From NCBI GenBank assembly GCA_001548435.1, contig AP017308.1:1-64000 (forward strand): DNA of 64,000 nucleotides, read 5' to 3'. The position numbers were made by a program, and so were the translations under genes. This DNA is from Leptolyngbya sp. NIES-3755. Lineage in GTDB: Bacteria > Cyanobacteriota > Cyanobacteriia > Leptolyngbyales > Leptolyngbyaceae. Of the stretch, positions 1 through 64,000 are shown piece after piece. How positions within the stretch are numbered: the stretch's first letter is position 1; every line of letters begins with the position of its first letter. Below the pieces are notes generated by a model. It saw only the letters and a list, made by a program, of their open reading frames with translations, searched no databases and was not told the DNA's origin.

Positions 1-13
1 TCTATGCAGAACG

Positions 14-50
14 AAAGCCTTCCTAAGTTAAATTTTAGGGAGGCTTTTGT
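14..50 (+). terminator. Rho-independent terminator of a gene upstream of the window
   Basis: A 13-bp stem (14-26 with 35-47, one G-U wobble) with an 8-nt loop is followed by a T-rich tail. It overlaps the possible TTG start of the next gene at 47, which favours the ATG at 65 for that gene. Confidence 0.75.
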
Positions 51-64
51 CTTATGAATTAATA

Positions 65-1993
65 ATGTTGTCTGAACTGCCTTACTCGCATATCTATTGC
101 ATCTTTCAACCGGAATCTAGAGCAGCAATTCTTAGCTGGTTTGCGGATTATGATGTGGCGCGATCGCACAAAGAAGCCTTCATTAATGTTCTAATTAATT
201 TCGACGATCGCTGTAATCACTTCTTCAGCCATCAAGCCTATTTCCTGGCAGCAGAGGCGATCGCATTTTTCCCAGATTGCTCACAAGCCGATGCGATCGT
301 AGGTCAACTTCTCAAGTGGAGCTATTCCTTTTGCCGAACTTCAAAAAGCGATTGGAAGATTTATCCGAGAGCTTTGACAATCGCTGCACGAGAAGCATTA
401 AAGAGAACTGATATTAAGCGAGTGGCAAATCGGTTAGCTGAAGTGATACATACAGCAGATAGTTTGGTTGTTCTTCGACGTGCTGCTGAGGAATTAGGAA
501 GATTGAATCCGGGTGATGAGAGTGCGATCGCAGCCTTAGAACGGTTAATTCAGTACCCTCAACCTCTTCGGAACAGCATCGAAGCAATAACAAGTCTAAT
601 TGTTATTGATCCTCAGAACCCTCTCATTGTTTCTAGTCTGCTTGAGATTATTAATTCAGATGAGGCTGGATTTTATGTTCTTCGGGATGCTATGTGGGCG
701 CTTAGGGAAGTTGCAGTTCGAGATGAAGCTGCGATTAAAACGACCTGTGAATTTATAGATCGAATGCAGCAACATATTGAATGTCAATCGGATAAGCAGC
801 TATCTGAAGATCACCCTGATCTATTTCTCTGTAATCAAAGCGTGAAATTGCTTGGTGTAATTGGAGTTGGCAGTCAGCCTGCAATTTCGTCATTGTTGAG
901 TTCACTTAGGCAAACAGGTTTTTATGCACATGAGTTTTACCCGTCAGAGCAATTTTTTGGGTGTGAAGCAGTAGATGCACTGGGTAGTGTTGCGATCGAC
1001 AATTCAACCGCAATCGCTGAACTTACTCAGATGCTTTCCGATGCTCAAGAACCTTTATTATGCTGTCATGTTGCAGCAGCATTGTTGAGGATTGACAGGA
1101 ATAATTCCAAAGCAATGACGGTTCTTACTGAGATTTTAGAAACTGCTCAGGTTGCTCAAACTGAAGTGAAGTTGCTAGAGCTTGAAACGTTCAGTCGATC
1201 TGAATTAAGAGAACTTCCAGAATATCTATTGTGGAGAGCCGCTGATAGTCTTGCACGGAATGATCCTAATTCTCAAAGTGCGATCGGTATCTTAATTCAA
1301 CTGGTACAAACTTCGATTTCGGATACTCCTTGTCTTCCAATTCTCTATTCTTTGCTCGATATTGATAGTACTAAACAATTGGCAATTAACGCATTAATGC
1401 AGCTTCTAGAGACAAAGCCTGATGATTTTCTTTGCGAAGCCTTACCAATTTTTCGTGGTGTTGAAGTTGGAAACGAACTGGTTATAGATGCACTAACCCG
1501 ACTGATTCAACGATCGCAAAGTCAAAGCAACCGATATGCTGCGGCTGGAGCTTTAGGAACTGTTGATCCAGGTAATTCGTTCGCGATCGCAACATTGATT
1601 GAATTGCTGGAATCGGATGATCGGTTTCTTTGGAGCATTGCTCAAGAACTTGGAAACATTGGTATTGATGATGAACAAGCGATCTCAGCTTTGCTCAAAT
1701 TTGTTCAGACCTTTCAGAGAACAAGCGATCGACGCGATCGCCAAAGACTAACGGATTGCTTTAAGCATCTGAAATCGAAAGAACTTTTATCGTGTGTAGT
1801 TCAAGAACTCAAAGACTATCTCGACCCTAAACAGACTGATTTAGATGATGACCAGTTTGAAGGTGGCGCATATTTTGAGTGGGAAGATGTCGAGGGAGTC
1901 CGTTCTGAGGTTGCTTATCAAATCATTTGGAATTGTGCCCAGAATATGAGCTATCCCGATTTCTATCAGGCTTGGACAGGTGAGGGGCTTTAG
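65..1993 (+). CDS. HEAT-repeat (PBS-lyase-like) protein, cytosolic
   Basis: A 642-residue protein built almost entirely of degenerate alpha-helical HEAT repeats. Repeats of the form D-x-x-(A/S)-I-x-x-L-x-x-L-(I/L) recur about every 30-40 residues, for example SAIAALERLI, SAIGILIQLV, FAIATLIELL and QAISALLKFV. Such scaffolds are common in cyanobacteria and mediate protein-protein contacts; some are phycobilin lyases, but nothing here shows that role. There is no signal peptide or membrane segment. The ATG at 65 is preferred because the in-frame TTG at 47 lies in the upstream terminator, although GGGAGG at 38-43 would suit the TTG. The stop overlaps the stop of the convergent next gene by 4 bp. 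The exact function is unknown. Confidence 0.85.
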   Translation: MLSELPYSHIYCIFQPESRAAILSWFADYDVARSHKEAFINVLINFDDRCNHFFSHQAYFLAAEAIAFFPDCSQADAIVGQLLKWSYSFCRTSKSDWKIYPRALTIAAREALKRTDIKRVANRLAEVIHTADSLVVLRRAAEELGRLNPGDESAIAALERLIQYPQPLRNSIEAITSLIVIDPQNPLIVSSLLEIINSDEAGFYVLRDAMWALREVAVRDEAAIKTTCEFIDRMQQHIECQSDKQLSEDHPDLFLCNQSVKLLGVIGVGSQPAISSLLSSLRQTGFYAHEFYPSEQFFGCEAVDALGSVAIDNSTAIAELTQMLSDAQEPLLCCHVAAALLRIDRNNSKAMTVLTEILETAQVAQTEVKLLELETFSRSELRELPEYLLWRAADSLARNDPNSQSAIGILIQLVQTSISDTPCLPILYSLLDIDSTKQLAINALMQLLETKPDDFLCEALPIFRGVEVGNELVIDALTRLIQRSQSQSNRYAAAGALGTVDPGNSFAIATLIELLESDDRFLWSIAQELGNIGIDDEQAISALLKFVQTFQRTSDRRDRQRLTDCFKHLKSKELLSCVVQELKDYLDPKQTDLDDDQFEGGAYFEWEDVEGVRSEVAYQIIWNCAQNMSYPDFYQAWTGEGL

Positions 1994-2826
1994 ATTCGAC
2001 GCATAACTTGAGGAGCGGCGATCGCATAATTCCCCTCTTCAACTAAATACATTCCTGACCAACTCGCTAACAATTGCTTAGACAACTGCTGAATTTCTGC
2101 CTGTTGTGTCACTCCCATTCGCCACTCTGCGGGAAGTTCGATCGTGCTGTTATATGCCCCAGAAAGTGCCCCAGTTAGCGCCGCAACGCCTGGAACCTGA
2201 TAGCGGGTTTGAATGGCTCTTTGAATCGATAAACGGAAGTCTCCAGGGGTGCTGAGAAAACAGTAGAGAGCAAGCGCGATCGCAGCATCTCCAGTGGTTG
2301 CATCACTTAAGGTCAGAATTAACTGTGTGGCATCTTCTAGCCCGATTCCTTGCTGTACCATTGTTTCGACTTGTTGGAGACGTTGAAGCTTGGGAATGCC
2401 TTCGGGTGGGGCGAGTAATGCCTCGAACATTGAAGAGACGAATCGACGGGGCGTGAGCGATTCGAGTAGGGCTTGGGAAAGGGTGTAACCGATCGCTAAT
2501 AAATCGAGTTCGGATACTGCCGGATTTTGCCAGAGTTTGAGAACGGCTTCGATGTTTTGGCGGAGTTTCGGAAAATCTTCGTGGAAGAACAGGAAGACCG
2601 GGAGAAGCGCGATCGCAGATTCAGCAGTTGTGAGCGGTTCTCGGAAGATCGGATCGCTAGGATTCTCAGCACGATTAGGATTAATCAACGATTCAGCGTA
2701 GAAGTGCATGAAATCAAAGGAATCGCGGTGGGCAGGAACGCGACCGGAGGTTTGAATTCCGATCGTTTCACCGACGATCGCGCCTATCATTGCGGCTTGA
2801 AATCGATAGAGAAGTGCAGACTGCAT
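1990..2826 (-). CDS. ADP-ribosylglycohydrolase-like protein, probably degenerate
   Basis: A 278-residue protein. The N-terminus (FQAAMIGAIVGETIG) and the C-terminal half (GDAAIALAL, then GALSGAYNS with PAEW) follow the all-alpha ADP-ribosylglycohydrolase (DraG/ARH) fold, in which the first motif is normally G-x-x-x-G-D-x-x-G and the last is G-A-L-x-G-A. Established family members remove ADP-ribose using two Mg ions. Here the early Asp is Glu, and I see no S/T-D-D metal-binding motif, so catalysis may be lost. Cyanobacteria often carry such shortened members of unknown role. It starts at ATG 2826 and is convergent with the HEAT gene. Confidence 0.7.
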   Translation of the reverse strand: MQSALLYRFQAAMIGAIVGETIGIQTSGRVPAHRDSFDFMHFYAESLINPNRAENPSDPIFREPLTTAESAIALLPVFLFFHEDFPKLRQNIEAVLKLWQNPAVSELDLLAIGYTLSQALLESLTPRRFVSSMFEALLAPPEGIPKLQRLQQVETMVQQGIGLEDATQLILTLSDATTGDAAIALALYCFLSTPGDFRLSIQRAIQTRYQVPGVAALTGALSGAYNSTIELPAEWRMGVTQQAEIQQLSKQLLASWSGMYLVEEGNYAIAAPQVMRRI

Positions 2827-2889
2827 GATTATTTCTCGAAACCTAGTGTAAAATTTTCGCTGATCTGACTCGCTTTTGGCTGATTTAAT

Positions 2890-3522
2890 GTGAAGGCAAC
2901 CTTACCCCAAAAATCCCGTCTCATGATTCGTCTTCAATCTCGTTTGTTTATGCAGAGTTTACGATCGATTGTTCTTTCAGTCGTGCTCATGATGGTTACG
3001 ATCATTCCTGGACTGGCGCAAGCTCCAACTCGATCAATTCTTAGAGTAGGCAGTCAAGGCACAGATGTCACTGAGTTACAAAGCACCTTGAAGCTTCTAG
3101 GGTACTACGCGGGCGCGGTCAATGGTGTGTTTGAAGAAAGTACCGCTCAAGCCGTAACCCGCTTTCAGTCGTCTGCTGGGATCACAGCAGATGGCATTGT
3201 TGGCTCTGAGACTTGGAATCGCTTGTTTCCGACTTCTGAGCCTGTTGCTGTGAATCCACCGCAGAGACCGCAAACTCCAGTTGAATCACGTCGTCCTGAG
3301 CCTGCACCAAGTGGAGAATTTCCAATTTTGCGGCGGGGGGCGAGAGGGGAAGCAGTCCGAGGATTGCAGAATCGATTGAGCGCGATCGGTGTTTATCAGG
3401 GTGAAGTTGATGGAATCTTTGGACCGGGAACGGAAGAAGCGGTGAAAGCGGCTCAGAGTAAGTTTGGATTGGAAGCGGATGGAGTTGTTGGAGGGGCGAC
3501 TTGGGCGGCGATTTTGCGGTAG
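2890..3522 (+). CDS. Secreted protein with two peptidoglycan-binding domains
   Basis: Up to 210 residues from GTG 2890; the internal ATG at 2923 starts a classic signal peptide (basic start, hydrophobic core, cleavage after a LAQA-like site), so the real start may be there. Two copies of PG_binding_1 follow: LRVGSQGTDVTELQSTLKLLG with a VNGVFEESTAQAV half, and LRRGARGEAVRGLQNRL with VDGIFGPGTEEAV. They are joined by a Pro-rich linker. These domains bind cell-wall peptidoglycan in the periplasm. No hydrolase domain is attached, so it is a pure binding module or an adaptor. Confidence 0.9.
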   Translation: MKATLPQKSRLMIRLQSRLFMQSLRSIVLSVVLMMVTIIPGLAQAPTRSILRVGSQGTDVTELQSTLKLLGYYAGAVNGVFEESTAQAVTRFQSSAGITADGIVGSETWNRLFPTSEPVAVNPPQRPQTPVESRRPEPAPSGEFPILRRGARGEAVRGLQNRLSAIGVYQGEVDGIFGPGTEEAVKAAQSKFGLEADGVVGGATWAAILR

Positions 3523-4127
3523 ATTAGCGCGATCATTGCAGTCGGTGAAGGGCTGTAAACATTGGTGAATTGAATGTGCTGCGCTAGGGCAGGAATGCTA
3601 CTTTAGATTCAAGACACAAAAGAAGTTGAAACCCTTCTTCCAAGCAAGATTAAAGCCTGTGTCTCCTGCTTTAGTCGCCTCGCAAAAGTCTAGGAAACAT
3701 CACTAACGATCGCACTTCAATTTGATTGAGATTTGTCTCGTTCACTTCAGATTATTGGTTCGTTGAGGCAAACAAAGGTCAGATGAAAACTACAGCCTGA
3801 TTTGGCTGGATGCGTAGTGGTTGTTGATGAGAAAGTTTGCGATTTCTGTCCACCTTACTTGTTACTTCTTGTTCAAGCTACACATACAACTAAGTGACTA
3901 CAGCTTTCGGGGTTTGGCGATTTGCCAGACCCTTTGATGTTTTTATCGAAATTGCTCTTGCCAATTTCCTGAGATTTGGATTAGAAATAACTAGAGGTTG
4001 CTTTCTAGATTCGACGAAAGCTTGATTCCTCTCACCACGATTTTAACTGCGGCTGCTGAACCCTAGTCACCCTTCTCTTCAATCTTTTTGAGCCATTGGT
4101 TGGCTCTGACTTGTTTATGCAGCCTAA
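3523..4127. other. Non-coding, apparently decayed region
   Basis: About 600 bp without a convincing gene in any frame. HIP1-type sites are almost absent, unlike the flanks. The only structure seen is the hairpin at 3910-3932. Its 3' edge leads into the rtcB-like remnant, and 4092-4127 reads in another frame as PLVGSDLFMQPKN, weakly like the RtcB segment that precedes the SHGAGR motif. This suggests an old inactivated gene. Confidence 0.5.
3910..3944 (+). terminator. Possible weak terminator hairpin
   Basis: A 9-bp stem (3910-3918 with 3924-3932, one G-U pair) with a 5-nt loop is followed by a T-rich but interrupted tail. It is about 390 bp downstream of the peptidoglycan-binding gene, so its role is uncertain. 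Confidence 0.35.
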
Positions 4128-4403
4128 AAATCTTTCTCGGCTTCTGAGAGCTTTTGTTGTTCGGCATCACATGGAGTGGGAAGACTGCGATCGCGCTTTG
4201 ATCTGACTCGTGCGGGTGCAAACGAAACGGAGGCATCGTTGGGATTAACTGGAGTGGGTTGTATTACATTACGGGAGGAACGTCGGATCGAAGAAGCACC
4301 TGCGGCTTATAAGCCCATTACGCCTGTGATTGATGCTCAGGTTCAAGCAGGATTGGTCGAGGTGGTGGCTCGATTGCATCCAATTCTGACATTCAAAGCT
4401 TAA
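4128..4403 (+). pseudogene. C-terminal remnant of an RtcB-type RNA ligase
   Basis: The reading frame open from 4128 to the stop at 4403 encodes ESFCCSASHGVGR, the RtcB motif SHGAGR with one change, and later EEAPAAYKPI, then VIDAQ and GLVEVVARLHPILTFKA. This is the order and spacing of the RtcB C-terminus, where the family has E-(E/I)-(A/P)-x-A-Y-K and ends in a short V/L-T-x-K tail. RtcB joins RNA 2',3'-cyclic phosphate to 5'-OH ends using GTP and Mn. The first three quarters of the protein are missing and there is a frame break near 4127, so the gene is dead. The subtype (RtcB2-like) is an inference. Confidence 0.7.
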
Positions 4404-4418
4404 TACGATCCTTCAATA

Positions 4419-4451
4419 CTGGAAGTTGCAGAGTTATTCAACAACTTCCAG
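4419..4451 (-). terminator. Hairpin just downstream of shc
   Basis: A perfect 10-bp inverted repeat (4419-4428 with 4442-4451) lies 8 nt beyond the shc stop. It lacks a T-run, so it may act as an mRNA 3'-end stabiliser rather than a true terminator. Confidence 0.5.
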
Positions 4452-4459
4452 CATTCGGA

Positions 4460-6487
4460 CTACGATTCTTTCAATAGATCCACTGTTTCTTTCACCTTCA
4501 GATTCAATGGCACTTTTAACGCGACTCGCTGCTGCAAACTGGTTTGATAGCGCCCCAATGCTGTGAGCGAAAAATGTTGCTGATAGAGATGGTATTTCAG
4601 ATAGAAATGTCCTGGGAATCCTGTGCCAGTAAAGAAATCTTCGTTCCAAGCACCGTCTTTCTGGGTTTGAATAAGATACGCGATCGCTTTGTCGATCGCA
4701 TCCCATTCATAGCTTCCAGTTCCATCTCCCGCTGCTAACAATCCAATGATCGCCCAAGCGGTTTGAGAGGCAGTACTTTCACCTTTACCTTTGAGCGTCG
4801 GATCTTTGTAGCTTTCGCAGGTTTCGCCCCAACCGCCATCGGGGTTTTGCACTTGAGCTAACCAGTTCGCACCTCGTTCAATGCTGCGTCGATGTGTGTT
4901 GGGAGCGACCTTCGATAATGCTGCTAAAACGCCGCTTGTTCCATAGATGTAATTTACGCCCCAACGCCCGAACCATGAACCATCTGACTCCTGTTCACGA
5001 ACAAGGTAGGACAAAGCTCGATCGAGTCTTTCCGGTGTTAAAGCTGCATAGTGTTTTGGATCTCCCGATTGAAGTTGCCCTAACATTTCCAAAACTCGCG
5101 CCGTTACATCAGCAGTATTCGGATCAATCATCGCTTTAAGATCACCGTAAGGCATCGCGTTCAGCCAATCTTGATCGTTATCAAGATCAAACGCTGCCCA
5201 GCCTCCGGGCTTACATTGCATCGTGCTAATCCAGTTCACACAACGAACGATCGCTTGTTGTTTCTCGCCTTCATTCGGCATCTTCAACAAATCAAGCGCC
5301 ATCACCACGACCGCAGAATCATCGACATCTGGATAAAAGCGATTCTCGAATTCAAATGCCCACGCGCCGGGTTTTCCTTCAGTATTCTTGACTGCCCAAT
5401 CTCCGTAGCTAAGAATCTGTTTTTCGAGTAGCCATTTGCCTGCTTTTACCAATGTTGGATCAGAGGGAGATACACCGGATTCGATCAGCGATCGTATCAC
5501 CAGTCCCGTATCCCAAACCGGAGAGATACAAGGCTGGATTCGATAGCTGTTGTCTTCTTCAATGGCAAAATTGTCGATCGCTCTTAGTCCCCGTGCCACA
5601 TACGGATCATTCGCGTCGTATCCCAGACAGCGTAATGCAATCAATGAATTGATCATGGCTGGAATAATGCCGCCCCAATCTCCGGTTGCTTCCTGGCGTT
5701 CGAGAATCCATTTCTCAGCGGCTTTGATGCCTTCTTCACGGAAGGGCATTAGGTTCAAATCTTCGGCGAATTTGAACGCTCGATCGAGGTCTAAAAACAA
5801 ATCCGTCCAATCCGATTTTCGCGGCAGTTCGTACACAGCATTGTGAATGCCCTCGACATAGAGTTCATCGAGCGTAATAGCAGAATCGGTGATGAAAACG
5901 GGTTTACGATCGAATGCAATCAACAATGGAACGGTACTCCCTCGCGCCCAACTCGACATTTCGTAAATGCTGAAGGTATGACCCGAAAACAATGGCTCCG
6001 AGCTAAATGGATTGGGAATCTCAACTTTGAGCGAGGGCAGAAACATGATCCACGGGGGAAGCGAAGGAATGCCACGCCAATCGAAACAGCCAATCAGAGC
6101 TAGATGGAACTTAGTAAAGATGCGAGTTTTAGTAATTCCGCCTCGTGCCAGGATAAATTCTTTCGCTCGAACTAGGGCAGGATCAGCCGACGAAACACCG
6201 AGCAATCTGAGTGCCATGTAAGCTTCGACTGTTGTACTCAGATCGCCGCCATCGTTGTAGTACAATTCCCAACCGCCGTGATCCCGCTGCTCTGCGCGTA
6301 AATAGTTTTCAGCTTTGTGCAAGGGGCGTTCCCGATCGGTTCCCCAAATTTTATGAAGCAAAATCGTTTCAGCCGTAATCGTCACATTCGATTCGAGTTC
6401 CGCCCACCAGTAACCCTCTGGCTTTTGTAGTGATAATAGATACTGCTGGCTTGCTGAGATTGCGTTTTCTAATGATTGTTTCTGCAT
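4460..6487 (-). CDS. shc: Squalene-hopene cyclase
   Basis: About 675 residues; ATG 6487 is chosen over ATG 6502, which would add five residues. The enzyme cyclises squalene to hopene, the first committed step of hopanoid synthesis, as a monotopic membrane protein. The catalytic DxDD acid motif is DVDD in FYPDVDDSAV, about residues 392-395 counted from ATG 6502. Repeated QW motifs are visible (for example KPGGWAAF, PDGGWGE, GSWFGRWG), and the length is typical. It is divergent from the hopanoid glycosyltransferase gene hpnB; other hpn genes are not in the window. Identification is firm. Confidence 0.97.
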   Translation of the reverse strand: MQKQSLENAISASQQYLLSLQKPEGYWWAELESNVTITAETILLHKIWGTDRERPLHKAENYLRAEQRDHGGWELYYNDGGDLSTTVEAYMALRLLGVSSADPALVRAKEFILARGGITKTRIFTKFHLALIGCFDWRGIPSLPPWIMFLPSLKVEIPNPFSSEPLFSGHTFSIYEMSSWARGSTVPLLIAFDRKPVFITDSAITLDELYVEGIHNAVYELPRKSDWTDLFLDLDRAFKFAEDLNLMPFREEGIKAAEKWILERQEATGDWGGIIPAMINSLIALRCLGYDANDPYVARGLRAIDNFAIEEDNSYRIQPCISPVWDTGLVIRSLIESGVSPSDPTLVKAGKWLLEKQILSYGDWAVKNTEGKPGAWAFEFENRFYPDVDDSAVVVMALDLLKMPNEGEKQQAIVRCVNWISTMQCKPGGWAAFDLDNDQDWLNAMPYGDLKAMIDPNTADVTARVLEMLGQLQSGDPKHYAALTPERLDRALSYLVREQESDGSWFGRWGVNYIYGTSGVLAALSKVAPNTHRRSIERGANWLAQVQNPDGGWGETCESYKDPTLKGKGESTASQTAWAIIGLLAAGDGTGSYEWDAIDKAIAYLIQTQKDGAWNEDFFTGTGFPGHFYLKYHLYQQHFSLTALGRYQTSLQQRVALKVPLNLKVKETVDLLKES

Positions 6488-6625
6488 TCTAAGACTCCTC
6501 ACACCAAATCCTGACCAACAAGTGCTGTTCTCCTCAGCGCTAATCTACTTGACTTTTACGATCGACCGAGTATTGATTGTAATGTTTTCATCAATGCGAC
6601 TGAACACGCTAATGGTGATTTTGAC

Positions 6626-7750
6626 ATGAGTGAGATGATTCTTGGGTTCTCGATCGTAAGTTTATTGATTTGGATCTATCTGTTGTTGTTCCGGGGACAG
6701 TTTTGGCAAATGGATCAACGGCTGCCAGAGGGAAATCAGCAAACGGCTTCGGTGTGTGTGGTGATTCCAGCGCGAAATGAGGCAGATTTGTTGCCGATCA
6801 CTTTACGATCGCTGTTGACTCAATCGTATTCGGGTTCGCTCAAGGTCATTCTGGTCGATGATCACAGCACTGATGGAACCGCAGAAGTGGCACGAGAAAC
6901 AGCGGCAAGTTTGGGAAAATCTGAGCAGTTACAAATTCTTTCGGCTCAACCGTTACCCGCAGGTTGGACAGGGAAACTTTGGGCATTAGAACAAGGCATC
7001 CAGAAAGGAATGGAGTTAGAGCCAGATTATTTTCTGTTGACGGATGCCGATATTGAACATGATTCGGATAACGTGCAGAATTTGGTCAGTCATGCGATCG
7101 AGGACGATCGAGAATTAGTCTCGCTCATGGTCAGACTCCGCTGCGTTAGCTTTTGGGAGAAGTTACTCATTCCTGCATTTGTATTCTTTTTTGCAAAGCT
7201 CTATCCGTTTCGGTGGGCAAATGATCCGAATAGATCGTTAGCGGCAGCCGCAGGAGGATGTAGTTTAATCCGCAGAGAAGCCTTAACTCGAATCGGAGGA
7301 GTCGCAGCAATTCGACAGGCGTTAATCGATGATTGTGCGTTAGCAGATGCGATTAAATCAACTGGATCACATCGGATTTGGTTGGGATTGACTCAGACAA
7401 CGATCAGCTTACGTCCTTATGATTCACTTGATACGATCTGGACTATGGTTTCTCGTACTGCTTATACTCAGCTAGATTATTCTCCTTTGCTGTTGATCGG
7501 AGCAGTACTTGGAATGTTTATGATTTATCTGTTTCCTGTACTTGGAATCTTAACTGGAAGCTTAATTAGTGTATTAACTTATTTATTGATGTCTCTGTCG
7601 TACTTTCCGATCGTACAATTTTATCGATGTTCGTTTTGGTATACGTTTTGTTTACCCGCGATCGCATTTCTCTATTTGTTAATGACGATCGATTCTGCAA
7701 TCAAACATTGGCGCGGTCAGGGTGGCGCATGGAAAGGACGAACCTACTAA
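6626..7750 (+). CDS. hpnB: Hopene-associated glycosyltransferase HpnB
   Basis: A 374-residue GT2-family membrane protein. It has an N-terminal membrane helix (about residues 3-22), a GT-A domain with VVIPARNEAD, VILVDDHSTDG and the DxD-like LLTDADIEHD, then two or three C-terminal membrane helices. HpnB is widely found beside squalene-hopene cyclase; its exact sugar transfer is not settled. Divergence from shc with about 120 bp between suggests shared control of hopanoid synthesis. Its stop is 14 bp before the ATG of the next gene, so they may be co-transcribed. Confidence 0.9.
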   Translation: MSEMILGFSIVSLLIWIYLLLFRGQFWQMDQRLPEGNQQTASVCVVIPARNEADLLPITLRSLLTQSYSGSLKVILVDDHSTDGTAEVARETAASLGKSEQLQILSAQPLPAGWTGKLWALEQGIQKGMELEPDYFLLTDADIEHDSDNVQNLVSHAIEDDRELVSLMVRLRCVSFWEKLLIPAFVFFFAKLYPFRWANDPNRSLAAAAGGCSLIRREALTRIGGVAAIRQALIDDCALADAIKSTGSHRIWLGLTQTTISLRPYDSLDTIWTMVSRTAYTQLDYSPLLLIGAVLGMFMIYLFPVLGILTGSLISVLTYLLMSLSYFPIVQFYRCSFWYTFCLPAIAFLYLLMTIDSAIKHWRGQGGAWKGRTY

Positions 7751-7764
7751 TTTCTGCATCTACT

Positions 7765-8430
7765 ATGAGAACTCTCAAATTCTTCTTTGTGCTGGCGTTC
7801 ACTTTTGCGATCGTATTTCTGTTGTCTCGTCCGGTTCAAGCACAACTGAATCCGACCGTGTTCGTAGATATTCGATCGATTAATCCTCGAATTGCGCTCG
7901 ACATTCGTTACGCAACCCGAAACAACTTTGTCAAAGAAACGCTTTATCCACAAGCTCGATGTATTCTTCGGGCTGCAACAGCACAACAACTCTCACAAGT
8001 GCAAACCGATTTAGAAAGACGTGGACTTGGACTGAAAGTATTCGATTGTTATCGCCCGTTATCGGTTCAGAAACGATTGTGGCAAATCAAGCCTGATTCG
8101 CGATTTGTCGCAGATCCAGCGATCGGGTCACGACACAATCGGGGAGCGGCGGTTGATTTAACAGTGGTCGATCGAACTGGGAAAGAATTACCCATGCCAA
8201 CCGGATTCGATGATTTCTCAGAACGAGCCAGTCTGAGCTACAACAATTTACCTGCTGAAGTTCTGCGAAATCGTCAATTGCTCCAAGATGCAATGGTGAG
8301 AGCAGGATTTACCCCACTCTCAACCGAATGGTGGCACTTTGATGGGCGAGGCTGGCAAAACTTCTCAGTTCGAGATGTTGCCTTTGGTGCAATTCCATCA
8401 CCCTCGCTCAATAATTCCGCCACCCAGTAG
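7765..8430 (+). CDS. D-alanyl-D-alanine dipeptidase (VanX/DdpX family), exported
   Basis: 221 residues from ATG 7765, chosen because it gives a clean signal peptide ending near RPVQAQ; the frame stays open upstream into hpnB. The mature part has the M15D zinc dipeptidase signature: [24 protein letters not shown] (zinc His and Asp) and [10 protein letters not shown] (catalytic Glu and zinc His). It should cleave D-Ala-D-Ala in the periplasm, for wall recycling rather than vancomycin resistance, since no vanH or vanA is nearby. The 3' end overlaps mnmA tail-to-tail by 33 bp. Confidence 0.92.
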
Positions 8431-9444
8431 CACTTCACCGTCATACCAAACCGCTGCTTGTCCCGGTGTGATACTAAACTGGGGTTCATCGAACACGATT
8501 CGCACTCGATTGTCTTCCAGTGGAATCACCGTTGCGGGTGTAGCAGTCGATCGATAACGAATTTGCACATCCGCTTTAATCGGGGCAGACGGAGGCGCGA
8601 TCGAGACCCAATTAATCCGCGCTACCGTACACTCAAGGTTCTGCGCTTCCGATCGTTCTCCCACGATCACTCGATTTCGAGCGGCATCCAACCCAATGAC
8701 GTAAAGCGGCTCAGTGTGAGCGATTCCCAATCCTTTGCGCTGTCCAATCGTGTAATGATGTACGCCCTCATGCTGACCGAGCACTTTCCCAGAGCGATCG
8801 ACAATTTCACCTTGATGCGGTGCAATGTACTTATCCAAAAACGCCTGCATCGAACCGTTCGCTTCTACTAAGCAGAGATCCTGACTTTCGGGCTTGTCTG
8901 CGGTGTGAAGTCCAAACGATGCTGCAATTTGACGGGTTTCGGTTTTGTGCTTCTCACCGAGCGGGAAGACGACTTGCGAAAGCACTGCTTGATCAAGATC
9001 GTAGAGAAAATAAGACTGATCTTTTGATCGATCAACGGCTCTCAACAATTGGTAGCGTCCATTCTCAAACCGAATTCGCGCATAGTGACCCGTAGCGATC
9101 TTGTCGATCCCCAACGTTTCCTGTGCATACTTCAGCATCGGTGTAAATTTCACCGCTTTGTTACATTGCGAACAGGGCAATGGCGTAATCCCATCACCAT
9201 ACCCAGTCACCAAGTAATCGATAATATTTTCCTGAAACACATCGCGGCTATCAACAATGTGATGCGGAATGCCTAACTCCTCACAAAGTTTTGCCGCATC
9301 GACCATGCCTTCAGAGCAGCATTGACCCTTCCCTTTCATCAACCAAAGGGTCAAGCCAACCACTTCATAGCCTTGATCGTGCAACGTAGCAGCCGCAACT
9401 GAGCTATCGACTCCTCCAGAGAGTCCGACCACAACTTTGTTCAT
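8398..9444 (-). CDS. mnmA: tRNA-specific 2-thiouridylase MnmA
   Basis: A 348-residue cytosolic enzyme that makes 2-thiouridine at wobble position 34 of tRNA Lys, Glu and Gln, using sulfur relayed from a cysteine desulfurase. The PP-loop [12 protein letters not shown] is at the N-terminus. The two catalytic cysteines are visible in [11 protein letters not shown] and ESQDLCLVE, and GHYARI follows the first. The C-terminal beta-barrel is complete. It lies 54 bp downstream of murD on the same strand. Confidence 0.97.
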
Positions 9445-9498
9445 CGGAGTTTCGCAATCTATATCTCTTCTAAGCTAACATTTCGCCACGAAATTGGC

Positions 9499-10872
9499 TT
9501 AATCCTGCAATCTCTCCAGACAAAGTTGCCGGAAATGATCCCCCCGCTGCTCGAAGTTCTGATACTGGTCAAAACTGGCACAAGCAGGAGATAAAAGCAC
9601 GACTTGAGCAGAATGTTGCTTGGCGAGAGTGGTCGATCGCTCAACTGCCCGTTCCATTGTGCCAACATCCTCATAGTTTGAGTAACCCACATCCTCAAGC
9701 CGTTTCCCAAACGTTGGTGCAGCTTCTCCAATTAGCAACACAAAAGCAGCTTTCTTTTGAATCACATTGAGCCATGCTTGATCTTCCCCAATTTTTGGTT
9801 CTCCCCCTGCAATCAAAATCACTGGAGATTTCACCGCAGCTAATCCAACCTCTGCTGCATCATAGTTCGTCGCTTTACTATCATTGATGAAGTCAACTCC
9901 TTGCCAGGTGCAGATATGTTCTAACCGATGAGGAACACCCGGAAATTCTGAAACTGCTTGTGCGATCGCATCTTTTTCAATTCCGGCTAACCGCGCCGCA
10001 GCAACCGACATCAATAGATTCTGCAAATTATGTGCCCCAGGCATTTTAAGAGCATCGGCTTGAACGATCTTTTCACCTTGTACGATCGCCCAACCCTCCT
10101 CAATATAAGCTCCAAATTCTGGCTTGCCAATTAGCTCAGATTTACCTTTCACACTTGTCCAGCAAGCATTCTCTTGAATCGGATAGCTTTGCTGCAATCC
10201 AATGTTTCGCAGATACAGATCATCCCCATTAAAAATCTGTTGCTTAGATTGATTCAGCAAACTCGCTTTAATGTTGAAATAGTTCTCTAAGGTTTTGTGG
10301 CGACTGAGATGATCCGGGGTAAACGTTGTCCAGATGGCGATTTCAGGCTGAATTGATGAAGAAGATTCGATCTGATAGCTACTAATTTCTGCGATCGCCC
10401 AATCAATCTTTTGATCTAACAATGCAACCTCACAAGCTGCATATCCAATGTTGCCAAATGCAGGTGCATGAAATCCTGCTTTCTCAAAGATTGCAGCAGT
10501 TAAAGCAGTCGTTGTTGTTTTACCATTCGTTCCCGTGATTGCTACCCAAGGCACATCACTCAAAGCTCTCCAAGCGAGTTCCATTTCACCGATCGTATCA
10601 ATGTTCATCGATCGAGCAGTGACCAAGCTTGGAACATCCCACGGCACACCCGGACTCACCACAATCAAATCTGGCTGCACTGATTCGGAATCAAATTGAT
10701 CGCCTAATCGAACATTGATATCTTCTGATAAAAGCTCTTGCTGTTGGGTTTCGAGAGCGGGAGAAGAACCGCGATCGCTAATCGTTACTTGCCATCCTTG
10801 GCGTTTGAGCAGTCGGGCGGCAGCGTTGCCAGATTTCCCCAACCCAATCACAGAAGCATTCGGCATAGTCAC
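9499..10872 (-). CDS. murD: UDP-N-acetylmuramoyl-L-alanine--D-glutamate ligase
   Basis: A 457-residue Mur ligase that adds D-glutamate to UDP-MurNAc-L-Ala in cytosolic peptidoglycan synthesis. It has an N-terminal Rossmann-like UDP-binding domain ([15 protein letters not shown]), the central ATP-binding loop GTNGKTTT, the HRLE segment of the Mur ligase core, NDSKATN, and the C-terminal [12 protein letters not shown]-type motif typical of MurD. Length is normal. It is followed at 54 bp by mnmA. Confidence 0.97.
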
Positions 10873-10966
10873 GATCGCAGTTACTCTTTTTGCATTTCTA
10901 ATCCTACTCCGTAATGTTTCAGAATATATGACATGATGATTTCTGCCATCAAGTAATTTCGCTAGA

Positions 10967-11182
10967 ATGAGTTCACCGATTTATCCAACTCCAGCACAAG
11001 AAGCAAGATGCGTCTTACTTTGCATGAATTTAACAAGAATGTATGTTCCAATTTATCTTGTGCGACTTGATGAGCGAAATAGAAACATCATTTTGCTAGC
11101 TGGCGAAGAGATTGAGATTTGTATTTCTGAAGACGGAGAATGGGGGTACATAGAGTCAACTACCTCACCCACAAGGGGATGA
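10967..11182 (+). CDS. Small cyanobacterial protein, DUF6888-like
   Basis: A 71-residue protein. The core ([29 protein letters not shown], then [11 protein letters not shown] and EWGYIE) matches, from memory, a short cyanobacterial family that is usually encoded next to DUF6887 proteins such as the one at 11515. No membrane segment or catalytic motif is visible and the function is unknown. Its last codons (SPTRG) fall inside the first hairpin of the RNA candidate at 11163, so the original C-terminus may have been altered by insertion of that element. Confidence 0.65.
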
Positions 11183-11284
11183 GGCTTGCACTTCCACATC
11201 CAACTAGCCGTCTAGAAGTCGGAGCGCAATAGGCGGATTGACTGCCGCCCGAAGTATTCAATTCTTTTGCAAGGAGCCGCTAAA
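11163..11284 (+). ncRNA. Structured RNA candidate resembling HEARO/omega RNA
   Basis: Paired segments seen directly: hairpin 11163-11184 (CCTCACCC-ACAA-GGG with a 2-nt bulge, then TGAGG); hairpin GGCGG 11232-11236 with CCGCC 11245-11249; multiloop stem ACTTC 11190-11194 with GAAGT 11251-11255; and a closing helix CTTGCA 11185-11190 with TGCAAG 11268-11273 that traps part of the Shine-Dalgarno AAGGAG at 11271-11276. The ACTTC stem and the closing helix share base 11190, so only one of them can use it. The compact RNA ends just before an ATG, the layout of HEARO RNAs upstream of IscB/IsrB genes. The class assignment is by recollection and needs a covariance search. Confidence 0.5.
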
Positions 11285-11518
11285 ATGCTCGTCCCTCTCT
11301 TCCAAAAAGCCGAAGCTTCTGAAACGGTTTCTCCTGTAGTGCGTAGCCTTGCAGCGAGTGCCTTGATTAAGGAAGTGGGCTTGTCGTACAAGCAACTATA
11401 TCAAGGTTCTTCGTTCATTGCAAAGAAAATTGCCAGTCTGCGGGGCATTGAACCCCTTGACTGGCGCTCCTATCTCTCCCAACCCACAAGGGGATTGGGT
11501 TTCTCGGAGGTTTTATGA
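11285..11518 (+). CDS. Short unrecognised ORF after the structured RNA
   Basis: 77 residues from ATG 11285, with AAGGAG 9 nt upstream; an in-frame TTG at 11267 would place the start inside the RNA. It begins MLVP, as some IscB/IsrB proteins do, but shows no RRXRR, RuvC or HNH motif after that. It ends in SQPTRGLGFSEVL, where PTRG repeats the end of the DUF6888-like protein because both cover a copy of the ACAAGGGG hairpin. The stop overlaps the next start as ATGA, suggesting translational coupling. It may be a rearranged remnant rather than a functional gene. Confidence 0.45.
   Translation: MLVPLFQKAEASETVSPVVRSLAASALIKEVGLSYKQLYQGSSFIAKKIASLRGIEPLDWRSYLSQPTRGLGFSEVL
11480..11503 (+). repeat. 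Second ACAAGGGG hairpin, partner of the one at 11163
   Basis: CCCAA-CCC-ACAA-GGG with a bulge and TTGGG: the loop and inner stem are the same as in 11163-11184, while the outer stem is changed on both sides (CCTCA/TGAGG there, CCCAA/TTGGG here). The changed but still paired stem implies selection for the structure. It lies just before the start of the DUF6887-like gene. Confidence 0.55.
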
Positions 11519-11739
11519 AACCTGATTATTTAGCGATGACTAGGGCGGAGTTGAGAGCTTATGTATTGTCTCACCATGAAGATACAGAAGCTTTCCATGT
11601 GCTTGCCGATCGAATTTTGGCAGATCCGAATCTGAAGGTCTATTCCCCTGAAGATGTCGATCGCTTTCCTGAAATTTACGAGGAACATCGCAAGCGTAAA
11701 GAAGCCGAAAAGAATTCGGGTGAATCTGAGCAAAATTAA
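11515..11739 (+). CDS. Small cyanobacterial protein, DUF6887-like
   Basis: 74 residues: MKPDYLAMTRAELRAYVLSH, then HEDTEAFHVLADRI, and a charged tail rich in Glu and Lys. The M-T-R-x-E-L-R-A-Y-V-L block is, from memory, the hallmark of DUF6887 proteins, found in cyanobacteria beside DUF6888 partners. The function is unknown; the pairing of two tiny proteins has led to toxin-antitoxin guesses but nothing here proves it. The start overlaps the preceding stop (ATGA). A strong terminator follows. Confidence 0.7.
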   Translation: MKPDYLAMTRAELRAYVLSHHEDTEAFHVLADRILADPNLKVYSPEDVDRFPEIYEEHRKRKEAEKNSGESEQN

Positions 11740-11748
11740 TTCAGGTTG

Positions 11749-11785
11749 AAAAGGGGAATGAAATCGAGTTCCCCTTTTGTTTTTT
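11749..11785 (+). terminator. Rho-independent terminator after the small-gene cluster
   Basis: A perfect 10-bp stem (11749-11758 with 11769-11778), 10-nt loop, then a G and a run of six T. It separates the small genes from the convergent chlB. Confidence 0.85.
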
Positions 11786-13310
11786 ATGCGCCAACCGCTT
11801 CTTTTGCAGCGTAGAGCACTTCAGCCGTGATTTGAGTGATATTGCGATCGCGGGCAAATTTCTCAGTATTCCGCTTCACTTTACCCCGCACAAATCCCGG
11901 AATCCGATTCAGTTCCGCCAATCCATCCTTGCTCCAACCCAGATCCGACTCTGCCGAAACCGATTTGGTAATGACTTCTTTCGTATCGTGACCGCCAAAG
12001 ATTTCGAGCAAGTGATCTTCCATTCCGAGTGTGAACGAGTTGTAGATCAAATCGACAATCTGATTACTGCCTTCATAGCCTACGAATGGTTTATATCCGA
12101 CTGGGAAGTTCTGAATGTGAATCGGAGCCGCGATCACACCGCAGGGAATATCCAATCGTTTTCCGACGTGGCGTTCCATCTGAGTGCCAAAAATTGCAGC
12201 AGGTTCAAGACGGGCGATCGCATCTGCAATTTGTCCATGATCTTCACTGATCAAAACATCATCACAGTACTCGCTCACTTGATTTCTAAACCATTCTGCA
12301 TCGTACTTACAATAGGTTCCTGCCAGCAACACATGAATCCCCATTTCACGCGAGAGAATCTTGGTAATAGCTGCCGCGTGAGTGCTATCTCCGAAGACGA
12401 CTGCTTTTTTGCCGGTCAGGTTTTGGCAATCAATCGATCGAGAAAACCAAGCTGCCTGCGACACATATCGCGTTTGCTGATCAATCAATGATTCATAGTT
12501 CACATCCGCACCTTGAGCATTGATCACTTGCTGAATTTTGCGAATACAACGTGCTGTTTCAACAATGCCCATTGGCGTAATGTCTACATACGGCATTCCA
12601 AATTCTTGCTGCAAATATTCCGCTGCAAGCATTCCCGTCTCACGATACGGAACTAAGTTAAACCAAGCGCGAGGCAAGGTTTTAAGCTCATGCACACTTG
12701 CACCCTGAGGCACGATCGCATTCACTTCAATCCCCAAATCAGCCATGAACTTCTTCAGTTCAGTCGCATCATGATTGTGATGAAATCCAAGTGTCGTCAG
12801 TCCAAAAATGTTCACCGAAGGCTTCTCAGTCTTTTCCGTCACTAAATCGCCTTTCTTCCGAGCTTTTGCGATGTAGAACTGTACAATCTGTTGCAATGTT
12901 CGATCGGCAGCTTGTAGCTCATTCACACGATAGTGATTCACATCCGCCAACATGACATCACACTGAGCTTCAATCTGCGCCCGCTCCACAAAATTCTGCA
13001 AATCTTCCTGCAAAATGCTCGATGTACAAGTCGGAGTCAGAACGATCAAATCAGGATGTTCTTCGCCATCTTTGCGCGTGATGTTATCGACCACTTTTTC
13101 TTGCGAACCACGAGCGAGAACATGACGATCGACGACGCTGGTTGTGACCGGAGTATAGTCTCGTTCTCGCTCTAACATTGATCGCATGACATTGAAATAG
13201 TCATCGCCCAAGGGAGCGTGCATAATCGCGTGAACATTCTTAAAAGAACTGGCAATGCGGAGTGTGCCAATGTGTGCGGGTCCTGCATACATCCAGTAAG
13301 CTAATTTCAT
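11784..13310 (-). CDS. chlB: Light-independent protochlorophyllide reductase subunit B
   Basis: A 508-residue nitrogenase-like subunit. With ChlN it forms the NB protein that binds protochlorophyllide and a [4Fe-4S] cluster and, with electrons from the ChlL iron protein, makes chlorophyllide in the dark. The N-terminus [18 protein letters not shown], the Cys in [24 protein letters not shown], and the C-terminal DVLYAAKE-like helix are characteristic. chlL and chlN are not adjacent. GGGAG lies upstream of the ATG. Confidence 0.98.
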
Positions 13311-13455
13311 ATCGGTGTCTCCCTTATATGCAGCGGGGTTGAAGTGACTGCTTTAGCATTGTCGCAAAGTTGTCGATCGCATCGGGGATTTGCTTTGTGA
13401 TGTGTTACGCGATCGCACAAAACTTCAAGAAGCTACAATGTACCGTCTGCGGGAG
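13311..13455. other. chlB upstream region
   Basis: No gene is seen here. The region must hold the chlB promoter, but I find no clear -10/-35 pair or known operator. It has two or three HIP1-type GCGATCG sites. Confidence 0.4.
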
Positions 13456-13632
13456 TCAGCGAGATTCACGATGATTACGTCTAGAACGATTCTTAATAGT
13501 CTGTAGCGAATCGATACGTTTGTCGATCGCAGCTTTCATAGACGAATATTTTTGCGATCGACGCATTGAAACTACCGTGGGATGGAATCTTGCGAGACAA
13601 ACAAGACCACCCCATAGAAGAATGAACAACAT
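13456..13632 (-). CDS. Possible small membrane protein downstream of AIM24
   Basis: 58 residues from ATG 13632, which lies only two bases after the stop of the AIM24 gene on the same strand. It has one hydrophobic N-terminal segment (LFILLWGGLVCLARF) followed by a very basic tail. Close spacing would allow coupled translation. I do not recognise a family and the Shine-Dalgarno is poor, so it could be chance. Confidence 0.35.
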   Translation of the reverse strand: MLFILLWGGLVCLARFHPTVVSMRRSQKYSSMKAAIDKRIDSLQTIKNRSRRNHRESR

Positions 13633-13634
13633 CC

Positions 13635-14456
13635 TTAGCGAGTCAAACTGGCTCCCCCCAGACTTGCCATTGCCATCTGTGCATAGATCGCCTGAGTCGG
13701 TGCAATCCACACTTTCCCAGTTCCTCGGAACGTTTGGAGCAATCCTTCGCCACTCGTGACTGCACCCATTAAGGATTTTGAGGCTTTCTCTACCGTGAAC
13801 TCAATGCCACTTGTTCTCAGCAGCGCGAATGAACCATCGACTTGCAGCGTTTCATTGTTCAAACTCATTTCCACGATTTCACTTAATGGCACAGGAATCC
13901 GAAATACAACAATCCCTGTTCCTGAAACTTTCGTTTGATAGCGACCTTCTCCCCCTGCGACTCGCGCACTCAAGCTCTCAACTTTGTGTGCTCCAACCTG
14001 AACAGAATTTTCACTACAGCAGAACAAGCCCTGATCGGCATACAAGGTTTGATTGTTCAATTGCATGAACCAGTAATGCCCAAAGGTCGGCTCCAGATAA
14101 ATTTCACCTGTACCACTATAAAGGGGCTTAAACATTGCTTCACCTGTTCGAGCCGCTGCCAGCGCACCTTTGACTAAACCGCCCACGCCTTCTCCCATTC
14201 CGGTTGAGCTTTCCATCTCAATTCGACCTTTGCTGAATTGCAGCGCTCCCGGTTCTGTCCGAATTCCATCTTTTTCTAATCGAATTCGTAACTGCCGCAG
14301 CCTCACACCCGCTTTGTCGAGTGTATGTAACTGTTCTGCGATCGCGATTGTCTCACTGCCTGATAATGCCTTGTATTGCAACAGTTCAAAAGTCGTTCCG
14401 CCACGAGTGACGCTGTGAATGACTTCAAAGGGCAATTTATTTTCAGCTTCATTCAT
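13635..14456 (-). CDS. AIM24 family protein (TIGR00266-like)
   Basis: A 273-residue beta-rich protein. The pattern of repeated short strands with G-x-G turns (FELLQYKALSGSETI, GALQFSKGRIEMESS, YSGTGEIYLEPTFGHYW, SGTGIVVF, RGTGKVWIAP) is that of the AIM24 family, trimer-like beta-prism proteins named after a mitochondrial protein but widespread in bacteria. The bacterial role is unknown. There is no signal peptide. Confidence 0.85.
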   Translation of the reverse strand: MNEAENKLPFEVIHSVTRGGTTFELLQYKALSGSETIAIAEQLHTLDKAGVRLRQLRIRLEKDGIRTEPGALQFSKGRIEMESSTGMGEGVGGLVKGALAAARTGEAMFKPLYSGTGEIYLEPTFGHYWFMQLNNQTLYADQGLFCCSENSVQVGAHKVESLSARVAGGEGRYQTKVSGTGIVVFRIPVPLSEIVEMSLNNETLQVDGSFALLRTSGIEFTVEKASKSLMGAVTSGEGLLQTFRGTGKVWIAPTQAIYAQMAMASLGGASLTR

Positions 14457-14665
14457 GAATTCTCACCTCAGAATTTGCAATTTAGCCCAAGAGTGCCCTG
14501 ATTCTAGCTCCGTTAATGGAAGTGTTGGCGACTTCTGAAACTAGAGGGAGTGTTTCGATTCATTAGTTTTCGCGATCGCTTGTTCAATCTGCCCATAAAC
14601 CCATGAACCACAATTTAAGCAGGCGGGAATACTAATCAACATCTAGTCATCTAGGAGAAATCTAC

Positions 14666-14956
14666 ATGCAAGCTCAAGAAAAAGTTCGTTTAAGTATGCA
14701 AGTTGCGTTTAGCAGCATTATTCTTTGTTTCTGTCTGTTTAAGCTGTCGAATCCGAATGATAGCCAATCGAGTGCTTTGTATTGGGGTGGAGTGACGAGC
14801 GTTCTGGCTTGGTGGATGCCTTCACCGGGTGGCAGTAGCTCCTCGCGTAATTCTGCTTCGGTTAGAGCAGATGAAGTCAATGCGGTTCACATCGAGAAAA
14901 TTGAATCTGTTCCGCAAATGGAATCGGTTCCGCAGATGAACGGGTCACACAATTAG
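14666..14956 (+). CDS. Small membrane protein, cyanobacterial
   Basis: 96 residues, preceded by TAGGAGAAATCTAC, a good Shine-Dalgarno. Two hydrophobic segments (VAFSSIILCFCLFKL and ALYWGGVTSVLAWWMPSP) are followed by a Ser-rich polar tail with a duplicated E-S-V-P-Q-M. Short two-helix proteins ending in W-x-P-S-P are common in cyanobacteria; the function is unknown. The 3' end overlaps the convergent kinase gene by 12 bp. Confidence 0.7.
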   Translation: MQAQEKVRLSMQVAFSSIILCFCLFKLSNPNDSQSSALYWGGVTSVLAWWMPSPGGSSSSRNSASVRADEVNAVHIEKIESVPQMESVPQMNGSHN

Positions 14957-15808
14957 CTGATCGATCATTCGATTCGCTTGTGATTCGTAACTGCCACCGA
15001 ACAAATTAAAGTGATTCAAGATGTGATACAGGTTGTAGAGCGTTTTTCGCGTCTTGTAGCCTGAATCAGTCGGATAAATCTCTTCATAGCCTCGATAAAA
15101 TTCAGCGGGAAAGCCCCCAAACAATTCGGTCATCGCCAAATCCACTTCTCGATCGCCCCAATAAGTCGCTGGATCAAAGATGACAGGTTCCCCGGATTGC
15201 ATCACCGCCGCGTTTCCTGACCATAAATCTCCATGTACGATCGACGGTTTCGGTTCATGATTCGCAAGTAATTCTGGAATTCGATCCAGTAACCTTGCTC
15301 CATTCCGAAACCGTCCCCCATTCCGCGCCCCCAATTCAAGCTGATACCCAATTCGATGTTGAGTAAAAAAATCCGTCCAGTTCGATGTCCAGGAATTGAT
15401 CTGAGGTGTTGACCCGATCGTATTATTCCGCTCCCATCCGAATGCCGTTGATTTTTGATACCGGTGCATTCGTGCGAGATTTCGTCCCATGTCCGCCCAG
15501 GCTTGAGAACTTCCCCGACCTAAATCGAGCCATTCAAGCACAATATAAGCTGAACTTTCTGAAATTCCAGTACAAATCGGTTTCGGAATTCGGATCGCCT
15601 CTGCTTCTCTCATGTGTTGTAAGCCGATCACTTCTGCTTCAAACATGGCAAGCTGATCGGCTCGATTGAGCTTTACAAAAAATGTGAGAGTGCCATCACT
15701 GATTCGATAACCCTGATTGATGCAGCCACCGCCAACCGAACGTCGATCGCAACTTTCAAACGACTGCGAAATCGCTTGGCTAATCTGAGCATCAATCTGA
15801 GTCCACAT
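14945..15808 (-). CDS. Fructosamine kinase family protein
   Basis: A 287-residue aminoglycoside-phosphotransferase-fold kinase. GGGCINQGYRI is the nucleotide-binding start, FVKLNR the Lys strand, IVLEWLDLG the hinge, SIVHGDLWSGNAAV the catalytic HGD-W-x-G-N loop, and VIFDPATYWGDREVDLAM the metal-binding DPA-YxGDRE motif typical of fructosamine-3-kinases. The family phosphorylates protein-bound ketosamines to reverse glycation; bacterial members may act on ribulosamines. It starts 3 bp after the M16 peptidase gene ends, so they are likely one transcript. Confidence 0.93.
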   Translation of the reverse strand: MWTQIDAQISQAISQSFESCDRRSVGGGCINQGYRISDGTLTFFVKLNRADQLAMFEAEVIGLQHMREAEAIRIPKPICTGISESSAYIVLEWLDLGRGSSQAWADMGRNLARMHRYQKSTAFGWERNNTIGSTPQINSWTSNWTDFFTQHRIGYQLELGARNGGRFRNGARLLDRIPELLANHEPKPSIVHGDLWSGNAAVMQSGEPVIFDPATYWGDREVDLAMTELFGGFPAEFYRGYEEIYPTDSGYKTRKTLYNLYHILNHFNLFGGSYESQANRMIDQLIV

Positions 15809-15811
15809 TTT

Positions 15812-17089
15812 CTATTTCCCTGGCTTCACAATCACGCAACCGTAAGCGCTCGTTGGCAAATAGGTTTGAGCCGCTTTCTGTAAATCAGTCCCAGACAGCG
15901 ATTGAATATAAGTCGGATAGTTGAAAGCTGGCTCTAAGTCACCCACCAAAGTTTGATAGTAGCCGTACAAACCAGAACGATCGCTGGGGGTTTCATTGCC
16001 AAAGGTGAAATGGTTGGCGACTTGGGTGCGAACGCGATCGAGTTCTGATTGATTCACAAACTCGGTTTGCAAAGACTGAATATGAGAAGCGATCGCGGCT
16101 TCTACCGCATCAATGTTCTCAACCGGCAACTGAGCCGAAACGCAGAAAATTCCTTGATGACGATAGCTCATATTGCTGGCAGACACGCTCGACACTAAGC
16201 CCTGCTCTTCTCGCAAATCTTTCACGAGTCGTGCAGTCCGTCCATGTCCAAGAATACTCGCCAATCCATCTAGCGCGTAAGTTTGCTGCAAATCAGACAT
16301 CCCCGGAACGCGCCATAACATCATTAATCTCGCCTGCGTCAGACTGGGATCAACATGCTCATGCCGAATGATTTCGGTGAACGGTTGCTCTGCGGTAGGG
16401 GAATTGATTTGTGGCTTATCAGCGGTCGGGGAAATGTGAGAAACGCTCTCTTCGACAACACGAATTAGTTCCTCGACTGGGAGATTTCCAACAGCTACAG
16501 CGGTCATCGATCGAGGATGATACCATTCAGCATGAAAATCTCGCATTTCTTGAGCGCTGAGGGTTTCAATCACTGAAGCAGGACCTAAAACTTGTCTACG
16601 ATAGGGTAAAGTTTCAAATGCCAGTTCGCTCATGTGCTGATAGGTGCGACGGCGAGGATTGTCATTCGATCGACGAATTTCTTCCAGTACGACAAACCGT
16701 TCCCGCTCAAAGCCATCATCGGGAATTCGTGCATTCAACACGACATCCATTTGCAGCGGTGCAAGAGTCGCGAAATCTTTGGGAGCCGTGGTGATGTAAT
16801 AGTGCGTGTAATCCTGACTGGTTGCAGCATTCGTCACCGCGCCACATTGTTCAATCTGCTGTTCAAATTCGCCGCTCTGAAGTCGATCGGTTCCCTTAAA
16901 CACCATGTGTTCGAGAAAATGAGCCATGCCGTTAATTGCATCCGATTCGACGGCTGATCCGACATCCAGCCAGACGTTTAAATTCACAGCATCGACGGGA
17001 ATCTGTTCAGCGATGATCGTTAAGCCATTGGCAAGACGACGGATCGTAGGCGCGTTCAGTTTTGGCGATCGAATAAGCGTTGAAGTCAT
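15812..17089 (-). CDS. M16 family zinc metallopeptidase
   Basis: A 425-residue single-chain insulinase-type protease. The inverted zinc motif HFLEH is at about residues 57-61, followed by the distal Glu in the usual region; the second half has the inactive R/Y pair domain (RTARLVKDLREEQGL). Cyanobacterial members are often encoded as active/inactive pairs, but only one copy is seen here. No signal peptide is visible, so it is probably cytosolic, perhaps peptide clearing. It lies directly upstream of the fructosamine kinase gene. Confidence 0.92.
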   Translation of the reverse strand: MTSTLIRSPKLNAPTIRRLANGLTIIAEQIPVDAVNLNVWLDVGSAVESDAINGMAHFLEHMVFKGTDRLQSGEFEQQIEQCGAVTNAATSQDYTHYYITTAPKDFATLAPLQMDVVLNARIPDDGFERERFVVLEEIRRSNDNPRRRTYQHMSELAFETLPYRRQVLGPASVIETLSAQEMRDFHAEWYHPRSMTAVAVGNLPVEELIRVVEESVSHISPTADKPQINSPTAEQPFTEIIRHEHVDPSLTQARLMMLWRVPGMSDLQQTYALDGLASILGHGRTARLVKDLREEQGLVSSVSASNMSYRHQGIFCVSAQLPVENIDAVEAAIASHIQSLQTEFVNQSELDRVRTQVANHFTFGNETPSDRSGLYGYYQTLVGDLEPAFNYPTYIQSLSGTDLQKAAQTYLPTSAYGCVIVKPGK

Positions 17090-17242
17090 GGCAATTTGTG
17101 TGGTGCTTTACCTATCTTAGTGTTGGAAAAGTCGTAATTCACACTTAAAATTTGTTCACTTTCCGCAAAACTCTCTCCTTCTGGTTTATCCGTTCGTTTG
17201 CGTAATTCTCTACAATAGAAGCAGAGCGTTAAAAAATGTTAA

Positions 17243-18751
17243 GTGATGCAGAGCAAGTCAACCCGAAAAGTGGTCTCGATCGGTGCTGGAATTGGTGGTT
17301 TGACGGCGGCAGCGCTGTTGGCTCACCGAGGCTATGAAGTGTTAGTTCTGGATCAGGCACTCGTTCCTGGCGGTTGCGCTTCAACATTTAAACGCCAAGG
17401 ATTTACGTTCGATGTCGGTGCAACTCAAGTCGCAGGATTGGAACCGGGCGGCATTCACCATCGAATTTTCTCGGAATTAGACATCGATCTTCCTGATGCA
17501 ACCGATTGTGATCCGGCTTGTGCTGTTTTCCTTCCAGGTGAAACGGGTTCGATTCGAGTTTGGCGCGACCCGGAAAAATGGCAAGCTGAACGCCAAAAAC
17601 AATTTCCTGGAAGCGAACCGTTTTGGCAACTATTAAATGATCTATTCCGCTACAGTTGGGCGTTTCAGTCCCGCGATCCAGTTCTGCCCCCTCGAAACGT
17701 TTGGGACTTGTGGCAACTGACGAAAGCGGTTCGACCAGATACGCTGCTCACTTTGCCGCATACGTTTTCAACCGTGGGCGATGCGCTTCGAGGTTACGGA
17801 TTGGGGAGCGATCGACGTTTAAAGACCTTCCTCGATCTACAACTCAAACTCTATTCCCAAGTTGATACAGATGAAACGGCTCTCTTATATGCCGCGACTG
17901 CATTAAGTGTGTCTCAGGCTCCCCAAGGATTGTTCCATCTTCAGGGCAGTATGCAGGTATTGAGCGATCGATTAGTCGAATCTCTTAAACGTGATAACGG
18001 CAAACTCCTGATGCGGCACACGGTCGAGCAGATTCACATCGAAGCCGGTCAAACGAAAGGAGTCACGATTCGCAATCAGAAAACAGGCGAATCTTGGTTT
18101 GAACCTGCCGATCATGTCGTGGCAAATGTGACGGTGCAAAACTTAGTCGAACTGCTTGGAGAGACTGCACCAAAAGGATATCGTCATCGGGTCGATAAAT
18201 TGCCACCTTCGTCTGGAGCATTCGTGATTTATTTGGGAGTCGATCGATCTGCAATTCCCGAAGATTGCCCACCGCATCTGCAATTTCTCTACGACTATGA
18301 AGGACCGATCGGGGAAAATAATTCTCTATTCGTTTCGGTCAGCCACGAAGGAGACGGACGTGCTCCCGCTGGAAAAGCGACGATTATTGCTTCATCGTTC
18401 ACGGATACCGGAGCTTGGAAGAATACTGAAGATTATGAGGGAATGAAACAGCGGTATGCAGCGGAAGCGATCGACAAATTAGGACGCTATTTCAAACTGA
18501 ATGCGGATACGATCGTCTATCAAGAATCTGCGACTCCAAGAACCTTCCAACGCTTCACCGCACGAACAGACGGAATTGTAGGCGGCATCGGTCAGAGAAT
18601 TCCAACGTTTGGACCCTTTGGATTTGCGAATCGAACTCCGGTGCAAAATCTTTGGCTCGTTGGAGATTCCACACATCCGGGAGAAGGAACCGCAGGTGTA
18701 AGTTACTCTGCTTTGACCGTGGTGCGACAAATCGAGGCGTTATCGTCTTAA
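17243..18751 (+). CDS. crtD: Carotenoid desaturase, probably C-3',4' desaturase CrtD
   Basis: A 502-residue FAD enzyme of the phytoene desaturase/CrtISO superfamily. The dinucleotide-binding motif is IGAGIGGLTAAALLA near the N-terminus, followed by PGGCASTF, and the C-terminal FAD contact is NLWLVGDSTHPGEGTAGV. In cyanobacteria this subgroup makes the 3',4' double bond of myxol-type carotenoids. The split from the carotenoid isomerase CrtH is by overall resemblance, so the exact substrate is less certain than the family. It is convergent with, and overlaps by 12 bp, the repeat protein downstream. Confidence 0.8.
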   Translation: MMQSKSTRKVVSIGAGIGGLTAAALLAHRGYEVLVLDQALVPGGCASTFKRQGFTFDVGATQVAGLEPGGIHHRIFSELDIDLPDATDCDPACAVFLPGETGSIRVWRDPEKWQAERQKQFPGSEPFWQLLNDLFRYSWAFQSRDPVLPPRNVWDLWQLTKAVRPDTLLTLPHTFSTVGDALRGYGLGSDRRLKTFLDLQLKLYSQVDTDETALLYAATALSVSQAPQGLFHLQGSMQVLSDRLVESLKRDNGKLLMRHTVEQIHIEAGQTKGVTIRNQKTGESWFEPADHVVANVTVQNLVELLGETAPKGYRHRVDKLPPSSGAFVIYLGVDRSAIPEDCPPHLQFLYDYEGPIGENNSLFVSVSHEGDGRAPAGKATIIASSFTDTGAWKNTEDYEGMKQRYAAEAIDKLGRYFKLNADTIVYQESATPRTFQRFTARTDGIVGGIGQRIPTFGPFGFANRTPVQNLWLVGDSTHPGEGTAGVSYSALTVVRQIEALSS

Positions 18752-20608
18752 GCCTTGCTGCCAGAGTGGAATCAGGGTCTGAGCTTGGTCGTGAGCGGGT
18801 GTTCCTAGAGGAATTCTTTGGGCGATCGCAATTGCTCCAGCGGGATCGGCACTTGCTTGTGACATTGCCGTTTGTAATAGTTGCTGGCTCCACTCATTAA
18901 TCAGCGATTGAGCTTCTGGACGCATCGGACTCGCGATCGAGACTGCATCGGCTCTACGAATCGCTTCGGCAACGGAATCGACTGTACCACCGCCTGCAAT
19001 CGATCTGGCATCTTGTAAAATTTGTTCGGCGGAAGTGTTCTCTTGATTCTGAACGGTTGGATCAGCGGAAGGCGAGGGAGAAGGCTGGCTTAATGTCCGT
19101 TCTCGATCGCGAATGGATTGAAGTTGACTTGCGTACTCTCGCCGTTTATCTGCGGCTTCTCCCCCTAAAGCGCGTCGGGACGAAATCCGGCTGAGAATGT
19201 CGATCGCTTGCTGTAACGAATTCGCATCGCCTCGATTGGCAATTTGATCGGCTTGATCAATCAGCGGTCGATCTTCTTGGTTTTGAATATCGCTGGTGAT
19301 TCGATCGATAATCTGCTGAGCTTCTTTAGACTTCGGATTAGAACTCGAAACTTGAGAAGCAGCCTCGATCGCGGCTTGGAGATCTTCGGGTCGATTCGAT
19401 TGAGACAATTGACGAGCGCGATCGAGTTGTGCCATTTCGCCTTTCTCGGTTCTCCAACGGGCAATTAGTTGTTGAGCTTTGTTGTGGAAAGGACGACCCG
19501 CAGCGATTTTTTGAGCTTGAGCGATCGCCGCGTCGTAATCTTCGGGCGACCCATTCCAAACGCGACCCATCGCATTCGCTAAGACTTCAAAATCTTCGAC
19601 TTCTTTTTGCAGATTGGCAGCGGCAGGAATTTGTTTAATCACATCCAGCGCCGTGGTCAAATCTCGACGATCGAGGGCTGCCTCTGCCAGATCCAACATT
19701 TTCTGACCCGCATCGGCAAGAACCTCCTGCGCTTTCTGGTAAACGTAACTCTGATTGCCAATGCTCGAAACCAGTTTAATCGCTTCTTGAAAATTCTGAA
19801 GCCCGCCTGATTCGATCAGATTTTTCGCCTTGGCAAGCTTGGTAATGTCTTCACGAGTGGCGGTGATTTTATTACTCAGTTCTTGATACTTCGTGGTTTG
19901 CCAGAATCGATTATCGATCGATAAGAGTCGTCCTGCTTCGGTCAATGCCGATCGCCAATCCTCCTTTCTCAGAGCATCTTCTGCTTTGCGATACAGCGAT
20001 TCTGCCGAAGACCAAATGCTTTTCCACCGCTTGATTTTGCCTTCCACTTGTGTGTAAGCACTGCCGATTTTTGGAACCTTGTTTGCGGTCTCGATCGCAT
20101 CCCCCAGTTTGCCGTTCTGAAAGGCTTCTTCGCCTAAATCGAGAATTTCCTGCGCCCAAAGCTCGATCAATCGCTTGGTTTCGTCGTAGAGCGGGTGATC
20201 AGGTGGCAAAGTTTTGACAAGCTCGATCGCTTCGAGTAAATCCTTTGTCGTGCGTTTTCCAGCGGCAATTTCGGCACAGTGAATTCGTAGAGAAGCCGAG
20301 GCGAGGGGCCAAAAGATTGAAGGACAATTTGGAACGGCAGGCAGTTTGAACAAAAATGCGAGAGATAAAGCGGTTGCGCTTCCAGTAACGGCAAGAGAAA
20401 GAGCGATTAATGCCCGCCAATCGCTGAAGAGCCATTTTCTTGCCTTGTGGAATCGATCGAGGACGATCGCCATTCGTTCGGGCTTTGCTTCAGGCTGGGG
20501 GCGCTCTTTCACCGCTTGAGCAGACGATTTGTCGATCGGAGCACGTTGGCTCGGTCTGCTAGACGGTTTCCGGTTCCGACGATTAGGAATGCCGCGATCT
20601 CTGGTCAT
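18740..20608 (-). CDS. Membrane-anchored alpha-helical repeat protein, cyanobacterial
   Basis: About 622 residues from ATG 20608 (ATG 20650 would add 14). A basic, Ser/Pro-rich N-terminus of roughly 65 residues precedes one membrane helix (ALIALSLAVTGSATALSLAFLF), then a long helical region with TPR/SEL1-like repeats containing A-(I/L)-x-x-A-x-x-I (DAIETANKVP, ALDVIKQIP, DAAIAQAQKI, QAAIEAASQV, GAIAIAQRIP) every 35-60 residues. It is probably inside-in with a periplasmic helical domain, acting as a scaffold. The function is unknown but the architecture is conserved in cyanobacteria. Confidence 0.8.
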   Translation of the reverse strand: MTRDRGIPNRRNRKPSSRPSQRAPIDKSSAQAVKERPQPEAKPERMAIVLDRFHKARKWLFSDWRALIALSLAVTGSATALSLAFLFKLPAVPNCPSIFWPLASASLRIHCAEIAAGKRTTKDLLEAIELVKTLPPDHPLYDETKRLIELWAQEILDLGEEAFQNGKLGDAIETANKVPKIGSAYTQVEGKIKRWKSIWSSAESLYRKAEDALRKEDWRSALTEAGRLLSIDNRFWQTTKYQELSNKITATREDITKLAKAKNLIESGGLQNFQEAIKLVSSIGNQSYVYQKAQEVLADAGQKMLDLAEAALDRRDLTTALDVIKQIPAAANLQKEVEDFEVLANAMGRVWNGSPEDYDAAIAQAQKIAAGRPFHNKAQQLIARWRTEKGEMAQLDRARQLSQSNRPEDLQAAIEAASQVSSSNPKSKEAQQIIDRITSDIQNQEDRPLIDQADQIANRGDANSLQQAIDILSRISSRRALGGEAADKRREYASQLQSIRDRERTLSQPSPSPSADPTVQNQENTSAEQILQDARSIAGGGTVDSVAEAIRRADAVSIASPMRPEAQSLINEWSQQLLQTAMSQASADPAGAIAIAQRIPLGTPAHDQAQTLIPLWQQGLRR

Positions 20609-20848
20609 AGGTGAGTTTGAAACTGCAAAGAGAGCGATCGATAATTTCAAGGGATCGCGCTAGAAGCCATCCTACTCCCCATTGAGGAAAAAAATAACCC
20701 CAAGTTAAGCGAGTTAATCATCTTTTCAACAAATTGTGAACCGATCCGGGAGGGCAAAACCTTGAATCAGGCGGAATTGCGATGGCTTCACCACACAAAG
20801 TACCCGCGCAATCCAATATGATCAGATTCGCAGATTTATCACAGGTGA

Positions 20849-21598
<750 letters not shown>

Positions 21599-21616
21599 AG
21601 CTATGGGGTGGGTCAA

Positions 21617-22540
21617 ATGTTGCCCGATGAGAACCCGATCGATCTTCAAGAGTCTGAATCCTCGCTGAAATTATTTCCGCGATCGCCAGTTCAACTTGCA
21701 GTTTGGCAAGACATTTTTCTGGTGCATCATCGACAGCCTGCCTGGGAAATGCCTGAGAATCATCTGGCTCAACATGTTCTCAGTATTAATATTGGAGCCG
21801 ATCGCAAAATTGAACGGGTGATCGATGGACGATTTCAGCAAGAACAGTTTCTCAGTGGCAATGTCGCGATTTATCCCGCTGAGGTGAACTACTCATTGCG
21901 GTGGGAAAAAGAATCTGAATTTCTGCTATTGGGCATTGATCCAGGCTGGTTGAGTCAAATTGCGATCGAGCTTTTCATCCCTGAAACCGTCGAATTGATG
22001 CCATTACTATCCGTTCATGATCCACTGATTCAAAATTTGGCATTAACGCTAAAAGCTGAATTGGACTCACCGCAGATCGGTGGAAAGCTGTTGGTTGAAT
22101 CGATCGGGCAAACTTTAGCAATCCATTTACTGCGGAACTATTCGAGCCATCGAACTCAAGAGCTTCCGACTTATCACGGTCTACCCAAGTATAAGTTGCA
22201 GCAAGCGATCAACTATATTCATGAGTTTCTCGATCGAGAGTTGAGCTTGTCAGACTTAGCAACCGTTGTTCAGATGAGTCCGTTTCACTTTGCTCATTTA
22301 TTTAAAGAATCGACTGGACTCGCACCCCATCAGTTTGTGATTCGATGTCGAGTGGAACGGGCAAAAGAACTATTACTTCAGGGTTCTCTTAGCATTGCGG
22401 ACATCGCCGCTGAAGTGGGATTCGCTAATCAAAGTCATTTGACGCGGCACTTTAAGCGGATTGTGGGACTGACTCCGCGTGAGGTTTTACAGAAAGAAAA
22501 TGTCGATCGCAAGAATGTACAAAATCTCGCAAAAACGTAG
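21617..22540 (+). CDS. AraC family transcriptional regulator
   Basis: 307 residues from ATG 21617 (a GTG at 21608 is in frame). The N-terminal half is a cupin-like sensing domain (LAQHVLSINIGADRKI, FLSGNVAIYPAEVNYSLRW). The C-terminus has the two helix-turn-helix motifs: LSLSDLATVVQMSPFHFAHLFK and SIADIAAEVGFANQSHLTRHFK, with the family PREVL tail. It likely controls the redox genes that follow on the same strand, in response to an unidentified small molecule. Confidence 0.93.
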   Translation: MLPDENPIDLQESESSLKLFPRSPVQLAVWQDIFLVHHRQPAWEMPENHLAQHVLSINIGADRKIERVIDGRFQQEQFLSGNVAIYPAEVNYSLRWEKESEFLLLGIDPGWLSQIAIELFIPETVELMPLLSVHDPLIQNLALTLKAELDSPQIGGKLLVESIGQTLAIHLLRNYSSHRTQELPTYHGLPKYKLQQAINYIHEFLDRELSLSDLATVVQMSPFHFAHLFKESTGLAPHQFVIRCRVERAKELLLQGSLSIADIAAEVGFANQSHLTRHFKRIVGLTPREVLQKENVDRKNVQNLAKT

Positions 22541-22598
22541 CATCTTTTTGAGTGTCATTGGATTACTTTGCTAACAGACTTCACCCAGCAAATTTCTA

Positions 22599-23564
22599 AT
22601 GAAAGCTATCCAAGTCAAGCAATTTGGCACACCTGACGTTTTGAAACTCGTCGAACTTTCTGATCCGACTCCTGCACCTGGGCAAGTCGTGATTCGAGTT
22701 CATGCAGCGGGAGTCAGTCCGCTCGATACTTATGTTCGGGAACAAAGTCATGGTGCGCCAACCCCTTCACTGCCATATATTCCAGGATTTGAAGCGGCAG
22801 GAACGATCGCATCAGTTGGTGAAGATGTGACTCGATATAAGGTGGGCGATCGCGTTTATACGAATGTGTTTATGGGTGCGTATGCGGAATTGCTTGTGCA
22901 AGATGCGATCGCGGTTTATCCTCTGCCGGATCAGGTTTCTTTTGCTCAAGGAACAGCAGCAGTGAATTCTTATCCAACGGCACACTACGCGTTGTTCAAT
23001 TTGGCAAAAGCAACTCCTGATTCGACTGTGTTTGTCCATGGAGCGAGTGGAGCCGTCGGACTAGCAGCGGTTCAGATTGCTCAGGCAGCGGGAATGAAAG
23101 TGGTGGGCAGTGCAGGCAGTACTCAGGGAATGCAGTTAGTCGAGCAAGAAGGCGCGATGCTGGCAGTAAATCACCGAGAACCAAACTATCTGGAAAAGGC
23201 GGTTGAATTCACCAATAGCAAAGGATTCGATGTGATTTTAGAAATGAATGCGACCCAGAAACTTGCAGATGATGTTGGGCTAGTTGCGCCGTTTGGTCGA
23301 ATTATTGTGATTGGTGGCACAGATGGAGCCGTTACATTCGATCCCACACCAATTTTATGGAAGGGTGCAAGCATTATCGGACTGTATATCGGGTTGGCAT
23401 CTCCAGAGGAACAAGCGGAAATTCATGCGGCGATTTACGCAGGATTGGAGAATGGATCGCTGCGTCCGCAAGTTGCAGAAGAATTCTCGATCGACCAATC
23501 TTCTCTAGCTCACGAAACGGTGAGAACGGCTCAAAGTGCTGGAAAAATTGCGATCGTATTTTAG
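22599..23564 (+). CDS. Quinone oxidoreductase-like MDR family protein
   Basis: A 321-residue medium-chain dehydrogenase/reductase without the catalytic zinc cysteines. It has AAGVSPLDTYVR, PGFEAAGTIASVGEDV and the NADPH-binding VFVHGASGAVGLAAVQIAQAAG. Relatives are zeta-crystallin-like NADPH:quinone reductases that reduce quinones or reactive alkenals. It sits downstream of the AraC regulator and immediately upstream of DUF3237 (9 bp), so it is part of a probable operon. Confidence 0.93.
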   Translation: MKAIQVKQFGTPDVLKLVELSDPTPAPGQVVIRVHAAGVSPLDTYVREQSHGAPTPSLPYIPGFEAAGTIASVGEDVTRYKVGDRVYTNVFMGAYAELLVQDAIAVYPLPDQVSFAQGTAAVNSYPTAHYALFNLAKATPDSTVFVHGASGAVGLAAVQIAQAAGMKVVGSAGSTQGMQLVEQEGAMLAVNHREPNYLEKAVEFTNSKGFDVILEMNATQKLADDVGLVAPFGRIIVIGGTDGAVTFDPTPILWKGASIIGLYIGLASPEEQAEIHAAIYAGLENGSLRPQVAEEFSIDQSSLAHETVRTAQSAGKIAIVF

Positions 23565-23573
23565 AGGTTTGTG

Positions 23574-24032
23574 ATGTTGAACTATGCGTTAGACTATCTT
23601 TTCTCTTACCATTTGCGGCTGAATCCACCGGAAGTCATTGGTCCTGTTCCAGATGGAATGCGAGCGAATGCTTATGTCGCAGAAGGAACATTGAATGGCG
23701 AAAAAGTGAACGGAATTCTCAGAGCAGGCGGCGGGGATTGGATCGATATTCGTCCGGATGGAGTGGCGATCACAGATGTGCGAGGCACGATCGAGACCGA
23801 TGATGGTGCATTGATCTATCTCACCTACACAGGCGTGATGGACTTAGGCGAAGAAGGTTATTCCCAAGCGACTCAAGGACATTTTCCAAAAACTGCCAGA
23901 ATTCATACCACTCCGCGACTTCAAACGGCTCATCCAAATTATCGATGGCTGAATCGCTTGCAATGTGTTGGAATTGCAGAAATTAACTTTGAAACGTTTG
24001 AAGCGGATTTTGATGTGTATGCACTGCGCTAA
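23574..24032 (+). CDS. DUF3237 domain protein
   Basis: 152 residues from ATG 23574 (GTG 23571 directly before). The pattern G-(x)n-R-A-GGGDWIDIRPDGVAITDVRGTIET, DGALIYLTYTGVMD, then NYRWLNRLQCVGIAEI is that of DUF3237, a small beta-barrel family of unknown chemistry often encoded in aromatic or terpenoid degradation clusters. A Shine-Dalgarno AGAGG precedes it. Confidence 0.88.
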   Translation: MLNYALDYLFSYHLRLNPPEVIGPVPDGMRANAYVAEGTLNGEKVNGILRAGGGDWIDIRPDGVAITDVRGTIETDDGALIYLTYTGVMDLGEEGYSQATQGHFPKTARIHTTPRLQTAHPNYRWLNRLQCVGIAEINFETFEADFDVYALR

Positions 24033-24047
24033 TCGGGAGAAATCACA

Positions 24048-24659
24048 ATGAAAATTGGGGTCATCGGGGCTGGTGGAATTGGGGGCACGATCGGGACTCA
24101 TTGGGCAAAGTCAGGTCATGAGGTGTTCTTTAGTTCTCGCAATCCAGAGAAGCTTTCTGAGTTGATCACAGGCGAAAACACTCATGCAGGAACAGTCGCA
24201 GAAGCGGCAAAGTTTGGAGATGTGATTTTGCTGGCGTGTTATTACTGGACGATCGATGATGCAATTTCCGCTGCTGGTTCACTCGATGGCAAAATTCTGA
24301 TCGATGCGACGAATCCGTATATGCGTGAGGATGGCAAAATTCATCGCGTTCCGGATGCGAGTTCAGGGCTAGAAATTGCCGCAAAGCTGCCCAATACAAA
24401 AGTTGTGAAAGCTTACAACACGTTGCCAACAGCGACCTTTGCGAATGAGGCACATCGCTCTGAGCCTTATGCCGTGTTTTACTGTGGGGATGATTCGGAA
24501 GCGAAAGCGATCGTGTCTCAATTAATTACAGATAGCGGCTTTGTCCCAGTTGATACAGGCAATCTCGCTCAGGTGATTCACCAAGAACCAGGTGGCGTGT
24601 TGTATAACCATCCGATGCCCGCAACCAAAGCTCAAAGTTTGTTACCTTCTCTACGGTGA
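24048..24659 (+). CDS. NADPH-dependent F420 reductase-like oxidoreductase
   Basis: A 203-residue Rossmann protein: IGVIGAGGIGGTIGTHWAKSGHEVFFSSRNPEKL at the N-terminus, ILIDATNPY, VVKAYNTLPTATF and VDTGNLAQ follow the NADP-F420 oxidoreductase (FNO/Npd-like) family. Cyanobacteria lacking F420 still carry such proteins, so it may be an NAD(P)H reductase of another substrate. It starts 15 bp after DUF3237 with GGGAGAAATCACA as ribosome binding site. Confidence 0.88.
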   Translation: MKIGVIGAGGIGGTIGTHWAKSGHEVFFSSRNPEKLSELITGENTHAGTVAEAAKFGDVILLACYYWTIDDAISAAGSLDGKILIDATNPYMREDGKIHRVPDASSGLEIAAKLPNTKVVKAYNTLPTATFANEAHRSEPYAVFYCGDDSEAKAIVSQLITDSGFVPVDTGNLAQVIHQEPGGVLYNHPMPATKAQSLLPSLR

Positions 24660-24665
24660 AAGACG

Positions 24666-25061
24666 ATGGAATTACGAGACAGAGTTCAGGAATTATTGGC
24701 ATTTCAGCAAACGAATCCGACTGTTCAAGAGATTTACGATCGCTTTTATGACGAGAATGTGATCGTGCAGGAGAACCTACAGCCGCCGCGTCGGGGGAGA
24801 GCACTGAGTATCGATCGACAACAGCAAATGAATGCCAATGTAAAAGAAGTACACGAAGTGAAAGTTGGCGCGGTGTTAGTGGATGGCGATCGATCTGTGA
24901 TCGAAACGCATTTGGACATTACAACAATGGACGGTTATCGCATTCGGATCGAAGAATTGGGAATGCAAACGTGGAAAGACGGGCGAATTATTCACGAACG
25001 CTATTTTTACGATCCGGTGAATGTCAAAGGCAAAGCTGAGGAAATTAATCAGCTTCACTGA
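24666..25061 (+). CDS. SnoaL/NTF2-like fold protein
   Basis: 131 residues; the helix at the start, IYDRFYDENVIVQENL, then RGRALSIDRQQQMN, VHEVKVGAVLVDGDRSVIETHLDIT and IHERYFYDP give the cone-shaped NTF2 pattern of SnoaL-like small enzymes and binding proteins. The substrate is unknown. It starts 6 bp after the F420-reductase-like gene and is the last gene of the AraC-led run; it is convergent with a universal stress protein gene 2 bp away. Confidence 0.85.
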   Translation: MELRDRVQELLAFQQTNPTVQEIYDRFYDENVIVQENLQPPRRGRALSIDRQQQMNANVKEVHEVKVGAVLVDGDRSVIETHLDITTMDGYRIRIEELGMQTWKDGRIIHERYFYDPVNVKGKAEEINQLH

Positions 25062-25063
25062 GA

Positions 25064-25513
25064 TTACTTCGGTTTGACGACCAAAACCGAGCAGGGTGCA
25101 TCTTCCACAATTTGACTACTCACTGAGCCGAGTAAGATCCGCTTCATCCCGGTTAATCCTCGACTCCCTAATACAATCAAATCTGCTTTGTGAATTTTGG
25201 CGAGTCGGACAATCTCTTCGGCTGGATCGCCTGTCACAATTTCAACTTCGCTACTGCAACCTAACCGTTGTTGATAGAGATGTAATTGTTCTTCGATTTG
25301 CGTGTAGGGGAAATGTTCGAGATCGGTCGTGGGTCGATCAACAACAATTTCAACTTCGGATTGATTCGCCGGAACGACATGAGAGAGAACGACCTTCGAT
25401 CGCGATTCAAGGTGCAATTCCTCCAAAGTTTGCAGAACTTGATCGGACAGTTCCGATTTTGCAATTGGAGTATTCGCCGCCACATCCAGCGCAACAAGAA
25501 TTGTATTCAGCAT
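25064..25513 (-). CDS. Universal stress protein (UspA family)
   Basis: 149 residues with NTILVALDVAAN at the start, VLSHVVP, and the ATP-binding tail DLIVLGSRGLTGMKRILLGSVSSQIVEDAPCSVLVVK, that is G-x-x-G-x(9)-G-S-V/S. Cytosolic. USPs of this type bind ATP and are induced by stress. The two bases separating it from the SnoaL-like gene leave no room for a terminator. Confidence 0.95.
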   Translation of the reverse strand: MLNTILVALDVAANTPIAKSELSDQVLQTLEELHLESRSKVVLSHVVPANQSEVEIVVDRPTTDLEHFPYTQIEEQLHLYQQRLGCSSEVEIVTGDPAEEIVRLAKIHKADLIVLGSRGLTGMKRILLGSVSSQIVEDAPCSVLVVKPK

Positions 25514-25666
25514 TGGATCTCTCCTTGAAAGCGCACATCGAATACCTTGACTCTATCGCAGTCTCTCTGAGGTTTCACTCCCCTTAAGCTTCTTTCCGCC
25601 TTTCGATTGCCGCAGTTCGCCCCAATTCCTTCTAGAATTTATAAACTGAATAATTTCTGCCGATCC

Positions 25667-26365
25667 ATGTCGAACGACGAACAAATTAGCCTATTTGATC
25701 TGCCTTCAGCGGAACCCTCGACTCCGAGCGGATTTGACCCGGAGTTGATCCCAACCAGCGCAAAAATTCCAATTCCATCAGGCACGTATCAAACGATGGA
25801 ACAGATGGGCGAACATTGTAATCGCTGTCATCGCTGTGATTTGGGCGCGTCGCGAACTCATGCAGTCATCGGACGTGGCAATCTCAATGCCCCGATCATG
25901 ATTGTTGGGGAAGGTCCGGGACAGACTGAGGATGAGACGGGAATGCCGTTTGTGGGACGATCGGGGCAATTGCTCGATCGTATTCTCGAAGCGGTTCATC
26001 TCACGACCGAGGAACACGTTTTCATCTGTAACGTAGTGAAGTGCCGTCCACCAGAGAATCGAACTCCCACGACGGATGAGGCGGAAGCGTGTAAAGGGTA
26101 TTTGGCTGAGCAGATTCGCATGGTCGATCCCAAGATTATTCTGTTGACTGGGGCGACTGCGATGAAAGCGTTAGTGGGAATTAAGCAGGGGATTACGAAA
26201 GTTCGGGGACAGTGGATTGAAAAAGACGATCGCTTTTATATGCCCATTTTTCACCCTGCTTATCTGTTGAGAAATCAATCGAAGGACAAGGGCAGCCCAA
26301 AATGGCTAATGTGGCAAGACATTCAAGCGGTTCGATCCAAGTTGGATGAGATTCAATCTAGCTAA
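25667..26365 (+). CDS. Uracil-DNA glycosylase, family 4 (type-4 UDG)
   Basis: 232 residues from ATG 25667; the frame stays open upstream but MSNDEQISLFDLP is a typical start. It removes uracil from DNA. The iron-sulfur ligands are in CNRCHRCDLG and further cysteines (NVVKCRPPENRTPT, then EAEACKGYL). The active-site motifs are GEGPGQTEDETGMPFVGRSGQLLD and HPAYLLRN. The 3' end overlaps the convergent HTH gene by 8 bp. Confidence 0.95.
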   Translation: MSNDEQISLFDLPSAEPSTPSGFDPELIPTSAKIPIPSGTYQTMEQMGEHCNRCHRCDLGASRTHAVIGRGNLNAPIMIVGEGPGQTEDETGMPFVGRSGQLLDRILEAVHLTTEEHVFICNVVKCRPPENRTPTTDEAEACKGYLAEQIRMVDPKIILLTGATAMKALVGIKQGITKVRGQWIEKDDRFYMPIFHPAYLLRNQSKDKGSPKWLMWQDIQAVRSKLDEIQSS

Positions 26366-26912
26366 CATTCTCAGGCAATCTCACGCTCACATTAAACTGA
26401 CCCGACAGAAACCGCACATTTGCGATAAACACTCCTGCCTGACCCGTTTGCTGAATCATGGGGAGGGCAGTTCCCACTAATGCCAGAAAATAAGCTTTAA
26501 TCCGTTGAGGTTTGCGACGATAAGCGACTTTCATTTCGTTCTGCAAATCTTCGAGATAGACACAAGCGACTTCGGCTCGATCGATAGGCAAACTTTCTAC
26601 GATTGGTTGAATACGATCGAGCGCTTCAATAATCAATCCAATGTCATCGGTTGGAGCGGCAACAACTGGAGAGGGCGTTTTAACGATCGAGGCTTTTCCC
26701 TTATCCGTCAAATATGCTCTGACTACTTGAAATTCGCGGGTTGCATTGTCGTAGACTTTGGCAACTTTGAGATAACCATCTTCTGACAGGGTATCGAGAT
26801 AGTAGCGAATCATCTGCATCGAAGAACCGATCGCGCTGGCAATACTCTCTCCTGTCGTATTTCCGGCATCAATGATTTCTAAAATTCGCTGTTGTTTTTC
26901 GTTCAATAGCAT
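26358..26912 (-). CDS. Protein with N-terminal winged-helix domain
   Basis: 184 residues from ATG 26912, which starts MLLNEKQQRILEIIDAG; the longer frame to 26996 has no family-like sequence. Residues 5-75 look like a winged helix (TTGESIASAIGSSMQMIRYYLDTLSEDGYL), and the C-terminal half is helical (IIEALDRIQPIVESL). It might be a DNA-binding regulator, and it is divergent from psbN. I do not recognise the family. Confidence 0.7.
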   Translation of the reverse strand: MLLNEKQQRILEIIDAGNTTGESIASAIGSSMQMIRYYLDTLSEDGYLKVAKVYDNATREFQVVRAYLTDKGKASIVKTPSPVVAAPTDDIGLIIEALDRIQPIVESLPIDRAEVACVYLEDLQNEMKVAYRRKPQRIKAYFLALVGTALPMIQQTGQAGVFIANVRFLSGQFNVSVRLPENVS

Positions 26913-27056
26913 GGAGAGTCGCTCTATCCCAGTCAGGATGTATACTCTAGCAAATTCACCTGATCTTTTGCTAGTGCCAGAAAGCATTCTGAGCAATGCC
27001 TGTGCGATCTGTTAAAATTTGTAATAATTCTGTAATAACTATCAAAAGGATTTCTC

Positions 27057-27203
27057 ATGGATTTATCCCAGATGGAGCCTGCATTCGCGTTAAATATTTC
27101 GATTTGCGCGGCGATCGTTGGACTGACCGGATTTGCAATTTACACAGCGTTTGGTCCTCCTTCCGCGAATCTGGAAGACCCATTTGAAGATCATGAAGAC
27201 TAA
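27057..27203 (+). CDS. psbN: Photosystem II protein PsbN
   Basis: A 48-residue single-helix protein. The C-terminal signature GLTGFAIYTAFGPPS, then LEDPFEDHED, is diagnostic of PsbN, needed for assembly of the photosystem II reaction centre. AAGGA 6 nt before ATG 27057 supports this start; an in-frame ATG at 27072 would give the usual 43 residues. psbH, often its neighbour, is not nearby. Confidence 0.95.
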   Translation: MDLSQMEPAFALNISICAAIVGLTGFAIYTAFGPPSANLEDPFEDHED

Positions 27204-27208
27204 GAATC

Positions 27209-27237
27209 AGAGGGTGTCGGAGGATGCCCTCTTTTTT
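27209..27237 (+). terminator. Terminator of psbN
   Basis: A 10-bp stem with two wobble pairs (27209-27218 with 27223-27232), GGAG loop and six T. It begins six bases after the psbN stop. Confidence 0.9.
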
Positions 27238-27300
27238 GCGGATTTTGCCTGTGTCTATAATCGAGATCCGGTAAGCAACGCTTCAAGGAAATGGTTCATT

Positions 27301-27564
27301 ATGCAGATTACGATCGATCTTCCTCAAGACTTGCAAACTCACCTGATTGAACAAGCTCAACAACTCAATTTGTCGATCGAAACTTTAATTCTTCAATCTC
27401 TTCAAGAACGGTTCCAGTCTCCAGATCCAGACGAGACTCCAACCGAAGTTGTGATTGAGGGAATTCATCAGGGCTTGCACGAAGCGTCTACTGGACAAAC
27501 CATTCCACTCTCGCAGATGTGGGATGGAATTGATGCCGAGTGCTCTGTTATGCCTTCTTTTTGA
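27301..27564 (+). CDS. Small antitoxin-like protein, unassigned
   Basis: 87 residues from ATG 27301. It starts MQITIDLPQDLQTHLIEQAQQLNLSIE, a beta-strand plus helix pattern like ribbon-helix-helix antitoxins, followed by a helix (TLILQSLQERF) and an acidic tail. No toxin gene is beside it. Its 3' end overlaps the convergent mannosidase gene by 17 bp. Confidence 0.6.
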   Translation: MQITIDLPQDLQTHLIEQAQQLNLSIETLILQSLQERFQSPDPDETPTEVVIEGIHQGLHEASTGQTIPLSQMWDGIDAECSVMPSF

Positions 27565-30500
27565 TGCGATACGATCGGATTTGCCAAGGTTCGATTTTGT
27601 CAGGAATATTGAGCGGTCTTTCTAGCAAATCAACTGATTCAATGATCTCGAAGTTACCTTTCAAGTCCAGTTCTGCGGGTTCACCGTGGCATTCGTAACA
27701 GCGCAGAACATACTCGTCTGGATTGTCTTCGGATTGCTTCAGACTGGTGAGAATGAGATTGTCTGAACCAAGATCGAGGAAGGAATGGACGGGCGGGAGA
27801 GTGCCGTTTTCGGGGAGATCAGAGAGCACGATCGCATGAAGCGGATTGCAAAACTCCTCAGCTTTCCGAACTGTTTGAGCTTCTTTCCAGTTGCCAGCAT
27901 GAGGATAAATTGCATAGCTAAATGTATGTTGTCCCAAGTCGGCTTCTGGATCAGGAAATTCTGAACCGCGCAGTAATGTGAGCCGAATTTGATTGGATTT
28001 GCAATCGTATCCGTGTTTGGATTCGCTGAGAATGCTGACTCCGTAATTTTCGTCGCTTAAGTCAGCCCAATGAAGTGCAGGGACTTCCCATTTCGCTTTC
28101 TCGGCTTCAGTTTGGGGGATTGTGGTTCTCTCGATCGAGCCTCCCGCAATTTCATAAGTTGCAGAATTCGATTCAAGATTGAGCGGAAATGCAACTTTGA
28201 CTAAAGTATGACGTTCCTGCCAATTAATTTCATTTTCAATTTTTAGAATGGGTGTCTCTGGCTCTAATAGATAGGTTTGTTTAAACGTGGAGTTTCCAAA
28301 CTTGCGAATGACACAAATTCTGCGATCAGCGAATCCTTCACCTCGATCGTGATTCTCAATTTTCACAAGTTCAGTAGGAGGGAGAGAGTGCTGTGTATAT
28401 TCCGGATCAATATTCCAAGCGTCCCAATATTGACCTGAATCTTGAAATATCTGAAGCTGGTTGCCTAAGCCACTCAATATTTCTCGCTTATTTACTTTGT
28501 CAAATATGCTTGATAAATCTCCTGTTTGTTCATCTACAACAACTTTGAGATACTGATTCTCCAAAGTCCAATGGCAATGATGAAGAGGATGCTGATTGAT
28601 TGGATCTCCTGGACTTAACCAAAAAGTTTGATAGCCTACAGGTGGAATGTTTTCTGCTTGAAATGTAATCAGCGTACAACGAGAAGGTTGATTAGGTTCT
28701 TGGTTCCATCTTGTCCATTGACCAATTTTAATTTCTTCACCTTTTAGATTAAGAACTTTCCAAGTACGATTAGTAGAGACTGAAATAGTGACTCGATTTG
28801 ATTGCTGCCAAGCAGATGAATTAAAAATAACGATTAGCTTTGCATCTGGGTGTGGTGGAATCGGAGTTTGAAGGCAGCTTGCAATTGTTCTCGTCGCTGC
28901 TACTCCGATTGTGGGACGAGCAGCTAATCTCCAAGATCTATTCGCAGCTTTAAAGACTGAATTAATCGATGTACCTGGTAAAATGTCATGAAATTGATTA
29001 AATAGTACGAGTTTCCAGTTGTCTTGTATATCTTCTTGCTCGTATGCAGGTTCTTCGACAGTAATTAAAGCTAAAGATCGCCAAAGCTCATCATTTTTTA
29101 GGACAATTTCACACCGTTGATTATATCTTTTCTGCTCGCCATGTGTTGTATAGCAACCGCGATGAAATTCTAGATAAAGCTCATCATTCCAAGTATCTTT
29201 TGGAGATTCTAAACTTTCTAAATAGTTCAATGTAGTGATGAATTCTAATTTTGGAAAAAAAGGCGATCGCTTCCATCTCTCGGCAATTTCCAACATATCC
29301 CGTGTCGGACCTCCACCATGATCGCCCACGCCAAACAGCCACAGTGCACGAGGTTGCCCGGTTTTCTTCACCCAGTCCCAAGCGAACTTCGCCATTTTGA
29401 TCGGCTCGATCGCTTCTCCGATCGGCGATGACATCAAACTTTTGATCTGACTTCCATCCGGTGCTTGCCAGTTAAACCATTCATACGGAAACTGAGTCGT
29501 ATCATTCCATCGAAGCTTCTGTGTAACAAAATAATCAATCCCTGCAAGTTTGAGAAATTGTGGAGTTTGCCAATTGAAGCCGAAGGTGTCAGGAAGCCAT
29601 GCAACGCGGCAGATTTCACCAAACTTTTCTTGACAGTAACGTTGACCATATAAGAGATGACGTGCGATCGATTCTGCATTGATCAAGTTCATCTCTGGTT
29701 CAACCCACATTCCGCCAACGATTTCCCACTTTCCAGCTTTGACTTGAGCTTGAATTTGAGCAAAAATCTCTGGTCGATTCTCTTCAATCCATTCGTATAA
29801 AGCGGGTGTTGTGTGGCAAAAAGTGAGTTCTGGATAATCTTTTTGTAGGTTTAGAACTGAAACAAATGTGCGTTCTGCGGCTCTCCAAGTTTCTTCAACA
29901 TCCCAGAGCCAAGCCATGTCTAAATGGGCGTGACCGAGTAGAAAAATGGTGTGTTGTTTGATTTGGGAACTGAGAGGTAAAAGGGAAGATCTTAGGGTTT
30001 CTAGGGATTGGTGGAAAGATTGCCGATCGCTAATCTCCCAATCAAATTCAACCTCTAATTCTTCCAACTCAAACGCATCAGTATAAGTCTGAATAACTTC
30101 TAATTCATCTGCAACGAATCCTGGATCAATCTCATCGTAATTCGATTCATAGATTAAACGCGATCGCATTAATCCCCCAATGTCATGCCCTGGACTAATC
30201 AATCGAATTGCAACCGCAACTTTTTCACCTGAAACAACATTAGAACTTAAAACAATTCGACAAGAATGATCAAATAAATCGCCTTCTTGAACTTTCTCAC
30301 CGTTTATATAAACTTCTGCGAATTCTGCCCACCAAGTTAACGCCAATCTCAGCGTTAATCCCGCTACTGGATACTCATTTAATGACTTAGGAAAAACGAA
30401 TTCCTGATAGAACCAGCGAACTTTTTGCCCTTTCTCCCACACCAAATATCGCTTCTCGTTCAGTTCAATTTTTGTAAAGGACTGTGACGAAATATCTTCG

Positions 30501-30598
30501 ATCGCGCAATCTTCACAGACTAACCAGTGCTCGATCGTGTCTTGTTGGACTAAGTTGCGTAAACGCTCGATAAATGATGCAGCAAGAACGTCAGTCAT
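27548..30598 (-). CDS. Alpha-mannosidase, glycoside hydrolase family 38
   Basis: A 1016-residue protein with the GH38 layout: an N-terminal beta domain, a catalytic beta/alpha barrel from about residue 215, and a large C-terminal beta-sandwich. Zinc ligands are visible in LLGHAHLDMAWLWD, the nucleophile Asp in AWLPDTFGFNWQTPQ, and the FGVGDHGGGPT motif follows. No signal peptide is seen, so it is likely cytosolic, as in other bacterial members that hydrolyse alpha-mannosides. It has no sugar transporter or regulator nearby. Many codons near 28.4-29.2 kb are AT-richer than elsewhere. Confidence 0.93.
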   Translation of the reverse strand: MTDVLAASFIERLRNLVQQDTIEHWLVCEDCAIEDISSQSFTKIELNEKRYLVWEKGQKVRWFYQEFVFPKSLNEYPVAGLTLRLALTWWAEFAEVYINGEKVQEGDLFDHSCRIVLSSNVVSGEKVAVAIRLISPGHDIGGLMRSRLIYESNYDEIDPGFVADELEVIQTYTDAFELEELEVEFDWEISDRQSFHQSLETLRSSLLPLSSQIKQHTIFLLGHAHLDMAWLWDVEETWRAAERTFVSVLNLQKDYPELTFCHTTPALYEWIEENRPEIFAQIQAQVKAGKWEIVGGMWVEPEMNLINAESIARHLLYGQRYCQEKFGEICRVAWLPDTFGFNWQTPQFLKLAGIDYFVTQKLRWNDTTQFPYEWFNWQAPDGSQIKSLMSSPIGEAIEPIKMAKFAWDWVKKTGQPRALWLFGVGDHGGGPTRDMLEIAERWKRSPFFPKLEFITTLNYLESLESPKDTWNDELYLEFHRGCYTTHGEQKRYNQRCEIVLKNDELWRSLALITVEEPAYEQEDIQDNWKLVLFNQFHDILPGTSINSVFKAANRSWRLAARPTIGVAATRTIASCLQTPIPPHPDAKLIVIFNSSAWQQSNRVTISVSTNRTWKVLNLKGEEIKIGQWTRWNQEPNQPSRCTLITFQAENIPPVGYQTFWLSPGDPINQHPLHHCHWTLENQYLKVVVDEQTGDLSSIFDKVNKREILSGLGNQLQIFQDSGQYWDAWNIDPEYTQHSLPPTELVKIENHDRGEGFADRRICVIRKFGNSTFKQTYLLEPETPILKIENEINWQERHTLVKVAFPLNLESNSATYEIAGGSIERTTIPQTEAEKAKWEVPALHWADLSDENYGVSILSESKHGYDCKSNQIRLTLLRGSEFPDPEADLGQHTFSYAIYPHAGNWKEAQTVRKAEEFCNPLHAIVLSDLPENGTLPPVHSFLDLGSDNLILTSLKQSEDNPDEYVLRCYECHGEPAELDLKGNFEIIESVDLLERPLNIPDKIEPWQIRSYRIKKKA

Positions 30599-30641
30599 AC
30601 CGATATGATGAGGGTGAGAAATGCGATCCGTCCCCCAGTCT

Positions 30642-32108
30642 ATGACTTCTCGACGCTACCAAAGCCAATTTTTCAAGTTTGTTACCCAACAGACTCAGAA
30701 GCTCGCAGATAAAAGCGCGACTCTCCTCAGACACGCGAAAGTCACTGCGATCTGGACGACTCAAATTTTGCTGTACCCGATTTATGCTACGTTTCAGGGC
30801 ACAAGAGCGATCGGGCAACAAATTGGACGAACTGTGGAAAAAGCAGTCTTGCGATTGCGGATGAGTCGAGAGGAAATCACGACCGAAACGAATTTAAGTG
30901 ATGCACCAATTCAAAATGTGCTGACTGCGGTGAAACGGGCACTGGTCAGCGGCGGAAATCTGCCTGTTTTGAGAGAACGGCATCCCTTGGTCTTGATTGG
31001 GCGATTCTTGATGCGACGGGAAGAAACGTCGATCGCATCCAATCCGTATCACATTCAAGGAATTGCTTGTGCTGTGGATACTCACAAATTCGTTCTCATT
31101 CTCGAAGACAACGTAATTTTCGATATTCTCACGCCTGAACAACAGCAGCAAATCGAACATCGCATCCGGTTAGAACTGGCACGATATTGGCAATGGAAAC
31201 GGAAGCTATATCTCAAATCTGCGCCGCTCGGATTGACTGAAGATCGAGAAACATTACTGCCGCCAATTCGGGTGTTTAGACAGTTAATGGCTTGGGTGCA
31301 AACGAGTCCAGTCGCGATCGCAATTAATCTCTTTCAAGAAGCCGAAATTATAGAGCAACCTGGTGAACTCGATTGGTTCATCCCCTCTGTGCCGCTCTCT
31401 GCTTGGAATCCTGGCACGTTAATTCCGAAAGCGCCAAGTCCAAGAAATATCACGTCTTGGTTTGCTCAATTGCCGAACTTGTCAGACTTAGAAGCGTTGA
31501 TCTGGGCAGCGATTCACTACTTCTTTGGAGAACGGACTCGATTTTCTCCAGCACATGAGGCATTGTCAGGAACGACTTCGACAAATTTGGGATTTCGGCA
31601 TCTGTTTCGCGTTTCAGGACGAGAAGCGATGCCCAAGGGCACAGCAAAGCTGCCCGCACCTCCAGAAACGTTAATTTTGGAAGGAACCGCGACCGGATTT
31701 GGGGAAGCTCGATCGTTCTCGTTTGCGCCTTCGCTAAAACAGAAAATTCAGGAGTATCTGAGAAAGCTTTCGGGTGTAATCGTGCATCAAAAGAAAGTGA
31801 TCGCTTGGGAAGAGACTTCGATCGTGATTTCTCAAACAGAAGAGATCGTGACTCAACCTCGATCGAGTCTCATCAACCTCGAATCGAATCCCACTGAAAT
31901 CATTTCAACTCAAACCAACACGCTAACCGTAGAAGCTCCAGAACCTTTCGAGGTTGAAACAGCATTTGATTGGATCGAAACCCCGGTCAATCAATCGGAA
32001 TACGTTCTCACCCCGTGGCAGAAGTTCCTTCAATCGATCGATTCTGGATTTTTGTGGATTGAACAGCACATCATTTTGTTCTGGCGGTGGCTCACTCGTT
32101 GGCATTAA
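30642..32108 (+). CDS. Conserved cyanobacterial protein, unknown function
   Basis: About 488 residues from ATG 30642 (an earlier in-frame start at 30621 gives 495). An N-terminal amphipathic region (SQFFKFVTQQTQKLADKSATLL) with a weak hydrophobic segment precedes a globular part containing NVLTAVKRALVSGG, HPLVLIGRFL and YHIQGIACAVDTHKFVLILEDN. The tail ends in W-x-F-L, typical of a long cyanobacterial family without assigned function. No enzyme motif was found. Confidence 0.75.
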   Translation: MTSRRYQSQFFKFVTQQTQKLADKSATLLRHAKVTAIWTTQILLYPIYATFQGTRAIGQQIGRTVEKAVLRLRMSREEITTETNLSDAPIQNVLTAVKRALVSGGNLPVLRERHPLVLIGRFLMRREETSIASNPYHIQGIACAVDTHKFVLILEDNVIFDILTPEQQQQIEHRIRLELARYWQWKRKLYLKSAPLGLTEDRETLLPPIRVFRQLMAWVQTSPVAIAINLFQEAEIIEQPGELDWFIPSVPLSAWNPGTLIPKAPSPRNITSWFAQLPNLSDLEALIWAAIHYFFGERTRFSPAHEALSGTTSTNLGFRHLFRVSGREAMPKGTAKLPAPPETLILEGTATGFGEARSFSFAPSLKQKIQEYLRKLSGVIVHQKKVIAWEETSIVISQTEEIVTQPRSSLINLESNPTEIISTQTNTLTVEAPEPFEVETAFDWIETPVNQSEYVLTPWQKFLQSIDSGFLWIEQHIILFWRWLTRWH

Positions 32109-32180
32109 AAACGATCCCGCACTCCTGTAAGATGAAAGGACGATTCCTAACCATCTCCCATCGCCTTTGGAGTTATTGAC

Positions 32181-32297
32181 ATGATCACGCTCAAAATTGT
32201 TGTTTATATCACCGTTGCCTTCTTCGTTGGTTTATTCGTGTTCGGGTTCCTTTCAAACGACCCCGCACGGAACCCCAACCGCCGCGACTTAGAATAA
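32181..32297 (+). CDS. psbI: Photosystem II reaction centre protein I
   Basis: 38 residues, the exact family length: [21 protein letters not shown], then [17 protein letters not shown]. PsbI is a one-helix subunit next to D1 and CP43. It is alone and followed by a strong terminator at 32322, so it is transcribed as a monocistronic unit. Confidence 0.98.
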
Positions 32298-32321
32298 TTC
32301 GATCTCGCATTCGAGAACGAG

Positions 32322-32346
32322 AGGGCAGACGACCTGCCCTTTTTTT
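32322..32346 (+). terminator. Terminator of psbI
   Basis: A 7-bp GC-rich stem (32322-32328 with 32334-32340), 5-nt loop and a run of T, 25 bp after the psbI stop. Confidence 0.93.
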
Positions 32347-32445
32347 ATAGGAAAACCAGTGGAATCAATTTGGCGATCGCGCTCGTCATCCGCTAAAGTG
32401 CCTATGCAGTTCCCTATTTTTAGCTTCGAGACAAATTTATAAGAT

Positions 32446-34644
32446 ATGCCTTATCCGGTTCCCCCTCCTGAACCCCCTGCGATCGTCCGACCCGCTCCAG
32501 TTCCTTCCACTCAGGTTGAGCTTGCTAAACCCACTCCACCTGAAAAGGTCCCAATGGAGCAAGAGACCTCAAATCGTGCCGCAGATTTAGCAGGAACCGA
32601 ATCGATCGCGGTTTCAGAACCGAATTGGCGCTTTTCAGATTCAGAACCGAATTGGAGCTTTGCAGAAACTCCCGTCGCCCAAACGCCTCAACCTCCTGCG
32701 ACAATCCCCTCTAGCCCGCTTCCAATCCCAATTCCTACACCAACGCCAGCTCCCACCCCAACCCCGACTCCAAACAATATTCCAACCGAACGGCTCAATG
32801 CGGAGGGCGTTCTCGAACTGAAAGCCGATCGACAAGAATTTGATCAGTTTCGCCAAGTTTTCACCGCTGAAGGTAACGTCTCACTGCGGTTTCGAGGCGC
32901 ATTACTGACAGGCAATCGTTTACAGGTGAATTTAGTCAATCGACTGGTGGTTGCAGATGGAAACGTCGCACTCACCAGAGGTGAACAAATTTTGCGGGGA
33001 GCGCGATTTCGCTACAACTTGATTCAAGAAGAAGGAACCGTCGAACAAGCCAGCGGCGAGATCTTTATTCCCAGTGCGGGAACAGATTTGAATCCGAATT
33101 TGCCGACGAATATTACGGCGGGAGTCGTTCCGGTTGGATCAGTCGGCGATCGAGCGTTGGCAACTCAGAATAATATTTCTCAGGCGGGCGGTGTGCGAAT
33201 CATCGTCGGGTCGCAGCAGAACCCAAGCGGCATTCCTGGTTTGCCTCAAGATGGCGGCAGCGTCCGGAGATTACGCTTTGAAGCGGCACAAATTGCATTT
33301 TATCCAGAAGGATTTCAGGCAAATAACATTCGGATTACGAACGATCCCTATTCGCCACCAGAACTAGAACTTAGAGCCGATCGAGCAGAACTGAGAAGAG
33401 TCGGACCTTTGCGCGATGAAATTCGCACGACTCGAAATCGATTGGTTTTTGATCAAGGATTTAGCTTGCCGTTACCCAGTCGAACGATCGTGCTTGATCG
33501 AAATCAGCGATCGCCTGCTTTATTCAATTTTGGATTTGATGGAAACGATCGCGGCGGTGTCTTTATCGAGCGTGAGATTAACGTCTTGCCACAATCGCCC
33601 GTTCAGTTCACCGTTACACCTCAGTTTTTTGTGCAACGAGCGATCGAAGACCGGAGTAATATCGCCAATCTGTTTGGATTACGCAGTCAATTAGCGGCGC
33701 GGGTCAGTCCTCGAACCTTCATTCGGGGGGATGGCGTATTAACAAGTTTAGATTTCAGCCGGATTGAAAGTTCGCTACGGGGAAGTTTGCGAGCGCAGCA
33801 ACTCATTGGAACTCATACCTTGAGTTTGGAAGCGAGTTATCGCGATCGCTTATTCAATAATTCGCTCGGCTTCCAAGATGTCCAAAGCAGTCTGGGAGCG
33901 GTCTTTTTCTCGCCTGTTGTCCCGATCGGAAACACTGGGATTAATCTCAGTTACCAATTAGGTTATCAATACGTGAATGCAGATACCGATCGAGTTGATT
34001 TACTGGCTCCTGTTCGATCGAACAATCGGATTAGTCTCAGTCGATTCCAAGCGAGTGCGGCTCTGAGTCGGGCGTTTACGCTTTGGCAAGGTCAGCCATT
34101 ACCTGCAACTCCGGATCAAGGCTTACGGTATTCTCCGATTCCGATTCGTCCTTTTGTCGCGCTGGCAGTGGGGGTTACGGGTGTGGGAACGGCTTACAGT
34201 AATGGAGACAATCAAAATAGCATCAGTGGCGCAGTGAGTTTAGTGGGTCAGTTTGGGCGATTTTCCCGTCCGTTCCTGGATTACACTGCGTTCAATGTCA
34301 CGTATTCTCAGGCGTTTCGATCAGGATTATCTCCATTTTTATTCGATCGATTAGCCGACGATCGGATTCTCTACGCGGGGATTACTCAGCAGATTTACGG
34401 TCCATTTCGCATCGGATTTCAAACGGCTTACAATGTCAGTAATGGTCGTGAAATTAGTACTGATTACTTTTTGGAATACAAGCGACGGACTTATGGAATC
34501 ACTGTAAGATACAATCCAGTGCAAGAACTGGGATCAGTCGGATTTGAGATCAGTGACTTTAATTGGAATCGAGGCAGTACAGAGCCATTCTCCGGTAGCG
34601 GTGTGATTCCAGTCGAGGGCGGCGTGATTCGATCGCCCCAGTAG
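32446..34644 (+). CDS. LptD-like outer membrane protein (DUF3769)
   Basis: A 732-residue protein. A Pro-rich N-terminus with a long PTPTPAPT-type linker (about residues 87-115) precedes an OstA/LptD-like jelly-roll region (VLELKADRQEFDQFRQVFTAEGNVSLRF, with LLTGNRLQVNLVNRLVVADGNV) and then a beta-barrel region rich in alternating residues and aromatic girdles, ending RGSTEPFSGSGV. In cyanobacteria DUF3769 proteins are the counterpart of LptD, which inserts lipopolysaccharide in the outer membrane. No classical signal peptide is visible at the annotated ATG, so an unusual export signal or another start is possible. Confidence 0.85.
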   Translation: MPYPVPPPEPPAIVRPAPVPSTQVELAKPTPPEKVPMEQETSNRAADLAGTESIAVSEPNWRFSDSEPNWSFAETPVAQTPQPPATIPSSPLPIPIPTPTPAPTPTPTPNNIPTERLNAEGVLELKADRQEFDQFRQVFTAEGNVSLRFRGALLTGNRLQVNLVNRLVVADGNVALTRGEQILRGARFRYNLIQEEGTVEQASGEIFIPSAGTDLNPNLPTNITAGVVPVGSVGDRALATQNNISQAGGVRIIVGSQQNPSGIPGLPQDGGSVRRLRFEAAQIAFYPEGFQANNIRITNDPYSPPELELRADRAELRRVGPLRDEIRTTRNRLVFDQGFSLPLPSRTIVLDRNQRSPALFNFGFDGNDRGGVFIEREINVLPQSPVQFTVTPQFFVQRAIEDRSNIANLFGLRSQLAARVSPRTFIRGDGVLTSLDFSRIESSLRGSLRAQQLIGTHTLSLEASYRDRLFNNSLGFQDVQSSLGAVFFSPVVPIGNTGINLSYQLGYQYVNADTDRVDLLAPVRSNNRISLSRFQASAALSRAFTLWQGQPLPATPDQGLRYSPIPIRPFVALAVGVTGVGTAYSNGDNQNSISGAVSLVGQFGRFSRPFLDYTAFNVTYSQAFRSGLSPFLFDRLADDRILYAGITQQIYGPFRIGFQTAYNVSNGREISTDYFLEYKRRTYGITVRYNPVQELGSVGFEISDFNWNRGSTEPFSGSGVIPVEGGVIRSPQ

Positions 34645-34672
34645 AATAATAAGCAGTTAATTTTGCTAAGTC

Positions 34673-34858
34673 ATGAAAAACATCAAAATCATCGTCGAGA
34701 AGCATCCTGACGGTTATGTTGCCTATCCCCTTGGAATTGAAGGAGTTGTCGTGGGTGAGGGCGACACTTATGAAGAGGCTTTAGCGGATGTCAAATCTGC
34801 AATTCGGTTTCACATTGAGACGTTTGGAAAAAACGATCGAGAGGGATGTCAATTCTAA
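34673..34858 (+). CDS. HicB-like antitoxin, orphan
   Basis: 61 residues: IIVEKHPDGYVAYPLGIEGVVVGEGDTYEEALADVKSAIRFHIETFG is the partial RNase H fold of HicB antitoxins, including the G-E-G-D-T-x-E-E-A motif. No HicA toxin (a small dsRBD-like protein) is adjacent, and no C-terminal DNA-binding domain is present. It is a solo HicB, perhaps a relic or a partner of a distant gene. Confidence 0.8.
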   Translation: MKNIKIIVEKHPDGYVAYPLGIEGVVVGEGDTYEEALADVKSAIRFHIETFGKNDREGCQF

Positions 34859-34915
34859 AAAGAATGGTTTTAGATAGAGGAAATCGACTGCTTTTTTGCC
34901 TTAGAATGGCGAAGT

Positions 34916-35749
34916 ATGACGATAGATCAGGCAAAAGGTTCTTCTAACGATTTCAATGCGTCTCTGTGGCATGAGACCGCGACTCAAGTAGTGGACTTAT
35001 TAATTCACTACGGCTTTGATCTGGGCGGAAATCAGGCACGACAACTGATCGATCGATGGCAATCCACTTACTCCCCGATTTGGATTCGGTGGGCAGTGAT
35101 TGAAGCGCTTTACCAAGGACGATATAAAGCGATTTCAGTCGAACAAATTCTGCAACTTTGGCAACGCCGCCAGCAACCTCGCTATCACTTCAATTACGAG
35201 TTTGAACGGTTAGTTTGCAACAAGTTTCCCCGCAATTTATCAGAATACTCCAAACAAAAACCCGCCCCAGAGATATCGATTTTGCTGGATCTGCCTGCAC
35301 CGAGTCGAGCTGCTTCCCCTGCACCGAAGGCAGTCACAGATTCGTTGATTTCAGAACCGCCACCGTGGGCAGAATTGGCAGAGCAAATTCAACAAGAAGA
35401 ACCCGCTGAATCGACAGGCACTCCGCCTGGTGGAGCGATCGCGCCGTTGAACGTGGAGCACATTGAAGCCCCAGAGATTTTGCTCAATCGAGTTGCTAAA
35501 CTGCAAGCTGGGGTCGAAGCTTTAATCGAGCAAGCGACCTCAAGTTTAAATGCTTCTAATGAGGCGATGAAAATAAAGTTTCACCCTGAAGAAACGAAGA
35601 ATGAACCAGAGGATGCTGAAGAATCATTGCTCGATCCGTCTGAAGACGTGCATCCTCCGATTCACCAATTTATGCCCGCACCAACCGAATCAGAATTTCA
35701 TAGCAAATTGAAAGCAGTGGTCGAACAAGAAACGACGATCGATTCATAA
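34916..35749 (+). CDS. Conserved cyanobacterial protein, unknown function
   Basis: 277 residues. The N-terminal 110 are helical (DLLIHYGFDLGGNQARQLIDRW, IWIRWAVIEALYQGRYKAISVEQILQLWQRR, HFNYEFERLVCNKFPRNLS), resembling a winged-helix fold; the rest is acidic, Pro/Glu-rich and probably disordered (EPEDAEESLLDPSEDVHPP). The first block is widely conserved in cyanobacteria; the role is unknown. Confidence 0.8.
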   Translation: MTIDQAKGSSNDFNASLWHETATQVVDLLIHYGFDLGGNQARQLIDRWQSTYSPIWIRWAVIEALYQGRYKAISVEQILQLWQRRQQPRYHFNYEFERLVCNKFPRNLSEYSKQKPAPEISILLDLPAPSRAASPAPKAVTDSLISEPPPWAELAEQIQQEEPAESTGTPPGGAIAPLNVEHIEAPEILLNRVAKLQAGVEALIEQATSSLNASNEAMKIKFHPEETKNEPEDAEESLLDPSEDVHPPIHQFMPAPTESEFHSKLKAVVEQETTIDS

Positions 35750-35772
35750 ATTCTCACACCCAATTCTTTGAA

Positions 35773-36006
35773 CTACCGAGGGATCAATCGCTGCCGTCCA
35801 CCGATTCCCGGGTTGAACAATGCAGCCAATTCGGATTCGGGTAATCGATCAAGCCATTCCTCGATGTCCGATTCGCTCACACTGTAACCGCGTTCGTTTG
35901 CCAATTCGACTAAGAATTGTGGATCGCTTGAGGCTTGTAACCGATTCTGAAGGACATGATCTTTTTGTACAGCTTTGAAGAAAGCAGCGGCGTGCTGTTG
36001 CGACAT
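35773..36006 (-). CDS. Nif11 domain protein
   Basis: 77 residues with the Nif11 leader-type domain: HAAAFFKAVQKDHVLQNRLQ, then FLVELANERGYSVSESDIEEWL. Nif11-like domains are often leader peptides of ribosomally made peptides with a GG cleavage site. Here the tail is LFNPGIGGRQRLIPR, a form common in free-standing cyanobacterial Nif11 proteins, and no peptide-modifying enzyme or transporter is nearby. The natural role of such solos is unknown. Confidence 0.9.
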   Translation of the reverse strand: MSQQHAAAFFKAVQKDHVLQNRLQASSDPQFLVELANERGYSVSESDIEEWLDRLPESELAALFNPGIGGRQRLIPR

Positions 36007-36037
36007 AATAAACTTCCTCGCATTTTTTTAATGTATT

Positions 36038-36092
36038 GGAATAGAGAAAGGACGTAGCGCTAAAATCCTCTATTCCCCTACGCTAGAGGATT
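36038..36092 (-). promoter_or_regulatory. Competing hairpins upstream of nif11-type gene
   Basis: Two mutually exclusive stems share bases 36068-36071: GGAATAGAG 36038-36046 with CTCTATTCC 36068-36076 (9 bp), and AATCCTCT 36064-36071 with AGAGGATT 36085-36092 (8 bp); a third weaker pair TAGCG 36055-36059 with CGCTA 36081-36085 fits inside. They lie between the divergent Nif11 gene and a HAD gene, so the direction is not certain. Confidence 0.45.
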
Positions 36093-36179
36093 CTGAGAAA
36101 GCGGATTCAGACTGATAGAAAAATTGATTAGACTGTATCTACGTATTAATTGTATGTTTACGAATTCTAAACCTCACCT

Positions 36180-36812
36180 GTGAACGTTATTCTGTTTGAT
36201 TTTGATGGCACGATCGTCGATAGTGTCGATGTTGGAGTTGAAATCACCAATCGTCTAGCGCTTGAATTTGGATTTCCACCGTTTGATCAAGCCACTTTAG
36301 AAGAGTTAAAGAACTTGGGATCACGTGGAGCACTGAAGCGATCGAAGATTCCCGTCTGGAAATTGCCTTTTCTAATTCGTCGTTTTACCGCTGAACTCAA
36401 TCGCGAAATTCCGCATCTGGAGCTATTTCCAGAGATGAAAGAAACCTTACTCGAATTGAAGCAGCAGGGAAATTTTCTTGGGATTGTTTCCACGAATTCT
36501 ATTAAGAATATTCAAGAATTTCTCAGAGTGCAGAATCTTACTTCTACGTTTGATGTGATTTCTGCAAGCTATTCGTTATTCGGAAAAAGTCGGCTGATTC
36601 AAAAAATAATGAGACAGCAAAAATTACAGCCGAGTCAAATCTATTATGTCGGCGACGAGACTCGTGATATTGAGGCAGCCAAGACAAGCGGAGTGAACTC
36701 GATCGCGACAACTTGGGGTTTAAATTCAGCCGAAATTTTATTGCAGCATCATCCGGATTTTCTGATTGATTGCCCAAAGGAATTGCTGAATTTGTTGATT
36801 GACAAAGCGTAA
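36180..36812 (+). CDS. HAD family hydrolase, phosphoglycolate-phosphatase-like
   Basis: 210 residues starting at GTG 36180: VILFDFDGTIVDS is motif I with the Asp nucleophile, STNSIKN motif II, and VGDETRDIEAAKTSG motif IV. A helical cap lies at about residues 20-85. It dephosphorylates a small phosphometabolite; phosphoglycolate or pyrophosphate are guesses. No closer ATG is in frame near the start. Confidence 0.9.
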   Translation: MNVILFDFDGTIVDSVDVGVEITNRLALEFGFPPFDQATLEELKNLGSRGALKRSKIPVWKLPFLIRRFTAELNREIPHLELFPEMKETLLELKQQGNFLGIVSTNSIKNIQEFLRVQNLTSTFDVISASYSLFGKSRLIQKIMRQQKLQPSQIYYVGDETRDIEAAKTSGVNSIATTWGLNSAEILLQHHPDFLIDCPKELLNLLIDKA

Positions 36813-36914
36813 TTTCCGCTGCTTTGTAACATAAAATACCTGTCGATCGAGACTTTCTGTAGCTGGTCTTAAAGAACGCCCCGTTTCAGGAATGCCTTCT
36901 TAAGATAGAAGTAA

Positions 36915-36950
36915 TCACACTTGTAGATTTATTACCCTACAAAAGTGTGA
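36915..36950 (+). promoter_or_regulatory. Leader hairpin upstream of fbp
   Basis: TCACACTTGTAG (36915-36926) pairs with CTAC (36937-36940), two unpaired A, then AAGTGTGA (36943-36950). A second small hairpin, CCCTGA 36960-36965 with TCAGGG 36969-36974, overlaps the Shine-Dalgarno AGGGAGGA and could tune fbp translation. Confidence 0.5.
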
Positions 36951-36985
36951 ATGTGAAAACCCTGAGTCTCAGGGAGGAAACTTGA

Positions 36986-38047
36986 ATGGTCGATGTTCAA
37001 CCGCTGCTGGTCGATCGTGATACAGCGCTCGATCGAGACTGTACAACGCTCTCTCGCCATGTTCTCGAACAGTTAAATAGTTTTGCTGGCGACGCGCAAG
37101 ATCTCAGTGCGATCATGACGCGAATTGCACTGGCTGGAAAACTGATCGCTCGTCGCCTCAGTCGAGCAGGTTTGATGGATGGTGTCTTGGGTTTTACAGG
37201 CGAAACCAATGTCCAAGGCGAATCCGTGAAGCGCATGGATGTGTACGCCAACGAAGTCTTTATTTCTGTGTTCAAACAGAGCGGCCTCGTGTGCCGTTTG
37301 GCTTCGGAAGAAATGGACGAGCCGTATTATATTCCTGAGAATTGTCCGCTTGGGCGCTATACGCTGCTTTATGACCCGATCGACGGTTCCTCGAATGTGG
37401 ACATTAACATCAACGTGGGATCGATCTTTGCGATTCGACAGCAAGAAGGCAATGACGACGATGGCAAGGCGAGCGATCTGTTGCAGAGCGGACGAAAGCA
37501 AATTGCAGCAGGCTATATCCTGTATGGTCCGAGTACAATGCTGGTTTATTCGATCGGCAATGGTGTTCACTCGTTTGTGCTTGATCCCAGCTTAGGAGAG
37601 TTCATTCTTGCAGATGAGAACATTCGAGTTCCGGATCATGGTCCGATCTACAGCGTGAATGAAGGCAACTTCTGGCAGTGGGAAGAATCGTATCGCGACT
37701 TTATCCGCTACGTGCATCGGCATGAAGGGTATACCGCCCGCTACGGAGGCGCATTGATCGGAGATTTCCATCGGATTCTGTACCAAGGGGGCGTGTTCCT
37801 TTATCCCGGTACAGGCAAACAACCGCAAGGAAAATTGAGATTGTTATATGAAGCTGCACCGTTAGCCTTTTTGATCGAACAGGCAGGTGGACGTGCTAGT
37901 ACCGGAACCGAAGATATTCTCGACTTTGTGCCGGACAAGCTTCACGCCAGAGTTCCCTTGATCATCGGTAGCAAAGATGATGTTGCGCTTGTTGAATCAT
38001 TTGTACAAGAACGCATTCGCGAAAAGACCGCTTTAGGAAGTCGATAA
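36986..38047 (+). CDS. fbp: Fructose-1,6-bisphosphatase, class I
   Basis: A 353-residue cytosolic enzyme that makes fructose 6-phosphate in the Calvin cycle and gluconeogenesis. [11 protein letters not shown] carries the metal-binding Glu pair, [21 protein letters not shown] the D-P-(I/L)-D-G-S core, and [27 protein letters not shown] the substrate loop. In several cyanobacteria fbp heads the fbp-tal-zwf-opcA operon, as here, with 18 bp to tal. The ATG has AGGGAGGA 7 nt upstream. Confidence 0.97.
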
Positions 38048-38065
38048 CATAGGAGCCAGACCACC

Positions 38066-39208
38066 ATGACGAACCACCTTTTAGAAATCAAAGACTACGG
38101 GCAAAGCATTTGGATGGATAACTTGACCCGTGACCTGATCGAATCGGGCGAATTGAAGCGCATGATCGACGATCGAGGTTTACGCGGCATCACGTCCAAT
38201 CCGGCAATCTTTGAGAAAGCGATTAACGGAAACAAAATTTACGACAAAGATATCGATGCTGGGATTCAAGCTGGAAAATCACTGCTCGACATCTACGAAT
38301 CCTTGATCTTTGAAGATATTCGGAATGCGTGTGATATCTTTGCTGGCATCTACGAAGAATCTGGCGGACTGGATGGCTATGTGAGTATCGAAGTTCCCCC
38401 GAACATTGCAAACGACACTGAAAAAACAATCTCTGAAGCGCGTCGCTACTACAAAGAGATTGGTCGTCCGAATGTGATGATCAAGATTCCAGGAACTTCA
38501 GCAGGATTGCCCGCCGTTGAAGCAGTGATCGCAGATGGCATCAATGTGAATGTCACGTTGCTTTTCTCAGTTCAAAGCTATGTGAATACCGCCTGGGCGT
38601 ACATTCGTGGACTTGAGAAAAGAGCAGAAAAAGGCGAAGACATTAGTAAAATTGCGTCAGTTGCGAGTTTCTTCCTCAGCCGGATCGACATCAAAATCGA
38701 CGAAATGATCGATGCTAAATTGAGCAAGGGTGTCGATAGCTTGCAAGAAGAAGCGAAGCTCGTTGCAGTGAAAGGGAAAGTTGCGATCGCAAACGCAAAA
38801 ATCGCCTACCAAGAGTACAAGAAGATCATCGCTGATCCCCGCTGGTTAGCACTCAAAGAAAAAGGCGCAAACGTTCAGCGTCTCCTCTGGGCAAGTACCA
38901 GCACCAAGAATCCGGATTACAGCGATGTCATGTACGTCGATGAATTGATTGGTGCAGATACGGTAAATACGCTGCCACCGAATACGATCGAAGCTTGTGC
39001 AGATCACTGTGATGTTGCTCCTCGAATTGATACCGGAGTCGAAGAAGCTTACACCCTGATTGAAAGTCTCAACGATCCCGATATCGATATCAACTTGGCG
39101 CAAGTCATGACCGAACTGCTCGAAGAAGGCATTGATAAATTCATCCAGCCGTTCAACTCGCTGATGAGTTCGCTGCAAGAAAAGGTCGATCGATTGGCGA
39201 AAGTCTAG
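38066..39208 (+). CDS. tal: Transaldolase
   Basis: A 380-residue transaldolase of the longer cyanobacterial type: [19 protein letters not shown], then [28 protein letters not shown] with the Schiff-base Lys, and [11 protein letters not shown]. It moves a dihydroxyacetone unit in the pentose phosphate pathway. No C-terminal glucose-6-phosphate isomerase domain is fused, unlike in some actinobacteria. It has AGGAG before the start and lies 18 bp after fbp. Confidence 0.97.
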
Positions 39209-39216
39209 AAAACGTT

Positions 39217-39248
39217 GCGGAGGTTGGACGCGTTCTGATCTCCGCTTT
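39217..39248 (+). terminator. Intercistronic hairpin between tal and zwf
   Basis: GCGGAG (39217-39222) pairs with CTCCGC (39240-39245) over an 17-nt loop, followed by only three T. It could be a partial terminator or processing site that separates fbp-tal from zwf-opcA levels. Confidence 0.35.
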
Positions 39249-39270
39249 GATTACTCTTCATCACATCAAT

Positions 39271-40800
39271 ATGGTTACTCTCTTACAGAATCCGCTCCGA
39301 GTTGGACTGCAACAACAACGGATGCCCGAACCAAACATCATTGTGTTTTTCGGTGCATCGGGTGATTTAACCAAGCGAAAACTGGTTCCTGCGCTGTATC
39401 ATCTCAAGCGCGAACGTCGATTACCGCCCGAATTAACGATCGTCGGCGTTGCTCGTCGTGAATGGAGCGATGACTATTTCCGCGAACAAATGCGCGAAGG
39501 AGTCGAAGAATTCTCGGATGGCGTTGGCTCTGATGCTCTGTGGCAAGATTTCGCGCAAGGATTGTTCTATTGTCCAGGCGATATTGATAATCCTGATAGC
39601 TATCAAAAGCTCAAAGAGCGTCTAGAAGAAATTGACAAAATCCGAGGAACGAGAGGCAATCGCGTTTTTTACCTCTCAGTTGCACCAAAGTTTTTCCCGG
39701 AAGCCATTCAACAATTGGGGAATGCGGGAATGCTCAAAGATGCTCAGAAAACACGGCTCGTCATTGAGAAACCGTTTGGGCGCGATCTGAGTTCGGCTCA
39801 AAATCTCAACCGTGTTGTGAATCAAGTTTGCCAAGAGCATCAGGTCTACCGGATCGATCACTATCTTGGAAAAGAAACGGTTCAGAACTTATTAGTATTC
39901 CGGTTTGGTAACGCAATCTTTGAACCGTTGTGGAATCGGCAGTTTATTGATCACGTTCAAATCACCGTTGCAGAAACCGTCGGAGTTGAAGATCGGGCTG
40001 GATACTATGAAACTTCCGGAGCATTGCGCGACATGGTGCAAAACCATTTGATGCAATTGTTCTGTTTGACTGCAATGGAGCCACCCAATTCACTCGATGC
40101 CGATAGTATTCGGACTGAGAAAGTAAAAATCATTCAAGCGACTCGACTCGCAGATACGAATCGCTTAGAAAACTCTGCGGTGCGGGGACAGTACAAAGCA
40201 GGTTGGATGAAAGGGAAAGAAGTTCCAGGCTATCGAGACGAACCTGGAGTTGCTCCCAGTTCTACCACGCCTACTTATGTCGCAATGAAGTTTCTAGTCG
40301 ATAACTGGCGCTGGCAAGGCGTTCCTTTCTATCTGCGAACTGGAAAGCGTCTACCGAAGAAAGTGAGCGAGATTGCCATTCAATTCCGGGATGTGCCTTA
40401 TCTGATTTTCCAATCTGCCGCAAAACAAGCGAACGCCAATGTGCTCGTCATGCGACTTCAGCCAAATGAAGGGATTGGAATGCGGTTTGAAGTGAAAATG
40501 CCGGGAGCCGATTTGAGAACTCGATCGGTCGAAATGGATTTCAGCTACGGAACCTCATTCGGTGTTACAGGCGGCGAGGCATACGATCGATTACTCCTCG
40601 ACTGCATGATGGGCGACCAAACCCTATTCACCCGCTCTGATGAAGTGGAAGCCGCTTGGCGAGTTGTGACCCCGGCTCTGACCGCATGGGAAGCTCCCAC
40701 TGATCCCAGTCTCGTTCCGCAATATGAAGCGGGAACCTGGGAACCTGACGAAGCGGAACAATTAATCAATCGTGATGGTCGCCGTTGGCGAAGACTTTAG
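39271..40800 (+). CDS. zwf: Glucose-6-phosphate 1-dehydrogenase
   Basis: 509 residues from ATG 39271, the usual cyanobacterial start ([16 protein letters not shown]); the longer reading to TTG 39247 is unlikely. It oxidises glucose 6-phosphate with NADP in the oxidative pentose phosphate pathway. [18 protein letters not shown] binds NADP and [14 protein letters not shown] is the substrate and catalytic motif. In cyanobacteria it is redox-controlled through OpcA, encoded next at 26 bp. Confidence 0.98.
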
Positions 40801-40826
40801 AACTTTATTAACCCCTGAATTCTCCT

Positions 40827-42185
40827 ATGGCTCCCAAAAGCGCTCCACTCGTTTCCCTCCAAGCTCCGAAAGATGTCTCACTCAATGAGATTGATCAAGA
40901 GCTAAGTCAAATCTGGCAATCCTACAGCCCGAAAGATGGCAATGGTTCGTCAATGGTGGCGACTCGTGCGACGACGTTCACGCTCGTCGTGTATGAGCCA
41001 GAAGAAACCCAACGATTACTCGCCATGATGGGCTTTTACACAGGTCCCGTCGATGGCATTGATGGACCGAGAACCGAAGCTGCCATTCAAGCGGCTCAAC
41101 GTGCTTATAAGTTGTCGATCGATGGAAAATCCAGTCCTGAACTGCTCACGAAACTGCGTGAAGATTTAGCCAAACGCAAAGGCGAAACCGTTCAAGATAC
41201 GGATGCTCCTCGATATGCTTCCGATGCAGCGGGTAGCGGAATTGCCGATGTTGTAGCAAGTCAGAACCCTTGTCGGATTATTTCACTTTTTCCGATCGCG
41301 GGTGAGGACGAAGGTGTTTCCGCTCAAGTATCCGCTTACTGTCCAATCAATCAGCGCAATCAGCCCGCGTTAGTGTGCTGCGAATACATCTCGCTGAAAG
41401 GAACAGAACCTGCACTAGAGCGAGTGAGTGATTTGGCTTCTTCTCTGCTAATCAGCGAACTCCCTCGGATTGTCTGGTGGAAAGGTACACCCAATCTGGA
41501 GCAAGAACTATTCCAACGATTGGCGAAGCTATCGAATCAACTGATTTTCGATTCCAGTCGATTTACGGCAGACACCGAAGGCGATGTGCTGAAATTGTCT
41601 TCGCTGATTGATGATGGTGTTCCAGTGACGGATTTGAATTGGCGACGATTAGCGGCTTGGCAAGAACTCGCAGCCGAAACATTCGATGCACCGGGACGCA
41701 GAGAAGCGATTTGGGAAGTCGATCGAGTCGTGATCGATTATGAAAAAGGCAATCCTGCTCAAGCTTTGATGTATCTCGGTTGGTTAGCGAGCCGTTTAGG
41801 ATGGGAACCGACTTCACGCAGACATGAAGAGGATTTCTACGAGTTGCAGCGGGTGTATTTTACGGCGGCAAATGGTCGGGAAATTGAAGCAGAACTGGCG
41901 GGAATTCCGACTGCGGAAATTGGCGAAGTGAAAGGGGACATGGTGAGCCTGAAGCTGAGTTCAACGAATTTGGAGGCGGATTGCTGTACGGTGCTGTGTT
42001 CTGGTACAACGGGCTGTATGCGAATGGAAGCGGGTGGTGGCGCTCAGACTTGTAAGATTAATCAAGTCACACCGCTGAATGATCAGAAGGCGGAAACGCT
42101 TTTAAGTGAGCAACTTCAGCGTGTTGGACAAGACGTTCTGTATGAGGAAAGCATGGCAGTGACCGCAAAGATCATTACACTGTGA
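40827..42185 (+). CDS. opcA: Glucose-6-phosphate dehydrogenase assembly protein OpcA
   Basis: 452 residues. OpcA binds and activates Zwf and lets thioredoxin switch it off in the light. Residues about 50-112 form a peptidoglycan-binding-type helical repeat (ETQRLLAMMGFYTGPVDGIDGPRTEAAIQAAQRAY), an odd module for a cytosolic protein and known in cyanobacterial OpcA. The core follows: SLFPIAGEDEGVSAQVSAYCPI, LPRIVWWKG, and a Cys-rich C-terminus (LEADCCTVLCSGTTGCMRM). Operon partner of zwf. Confidence 0.95.
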   Translation: MAPKSAPLVSLQAPKDVSLNEIDQELSQIWQSYSPKDGNGSSMVATRATTFTLVVYEPEETQRLLAMMGFYTGPVDGIDGPRTEAAIQAAQRAYKLSIDGKSSPELLTKLREDLAKRKGETVQDTDAPRYASDAAGSGIADVVASQNPCRIISLFPIAGEDEGVSAQVSAYCPINQRNQPALVCCEYISLKGTEPALERVSDLASSLLISELPRIVWWKGTPNLEQELFQRLAKLSNQLIFDSSRFTADTEGDVLKLSSLIDDGVPVTDLNWRRLAAWQELAAETFDAPGRREAIWEVDRVVIDYEKGNPAQALMYLGWLASRLGWEPTSRRHEEDFYELQRVYFTAANGREIEAELAGIPTAEIGEVKGDMVSLKLSSTNLEADCCTVLCSGTTGCMRMEAGGGAQTCKINQVTPLNDQKAETLLSEQLQRVGQDVLYEESMAVTAKIITL

Positions 42186-42208
42186 TCTGAGGTTTTGAGC
42201 CGCAGATT

Positions 42209-43555
42209 ATGGCGTTTGTGATTGCAGGGGAACGGAGTGAAGCAGGCAAAACAACGATTACGTTGGCGTTGTTGGCGGCTCTGAAACAGAGAGGAATTCA
42301 GGTTCGATCGTTTAAGGTTGGACCTGATTATATTGATCCAATGTTTCATCGGCATGTCACGGGTCAGGCTTGCTACAATCTCGACCCGATGCTGACTTCA
42401 GAAGAATATGTGCAGCAATGTTTTGCAGAAAAATCGGGAGATTGCGCGATCGTTGAAGGCGTAATGGGTCTTTTCGACGGAGCAGCGGGAAAGAAAGATT
42501 TTTCGAGTACGGCTCACATTGCACGATTGTTGGATTTGCCAATTTTGTTAGTCGTCGATTGTAGTCGCTTGTCGAATTCGGTGGCAGCGATCGTACATGG
42601 TTATCGATCGTTTGATGCCCGATTGAAATTTGCTGGCGTAGTGTTGAATCGAGTGGGAAGCGATCGACATTTAGAATTGCTCAAGGCTGCATTGGAACCG
42701 TTGGAGATTCCGATTTTAGGAGTGCTGCGACGACAAGAGGCGATCGAGATTCCCGATCGACATTTGGGTTTGGTTCCAACCGATGAATTGCCGGGATTGG
42801 GTGAATTAGTCGATCGATTGGCGCACTTGGGTGAAACCTGTTTTGGATGGGAAAAAATATTTCCGCTATTAGACGGCAAAGAGATGAAAGCTGTTACCAA
42901 TTCAAGCACGGAAAAAACTTCTATCCGAATCGCGATCGCTCGTGATGCCGCGTTCAATTTCTATTACCAAGACAATCTCGATCTCTTGAAACAATCCGGT
43001 GCAGACCTAATCGAATGGAGTCCCCTAGCCGATCCTTTCCCCGACAACATCGACGGTTTGTACTTCGGTGGCGGATTCCCCGAAATGTTTGCATCAACGC
43101 TAAGTGAAAATCAAACCACACTTAAAGCAATTCAATCTGCAATCCAATCAGGAATGCCAACGTATGCAGAATGTGGTGGATTAATGTATCTCAGCGAAAA
43201 CATTGTCGATTTTTCTGGTGATATATTTCCAATGGTTGGGGCAATCCCAACGACAACAGTAATGCGATCGCGCCTCACTCTCGGCTATCGTCGTGGAATT
43301 GCACTCGAAGATAGCCCGATCGTGACTCGAAATACGATCCTACAAGGACATGAATTTCATCGATCGTCTCCTAGCATTCCACCGAATCAACCCTTATTCC
43401 AATTCGCTGAAACTGAGCAATTCGACGGATGGCGATCGCCCAATTTACACGCCTCTTATTTGCATCTCCATTGGGGTGCGACTCCTGAAATTCCCAAACG
43501 CTTCATCGAACACTGCGCCAAATTCAAGCTCGATCGCTATCCTGAAAAAGAGTAG
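42209..43555 (+). CDS. cbiA: Cobyrinate a,c-diamide synthase
   Basis: A 448-residue glutamine-dependent amidase that amidates cobyrinic acid in cobalamin synthesis. The N-terminal MinD-like ATPase domain starts FVIAGERSEAGKTTITLALLAAL with VKVGPDYIDPMFHRHVTG and VEGVMGLFDG; the C-terminal class I glutaminase-like domain has GLYFGGGFPEMFA, YAECGGLMYL with the nucleophile Cys, and the HxxxH-like LHASYLHLHWG. It lies 23 bp after opcA and is probably co-transcribed, although the pathways are unrelated. Confidence 0.95.
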   Translation: MAFVIAGERSEAGKTTITLALLAALKQRGIQVRSFKVGPDYIDPMFHRHVTGQACYNLDPMLTSEEYVQQCFAEKSGDCAIVEGVMGLFDGAAGKKDFSSTAHIARLLDLPILLVVDCSRLSNSVAAIVHGYRSFDARLKFAGVVLNRVGSDRHLELLKAALEPLEIPILGVLRRQEAIEIPDRHLGLVPTDELPGLGELVDRLAHLGETCFGWEKIFPLLDGKEMKAVTNSSTEKTSIRIAIARDAAFNFYYQDNLDLLKQSGADLIEWSPLADPFPDNIDGLYFGGGFPEMFASTLSENQTTLKAIQSAIQSGMPTYAECGGLMYLSENIVDFSGDIFPMVGAIPTTTVMRSRLTLGYRRGIALEDSPIVTRNTILQGHEFHRSSPSIPPNQPLFQFAETEQFDGWRSPNLHASYLHLHWGATPEIPKRFIEHCAKFKLDRYPEKE

Positions 43556-43573
43556 AAACTTTAACCTTTGAAC

Positions 43574-44413
43574 ATGACTGGATCGATCGACCAAATTTCT
43601 CAACGTCTTGCTTCACTCGATCGACAAATCGAGACGATGGGTGACACCTTCACCGAAACCTATCGCAGCTATCTTAAGCAGCTTGGACAAACCGTGAAGC
43701 AGCAGATCGTTCTGTCGTGCTATCGCATCTGTACCGAAAATTACCCCAAGCGATTTCTCGCGCTATCAGTCAGTCAGCGGCAAAAACTCCAGGAAGATAT
43801 CCAATCTCTAGCGCGTCAAACGGCTACGGATTTGAATGAATTACTCAAGCCGATCGAGCAAACCAGAATCGAGCCAGAACCCGAAGATTTCCCTGATGAA
43901 CTCGAAGAATTACTTTCTGAAACCGAGCTAGAGTTACCGGAAGAACCGAGTTTGACCCCGCTCGAAGCGTTAACGATTTGGCAAGAGCAGTTAGAACGAT
44001 CGATTAAGAAAACGCTGAAAGCTGCGAACGGGAATGCGAATCGAGTTTTGCAAGAAGCCGAAATCTTACCTAAGCGGATTCCTCAAGCCGTTTTAGATGC
44101 GGCAGCAAAAGAAGGGGGCGATTCGGGTGCATCGAATTTGCTCAATGTTCTGGTGAGTGCGGCTGAAAAGTCTGGTGATTCTGATGCGCCACCGCCCGCA
44201 ATTACGGCTCTGATGCACGTTGTAGCGGTGAATTTGCGATTATCTGAAATCGAATTCAACGATCCAAGCATCTCGAATTTGCGGGGAAAACTGCGAGAAC
44301 TGAAGCAACAATTTCAGACACTTGCGAAAGACTATCAGAAAAAACGGCGCGAACAATCGATCGCAGAAGCTCAACTCGCTTGGAAATCTACCTGGATCAA
44401 AGACGAAGCCTGA
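43574..44413 (+). CDS. Conserved cyanobacterial protein, helical
   Basis: 279 residues from ATG 43574 (TTG 43568 also in frame). Highly charged, with predicted coiled-coil at both ends (IDQISQRLASLDRQIETMG; GKLRELKQQFQTLAKDYQKKRREQS) and an acidic stretch in the middle (EPEPEDFPDELEELLSETE). No membrane segment or known domain. A probable structural or scaffolding protein whose role I cannot assign. Confidence 0.75.
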   Translation: MTGSIDQISQRLASLDRQIETMGDTFTETYRSYLKQLGQTVKQQIVLSCYRICTENYPKRFLALSVSQRQKLQEDIQSLARQTATDLNELLKPIEQTRIEPEPEDFPDELEELLSETELELPEEPSLTPLEALTIWQEQLERSIKKTLKAANGNANRVLQEAEILPKRIPQAVLDAAAKEGGDSGASNLLNVLVSAAEKSGDSDAPPPAITALMHVVAVNLRLSEIEFNDPSISNLRGKLRELKQQFQTLAKDYQKKRREQSIAEAQLAWKSTWIKDEA

Positions 44414-44469
44414 TTCTTTCGAGCTATGCCAAATTTACCGACCCCGCCTATCCTAGTAACAGGAAAAAC

Positions 44470-45393
44470 ATGGGGGAACGCAAGGTGGCGAACCAAAAGA
44501 TTAAACTAGCCGCGATCGGGGATATTCACGATCGATGGGAACCGGAAGACGAAGCAGCGTTAAAGTTTCTCGGTGTTGATCTGGCGCTATTCGTCGGGGA
44601 TTTCGGGAATGAATCGGTGAATATCGTCCAGATGATTGCAGAAATGCAAATTCCGAAAGCGGCAATTTTGGGCAATCACGATGCCTGGTATAGCGCAACC
44701 GATTGGGGGATTAGTAAATGCCCTTACGATCGCCAAAAAGAAGACCGAGTACAACAACAATTAGATCTACTCGGCGATGCCCATGTTGGCTACGGGAAAT
44801 TAGACTTTCCAAATCTAAAATTAAGCGTGGTCGGGAGTCGTCCCTTTAGCTGGGGCGGTTCGGGTTGGAAGAATGAGCGATTTTATCGTGAACGCTATGG
44901 TGTACATAGTTTAGATGAGTCGGTTGATAGAATTATGGATGCCGTCGATCAAACTGCATCGAATACGATTATCTTCATCGGTCATAATGGCGCGACAGGC
45001 ATGGGCGCTAAACCTGAAGATCCTTGCGGTAAAGATTGGCAACCGATTGGAGGCGATCATGGCGATCCAGATTTTGCGATCGCGATCGACCAAACTCGCG
45101 ATCGTGGAAAATCTGTGCCTTTAGCGGTCTTTGGTCACATGCACCATAGTCTCAGACATACCCAAACCGAATTGCGCCGCCCGATTCACGTAGATGCAGA
45201 AGGAACGGTTCATTTGAACGCAGCACGAGTACCGAGAATCATTGAGGAAAACGGCGATCGGTTACGGAATTTCTCGATCATCACAATGGAAAACGGTGCG
45301 GTGACTGAGATTTCCTTAATTTGGCTCAATCAAAATTTTGAAACGGTGTCTCAAGAGAATCTGTATCGAGTTCAGGCGGAAGCGATCGTATAA
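44470..45393 (+). CDS. Metallophosphoesterase, TIGR04168 family
   Basis: 307 residues from ATG 44470. Calcineurin-like motifs in order: AAIGDIHDRW, LFVGDFGNE, ILGNHDAWYS, IFIGHNGATG and FGHMHHSL. The D-x-H, G-D, G-N-H-D, G-H and G-H-x-H sites bind two metals. The subfamily is conserved in cyanobacteria and plants; its substrate is unknown. It starts 57 bp after the preceding helical-protein gene. Confidence 0.92.
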   Translation: MGERKVANQKIKLAAIGDIHDRWEPEDEAALKFLGVDLALFVGDFGNESVNIVQMIAEMQIPKAAILGNHDAWYSATDWGISKCPYDRQKEDRVQQQLDLLGDAHVGYGKLDFPNLKLSVVGSRPFSWGGSGWKNERFYRERYGVHSLDESVDRIMDAVDQTASNTIIFIGHNGATGMGAKPEDPCGKDWQPIGGDHGDPDFAIAIDQTRDRGKSVPLAVFGHMHHSLRHTQTELRRPIHVDAEGTVHLNAARVPRIIEENGDRLRNFSIITMENGAVTEISLIWLNQNFETVSQENLYRVQAEAIV

Positions 45394-45406
45394 ATTCGCA
45401 AATTCT

Positions 45407-45429
45407 GGTAGGGGCAATTCGTCTCTACC
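45407..45429. repeat. Short palindromic intergenic repeat
   Basis: GGTAGGGGCAATTCGTCTCTACC: an inverted GGTAG/CTACC with the core GGGGCAATTC, like a degenerate copy of a palindromic repeat often seen between genes in filamentous cyanobacteria. The resemblance is from memory. Confidence 0.45.
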
Positions 45430-45500
45430 ACAGGTGAAAAGATGATCTTTTGGGGAATTTCGGCAAACTTCTTAATTATGTTTTAAGATTTAGCATGAAC

Positions 45501-45534
45501 GCATAAGAGAGGCTTCGATCGCATAACAGAGGCT
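45501..45534. promoter_or_regulatory. Tandem 14-bp direct repeat, candidate operator
   Basis: GCATAAGAGAGGCT at 45501-45514 and GCATAACAGAGGCT at 45521-45534, 13 of 14 identical, with starts 20 bp apart, that is two helical turns. They lie 38 bp before the start of a tiny helix-turn-helix protein and would suit binding by it. Confidence 0.55.
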
Positions 45535-45571
45535 CCAAACTCGATCGCTCTAAACTTCGGAGGTAGATGAG

Positions 45572-45739
45572 ATGGACTACGGATGCTCTTTGGCAGAAGC
45601 AGCAAAACGGCTTCGAGTAGATCAAGCCACGGTTTTGATCGCAATGCAACGAGGCGCGATTAGAACCCAATATCAAAATGGTCGTCCTGTCTTGACCTCT
45701 AGCGCTCTTGCAGAATACAAACTGCGATCGAGCCGATAA
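45572..45739 (+). CDS. Tiny helix-turn-helix DNA-binding protein
   Basis: 55 residues, below the size usually listed: CSLAEAAKRLRVDQATVLIAMQRGAI, then RTQYQNGRPVLTSSALAEYKL. This is the excisionase/MerR-like winged helix with the strand-turn-strand R-x-x-x-x-N-G-R-x-V and a final helix. GGAGG lies 8 nt before ATG 45572. It may be an autoregulator acting on the repeats at 45501. The organism's partner gene is not obvious; the next gene is 228 bp away. Confidence 0.7.
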   Translation: MDYGCSLAEAAKRLRVDQATVLIAMQRGAIRTQYQNGRPVLTSSALAEYKLRSSR

Positions 45740-45967
45740 GCGTTTGGACTATTACGAAACGTGAAGCCGATTCTTAAGGTTTTTAACAAACCATAGCGGA
45801 ATTCACCTAGAACAGTAATGCTCTGAATACACATAAATATTGGGGTTTCAAATCCGTCTCATCAAAAAACCCAATTCCCTCTGCATCTTTTGATTTAGCC
45901 AGTTCACCTGTGGGGTAAGGCACTGTCCCGTCTTATTTCAAGGGAAATTTTCCGCCGAACGCGATTC

Positions 45968-46594
45968 ATGACCCAGTTAGTACGAGAACCGGACAGGGCA
46001 GAGCCAGCGTCTCCTGTTGATCCGGAGAATTTATCTGAGCAGTTACCCCTTTCATTTTCCGAAGAGTTTGACGATGCTCATCTTCCAGATTCCCTCGATC
46101 GGGGCCGCCTGATGATCTTTATCGATGGTGCGAATTTGTTCTATGCCGCATCTCAGATGGGTGTAGAAATCGATTATGCAAAACTTCTGCGCTATTTCCA
46201 GCAGCAAAGTACGCTCGTCTATGCGTTCTTTTACACCGGAGTTGATCCGACTAATTCTCGCCAACAAGCCTTTCTCACCTGGATGCGACGAAATGGTTAT
46301 CGAGTCGTCACAAAGGATGTGATTCTCAATTCGTCCGGATCAAAACGGGTCAGTCGAATGAATGTCGAAATTGCAGTCGATATGATGCGATTTGCCAAAG
46401 ATTGTGACACGGAAATTTTGATTAGTGGCGATGGCGATCTGGCGTATGCGGTAAGTGCGGTTTCGTATGTAGGGGCGAAAGTGGAAGTGATTGCTCTTCG
46501 ATCGATGACGCACGAAAATCTTACGAAAGCAGCGGATAATTTTGTTGATTTATTTAGCATTCGCGACGAGATTCAGAAAACCCCGAAACATTAG
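45968..46594 (+). CDS. LabA-like NYN domain protein
   Basis: 208 residues. An acidic N-terminus of about 45 precedes the NYN/PIN-like nuclease domain: RLMIFIDGANLFYAA (the first acidic motif), TWMRRNGYRVVTKDV, NVEIAVDMMRFAKDCDTEILISGDGDLAYAVSAVSYVGAKVEVI. The Asp residues of the metal site are in place. LabA in Synechococcus affects circadian feedback of kaiBC; other cyanobacterial members may be RNA nucleases. The start ATG follows a long AT-rich leader. Confidence 0.88.
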   Translation: MTQLVREPDRAEPASPVDPENLSEQLPLSFSEEFDDAHLPDSLDRGRLMIFIDGANLFYAASQMGVEIDYAKLLRYFQQQSTLVYAFFYTGVDPTNSRQQAFLTWMRRNGYRVVTKDVILNSSGSKRVSRMNVEIAVDMMRFAKDCDTEILISGDGDLAYAVSAVSYVGAKVEVIALRSMTHENLTKAADNFVDLFSIRDEIQKTPKH

Positions 46595-46651
46595 CCCTTG
46601 AGAAAGAGGTTGAGTTTGGGGTTGCCTCGTTAGAGTTCAATAATTTGAGCT

Positions 46652-47161
46652 ATGACTGAAGTTACACAAATTCGGACTGAGCGATCGACCCTGCTTCCCC
46701 AACGCTTCGTACTCGCAGGAATTCTACTGGGAATGGGATTTGCTGGATTTTTTGATGGGATCTTTCTGCACCAAATTATGCAGTGGCATCACATGTTGAG
46801 CAGTGTGCGCCCGATGACAAATATGAGAGACGTGAAAGTGCATTCGGTTGCGGATGGGCTGTTTCATGCAGCAGATTATTTTTTGACGATCGCGGGAGTT
46901 CATTTCCTTTGGCGATCGCATTTAGCCGATGAATTGCCCAAAGCAACGAAACCCTTTCTCGGTTTAATCCTGCTAGGGGCAGGGTTATTCAATACGTTTG
47001 AAGGCATTATTGATCACGAAATTTTGGGCATTCATCATGTTCATTCTGGCGCTCATTATATGCTCTGGGATCTTGCATTTCTAGGCTTTGGAATTGGCTT
47101 GATCATCGCTGGATACAAATTAGTTGAACAATGGAAAAACGCCCAAGAATCTATGCCTTGA
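46652..47161 (+). CDS. DUF2243 membrane protein
   Basis: 169 residues with four or so membrane helices: ILLGMGFAGFFDGIFLHQIMQWHHM, DGLFHAADYFLTIAGVHFL, LGLILLGAGLFNTFEGIIDHEILGIHH, LGFGIGLIIAGY. The conserved histidines in these segments (HQIMQWHH, FHAADY, DHEILGIHHVH) suggest metal or haem binding. The function is unknown. It precedes a manganese catalase gene by 130 bp on the same strand, so both may answer peroxide or stress. Confidence 0.88.
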   Translation: MTEVTQIRTERSTLLPQRFVLAGILLGMGFAGFFDGIFLHQIMQWHHMLSSVRPMTNMRDVKVHSVADGLFHAADYFLTIAGVHFLWRSHLADELPKATKPFLGLILLGAGLFNTFEGIIDHEILGIHHVHSGAHYMLWDLAFLGFGIGLIIAGYKLVEQWKNAQESMP

Positions 47162-47291
47162 GGGTTCAACTATAGGATGATTCAACTAATAGTTTGGGTC
47201 GCTACAAAGGAGATGTTCGGACTGAATTAAATTGCTCTCTCTACTGAGCAGTTTGAACCTTGATTGAACACTCTTTTTTTAGAGGAATCTC

Positions 47292-48233
47292 ATGTTTTTA
47301 CACAAGAAGCGTTTACAGTACTTTACCCCTCCCTCGAAGCCCGATCCAATCTACGCGAAAAAGCTACAAGAACTGATCGGTGGTTCGATGGGCGAAATGA
47401 CCGTGATGATGCAGTACTTATTCCAAGGCTGGAACTGTCGCGGACCCGCAAAATATCGCGATATGCTGCTGGATACGGGGACTGAGGAAATCGGTCACGT
47501 TGAAATGTTAGCAACGATGGTCGCACATCTTCTGGATAAAGCCCCTGTCGAAATGCAGGAAGAAGGCGTAAAAGATCCGGTCGTGGGCGCGGTCATGGGT
47601 GGAGTCAATCCGAGAGATGTGATTGTTGCGGCAATGAATCCTCAGCACGAAATCGTCTCTGGTCAAGGTGCGATGCCTGCGGATAGCGTCGGTTTCCCTT
47701 GGAATGGTCGCTTTATCACGGCAAGCGGTAACTTGCTGGCAGATTTTCGATCGAACTTACATGCAGAATCGCAAGGCTTAATGCAAACGGTTCGGCTGTA
47801 TGAAATGACCGATGATCCAGGTATCAGAGATCATTTGAGCTTTATGATTGCTCGCGATACCATGCACCAAAACCAATGGTTAGCCGCGATCGAAGAACTC
47901 AAGGCAGACGGCTTTGAAGAGACCGTCGTACCGAAGATTGCTTACGAATATGGCGCAAGCAAGAAAGAGTACGCTTACCAGTTCTGGAACCACTCAGAAG
48001 GCGAAGATAGCGCAGAAGGTCGCTGGGCGAAAGGGCAATCGATGGATGGTAAAGGTCAATTCGAGTATGTCGCGAATCCTGAGCCAATTGGTCCGATTCC
48101 AAGCCCGCCCCAACCGAAGCCGAAACTTCATTCGACTCCAGCAACTCCAATGATGCAGAAGACCAGCGATAACCCAGTCAAAAACGCGGTCGATGGCGTG
48201 AAAGATGCAGTGAAGGATTTGACCAATAACTAA
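47292..48233 (+). CDS. Manganese catalase
   Basis: 313 residues of the ferritin-fold dimanganese catalase family, which breaks down hydrogen peroxide without haem. Metal ligands lie in IGGSMGEMTVMMQYLFQGWNC (Glu), TGTEEIGHVEMLATMV (Glu, His) and later LRFMIARD-type MIARDTMHQNQW. The last 60 residues are an extra tail rich in Pro and Lys. ATG 47292 has AGAGGAATCTC before it. Confidence 0.95.
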   Translation: MFLHKKRLQYFTPPSKPDPIYAKKLQELIGGSMGEMTVMMQYLFQGWNCRGPAKYRDMLLDTGTEEIGHVEMLATMVAHLLDKAPVEMQEEGVKDPVVGAVMGGVNPRDVIVAAMNPQHEIVSGQGAMPADSVGFPWNGRFITASGNLLADFRSNLHAESQGLMQTVRLYEMTDDPGIRDHLSFMIARDTMHQNQWLAAIEELKADGFEETVVPKIAYEYGASKKEYAYQFWNHSEGEDSAEGRWAKGQSMDGKGQFEYVANPEPIGPIPSPPQPKPKLHSTPATPMMQKTSDNPVKNAVDGVKDAVKDLTNN

Positions 48234-48244
48234 AGCCTTCTAAC

Positions 48245-48272
48245 AAAAAACCCTCCGAATTGAAGGAGGGTT
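48245..48272 (-). terminator. Terminator of the methyltransferase gene
   Basis: AACCCTCC (48249-48256) pairs with GGAGGGTT (48265-48272); on the minus strand it is followed by a run of T. It may also slow plus-strand transcripts of the catalase. Confidence 0.88.
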
Positions 48273-48295
48273 ATGAATCATTCTAGGTTTGATAA

Positions 48296-49411
48296 TTAGT
48301 CGATCGCAATTCCAGTCGCAACCTTTTCAGGTTCTTTGGAAACTGCGATCGGCTTTTTCGCGATCAGGTACTTGCTCATGAAGTGAACCTGTTCCGAAAC
48401 TTCGCCAAATCCAGCATCAGTCAAACGCTTGGTCAAATCGTCGGTGGTGTAATGACGATAGTAAGGCTCGTGGAAAATTTCGGGGAAGTTCTCCATCGCG
48501 ATCGACAATTCTGGTGAATCGCTCATCTGAATCGAATCGCAAATGATAAAAGTTCCACCCGGTTTCACCACTCGGAACGCTTCATTAATCACATTCTGAC
48601 GCGCTGATGGTGGCAACTCATGGAATAGGAACACGCTCGTCACCGCATGAAAATAGTTATCCAAAAACGGCAACTCTTCGCCATTTCCTTGTACCAACTG
48701 CGGCAATGTTCCCGGAATTTGAGAGAGCAATTGATTCGCCTTTCTCAAATAAGCCGCCGACAGATCTACTCCGTACAGAGAAGCCTTCGGCAACGTTCCG
48801 CGAATATTTCTCAGAGTGCGACCTGTTCCACAAGCGACATCCAGAATCTTAATTTGATTCGGTGGCACATCACTAAACGCTTGTAAGCCTTCTTTCAAAG
48901 GAGCCAATACCCGTCGCCGCATCGGGTCAGCCGTTCCATTAAACAAAAGTTCAACCTGCAAATCATATAAATTCGCAGACTCATCACTCAGATATCCATT
49001 CGTCTGATGATGGAAGTTCTGAACATAATAGTTCGGTAAGCCTTGCGTCTCCAGTCCTGGAGCAAAATCTTGATAGCGCTTCTCATTCACGCGCTGCCAC
49101 ATTTCCGGCATGTCGAGCCAAACAGCAGGATAGTACCGGAAGAAATCATCCCAAGAGTTATCAAACAGTAGGCTTGCTGGATAAACGCCTTTTTCAGCGT
49201 CTTGCCAATCGGTTTCGAGAATCGCCTCCATCCGCTTTTGAATGGTCTGAATGAGAGCCATTGAAAGCGGTTGTGGTTTCGGTTTCGTTTCAGCGGGGGC
49301 AGGTGCAACCATGTTCAGCAGTTGAGTACTGACGGCTTTATGCACCAATCCAAAATAGCTTTTTCCTTGCTGGACAGTTTGATACGCCAACTTTGTTAAT
49401 GTGTCGGGCAT
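48296..49411 (-). CDS. Class I SAM-dependent methyltransferase
   Basis: 371 residues from ATG 49411 (ATG 49429 would add six). The first 165 residues are a cyanobacterial N-terminal helical extension; the catalytic domain then has ILDVACGTGRTLRNIRG, YGVDLSAAYLRKAN, VTSVFLFHELP and VKPGGTFIICDSIQ. Substrate unknown; the extension resembles those of plastid-type methyltransferases of quinone or lipid metabolism, but this is a guess. Confidence 0.88.
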   Translation of the reverse strand: MPDTLTKLAYQTVQQGKSYFGLVHKAVSTQLLNMVAPAPAETKPKPQPLSMALIQTIQKRMEAILETDWQDAEKGVYPASLLFDNSWDDFFRYYPAVWLDMPEMWQRVNEKRYQDFAPGLETQGLPNYYVQNFHHQTNGYLSDESANLYDLQVELLFNGTADPMRRRVLAPLKEGLQAFSDVPPNQIKILDVACGTGRTLRNIRGTLPKASLYGVDLSAAYLRKANQLLSQIPGTLPQLVQGNGEELPFLDNYFHAVTSVFLFHELPPSARQNVINEAFRVVKPGGTFIICDSIQMSDSPELSIAMENFPEIFHEPYYRHYTTDDLTKRLTDAGFGEVSEQVHFMSKYLIAKKPIAVSKEPEKVATGIAID

Positions 49412-49518
49412 GGTGAGTGTGCAAAGCAATCTACGACTATGAATAAGTGTAACGAATTCTTATCAGTGAGTTGCGTCTTTGAACTAACCAATTTGGATGA
49501 AAATATACGATCGATCTT

Positions 49519-49872
49519 CTATCGAAGAGGCAAAAAGCGCACCTGTCCTTCCCACTCACCCTCACTGCTGCATTCGGCAATCAGAAGAATTTCCTCAATT
49601 GCCAATCCCACCGGAACGCGACGACTAATCTCAAATAAACCTGGCATACTCCGATCTGCTTGGAGCCGTTCATAAGCAAAGTTCGTCATTGTTGCCACAT
49701 CATGCGTTAGAACAATTCTTTGCTCTTGTGCTGCCCATTCGAGAACAGTTGGATCGTCTGCTTCTATGAGTCCAACATCTTGAACACGAACAATATCAAT
49801 ATCGGGGTTTCGTCGCAGAATTCCTCGAACGATTTGGTTGTTAAAATTCTCATCCGCCAAGAATCGCACCAT
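49519..49872 (-). CDS. DUF5615 PIN-like toxin-like protein
   Basis: 117 residues: MVRFLADENFNNQIVRGIL, then VRVQDVGLIEADDPTVLEWAAQEQRIVLTHDVATM is the Mut7-C/PIN-like fold of DUF5615. It starts 3 bp after the DUF433 gene, the usual antitoxin-first pairing seen widely in cyanobacteria. It is a likely RNase toxin by fold, not demonstrated. Confidence 0.9.
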   Translation of the reverse strand: MVRFLADENFNNQIVRGILRRNPDIDIVRVQDVGLIEADDPTVLEWAAQEQRIVLTHDVATMTNFAYERLQADRSMPGLFEISRRVPVGLAIEEILLIAECSSEGEWEGQVRFLPLR

Positions 49873-49875
49873 TGA

Positions 49876-50205
49876 TTAGCCTTGGTTGCGTCTTGCTAAT
49901 AATCGATCGCGGACTCCCACAGGATTAAACCGCTGTTCGGCTTCTTTTCGCACTTCTGCCGCAATTCGATCGCGCTCTTGCAAATAAGCATCGACTTCAG
50001 CCTGATGATGCAAGTAATAGCCAATGACTGAGTAAATATCGGAAAGTTGAAGTGATGGGTACTGTTCCTTAATTTCTTCTGCTGTCGCACCTTCAAGGAA
50101 CGCAATCACGATCGTATCAAGAGTGATGCGACTTTTGCGAATCCGAACAACACCAACTTCATCAGTAACAAGAGGAACAGGTTCAGCAACAGGAAAGAGT
50201 AGCAT
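49876..50205 (-). CDS. DUF433 protein, probable antitoxin
   Basis: 109 residues with RKSRITLDTIVIAFLEGATAEEIKEQYPSLQLSDIYSVIGYYLHHQAEVDAYL, a small HTH typical of DUF433. It is directly upstream of the DUF5615 gene with 3 bp between, so the pair is co-translated; as antitoxin it would repress the operon. Confidence 0.9.
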   Translation of the reverse strand: MLLFPVAEPVPLVTDEVGVVRIRKSRITLDTIVIAFLEGATAEEIKEQYPSLQLSDIYSVIGYYLHHQAEVDAYLQERDRIAAEVRKEAEQRFNPVGVRDRLLARRNQG

Positions 50206-50237
50206 CTTTTAATTGAAGCAGCGATTTTCTAAGTATA

Positions 50238-50267
50238 AAGCGATCGAGCCAATTAGCTCGATCGCTT
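50238..50267 (-). terminator. Probable glnA terminator
   Basis: A perfect 12-bp inverted repeat (50238-50249 with 50256-50267), 6-nt loop, followed on the minus strand by a short T-rich stretch. It lies 24 bp after the glnA stop. Confidence 0.75.
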
Positions 50268-50290
50268 CTCAGTTCAGAACTTAACCCAAA

Positions 50291-51709
50291 TTAGCAGTCG
50301 TAGTAGAGCATGAACTCATACGGGTGAGGACGGATGCTCATCGGAATCACTTCTCGATCGAGCTTGTAGCTGATCCAGCTTTCGATGAAGTCCTCGGTGA
50401 ACACGCCACCTGTTGTCAGGTAATCGTGATCAGTTTCCAAGTTCTTCAATGCTTCTGCCAAAGAGCCAGGGGTAGACGGAACTTTTGCCAATTCTTCAGG
50501 GCTGAGTTCATAGATATCCACATCCAATGGCGAACCTGGATCGATCTGATTCTTGATTCCGTCGATACCTGCACAAAGCATTGCTGCGAATGCCAAGTAC
50601 GGATTCGAGGTTGCATCCGGACAACGGAACTCTAAGCGTTTTGCTTTCGGGTTCGTTCCAGAAAGCGGAATCCGTACCGATGCCGATCGATTTCCTTGTG
50701 AATATGCCAAGTTCACCGGAGCTTCAAAGCCAGGAACCAAGCGCTTGTAGGAGTTCGTAGTTGGGTTGGTGAATGCCAACAGCGAAGGAGCATGTTTCAG
50801 AATTCCACCGATGTACCAGAGTGCATTTTGGCTCAATCCAGCGTATCCGTCGCCTGCAAAGGTCGGTTCGCCATTGTTCCAAATAGACTGGTGACAGTGC
50901 ATTCCAGAACCGTTGTCGCCAAAGACAGGTTTCGGCATGAAGGTGATCGACTTGCCGTATTTGCGACCCACGTTTTTGATCACATACTTATAAGTCATCA
51001 ACCAGTCAGCCGCTTGCACCAAGGTTCCAAACCGGAAACCGAGTTCGCACTGTCCGCCTGTTGCAACTTCGTGGTGATGTTTCTCGATCGGCACTCCGCA
51101 CTTTGCCATCGTCAAGAGCATTTCCGATCGCATATCTTGCGAGGTGTCGGTCGGCGCAACGGGGAAGTACCCTTCTTTGTTCCGCGGCTTGTATCCCAAG
51201 TTTCCGCCCGGTTCTTGGCGACCAGAGTTCCAAATTCCTTCCGCGCTGTCTACGTGGTAGTAGCCTTCGTGCTGGTTTTGGTCATAGCGAACATCATCGA
51301 AGATGAAGAACTCAGCTTCAGGACCAAAGAACGCCGTATCACCGAGACCGGTTGTTTTTAGGTAATCGATCGCTTTTTGAGCAATCGATCGAGGATCGCG
51401 GCTGTAAGGCTGACCGGTACGCGGCTCTTTAATCGAGCAAATCATACTCAGCGTTTTGTGTTCCATGAACGGATCGATCCAAGCCGTATCCGGATCAGGA
51501 ACCATTGACATATCCGACTCATTGATCGATTTCCAACCCCGAATACTCGATCCATCAAATGGAACGCCATCGGTAAAGCTGCTCTCGTCAATTTGGCTTC
51601 TGTGCAGGGTGAGGTGTTGCCAAATTCCCGGCGTATCGATGAATTTAAGATCGATCAACTCAATCCCTTCGTCATTGATCTTCGCCAAGATCTCTTGTGG
51701 GGTCGCCAT
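50291..51709 (-). CDS. glnA: Glutamine synthetase type I
   Basis: 472 residues, the standard dodecameric GSI length. It makes glutamine from glutamate and ammonia. Metal and substrate motifs: [55 protein letters not shown] and [17 protein letters not shown]. The AGNY-like adenylylation loop of proteobacteria is not evident; in cyanobacteria control is by NtcA transcription and by inhibitory proteins IF7/IF17. The NtcA promoter is at 51819-51860. Confidence 0.98.
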
Positions 51710-52123
51710 GAAGTACTCCTAGTTAGTCGCGTAACTTGCTCAACGCTGAGCGCCTGATCAGGTTGGGATTGATCCTGAATTGCACAGGTCGATCGCTCAC
51801 CATAATCTGTTCTGAATCATGGTATGAACAGGGTTCGCGCAGTTTTGTATCTCAGGCTACAAAATCACTTAGGTTCAGCAGAATTAAGTATTGATTAAGC
51901 ATCACAAATGTTACCGATGAGAATTTCAGTATGAAACGAGCGAATTAAAAATTGTAACGATCGTCTCATTTGGTATCAGCCTCCACGGTACGGTTCAGAA
52001 TAGGCTCAAACCCGGCGTGGTAAACTGAGCTTGAAACTTTTAACGGTACGAATTCCAATTAGCTTGCTGTGTGTGGGAATTCGGCAAAACTCAAATTGAG
52101 CCAAATTTTGGGAGAAGACTTTC
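51710..52123. other. glnA-apcF divergent control region
   Basis: A 414-bp region without a gene. It contains the glnA promoter (51819-51860), two direct ACGGTACG repeats (51985-51992 and 52043-52050), and a perfect 8-bp inverted repeat, CGAATTCC 52049-52056 with GGAATTCG 52076-52083, close to the apcF start. Confidence 0.6.
51819..51860 (-). promoter_or_regulatory. NtcA-activated glnA promoter
   Basis: On the minus strand: GTA (51860-51858), 8 bases, TAC (51849-51847), exactly 22 bases, then TACCAT (51824-51819), an exact GTA-N8-TAC-N22-TAN3T class II NtcA promoter. The transcript would start near 51812 and have a leader of about 100 nt. NtcA activates glnA in nitrogen shortage. Confidence 0.9.
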
Positions 52124-52633
52124 ATGCGGGACGCAGTGACAAGCCTGATTAGAAACTATGACATTACAGGGCGGTATTTGGATCGCATTGCGATCGACAG
52201 CCTAAAATCCTATTTTGATACCGGAATGGCTCGCGTTCAGGCGGCTGCAATCATTAATTCGGATGCGGCTGGAATCGTACGCCAAGCAGGTTCTCAATTA
52301 TTTGAAGAAAATCCTGAGTTGATTCGCCCAGGCGGAAATGCGTATACGACTCGTCGCTATGCGGCTTGTTTGCGCGATATGGACTATTACCTGCGCTATG
52401 CGACCTATGCACTGGTAGCGGGTGATAACGATGTCTTGGATGAGCGCGTATTGGAAGGATTGCGGGAAACTTACAATTCTTTGGGTGTTCCTTGTGGTCC
52501 GACTGTTCGCGGGATTCAAATTATGAAGGACATTGTGAAGGCGCAAGTGTCGGCGGCTGGTATCTCGGATACTCGCTTCTTGGATCAGCCATTTGACTAT
52601 ATGGCGCGTGAATTGGGCGAAAAAGATCTGTAG
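52124..52633 (+). CDS. apcF: Allophycocyanin beta-18 subunit
   Basis: 169 residues. ApcF is a minor beta-type phycobiliprotein in the phycobilisome core, near the linker-core terminal emitter. The bilin Cys is C82 in YAACLRDMDYYLRYATYALVAGD, and the N-terminus MRDAVTSLIRNYDITGRYLD is ApcF-like rather than ApcB-like (which starts MQDAIT). No other apc gene is beside it, as usual for apcF. Confidence 0.93.
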   Translation: MRDAVTSLIRNYDITGRYLDRIAIDSLKSYFDTGMARVQAAAIINSDAAGIVRQAGSQLFEENPELIRPGGNAYTTRRYAACLRDMDYYLRYATYALVAGDNDVLDERVLEGLRETYNSLGVPCGPTVRGIQIMKDIVKAQVSAAGISDTRFLDQPFDYMARELGEKDL

Positions 52634-52753
52634 AGATTCAGATTAAAACCTTTGTGGCGGGATTTGGGAAAAGAGTTCCTGAATTCCGCCATTATTGTTT
52701 GCTTTCTCGATCGCTCAACTAAACTAGAACCAGTTGAAGACTTTGCAGGCTGT

Positions 52754-53353
52754 ATGATTCAACTCCTCAACAAACCGATCGATCAGCGAATCGTTCTACA
52801 CGGCACTTGGGAAGATTTCAAACTGCTCCAAAAATTTTCTGAATCTTCTCCAGGTGTACGGTTTGCCTTCTATGACGGAGAAATTGAGCTTTTTATGCCC
52901 GGATTGCAGCACGAACAGTTTTCCGAAATTATTGGATATCTCGTTACAACTTTTTTGCTGAAACGTGGCATTATTTTTGTCCCTTCCGGTTCTATGACTC
53001 AAGAAAGACCGGGAGAAGTGGCAGCACAAGCCGATAAATCGTATTGTTTTGGCAGTCCTAAATCGATTCCAGATTTGTCGATCGAAGTAATTTTTACCAG
53101 CGGAAGCGTCAATAAACTCACCCGCTATCAAGCGCTCGGTGTCCCTGAAGTGTGGTTTTGGGAAGATGGAAGTCTAACGCTGCATCATTTACGCGATCGT
53201 GGGTATGAACAAATCGAACACTGCGTGCAGCGAAGCTACCGAAGTGAACTTCCAGGATTAGAAGATTTAGACATCGATTTTCTAAAACGCTGCATTCTCA
53301 TGGCTGAAACTGATTTTGCGGGAGCCGTTCAATTACTGCAATCAGAGAGTTAG
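52754..53353 (+). CDS. Uma2 family (PD-(D/E)xK) protein
   Basis: 199 residues from ATG 52754; longer open frame upstream lacks a good start. [60 protein letters not shown] carries the conserved E, D-x-x-x-E and K of the Uma2/DUF820 nuclease fold, a family greatly expanded in cyanobacteria. Biological role not established. The 3' end overlaps rsmH by 4 bp, tail to tail. Confidence 0.9.
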
Positions 53354-54204
53354 CTTTTCCGTTCTGCAATCCGTAATTTTGCCGATCGAGATCTTACATT
53401 CTCTCGAATCTCATCTTCCTGAGCAATGATTGGCTTTTTCGTAATCACGGTCAAAATCTCGGATTCTTTCATTCGATGTTTCACAATCCGATCTTCTAAA
53501 CTGTGAAAACTAATGATCGCGAGTCTTCCTCCAGGTTTTAACCAAGTCGGTGCTTTTTGCATGAACGTTTCTAAAACTTCAAGCTCTCGATTCACAGCAA
53601 TTCTCAGCCCTTGAAACACACGAGTTGCGGGATGAATTCGACCATAGCGATATTGTTTGGGAACTGATCCTGCGATCGCATCTGCCAATTCTGTTGTGGT
53701 TTTAAACGGTCGCTTTTCTACAATCCGTCGCGCAATTCGTCTCGAAAGCCGTTCTTCTCCATAGGTATAAAAGATGTCGGCTAACTTCGACTCTTCCCAA
53801 TGATTAATAATTTCGGCTGCCGTTAATTCCTGCTGCTGATTCATTCGCATATCGAGCGCGGCTTCATGTCGGAAACTGAAACCTCGATCGGCAATATCAA
53901 ACTGAGCCGAACTCACACCCAGATCTGCCAAGATTCCATCGAATTTACTTTCTCCTGGGTTGAATTCTGCAAAATTCGTATGGTGGAATGTCACTCGATC
54001 GCCTAACTTTTCTCGTGCGGCTGACAGAGCAAATTCATCTTGGTCGATCGCCGTTAATTTCACTTCTGGAGCCGCTGCCAAAATGAGTTCACTATGTCCA
54101 CCCCCGCCAACCGTGGCATCCAGATACTCTCCTCCGCTGTGAACCGCCAATCCGTCGATCACTTCGCGACTCAGCACAGGGATGTGGAAAAACTCAGAAC
54201 TCAT
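53350..54204 (-). CDS. rsmH: 16S rRNA (cytosine-1402-N4)-methyltransferase RsmH
   Basis: 284 residues. [35 protein letters not shown] is the RsmH N-terminus with the SAM loop; [30 protein letters not shown] and [29 protein letters not shown] complete the signature. It methylates C1402 of 16S rRNA in the decoding centre. Unlike in many bacteria it is not beside ftsL or mra genes. Confidence 0.97.
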
Positions 54205-54414
54205 AGCGATCGCGCTTCACTGCAAAACGTTTCTTTTGTAACACCATTGACTTAATTCTATTCGGCTCTAAGTGTAAATTGAATCGTGGCTCAATTGATT
54301 GCAAACAACGGAATCCGGCATGATTCTCTATAATTAAATAAGTGTAACAAGCGCCCACAAAGCCTTATTTCACCAAAGCTTGCCCTGAACCGTGAATCGA
54401 GAGGCAGAACACCG

Positions 54415-55599
54415 ATGGCAATGATCGAAACCAAGACAGAACCCATGGTACTTAACATGGGTCCGCACCATCCCTCGATGCACGGGGTGATGCGCCTAAT
54501 CGTCACGCTCGACGGCGAGAACGTGGTCGATTGTGAACCTGTAATTGGCTATCTCCACCGTGGCATGGAGAAAATCGCCGAAAACCGCACAACGATTATG
54601 TTTGTGCCGTATGTTAGCCGCTGGGACTACGCAGCGGGAATGTTCAACGAAGCGATCGTGGTTAACGCGGTCGAAAAACTAGCCGGAATTGATGTTCCCA
54701 AACGTGCAAGCTACCTGCGCGTGATCATGCTGGAACTCAACCGCATCGCCAATCACCTCCTATGGCTTGGTCCGTTCATGGCAGATGTCGGTGCACAAAC
54801 TCCGTTCTTCTACATCTTCCGCGAACGCGAACTGATCTATGACTTGTGGGAAGCTGTTGCTGGCTACCGCATGATCAACCACAACTATTTCCGTATCGGC
54901 GGTCTGGCAGCAGATGTACCCTACGGTTGGGTAGACAAGTGCGCCGACTTCTGTGATTACTTCATGCCGAAAGTCGATGAATATGAGCGCTTGATTACTG
55001 AAAATCCGATCTTCCGTCGTCGTGTCGATGGCGTTGGGGTGATTACTCGCGAAGATGCGATTAACTGGAGCTTGTCTGGTCCGATGCTGCGGGCTTCGGG
55101 CGTGAAGTGGGATTTACGGAAAGTTGACCACTACGAAAGCTACGATGATTTTGATTGGGATGTGCATTGGGAAACAGCAGGGGACTGCTATGCGCGGTAT
55201 ATTGTGCGAATCCGGGAAATGCGCGAATCCGTCAAGATTATTCGACAAGCCTTGAAAGCACTTCCGGGCGGTCCGTTCGAGAACTTGGAAGCGAAACGGA
55301 TGGCAGAAGGACCGAAATCTGAATGGAATGGTCCAGACTATCAGTTCCTTGCCAAGAAGCTTGCACCGACATTCAAAATTCCGAAGGGCGAACACTATGT
55401 GCGTCTAGAAAGCGGAAAAGGCGAACTGGGTGTATACATCATTGGTGATGATAATGTCTTCCCGTGGCGGTTCAAAGTGCGGGCAGCAGACTTCAACAAT
55501 GTCCAGATTCTCCCTTACTTGGTGAAGGGCATGAAGGTGGCAGATATTGTCACGATTCTCGGTAGTATCGACATCATTATGGGGTCAGTCGATCGCTAA
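54415..55599 (+). CDS. ndhH: NAD(P)H-quinone oxidoreductase subunit H
   Basis: 394 residues: [23 protein letters not shown]-like start (here [14 protein letters not shown]), [30 protein letters not shown] and [35 protein letters not shown] at the C-terminus. It is the peripheral-arm 49-kDa-like subunit of NDH-1, which works in respiration and cyclic electron flow in cyanobacterial thylakoids. Single gene with a strong terminator. Confidence 0.98.
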
Positions 55600-55624
55600 A
55601 TTTTTCCTCAACTCATCGCAGTCG

Positions 55625-55652
55625 GGCAGGTGTAACGAACCTGCCTTTTTTT
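55625..55652 (+). terminator. Terminator of ndhH
   Basis: A 7-bp GC-rich stem (55625-55631 with 55639-55645), 7-nt loop and seven T, about 25 bp after the ndhH stop. Confidence 0.93.
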
Positions 55653-56309
55653 ATTGCGGGGTGTAACGGGTTCGATAAATCACCAGATAATGAAGCGCGA
55701 TTAACCCATTTTGCGTTAGTATGAATCTCAGTCAATTTTAAGCATTCAATAAACTCTTTTTAATCTCACTCTGTGTTATTGCAGAGTAGATAAACGTTCA
55801 GTTCCGATCCAAAGTAAAGAACTGAGCGATAAACCATCGATGTGATTTTTGTTATCGTCTGCTCACGGATATTCCTGCTGCTGTGCCACTCAACTTGTAT
55901 TAGGCGATGAGAGCCTTCAGAAGTGAATCTTTTGGACGATCGAGATCAACGGTGATTTCTAAAGGCTGGAATTTTTGAGGCTGTTCTATTCATTGATCGT
56001 GTTTGATTTAACAATGTAAACTTCTGTGGCATTGGCTGACAATCCGACTAAAGTAGGATGTTTTCCGGCTGGGGATCAGTGAATGTGAGCCAGCTTTTGA
56101 CTGCTTGCGCTTTTGGGGTGCGATTTCAGCAAAAACACGGAGGGAATGCACGAACATTCACTCTTGCAGAAAAAGATTGACTTTTTCTAAGTTAGACGCT
56201 ATCAATAGTATGTGAACTGAAACGAGACCCCTAGATGTAGCGTTTCACCTCAAAAACGGTTTGAGTGCTTGTCCATTTCTGTAACTCCACTATCCTCCAC
56301 GGTTGAATT
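55653..56309. other. Long non-coding region with many hairpins
   Basis: About 650 bp without a gene. Perfect or near-perfect hairpins: 55768-55787 (6 bp), 55795-55828 (10 bp with one wobble), 55827-55857 (6 bp), 56168-56188 (8 bp AGAAAAAG/CTTTTTCT), 56218-56247 (7 bp) and 56249-56265 (6 bp). The last two sit in the leader of the ORF at 56310. I could not identify 6S RNA or another known RNA. Confidence 0.5.
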
Positions 56310-56522
56310 ATGAAGTACCAAGAGCAGCTAACTCCCTGGGTCGTTTATCAAATCACCCCCGACCTGCAACGCCAAGTCGTGATTCGGTTCCGTCGTCGTA
56401 ACGATGCAGATTCTTATTTGAAAGTGTTGACTCAGACTCGCCCAACTGCGAAGTTTATCGTCGCGTTTGATGCCCCTCCGGTTCCAGCGCAATCCACCAC
56501 AGGTGAAGCAGCATTAGTCTAG
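56310..56522 (+). CDS. Small conserved cyanobacterial protein
   Basis: 70 residues: LTPWVVYQITPDLQRQVVIRFRRRNDADSYLKVLTQTRPTAKFIVAFD, a basic alpha/beta mini-domain ending in an Ala/Val-rich tail. Short proteins of this form are common in filamentous cyanobacteria. No function known. The preceding leader is structured. Confidence 0.7.
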   Translation: MKYQEQLTPWVVYQITPDLQRQVVIRFRRRNDADSYLKVLTQTRPTAKFIVAFDAPPVPAQSTTGEAALV

Positions 56523-56737
56523 TGAATTAGATTAATGGGGCGGAATGTGGTGTGATTCTAGTTTATGCAAGCTTTGACTGCCTGGGCACTAGACGAAACG
56601 CTAGATATGATATGGCATTGCTGAAATGACTTTGTTTCGATTATTCTCTCCGGCTCTTTCGGTTTAGTACAGATACTCTACTCTGACTAACTGAAAAATG
56701 CAATAGATTAGAAGCGATCGTTTCTAGTGTTCAGGTC

Positions 56738-57922
56738 ATGTTTGCTCAAGAGAATCAATTTGTGGACGATTCGAGTCCACTTTACAATTTCATATCACAG
56801 AGAATTCGTGATGTAGAGCGAATTCCATTTGCAGAATTTATGGATTTGGCGTTGTATTGTCCGCAGTTGGGCTACTACGCGAGACCACGAGAAAAAATTG
56901 GGGCGCAGGGGGATTTTTTCACCTCGCCTCATTTGTCGTTTGATTTTGGCGAGTTGGTTGCGGAACAGTTGGCGGAGATGTGGCAGGTTTTGGGACAGCC
57001 TAATCCGTTTACGATCGTAGAATTAGGCGCAGGACAGGGATTACTCGCGGCAGACGTGTTGCGGTATCTCGATCGTCAATATCCTGATTGTTTTAATTGC
57101 CTCACGTATGTAATTGGTGAAAAGGCTGCCGCGCATGTAGTAGAGCAGCGTCATCGATTACGACGTTGGACTGAGGCGGGAGTGCGGATCGAATGGAAAA
57201 CGATCGAAGAAATTTCGGATAATTCGATCACAGGTTGCGCGTTCTCGAATGAATTAATCGATGCGTTTCCAGTTCATTTGGTTGAAGTCCGCGATCGTAC
57301 TCTCAAAGAGATCTACGTTCAGCTTGAAGAGAATCGATTTGCCGAAACAATTGGCGATCTTTCGACTGAGCGATTAGCCGATTACTTTAAATTCATTGGC
57401 GTTGACATCCTGAACTACGCAGATGGATATCGAACTGAGGTGAATCTAGCAGCATTGGATTGGGTTGAAACGATCGCACAAAAGATCGATCGTGGATTTG
57501 TTTTAACGATCGACTATGGCTATCCCGCAAATCGGTACTACAATCCGATGCGATCGCAAGGAACTCTACAGTGCTATTACCAGCACAGCCACCACAATGA
57601 TCCATATATATATGTAGGAGAGCAGGACATTACCGCTCATGTAGATTTCACCGCACTGCAATTGGCAGGAGAGCGATCGGGATTGAGAACCGAAGGCTTT
57701 ACGCAGCAAGGGCTGTTTTTGATGTCGTTGGGATTAGGCGATCGATTGATGCAAAATACGCAAACAGAAACCACCAGCACCCAGGATTTACAAAACCGAC
57801 TGCAACGCCGCGACGCACTACATCAGTTGATGAATCCGATGGGGCTGGGTGGCTTTGGTGTTCTGATTCAAAGTAGAAACTTGAGTCAAACGATTCAATT
57901 AAAGGGATTGATGCAGCTTTGA
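56738..57922 (+). CDS. MidA/NDUFAF7-type SAM-dependent methyltransferase
   Basis: 394 residues: IPFAEFMDLALYCPQLGYYARPREKIGAQGDFFTSPHLSFDFGELVAEQLAEMW, IVELGAGQGLLAADVLRYL, then FSNELIDAFPVHLVE and LTIDYGYPANRYYNPMRSQGTLQCYYQH. In mitochondria NDUFAF7 methylates an Arg of the NDUFS2 subunit, the NdhH homologue. Presence beside ndhH (about 1.1 kb apart) makes the same role likely here. Confidence 0.92.
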   Translation: MFAQENQFVDDSSPLYNFISQRIRDVERIPFAEFMDLALYCPQLGYYARPREKIGAQGDFFTSPHLSFDFGELVAEQLAEMWQVLGQPNPFTIVELGAGQGLLAADVLRYLDRQYPDCFNCLTYVIGEKAAAHVVEQRHRLRRWTEAGVRIEWKTIEEISDNSITGCAFSNELIDAFPVHLVEVRDRTLKEIYVQLEENRFAETIGDLSTERLADYFKFIGVDILNYADGYRTEVNLAALDWVETIAQKIDRGFVLTIDYGYPANRYYNPMRSQGTLQCYYQHSHHNDPYIYVGEQDITAHVDFTALQLAGERSGLRTEGFTQQGLFLMSLGLGDRLMQNTQTETTSTQDLQNRLQRRDALHQLMNPMGLGGFGVLIQSRNLSQTIQLKGLMQL

Positions 57923-57930
57923 TTGTAGGA

Positions 57931-57970
57931 TTCGCTTCGGGCAACTTTCCACGGTCATCACCGAAGCGAA
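57931..57970. repeat. 10-bp perfect inverted repeat between convergent genes
   Basis: TTCGCTTCGG (57931-57940) pairs with CCGAAGCGAA (57961-57970) with a 20-nt loop. No T-run on either side. Possible transcript 3'-end hairpin. Confidence 0.4.
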
Positions 57971-58030
57971 AACCTCGATCGCATCAAAAAGGAGTGAACA
58001 ATTTTAACGATCGCTGCATTCAGTCTGTTG

Positions 58031-59107
58031 CTAGTTGCCTGCAACCCGTCTCGAATCTCTGATTTCCAAGCGAACGGGAGCAACGCCGCTATCCATCAAG
58101 CCGAGAACACGAGCCGCACCTGCGGACAGATCAATCACGCGACCTCCGGAGAAAGGTCCTCGATCGTTGATCCGTACCGAGACTGTGCGACCGTTATCGA
58201 GATTGGTCACTTGCACAACTGTGCCGAATGGAAGTGTTCTATGAGCCGCAGTGAGCGCATTTTGGTCAAACCGTTCACCACTTGCGCTCATATTGCCGTG
58301 GAAACCAGGACCGTACCAGGATGCCATTCCCGTTACCCGGAATCGGATGGGACCGAGTGCAACCTCTTGAGGCGCACGTCTTGGGCGGTTCGCAACAGAG
58401 CGCAAAGGTTCAGCATTGCCGAGTAAGCGACGGAGACGATTCGCTACTTGGAGCGCGTCTTGTTCTGGGTTGCGAGTCGTATCAGGAAGCATCGTCTGGG
58501 GATCGACCGCAACGATCGTTTTTTTGTTTGCCTCGATCACGAACTGATCGCCGGACTTGGTTTCGTTCCATCGAACCGTGATATTGCGGGCATCAACGCC
58601 ATCCCGTTCGAGTTGGTTTAAGCGGGCTGCGATCGCATTGGCTCTAGCGATCGGGTCAGTGGATGGATTGGAAGAATTCTGGCGCGGCTGGGTGCTAGAT
58701 TCGACCGGGGCACCGGATTGAACTGGGGTAGTAGCACCGTACTTGAGCTTCGCGGCTTGGGTAGAGGTAGGAGTCGCCTGCACTTCTCCGACTTTCACTT
58801 CGGAGGATGAGTTGCGGGACTGACCGACAAATGTGAGAACCGGGATATTTCGGACATAGAGGGTGGCGGCTTTGCGCCCGTTGACTTCGTGCGAGTGGAT
58901 GGTCGCGACAGAGTCTTCAGCTTGCGTATTTTGTTGTTCACCGAGCTTCACCACATCACGCGACTGAGGGGAAGACGGTCGGGGAGTTTCAGGCTCCGTA
59001 GATCCTTGGTTGGCTGCCGGAGTAGATTCTGCGAGGACAGAAGCGACTCCGATCGTACTGGTAGCCAGTAGCGCGGCAGTCAAACCGCTAATCAATTTCT
59101 GGTTCAT
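58031..59107 (-). CDS. RlpA-like lipoprotein/transglycosylase family protein
   Basis: 358 residues. A signal peptide ([23 protein letters not shown]) precedes a long low-complexity linker with Gln/Ser/Pro, then the C-terminal RlpA double-psi barrel: [60 protein letters not shown] with the catalytic Asp. RlpA proteins are septal lytic transglycosylases. No lipobox Cys is obvious, so it may be secreted rather than lipid-anchored. Confidence 0.93.
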
Positions 59108-59449
59108 ACATCCTTTGTGAGATTCACTTCAAACTTTGAGTCCGAGATGTGGCGGTCTGCCAACTGACACAACTTAAGCTGTGCTAACTCGTACTCGCTC
59201 CGTGTTCACTCCTGAGTTCAGAACTGCAACAGACTAGCATGAAGTTTTTACCCAGGGGATCAGGGTAGTATCTGTGTGAAATAAAACTTCACATTAACTT
59301 TACAGTTAGATAAAGGCTGAAATGCTTGCTATGAAGCACTTTTACTAAGGAATGCAGGAAATGAACCTTTTTCAACTTCATCGGAACTTTACAGCAGCTT
59401 CATACATTTTGTGAGGTATGCTGATGTTTTGCAGATCAAATCGGTTGGC
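59108..59449. other. rlpA-purM divergent region
   Basis: A 342-bp region without a gene. It holds an inverted repeat TGAAGTTTT 59240-59248 with AAAACTTCA 59283-59291 and, nested at its right end, TGTGAA 59275-59280 with TTCACA 59288-59293. These could be an operator. No clear promoter was defined. Confidence 0.5.
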
Positions 59450-60478
59450 ATGGATTATCGGGAAGCGGGCGTAGATGTTGAGGCGGGACGGGCGTTTGTC
59501 GATCGCATTCGCGATTCTGTCAAGCGTACATACCGTTCTGAGGTTTTAGGCGGGTTAGGTGGATTTAGCGGTTTGTTCCAGTTGCCTTCTGGGTATCAAG
59601 AGCCTGTACTTGTTTCAGGAACGGATGGTGTTGGGACGAAGCTAAAACTGGCACATCAATTGGACATTCACAACACGGTTGGAATCGATTTGGTGGCGAT
59701 GTGTGTGAATGATGTCCTGACTTGTGGGGCTGAACCGCTGTTTTTCCTCGATTATGTTGCGACTGGAAAATTGCTACCGGAACAGCTTGCAGGAGTCGTA
59801 GAAGGAATTGCTCAGGGATGTGAGGCTTCTGGGTGTGCGCTGTTGGGTGGCGAAACTGCGGAAATGCCTGGATTCTACCAGCAGAATGAATATGATTTGG
59901 CGGGATTTTGTGTCGGAATTGTTGAGAAAAGCCAGATTTTGAATGGCTCGCAAGTGAAGATTGGGGATATTGCGATCGCGCTTCCAAGTTCTGGAGTTCA
60001 CAGTAACGGATTTAGCTTGGTAAGGAAAATTGTGATCGATCGGGGCTTCGACTGGAGCGATCGACCCTCAGGACTTAGTGGCGCAACCTTGGGAGAAGTT
60101 TTACTGACACCAACTCAAATTTATGTGAAACCAATTCTCGCGGCGTTGAAAGCTGGAATTGAAATTCATGGAATGGCTCACATTACTGGGGGTGGCTTGC
60201 CTGAGAATTTACCTCGGTGTTTGGGTCTGAATCAGACGATCGAAATTGATCCGAACTCATGGGAGATTCTACCGATTTTCCATTGGTTAGCAAGTGAGGG
60301 AAAAGTCTCACCCAATGCCATGTTCAATACCTTTAATATGGGAGTTGGATTTGTGGTAATTGTTCCGAGTGAGAGTGTCGATCAAGCTTTAGAGTTTTTC
60401 CAAACTGAAGGGTTGAGAGCTTCTCAAATTGGAACGGTTGTACCGGGATCTGGTGAATTATTAGGATTGCCTGAATAA
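59450..60478 (+). CDS. purM: Phosphoribosylformylglycinamidine cyclo-ligase
   Basis: 342 residues from ATG 59450 ([20 protein letters not shown]); the open frame from GTG 59411 adds 13 unlikely residues. It closes the imidazole ring of AIR in purine synthesis. Motifs: [65 protein letters not shown] and [10 protein letters not shown]. rsmA starts on the base after its stop. Confidence 0.97.
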
Positions 60479-61315
60479 GTGCCAAAAGCAAGAAAACAAT
60501 TTGGTCAACATTGGCTAAAAAGCGAAAAAGCATTGAATAAAATTGTCAGTTCTGCGGAATTGACAGAAAGAGATCGTATTCTCGAAATTGGTCCCGGAAC
60601 GGGTATTCTCACGCGGCAATTGTTAACACAAGCGGGCGCAGTGATTTCCGTTGAAATCGATCGAGATCTGTGTCCGATTTTGGTTCAGAAATTTGGGAAG
60701 AACGAAAATTTCCTATTACTTCAAGGCGATTTTCTTACGATCGATATTGATGAATTATTAGAACCGTTTCCCGCGTTTCAAAATCCTCGAAAAGTTGTTG
60801 CGAATATTCCTTACAACATTACGGGACCGATTTTAGAGAAATTATTGGGCACGATCGCTGATCCAAACGTGAAGCCATTTGACTCGATCGTATTATTGCT
60901 TCAGAAAGAAGTTGCTCTACGAATTTGTGCAAATTCAAATTCTTCTCACTACGGCGCATTATCGATCAGAGTTCAGTATCTAGCCGACGCGGAATTTATT
61001 TGTGATGTGCCATCGAAAGCATTTTCGCCACCTCCGAAAGTCGATTCTGCTGTGATTCGATTGAAACCGAGAGCGATCGACAATCCTGCAAACGATCCTC
61101 GAAAATTAGCAATGTTGATTAAACTCGGCTTTTCCAGTCGGCGGAAAATGCTGCGAAATAATTTGAAAAGCGTGATTGAAGTTGAAGAATTAAACGCTTT
61201 ACTTGAGCAATTAAATATCAACTCTCAGGCACGAGCAGAAGATTTAAGCGTTCGAGAATGGATCGAGTTAAGTAATGCGTTTGTTAATGACAAGTCCGCT
61301 CATAGTACCCTCTAA
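60479..61315 (+). CDS. rsmA: 16S rRNA dimethyladenosine transferase RsmA (KsgA)
   Basis: 278 residues, starting at GTG 60479 immediately after the purM stop, so it is translationally coupled. KARKQFGQHWLKSEKALNKIV, ILEIGPGTGILTRQLL, VVANIPYNITGPILEKLL and FSPPPKVDSAVI are diagnostic. It dimethylates A1518 and A1519 of 16S rRNA in ribosome maturation. Its 3' end overlaps a convergent gene by 32 bp. Confidence 0.97.
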   Translation: MPKARKQFGQHWLKSEKALNKIVSSAELTERDRILEIGPGTGILTRQLLTQAGAVISVEIDRDLCPILVQKFGKNENFLLLQGDFLTIDIDELLEPFPAFQNPRKVVANIPYNITGPILEKLLGTIADPNVKPFDSIVLLLQKEVALRICANSNSSHYGALSIRVQYLADAEFICDVPSKAFSPPPKVDSAVIRLKPRAIDNPANDPRKLAMLIKLGFSSRRKMLRNNLKSVIEVEELNALLEQLNINSQARAEDLSVREWIELSNAFVNDKSAHSTL

Positions 61316-61880
61316 CTTGTTCTTTTACACACCGTCTCTTTTCATATCTCACGCAATATTTTGTTTCTCTCCAAACTAATCTCGCTGAGCGGTCTTGCTC
61401 AACAGTTTGGCTGTCAAAGGTTGCCGAAAACTTTCCAGTTTCGATCGGTTGATTTCCTCGTCTGATTGCATATTCAAACTGATTCTCACCCGGTCGAACC
61501 GCAAGGAATCTACCTTCATGTCGATCGCCAAATCGAATCACAAACCCTTCAGACACATCGCCGTTAAAATATTCTCGATCGGTAAAGGGTTTCTGTTCTC
61601 CCGCAAATCCAAACGTCGTATTTCTAACCACTGCCCGTAATTCGGGTGCAGGGCGAGTCGATTTCGAGAAAAATCTGGCTCTAGTCTCAGGTGACACTCC
61701 GCCCGGACATTCACCTGTAAATCGAATTCCGACTAAAGAAACCGGAGCCTGACGCGAATCTCCTGCGCTTCGACCATCAAATAAAAGTCCGACCAGCGGT
61801 AAGTCCTGCGCGTACCCGGTCTTCACCGCAACCATCAACGCAACGATCGCTAAACTAAACAAGCCTAAAAGTTTCTTCAT
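61284..61880 (-). CDS. Secreted hypothetical protein
   Basis: 198 residues with a signal peptide (KKLLGLFSLAIVALMVAVKTGYAQ). The mature part has a few beta-type strands (EGRFLAVRPGENQFEYAIRRG, GKFSATFDSQ) and a Cys-containing basic tail (KYCVRYEKRRCVKEQVRGYYERTC). No domain is recognised. It sits antisense between rsmA and ispE, two genes that are often neighbours. Confidence 0.7.
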   Translation of the reverse strand: MKKLLGLFSLAIVALMVAVKTGYAQDLPLVGLLFDGRSAGDSRQAPVSLVGIRFTGECPGGVSPETRARFFSKSTRPAPELRAVVRNTTFGFAGEQKPFTDREYFNGDVSEGFVIRFGDRHEGRFLAVRPGENQFEYAIRRGNQPIETGKFSATFDSQTVEQDRSARLVWRETKYCVRYEKRRCVKEQVRGYYERTCH

Positions 61881-62035
61881 TGCTCTTGTCGTTATGAATC
61901 AAGCAGGGCGCTATTTTCAACTATTTCTTTCTTCACTTGCATCGAGAGAAATCGGTGAGAAATGTCGCAAAAATTAATAGGTGAAATGATCTCAGCCGTC
62001 CCCGATAATGAGATAGGTCTTGAATCAGCGAAGAT

Positions 62036-62977
62036 ATGCGATCGTATTCTCTAATTGCACCTGCCAAAATTAATCTCTATTTGCAAATTGTGGGTGATCG
62101 TCCCGATGGATTCCACGAACTGATTATGGTGCTGCAAAGTATTGAACTGGCTGATCGAGTCACAGTACGATCGCGTTCGGTGGAAGGAATTCAAGTGCAT
62201 TGCGATAACGCTGCGGTTCCAGTGGATCACACGAATTTGGCGTATCGAGCAGCAGAACTGATGATGCTCGAATTTCCAGAAGTTTATGCAAGATTTGGTG
62301 GAGTCGAAATCGATTTGCAGAAACGAATTCCGATGGGTGCTGGATTGGCAGGCGGATCGAGTAATGCGGCTGCGGTTCTGGTTGGAATTGATCTGATGTG
62401 GAGCTTAGGTTTGACGCAATCAGAACTGCAAGATTTGGGAGCAAAACTTGGATCAGATATTCCATTTTGCATCTCAGGAGGAACGGCGCTGGCAACTGGA
62501 AGAGGCGAAAAACTTGCACCGTTAACCGGGTTAGATAGCTTCTATGTGGTGTTAGCTAAATATCGAGATTTGCCTGTTTCAACACCTTGGGCTTATCAAA
62601 CTTATCGTAAAAACTTTGGTGAGACTTATCCGAAAACGTCACAGGAAATTGAAGCGAAAAAAGCTCGATCGAGAGAAATCCTGAATGCGATCGCACATCA
62701 CGATTTCAAGCAAATCGGTCAGAATTTGCACAACGATTTAGAAAAAGTTGTTTTACCCGAATTCGAGAAAGTTCAACAGCTACGAGATCAGTTTGCTCGA
62801 TTAAATCCAATTGGCACGATGATGTCTGGATCAGGCTCGACCGTGTTTGCATTAACAGAATCGCGATCGCAAGCTGAAGAAATTAAAAATGCAATGCGAT
62901 CGAATATTCCTGACTCAGACCTCGATCTTTGGGTGACAAAACTTAGTCAGTGCGGCGTACATTTAGCAAATCATTAG
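62036..62977 (+). CDS. ispE: 4-diphosphocytidyl-2-C-methyl-D-erythritol kinase
   Basis: 313 residues of the GHMP kinase family: SLIAPAKINLYLQIVGDRPDGFHELIMVLQ, KRIPMGAGLAGGSSNAAAVLVG (ATP loop), GTMMSGSGSTVFAL. It phosphorylates CDP-methylerythritol in the MEP isoprenoid pathway that feeds carotenoids, chlorophyll tails and hopanoids. It is followed at 9 bp by DUF3082. Confidence 0.97.
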   Translation: MRSYSLIAPAKINLYLQIVGDRPDGFHELIMVLQSIELADRVTVRSRSVEGIQVHCDNAAVPVDHTNLAYRAAELMMLEFPEVYARFGGVEIDLQKRIPMGAGLAGGSSNAAAVLVGIDLMWSLGLTQSELQDLGAKLGSDIPFCISGGTALATGRGEKLAPLTGLDSFYVVLAKYRDLPVSTPWAYQTYRKNFGETYPKTSQEIEAKKARSREILNAIAHHDFKQIGQNLHNDLEKVVLPEFEKVQQLRDQFARLNPIGTMMSGSGSTVFALTESRSQAEEIKNAMRSNIPDSDLDLWVTKLSQCGVHLANH

Positions 62978-62986
62978 AAGGAAAAT

Positions 62987-63295
62987 ATGTCAGATTCTCC
63001 TAAAACTGAAACAAATCAAATGCCAACTCCATTGCGCTGTTTTATTGGTGCAATTTTGGCAGGGATTATGGCTTATGGACTTTACAACATGACGAGCGCG
63101 ATCGGGCTTTCATTCGCAACAAAACCGATTCAGGCTGATAGTTTAGTTGTTTACCGAATTTCTTCTGCGGTTAGAACTTTGGTGGTTGGAATGAGTGCGA
63201 TGGGTACGGGAATTTTTGGACTTGCCACACTTGGATTATTTGGATTAGGAGTTCAATTGATTTTTCAAAAACCTGAGAATCAATCTGAAAAATAG
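62987..63295 (+). CDS. DUF3082 membrane protein
   Basis: 102 residues with two membrane helices: LRCFIGAILAGIMAYGLYNMTSAIGLSF and AVRTLVVGMSAMGTGIFGLATLGLFGLGVQLIF. This matches the cyanobacterial and plastid DUF3082 family, unknown function. It lies 9 bp after ispE and is its likely operon partner. Confidence 0.92.
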   Translation: MSDSPKTETNQMPTPLRCFIGAILAGIMAYGLYNMTSAIGLSFATKPIQADSLVVYRISSAVRTLVVGMSAMGTGIFGLATLGLFGLGVQLIFQKPENQSEK

Positions 63296-63330
63296 TCCCA
63301 ACTCCGAATTTGCCAGAATTGGGACTTTTT
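63294..63330. terminator. Bidirectional terminator between DUF3082 and ilvD
   Basis: AGTCCCAA (63294-63301) pairs with TTGGGACT (63319-63326), followed by five T on the plus strand and by a T-run on the minus strand. It overlaps the DUF3082 stop codon. Confidence 0.85.
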
Positions 63331-63334
63331 GACA

Positions 63335-64000
63335 TTAATCCAAACCTCGATCGGTGACTGCACCCAAGCTACTCGAAGAAACCAGTTTGGCATATTTCGC
63401 CAAAACGCCTCTGGTATATCTCGGTGCAGGAGGTTGCCACGCAGCCCGACGCTTTTCTAATTCTTCTTCGGGCACATTCAATTGCAGCAAGCGGGCGTGA
63501 GCATCGATCGTAATTTCATCGCCTTCTTGCACTAATGCGATCGTTCCTCCAACAAAAGCTTCTGGTGCAACGTGACCGACCACCATTCCGTATGTTCCAC
63601 CAGAGAACCGCCCATCGGTGATTAATCCAACCGAATCGCCTAATCCTGCACCAATAATTGCAGAAGTTGGAGCCAGCATTTCCCGCATTCCCGGACCGCC
63701 TTTTGGTCCTTCATAACGAATCACGAGGACATCACCTGCATTGATCTTGTTTGCCAAAATCGCAGTTAAACAGTCTTCCTCAGATTCAAACACTCGTGCA
63801 GGTCCCGTAATCTTCGGATTCTTCACGCCTGTGATTTTCGCGACTGATCCTTCAAGTGCTAGATTCCCTTTCAGAATCGCCAAGTGTCCAGTCGCGTACA
63901 TCGGATTGTTCCAAGGACGAATCACATCTTGATCGGCTCTCGGTTCTTCAGGAATATCTTTGAGCCGTTCCTCGATCGTTTCCCCAGTAACAGTTAAACA
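63335..64000 (-). CDS. ilvD: Dihydroxy-acid dehydratase, C-terminal part (cut by the window edge)
   Basis: About 222 residues are visible; the frame continues past base 64000. Features: [73 protein letters not shown] and GHVAPEA. The enzyme dehydrates dihydroxy acids to 2-keto acids in valine and isoleucine synthesis with an iron-sulfur cluster whose ligands are in the missing part. Confidence 0.97.

Follow-up and report, generated by a model that had tools for sequence, protein, structure and literature searches.

A probable tnpB-less IS200/IS605 element with a predicted TnpB-type omega RNA between DUF6888 and DUF6887 in Leptolyngbya

The DUF6888-DUF6887 locus and its element

The window analysed here is a stretch of 64,000 nt from Leptolyngbya sp. 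NIES-3755 (contig AP017308.1, positions 1 to 64,000). Within it, two small genes of the plus strand, coding for DUF6888 and DUF6887 proteins, are separated by a stretch that contains a 77-codon open reading frame on the plus strand and a series of features on the minus strand (Table 1). Among 39 genomes, 19 have DUF6887, often with DUF6888 adjoining, and a search of the open-access literature returned no paper on either family.

Table 1. Features at the DUF6888-DUF6887 locus (positions of the window)
Feature	Position	Strand	Basis and remarks
DUF6888 gene	10967..11182	+	Pfam PF21828, E 1.5e-24; longer C-terminus as a result of the insertion
Predicted guide, first 20 nt past the right end	11135..11154	-	Matches the insertion site at the end of DUF6888; placed after the ISDra2 arrangement (PMC10097598)
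Non-autonomous IS200/IS605-type element, 360 bp (very probable)	11155..11514	-	Left end 11514, right end 11155; empty site, copies, ends common to L148
Predicted omega RNA (reRNA) scaffold	11155..11255	-	Hairpin 1 11231-11250, hairpin 2 11186-11229, hairpin 3 11162-11185, pseudoknot 11237-11242 with 11155-11160
Remnant of tnpB 3' end (LRAAVNPPIALRLLDG, stop)	11204..11254	-	Corresponds to the C-terminal end of the L004/L005 TnpB (372 aa)
ORF of 77 codons inside the element	11285..11518	+	Confined to element copies; coding status unsettled
Promoter-like TTGCAA-17-TATAGT, TG before the second hexamer	11395..11423	-	Consensus match only, 9/12; points at the omega RNA
Left-end hairpin GGGGTTCAATGCCCC, T-loop-like loop	11442..11456	-	Present in several TnpB elements too
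Left-end subterminal hairpin CCCAATCCCCTTGTGGGTTGGG	11478..11499	-	Sequence; direct repeat of the right-end hairpin, 86%
GGAGG, Shine-Dalgarno-like	11506..11510	+	Supplied by the element, 4 nt before the DUF6887 ATG; motif match only
DUF6887 gene	11515..11739	+	Pfam PF21826, E 8e-21; its ATG directly adjoins the element
Target motif TTTCAT flanking the left end	11515..11520	-	Plus strand reads ATGAAA, start codon of DUF6887

A same-genus genome (G006) contains the syntenic DUF6888-DUF6887 locus without the intervening stretch (L115). The alignment of this empty site with the window breaks exactly at 11154/11515, the flanks being 87.4% identical over 1723 nt and 85.7% identical over 1509 nt. 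The insertion therefore comprises 360 bp (11155-11514) and took place without target duplication, as read from the exact empty site in this one genome. At the empty site the two genes are adjacent and overlap by ATGA, DUF6888 ending in ...GYIE followed by a stop codon that overlaps the ATG of DUF6887. After the insertion DUF6888 gains eight residues behind the terminal E of GYIE. Translation of DUF6887 would now be initiated through the GGAGG that points outward at the left end of the element, in place of the ATGA overlap with DUF6888 that was lost. Perhaps the two host genes constitute a two-gene module.

Read on the minus strand, the element is made up of a left end of about 110 nt with a hairpin, a middle of about 150 nt and a right end of 101 nt. 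A direct repeat of 21 nt (86% identity; 11167-11187 and 11482-11502) overlaps a hairpin at each end in the same orientation. Inverted repeats of at least 12 nt were absent from 10900-11800, so that no terminal inverted repeats were detected there. In the whole genome (6.76 Mb in four contigs) the complete stretch of the element occurs three times, namely in the window and in copies of 98% and 82% identity, and a full copy of 81% identity is present in another genus. The left flank is readable in seven copies of the small element (window, L002, L003, L010, L012, L018, L023) and shows ATGAA in each of them. A hairpin with a T-loop-like GTTCRATG, set inside a further, varying stem, was observed in the left ends of the window element (11442-11456, minus strand) and of L004, L013, L049, L055, L092 and L148. 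A tRNA-like reading of this hairpin was rejected, as ARAGORN found no tRNA in seven loci.

A 28-nt core of the sequence is found at two further places in the genome. Both are the 3' ends of intact genes for 372-aa TnpB proteins (L004 and L005, 97% identical), the domains of the L004 protein being OrfB_IS605 and Cas12f1-like_TNB. On the minus strand of the window the last 16 tnpB codons and the stop codon are kept in frame and lie within the omega RNA scaffold. With the L004 TnpB as query (E 1e-80), a search through 388 genomes of the class gave matches in nine of them, the own genome included. A tnpB element of another genome, L148, encodes a TnpB 86% identical to that of L004; its right end is identical to 11155-11255 (minus strand) at 91 of 101 positions and its left end shows 78% identity over 104 nt. 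Since L148 shares both ends, the window element is, as far as sequence comparison goes, a tnpB element in which the coding region has been replaced by about 150 nt, and this middle has no counterpart in the parent-type element. Overall, we regard 11155-11514 on the minus strand as very probably an internal-deletion derivative of an IS200/IS605-family tnpB element, 360 bp long, inserted after TTTCAT between DUF6888 and DUF6887 without target duplication and equipped with a complete TnpB-type omega RNA.

The right end on its two strands

Judged by homology and covariation, the minus strand encodes a TnpB-type omega RNA (reRNA) that overlaps the tnpB 3' end and the right end of the element. The predicted minus-strand fold of 11155-11255 has an energy of -40.0 kcal/mol (z -2.43), compared with -29.7 kcal/mol (z -1.29) for the plus strand over the same span. 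We aligned 13 right ends, namely those of the window, of four further copies of the small element and of eight tnpB elements. In this set 97.5% of the cells are paired; shuffles reach 92.8%, and sliding the partners brings the value down to 34-49%. Changes on both sides affect 17 cells, compared with 5.4 in shuffles (0 of 500 shuffles as high). In the pseudoknot the loop GUCAAU pairs with the last six bases, GUUGAC; all of its cells are paired in the 13 sequences, with one varying pair only, changed on one side. A change from C-G to A-U in L049 represents covariation in the pseudoknot. When exchanging partners between loci (48, of which 46 were assignable, out of the 65 that encode relatives of the L019/L049 TnpB), strict Watson-Crick pairing was found for 27 of 46 own pairs and 536 of 2070 swapped ones; admitting G-U leaves a weak contrast (35 of 46 versus 1127 of 2070, respectively). 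The guide of this RNA would run from 11154 downwards, away from the 77-codon ORF.

The original prediction had placed a compact structured RNA resembling HEARO on the plus strand at 11163-11284, ahead of the 77-codon ORF, and had read it as either a solo guide RNA or a translational switch. This interval is the right end of the element read on the wrong strand. The proposed stems can be drawn, but their fold is no more stable than expected from the composition (-30.9 kcal/mol against a shuffle mean of -31.55 kcal/mol, z 0.18; 113 of 200 dinucleotide shuffles did as well or better). On the minus strand the same interval reaches a z of only -0.82. The 6-bp helix between CTTGCA and TGCAAG, described as closing the structure, is part of the minimum-energy fold and its CTTGCA partner is present in copies of the small element, but all eight tnpB elements examined lack it (no CTTGC in the 60 nt preceding the scaffold). 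In the minus-strand structure, all 13 sequences pair GCAA from the TGCAAG segment with a UUGC that directly follows hairpin 1. The covariation among homologues that had been suggested as a check thus speaks for the minus-strand structure, while the plus-strand fold stays at shuffle level. A solo guide RNA without its nuclease was correct in kind, the RNA being of the TnpB type, but not in strand, in guide direction or in its assignment to HEARO. The translational switch loses most of its basis, with a plus-strand fold at shuffle level and a locus that exists without the element in L115; a plus-strand riboswitch was rejected on the same energetic grounds.

Two other readings of the plus strand were considered. 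That a HEARO RNA or a derivative of it lies there, as a compact structured stretch directly ahead of an ORF might suggest, has virtually no probability left. No Rfam family reached its gathering score anywhere in the window, and a lax search of 10950-11760 (E up to 10) gave four sub-threshold matches, none of them HEARO. This negative is meaningful, since the HEARO model (RF02033) does find a match elsewhere in the same genome (C1:3495501-3495706, L162; 85.4 bits, cut-off 83). The interval is followed by the 77-codon ORF, in which no Pfam family was found at the cut-off, and then by DUF6887 instead of an IscB-type nuclease, no iscB-like ORF being recognised; the homology to tnpB 3' ends lies on the other strand. 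Alternatively, the 77-codon ORF might be translated as a plus-strand leader that is coupled to the host gene at the left end or continues into it. GGAG and the ATG of the ORF are kept in four of the five other copies covering the spot (L002, L003, L010 and L012; lost in L011), the frame is open over 69-100 codons at seven places, and the stop codon overlaps the ATG of the target motif in the window, where it is the ATG of DUF6887, and in L002. In codons 1-40 the differences to the window favour third positions in four copies (11/22, 11/21, 10/20 and 15/33) and dN is below dS in all four. However, this excess is weak (p between 0.06 and 0.10 in each copy, and 0.175 with variable columns counted once), is seen as well in one minus-strand frame and is absent from codons 41-77. 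The ORF furthermore stops after 47 codons in L003, has a 1-nt deletion near its start in L018 and L023, and occurs in element copies only (seven places, 4 of 30 genomes), with no homologue outside the element in these 30 genomes; at L115 the locus exists without it. We therefore consider a translated leader improbable and the ORF to be probably not a functional gene.

The minus-strand reading leads to a proposed mechanism. The element would have been moved by TnpA (Y1 transposase) acting in trans; the genome contains three Y1_Tnp matches, one with an internal stop, all more than 100 kb from the three element copies. The minus-strand transcript could load TnpB made elsewhere, e.g. by the two intact 372-aa TnpB genes of this type. 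Such cross-loading is uncertain because the second and third hairpins of the omega RNA of the native elements L004 and L005 differ from those of the window. TnpB loaded with the solo omega RNA would cut the empty site and favour retention of the element, a step for which we see the chances leaning somewhat to the negative. A transposase requires the right-end hairpin and the end sequence regardless, and recognition by the transposase might by itself account for the conserved right end. The element might accordingly be a dead remnant, a passenger mobilised by TnpA whose omega RNA is a fossil kept since the right end is needed for transposition. This possibility is almost evenly balanced. It agrees with an element that has no tnpB, and with the numerous transposase-free IS605 derivatives (PATEs) that PMC3119063 describes for Haloquadratum. 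What argues against it is the extent of conservation, which is not confined to the terminal hairpin but runs over the scaffold of 101 nt, with hairpin 1, the base of hairpin 2 and the pseudoknot included. Between the window and L003 the right end is identical at 99 of 101 positions while the middle has diverged to 110 of 147 (left end 64 of 96); for L010 the values are 88 of 101, 110 of 147 and 59 of 86, respectively.

Start-codon flanks in related TnpB elements

For a wider view of the left flank we used 65 loci (L049-L113) encoding relatives of the L019/L049 TnpB, together with L004, L005 and L013. The boundary was defined as the TCAT leading into the left-end hairpin. It was assigned mostly by rule and in four cases by eye (L062, L067, L095, L104); with more than one candidate TCAT, the choice fell on the one that leads into the hairpin. 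This gave 59 elements, 56 of the 65 plus L004, L005 and L013; the boundary stayed unassigned in L061, L064, L077, L078, L089, L094, L101, L106 and L107. In 33 of the 59 elements (31 of the 56) the flanking ATG opens an ORF of at least 60 codons, and no lengths between 42 and 76 codons occur. At other TCAT sites in the flanks this applies to 161 of 861 (18.7%; binomial p 2e-10). When considering only TCAT sites outside gene interiors, the window gives a background of 35 of 138 (p 6e-7) and the flanks one of 102 of 520 (p 8e-10).

We compared the 33 ORFs with NCBIfam, taking as an early start an alignment from within the first 12 residues and profile positions up to 6. Twelve align to a family from an early start: L005 (mobA), L058, L059, L066, L070, L073 (moaD), L076, L082 (purQ), L084 (valS), L090, L092 (map) and L095 (rmlD). 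Ten have no family, ten are uninformative, and one (L063, ggt) starts inside the gene. The start-codon pattern in the related TnpB group is thus well supported.

A Shine-Dalgarno-like 4-mer is located 3-14 nt before the ATG in 35 of the 59 elements, whereas shuffles predict 6.7, and at other TCAT sites one is present in 27 of 513. Its presence as the cause of the start-codon location was rejected: 20 of 33 elements at long ORFs and 15 of 26 elsewhere have the motif (Fisher p 1.0). Being equally common at and away from long ORFs, the motif belongs to the element and does not predict its location.

No enrichment was found in the window element's own subfamily (n = 14: window, L002, L003, L010, L012, L018, L023, L004, L005 and L145-L149), with a long ORF at the ATG in three cases only (window, L005, L146). 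The same holds for ten further left ends (L014, L015, L016, L020, L024, L025, L026, L027, L029 and L030), two of which are at long ORFs (L026, L027). The window copy may be one instance in a subfamily in which the start-codon position is due to chance. As a tentative and rather doubtful generalisation, a group of cyanobacterial IS200/IS605 TnpB elements would be built for host start codons: (T)TCAT reads as ATGA(A) on the opposite strand, the outward Shine-Dalgarno would keep host translation going, and TnpB-less derivatives would keep the omega RNA as a solo guide, held in place by TnpB acting in trans. Start-codon-flanked TnpB elements with an outward Shine-Dalgarno were not reported among the open-access matches listed, nor in passages of PMC10711439, PMC10097598, PMC9755519 and PMC12558985.

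Known systems and implications

The PATEs (palindrome-associated transposable elements) described from Haloquadratum walsbyi derive from IS605, lack a transposase and have palindromes close to their ends (PMC3119063). The window element resembles them in having no transposase, near-terminal palindromes, no target duplication and ends in common with IS605-type transposons, and also in the existence of very short terminal-only versions, represented here by copies of 46 and 51 bp in L015 and L026. Unlike the PATEs as described there, the window element is cyanobacterial, retains an omega RNA scaffold supported by covariation together with a promoter-like site pointing at it, and bears a Shine-Dalgarno-like motif on its outer left end at a host start codon.

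With the omega RNA of ISDra2 TnpB the predicted scaffold shares the overlap with the tnpB 3' end and the right end, a guide that begins at the element end, and a pseudoknot joining guide-proximal bases to a far part of the scaffold; in ISDra2, bases -5 to -3 before the guide pair with -103 to -105 (PMC10097598). The window element differs from ISDra2, as presented in this source, by the lack of tnpB, by other stems and by its target motif, TTTCAT instead of TTGAT. HEARO (RF02033), the omega RNA of IscB, is located in the 5' UTR of the nuclease gene according to PMC9755519. It is likewise a transposon-associated guide RNA, but differs from the RNA in the window in sequence, structure, nuclease and position, and its model has no match here.

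The plausible HEARO call has in this way become a guide RNA of the TnpB type on the opposite strand, with an exact insertion, an empty site and a parent type. Should the start-codon pattern belong to the elements themselves, it would show how an RNA-guided mobile element can take up positions at host gene starts without necessarily silencing them. These starts would include those of housekeeping genes such as purQ, valS and map, and the target motif of a nuclease would be tied to host translation. Solo omega RNAs with TnpB encoded elsewhere in the genome offer a natural test of guide sharing.

Further observations concern small copies and recent activity. The terminal-only copies, near 1491 in L015 and near 1486 in L026 (minus strand), consist of the left outer end, one hairpin and the right end and are flanked by TTCAT; a 171-codon ORF opens at the ATG of the L026 copy. 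In genome G023, seven near-identical left ends are located close to contig ends (L016, L020, L024, L025, L027, L029 and L030), and their near-identity suggests a recently active element.
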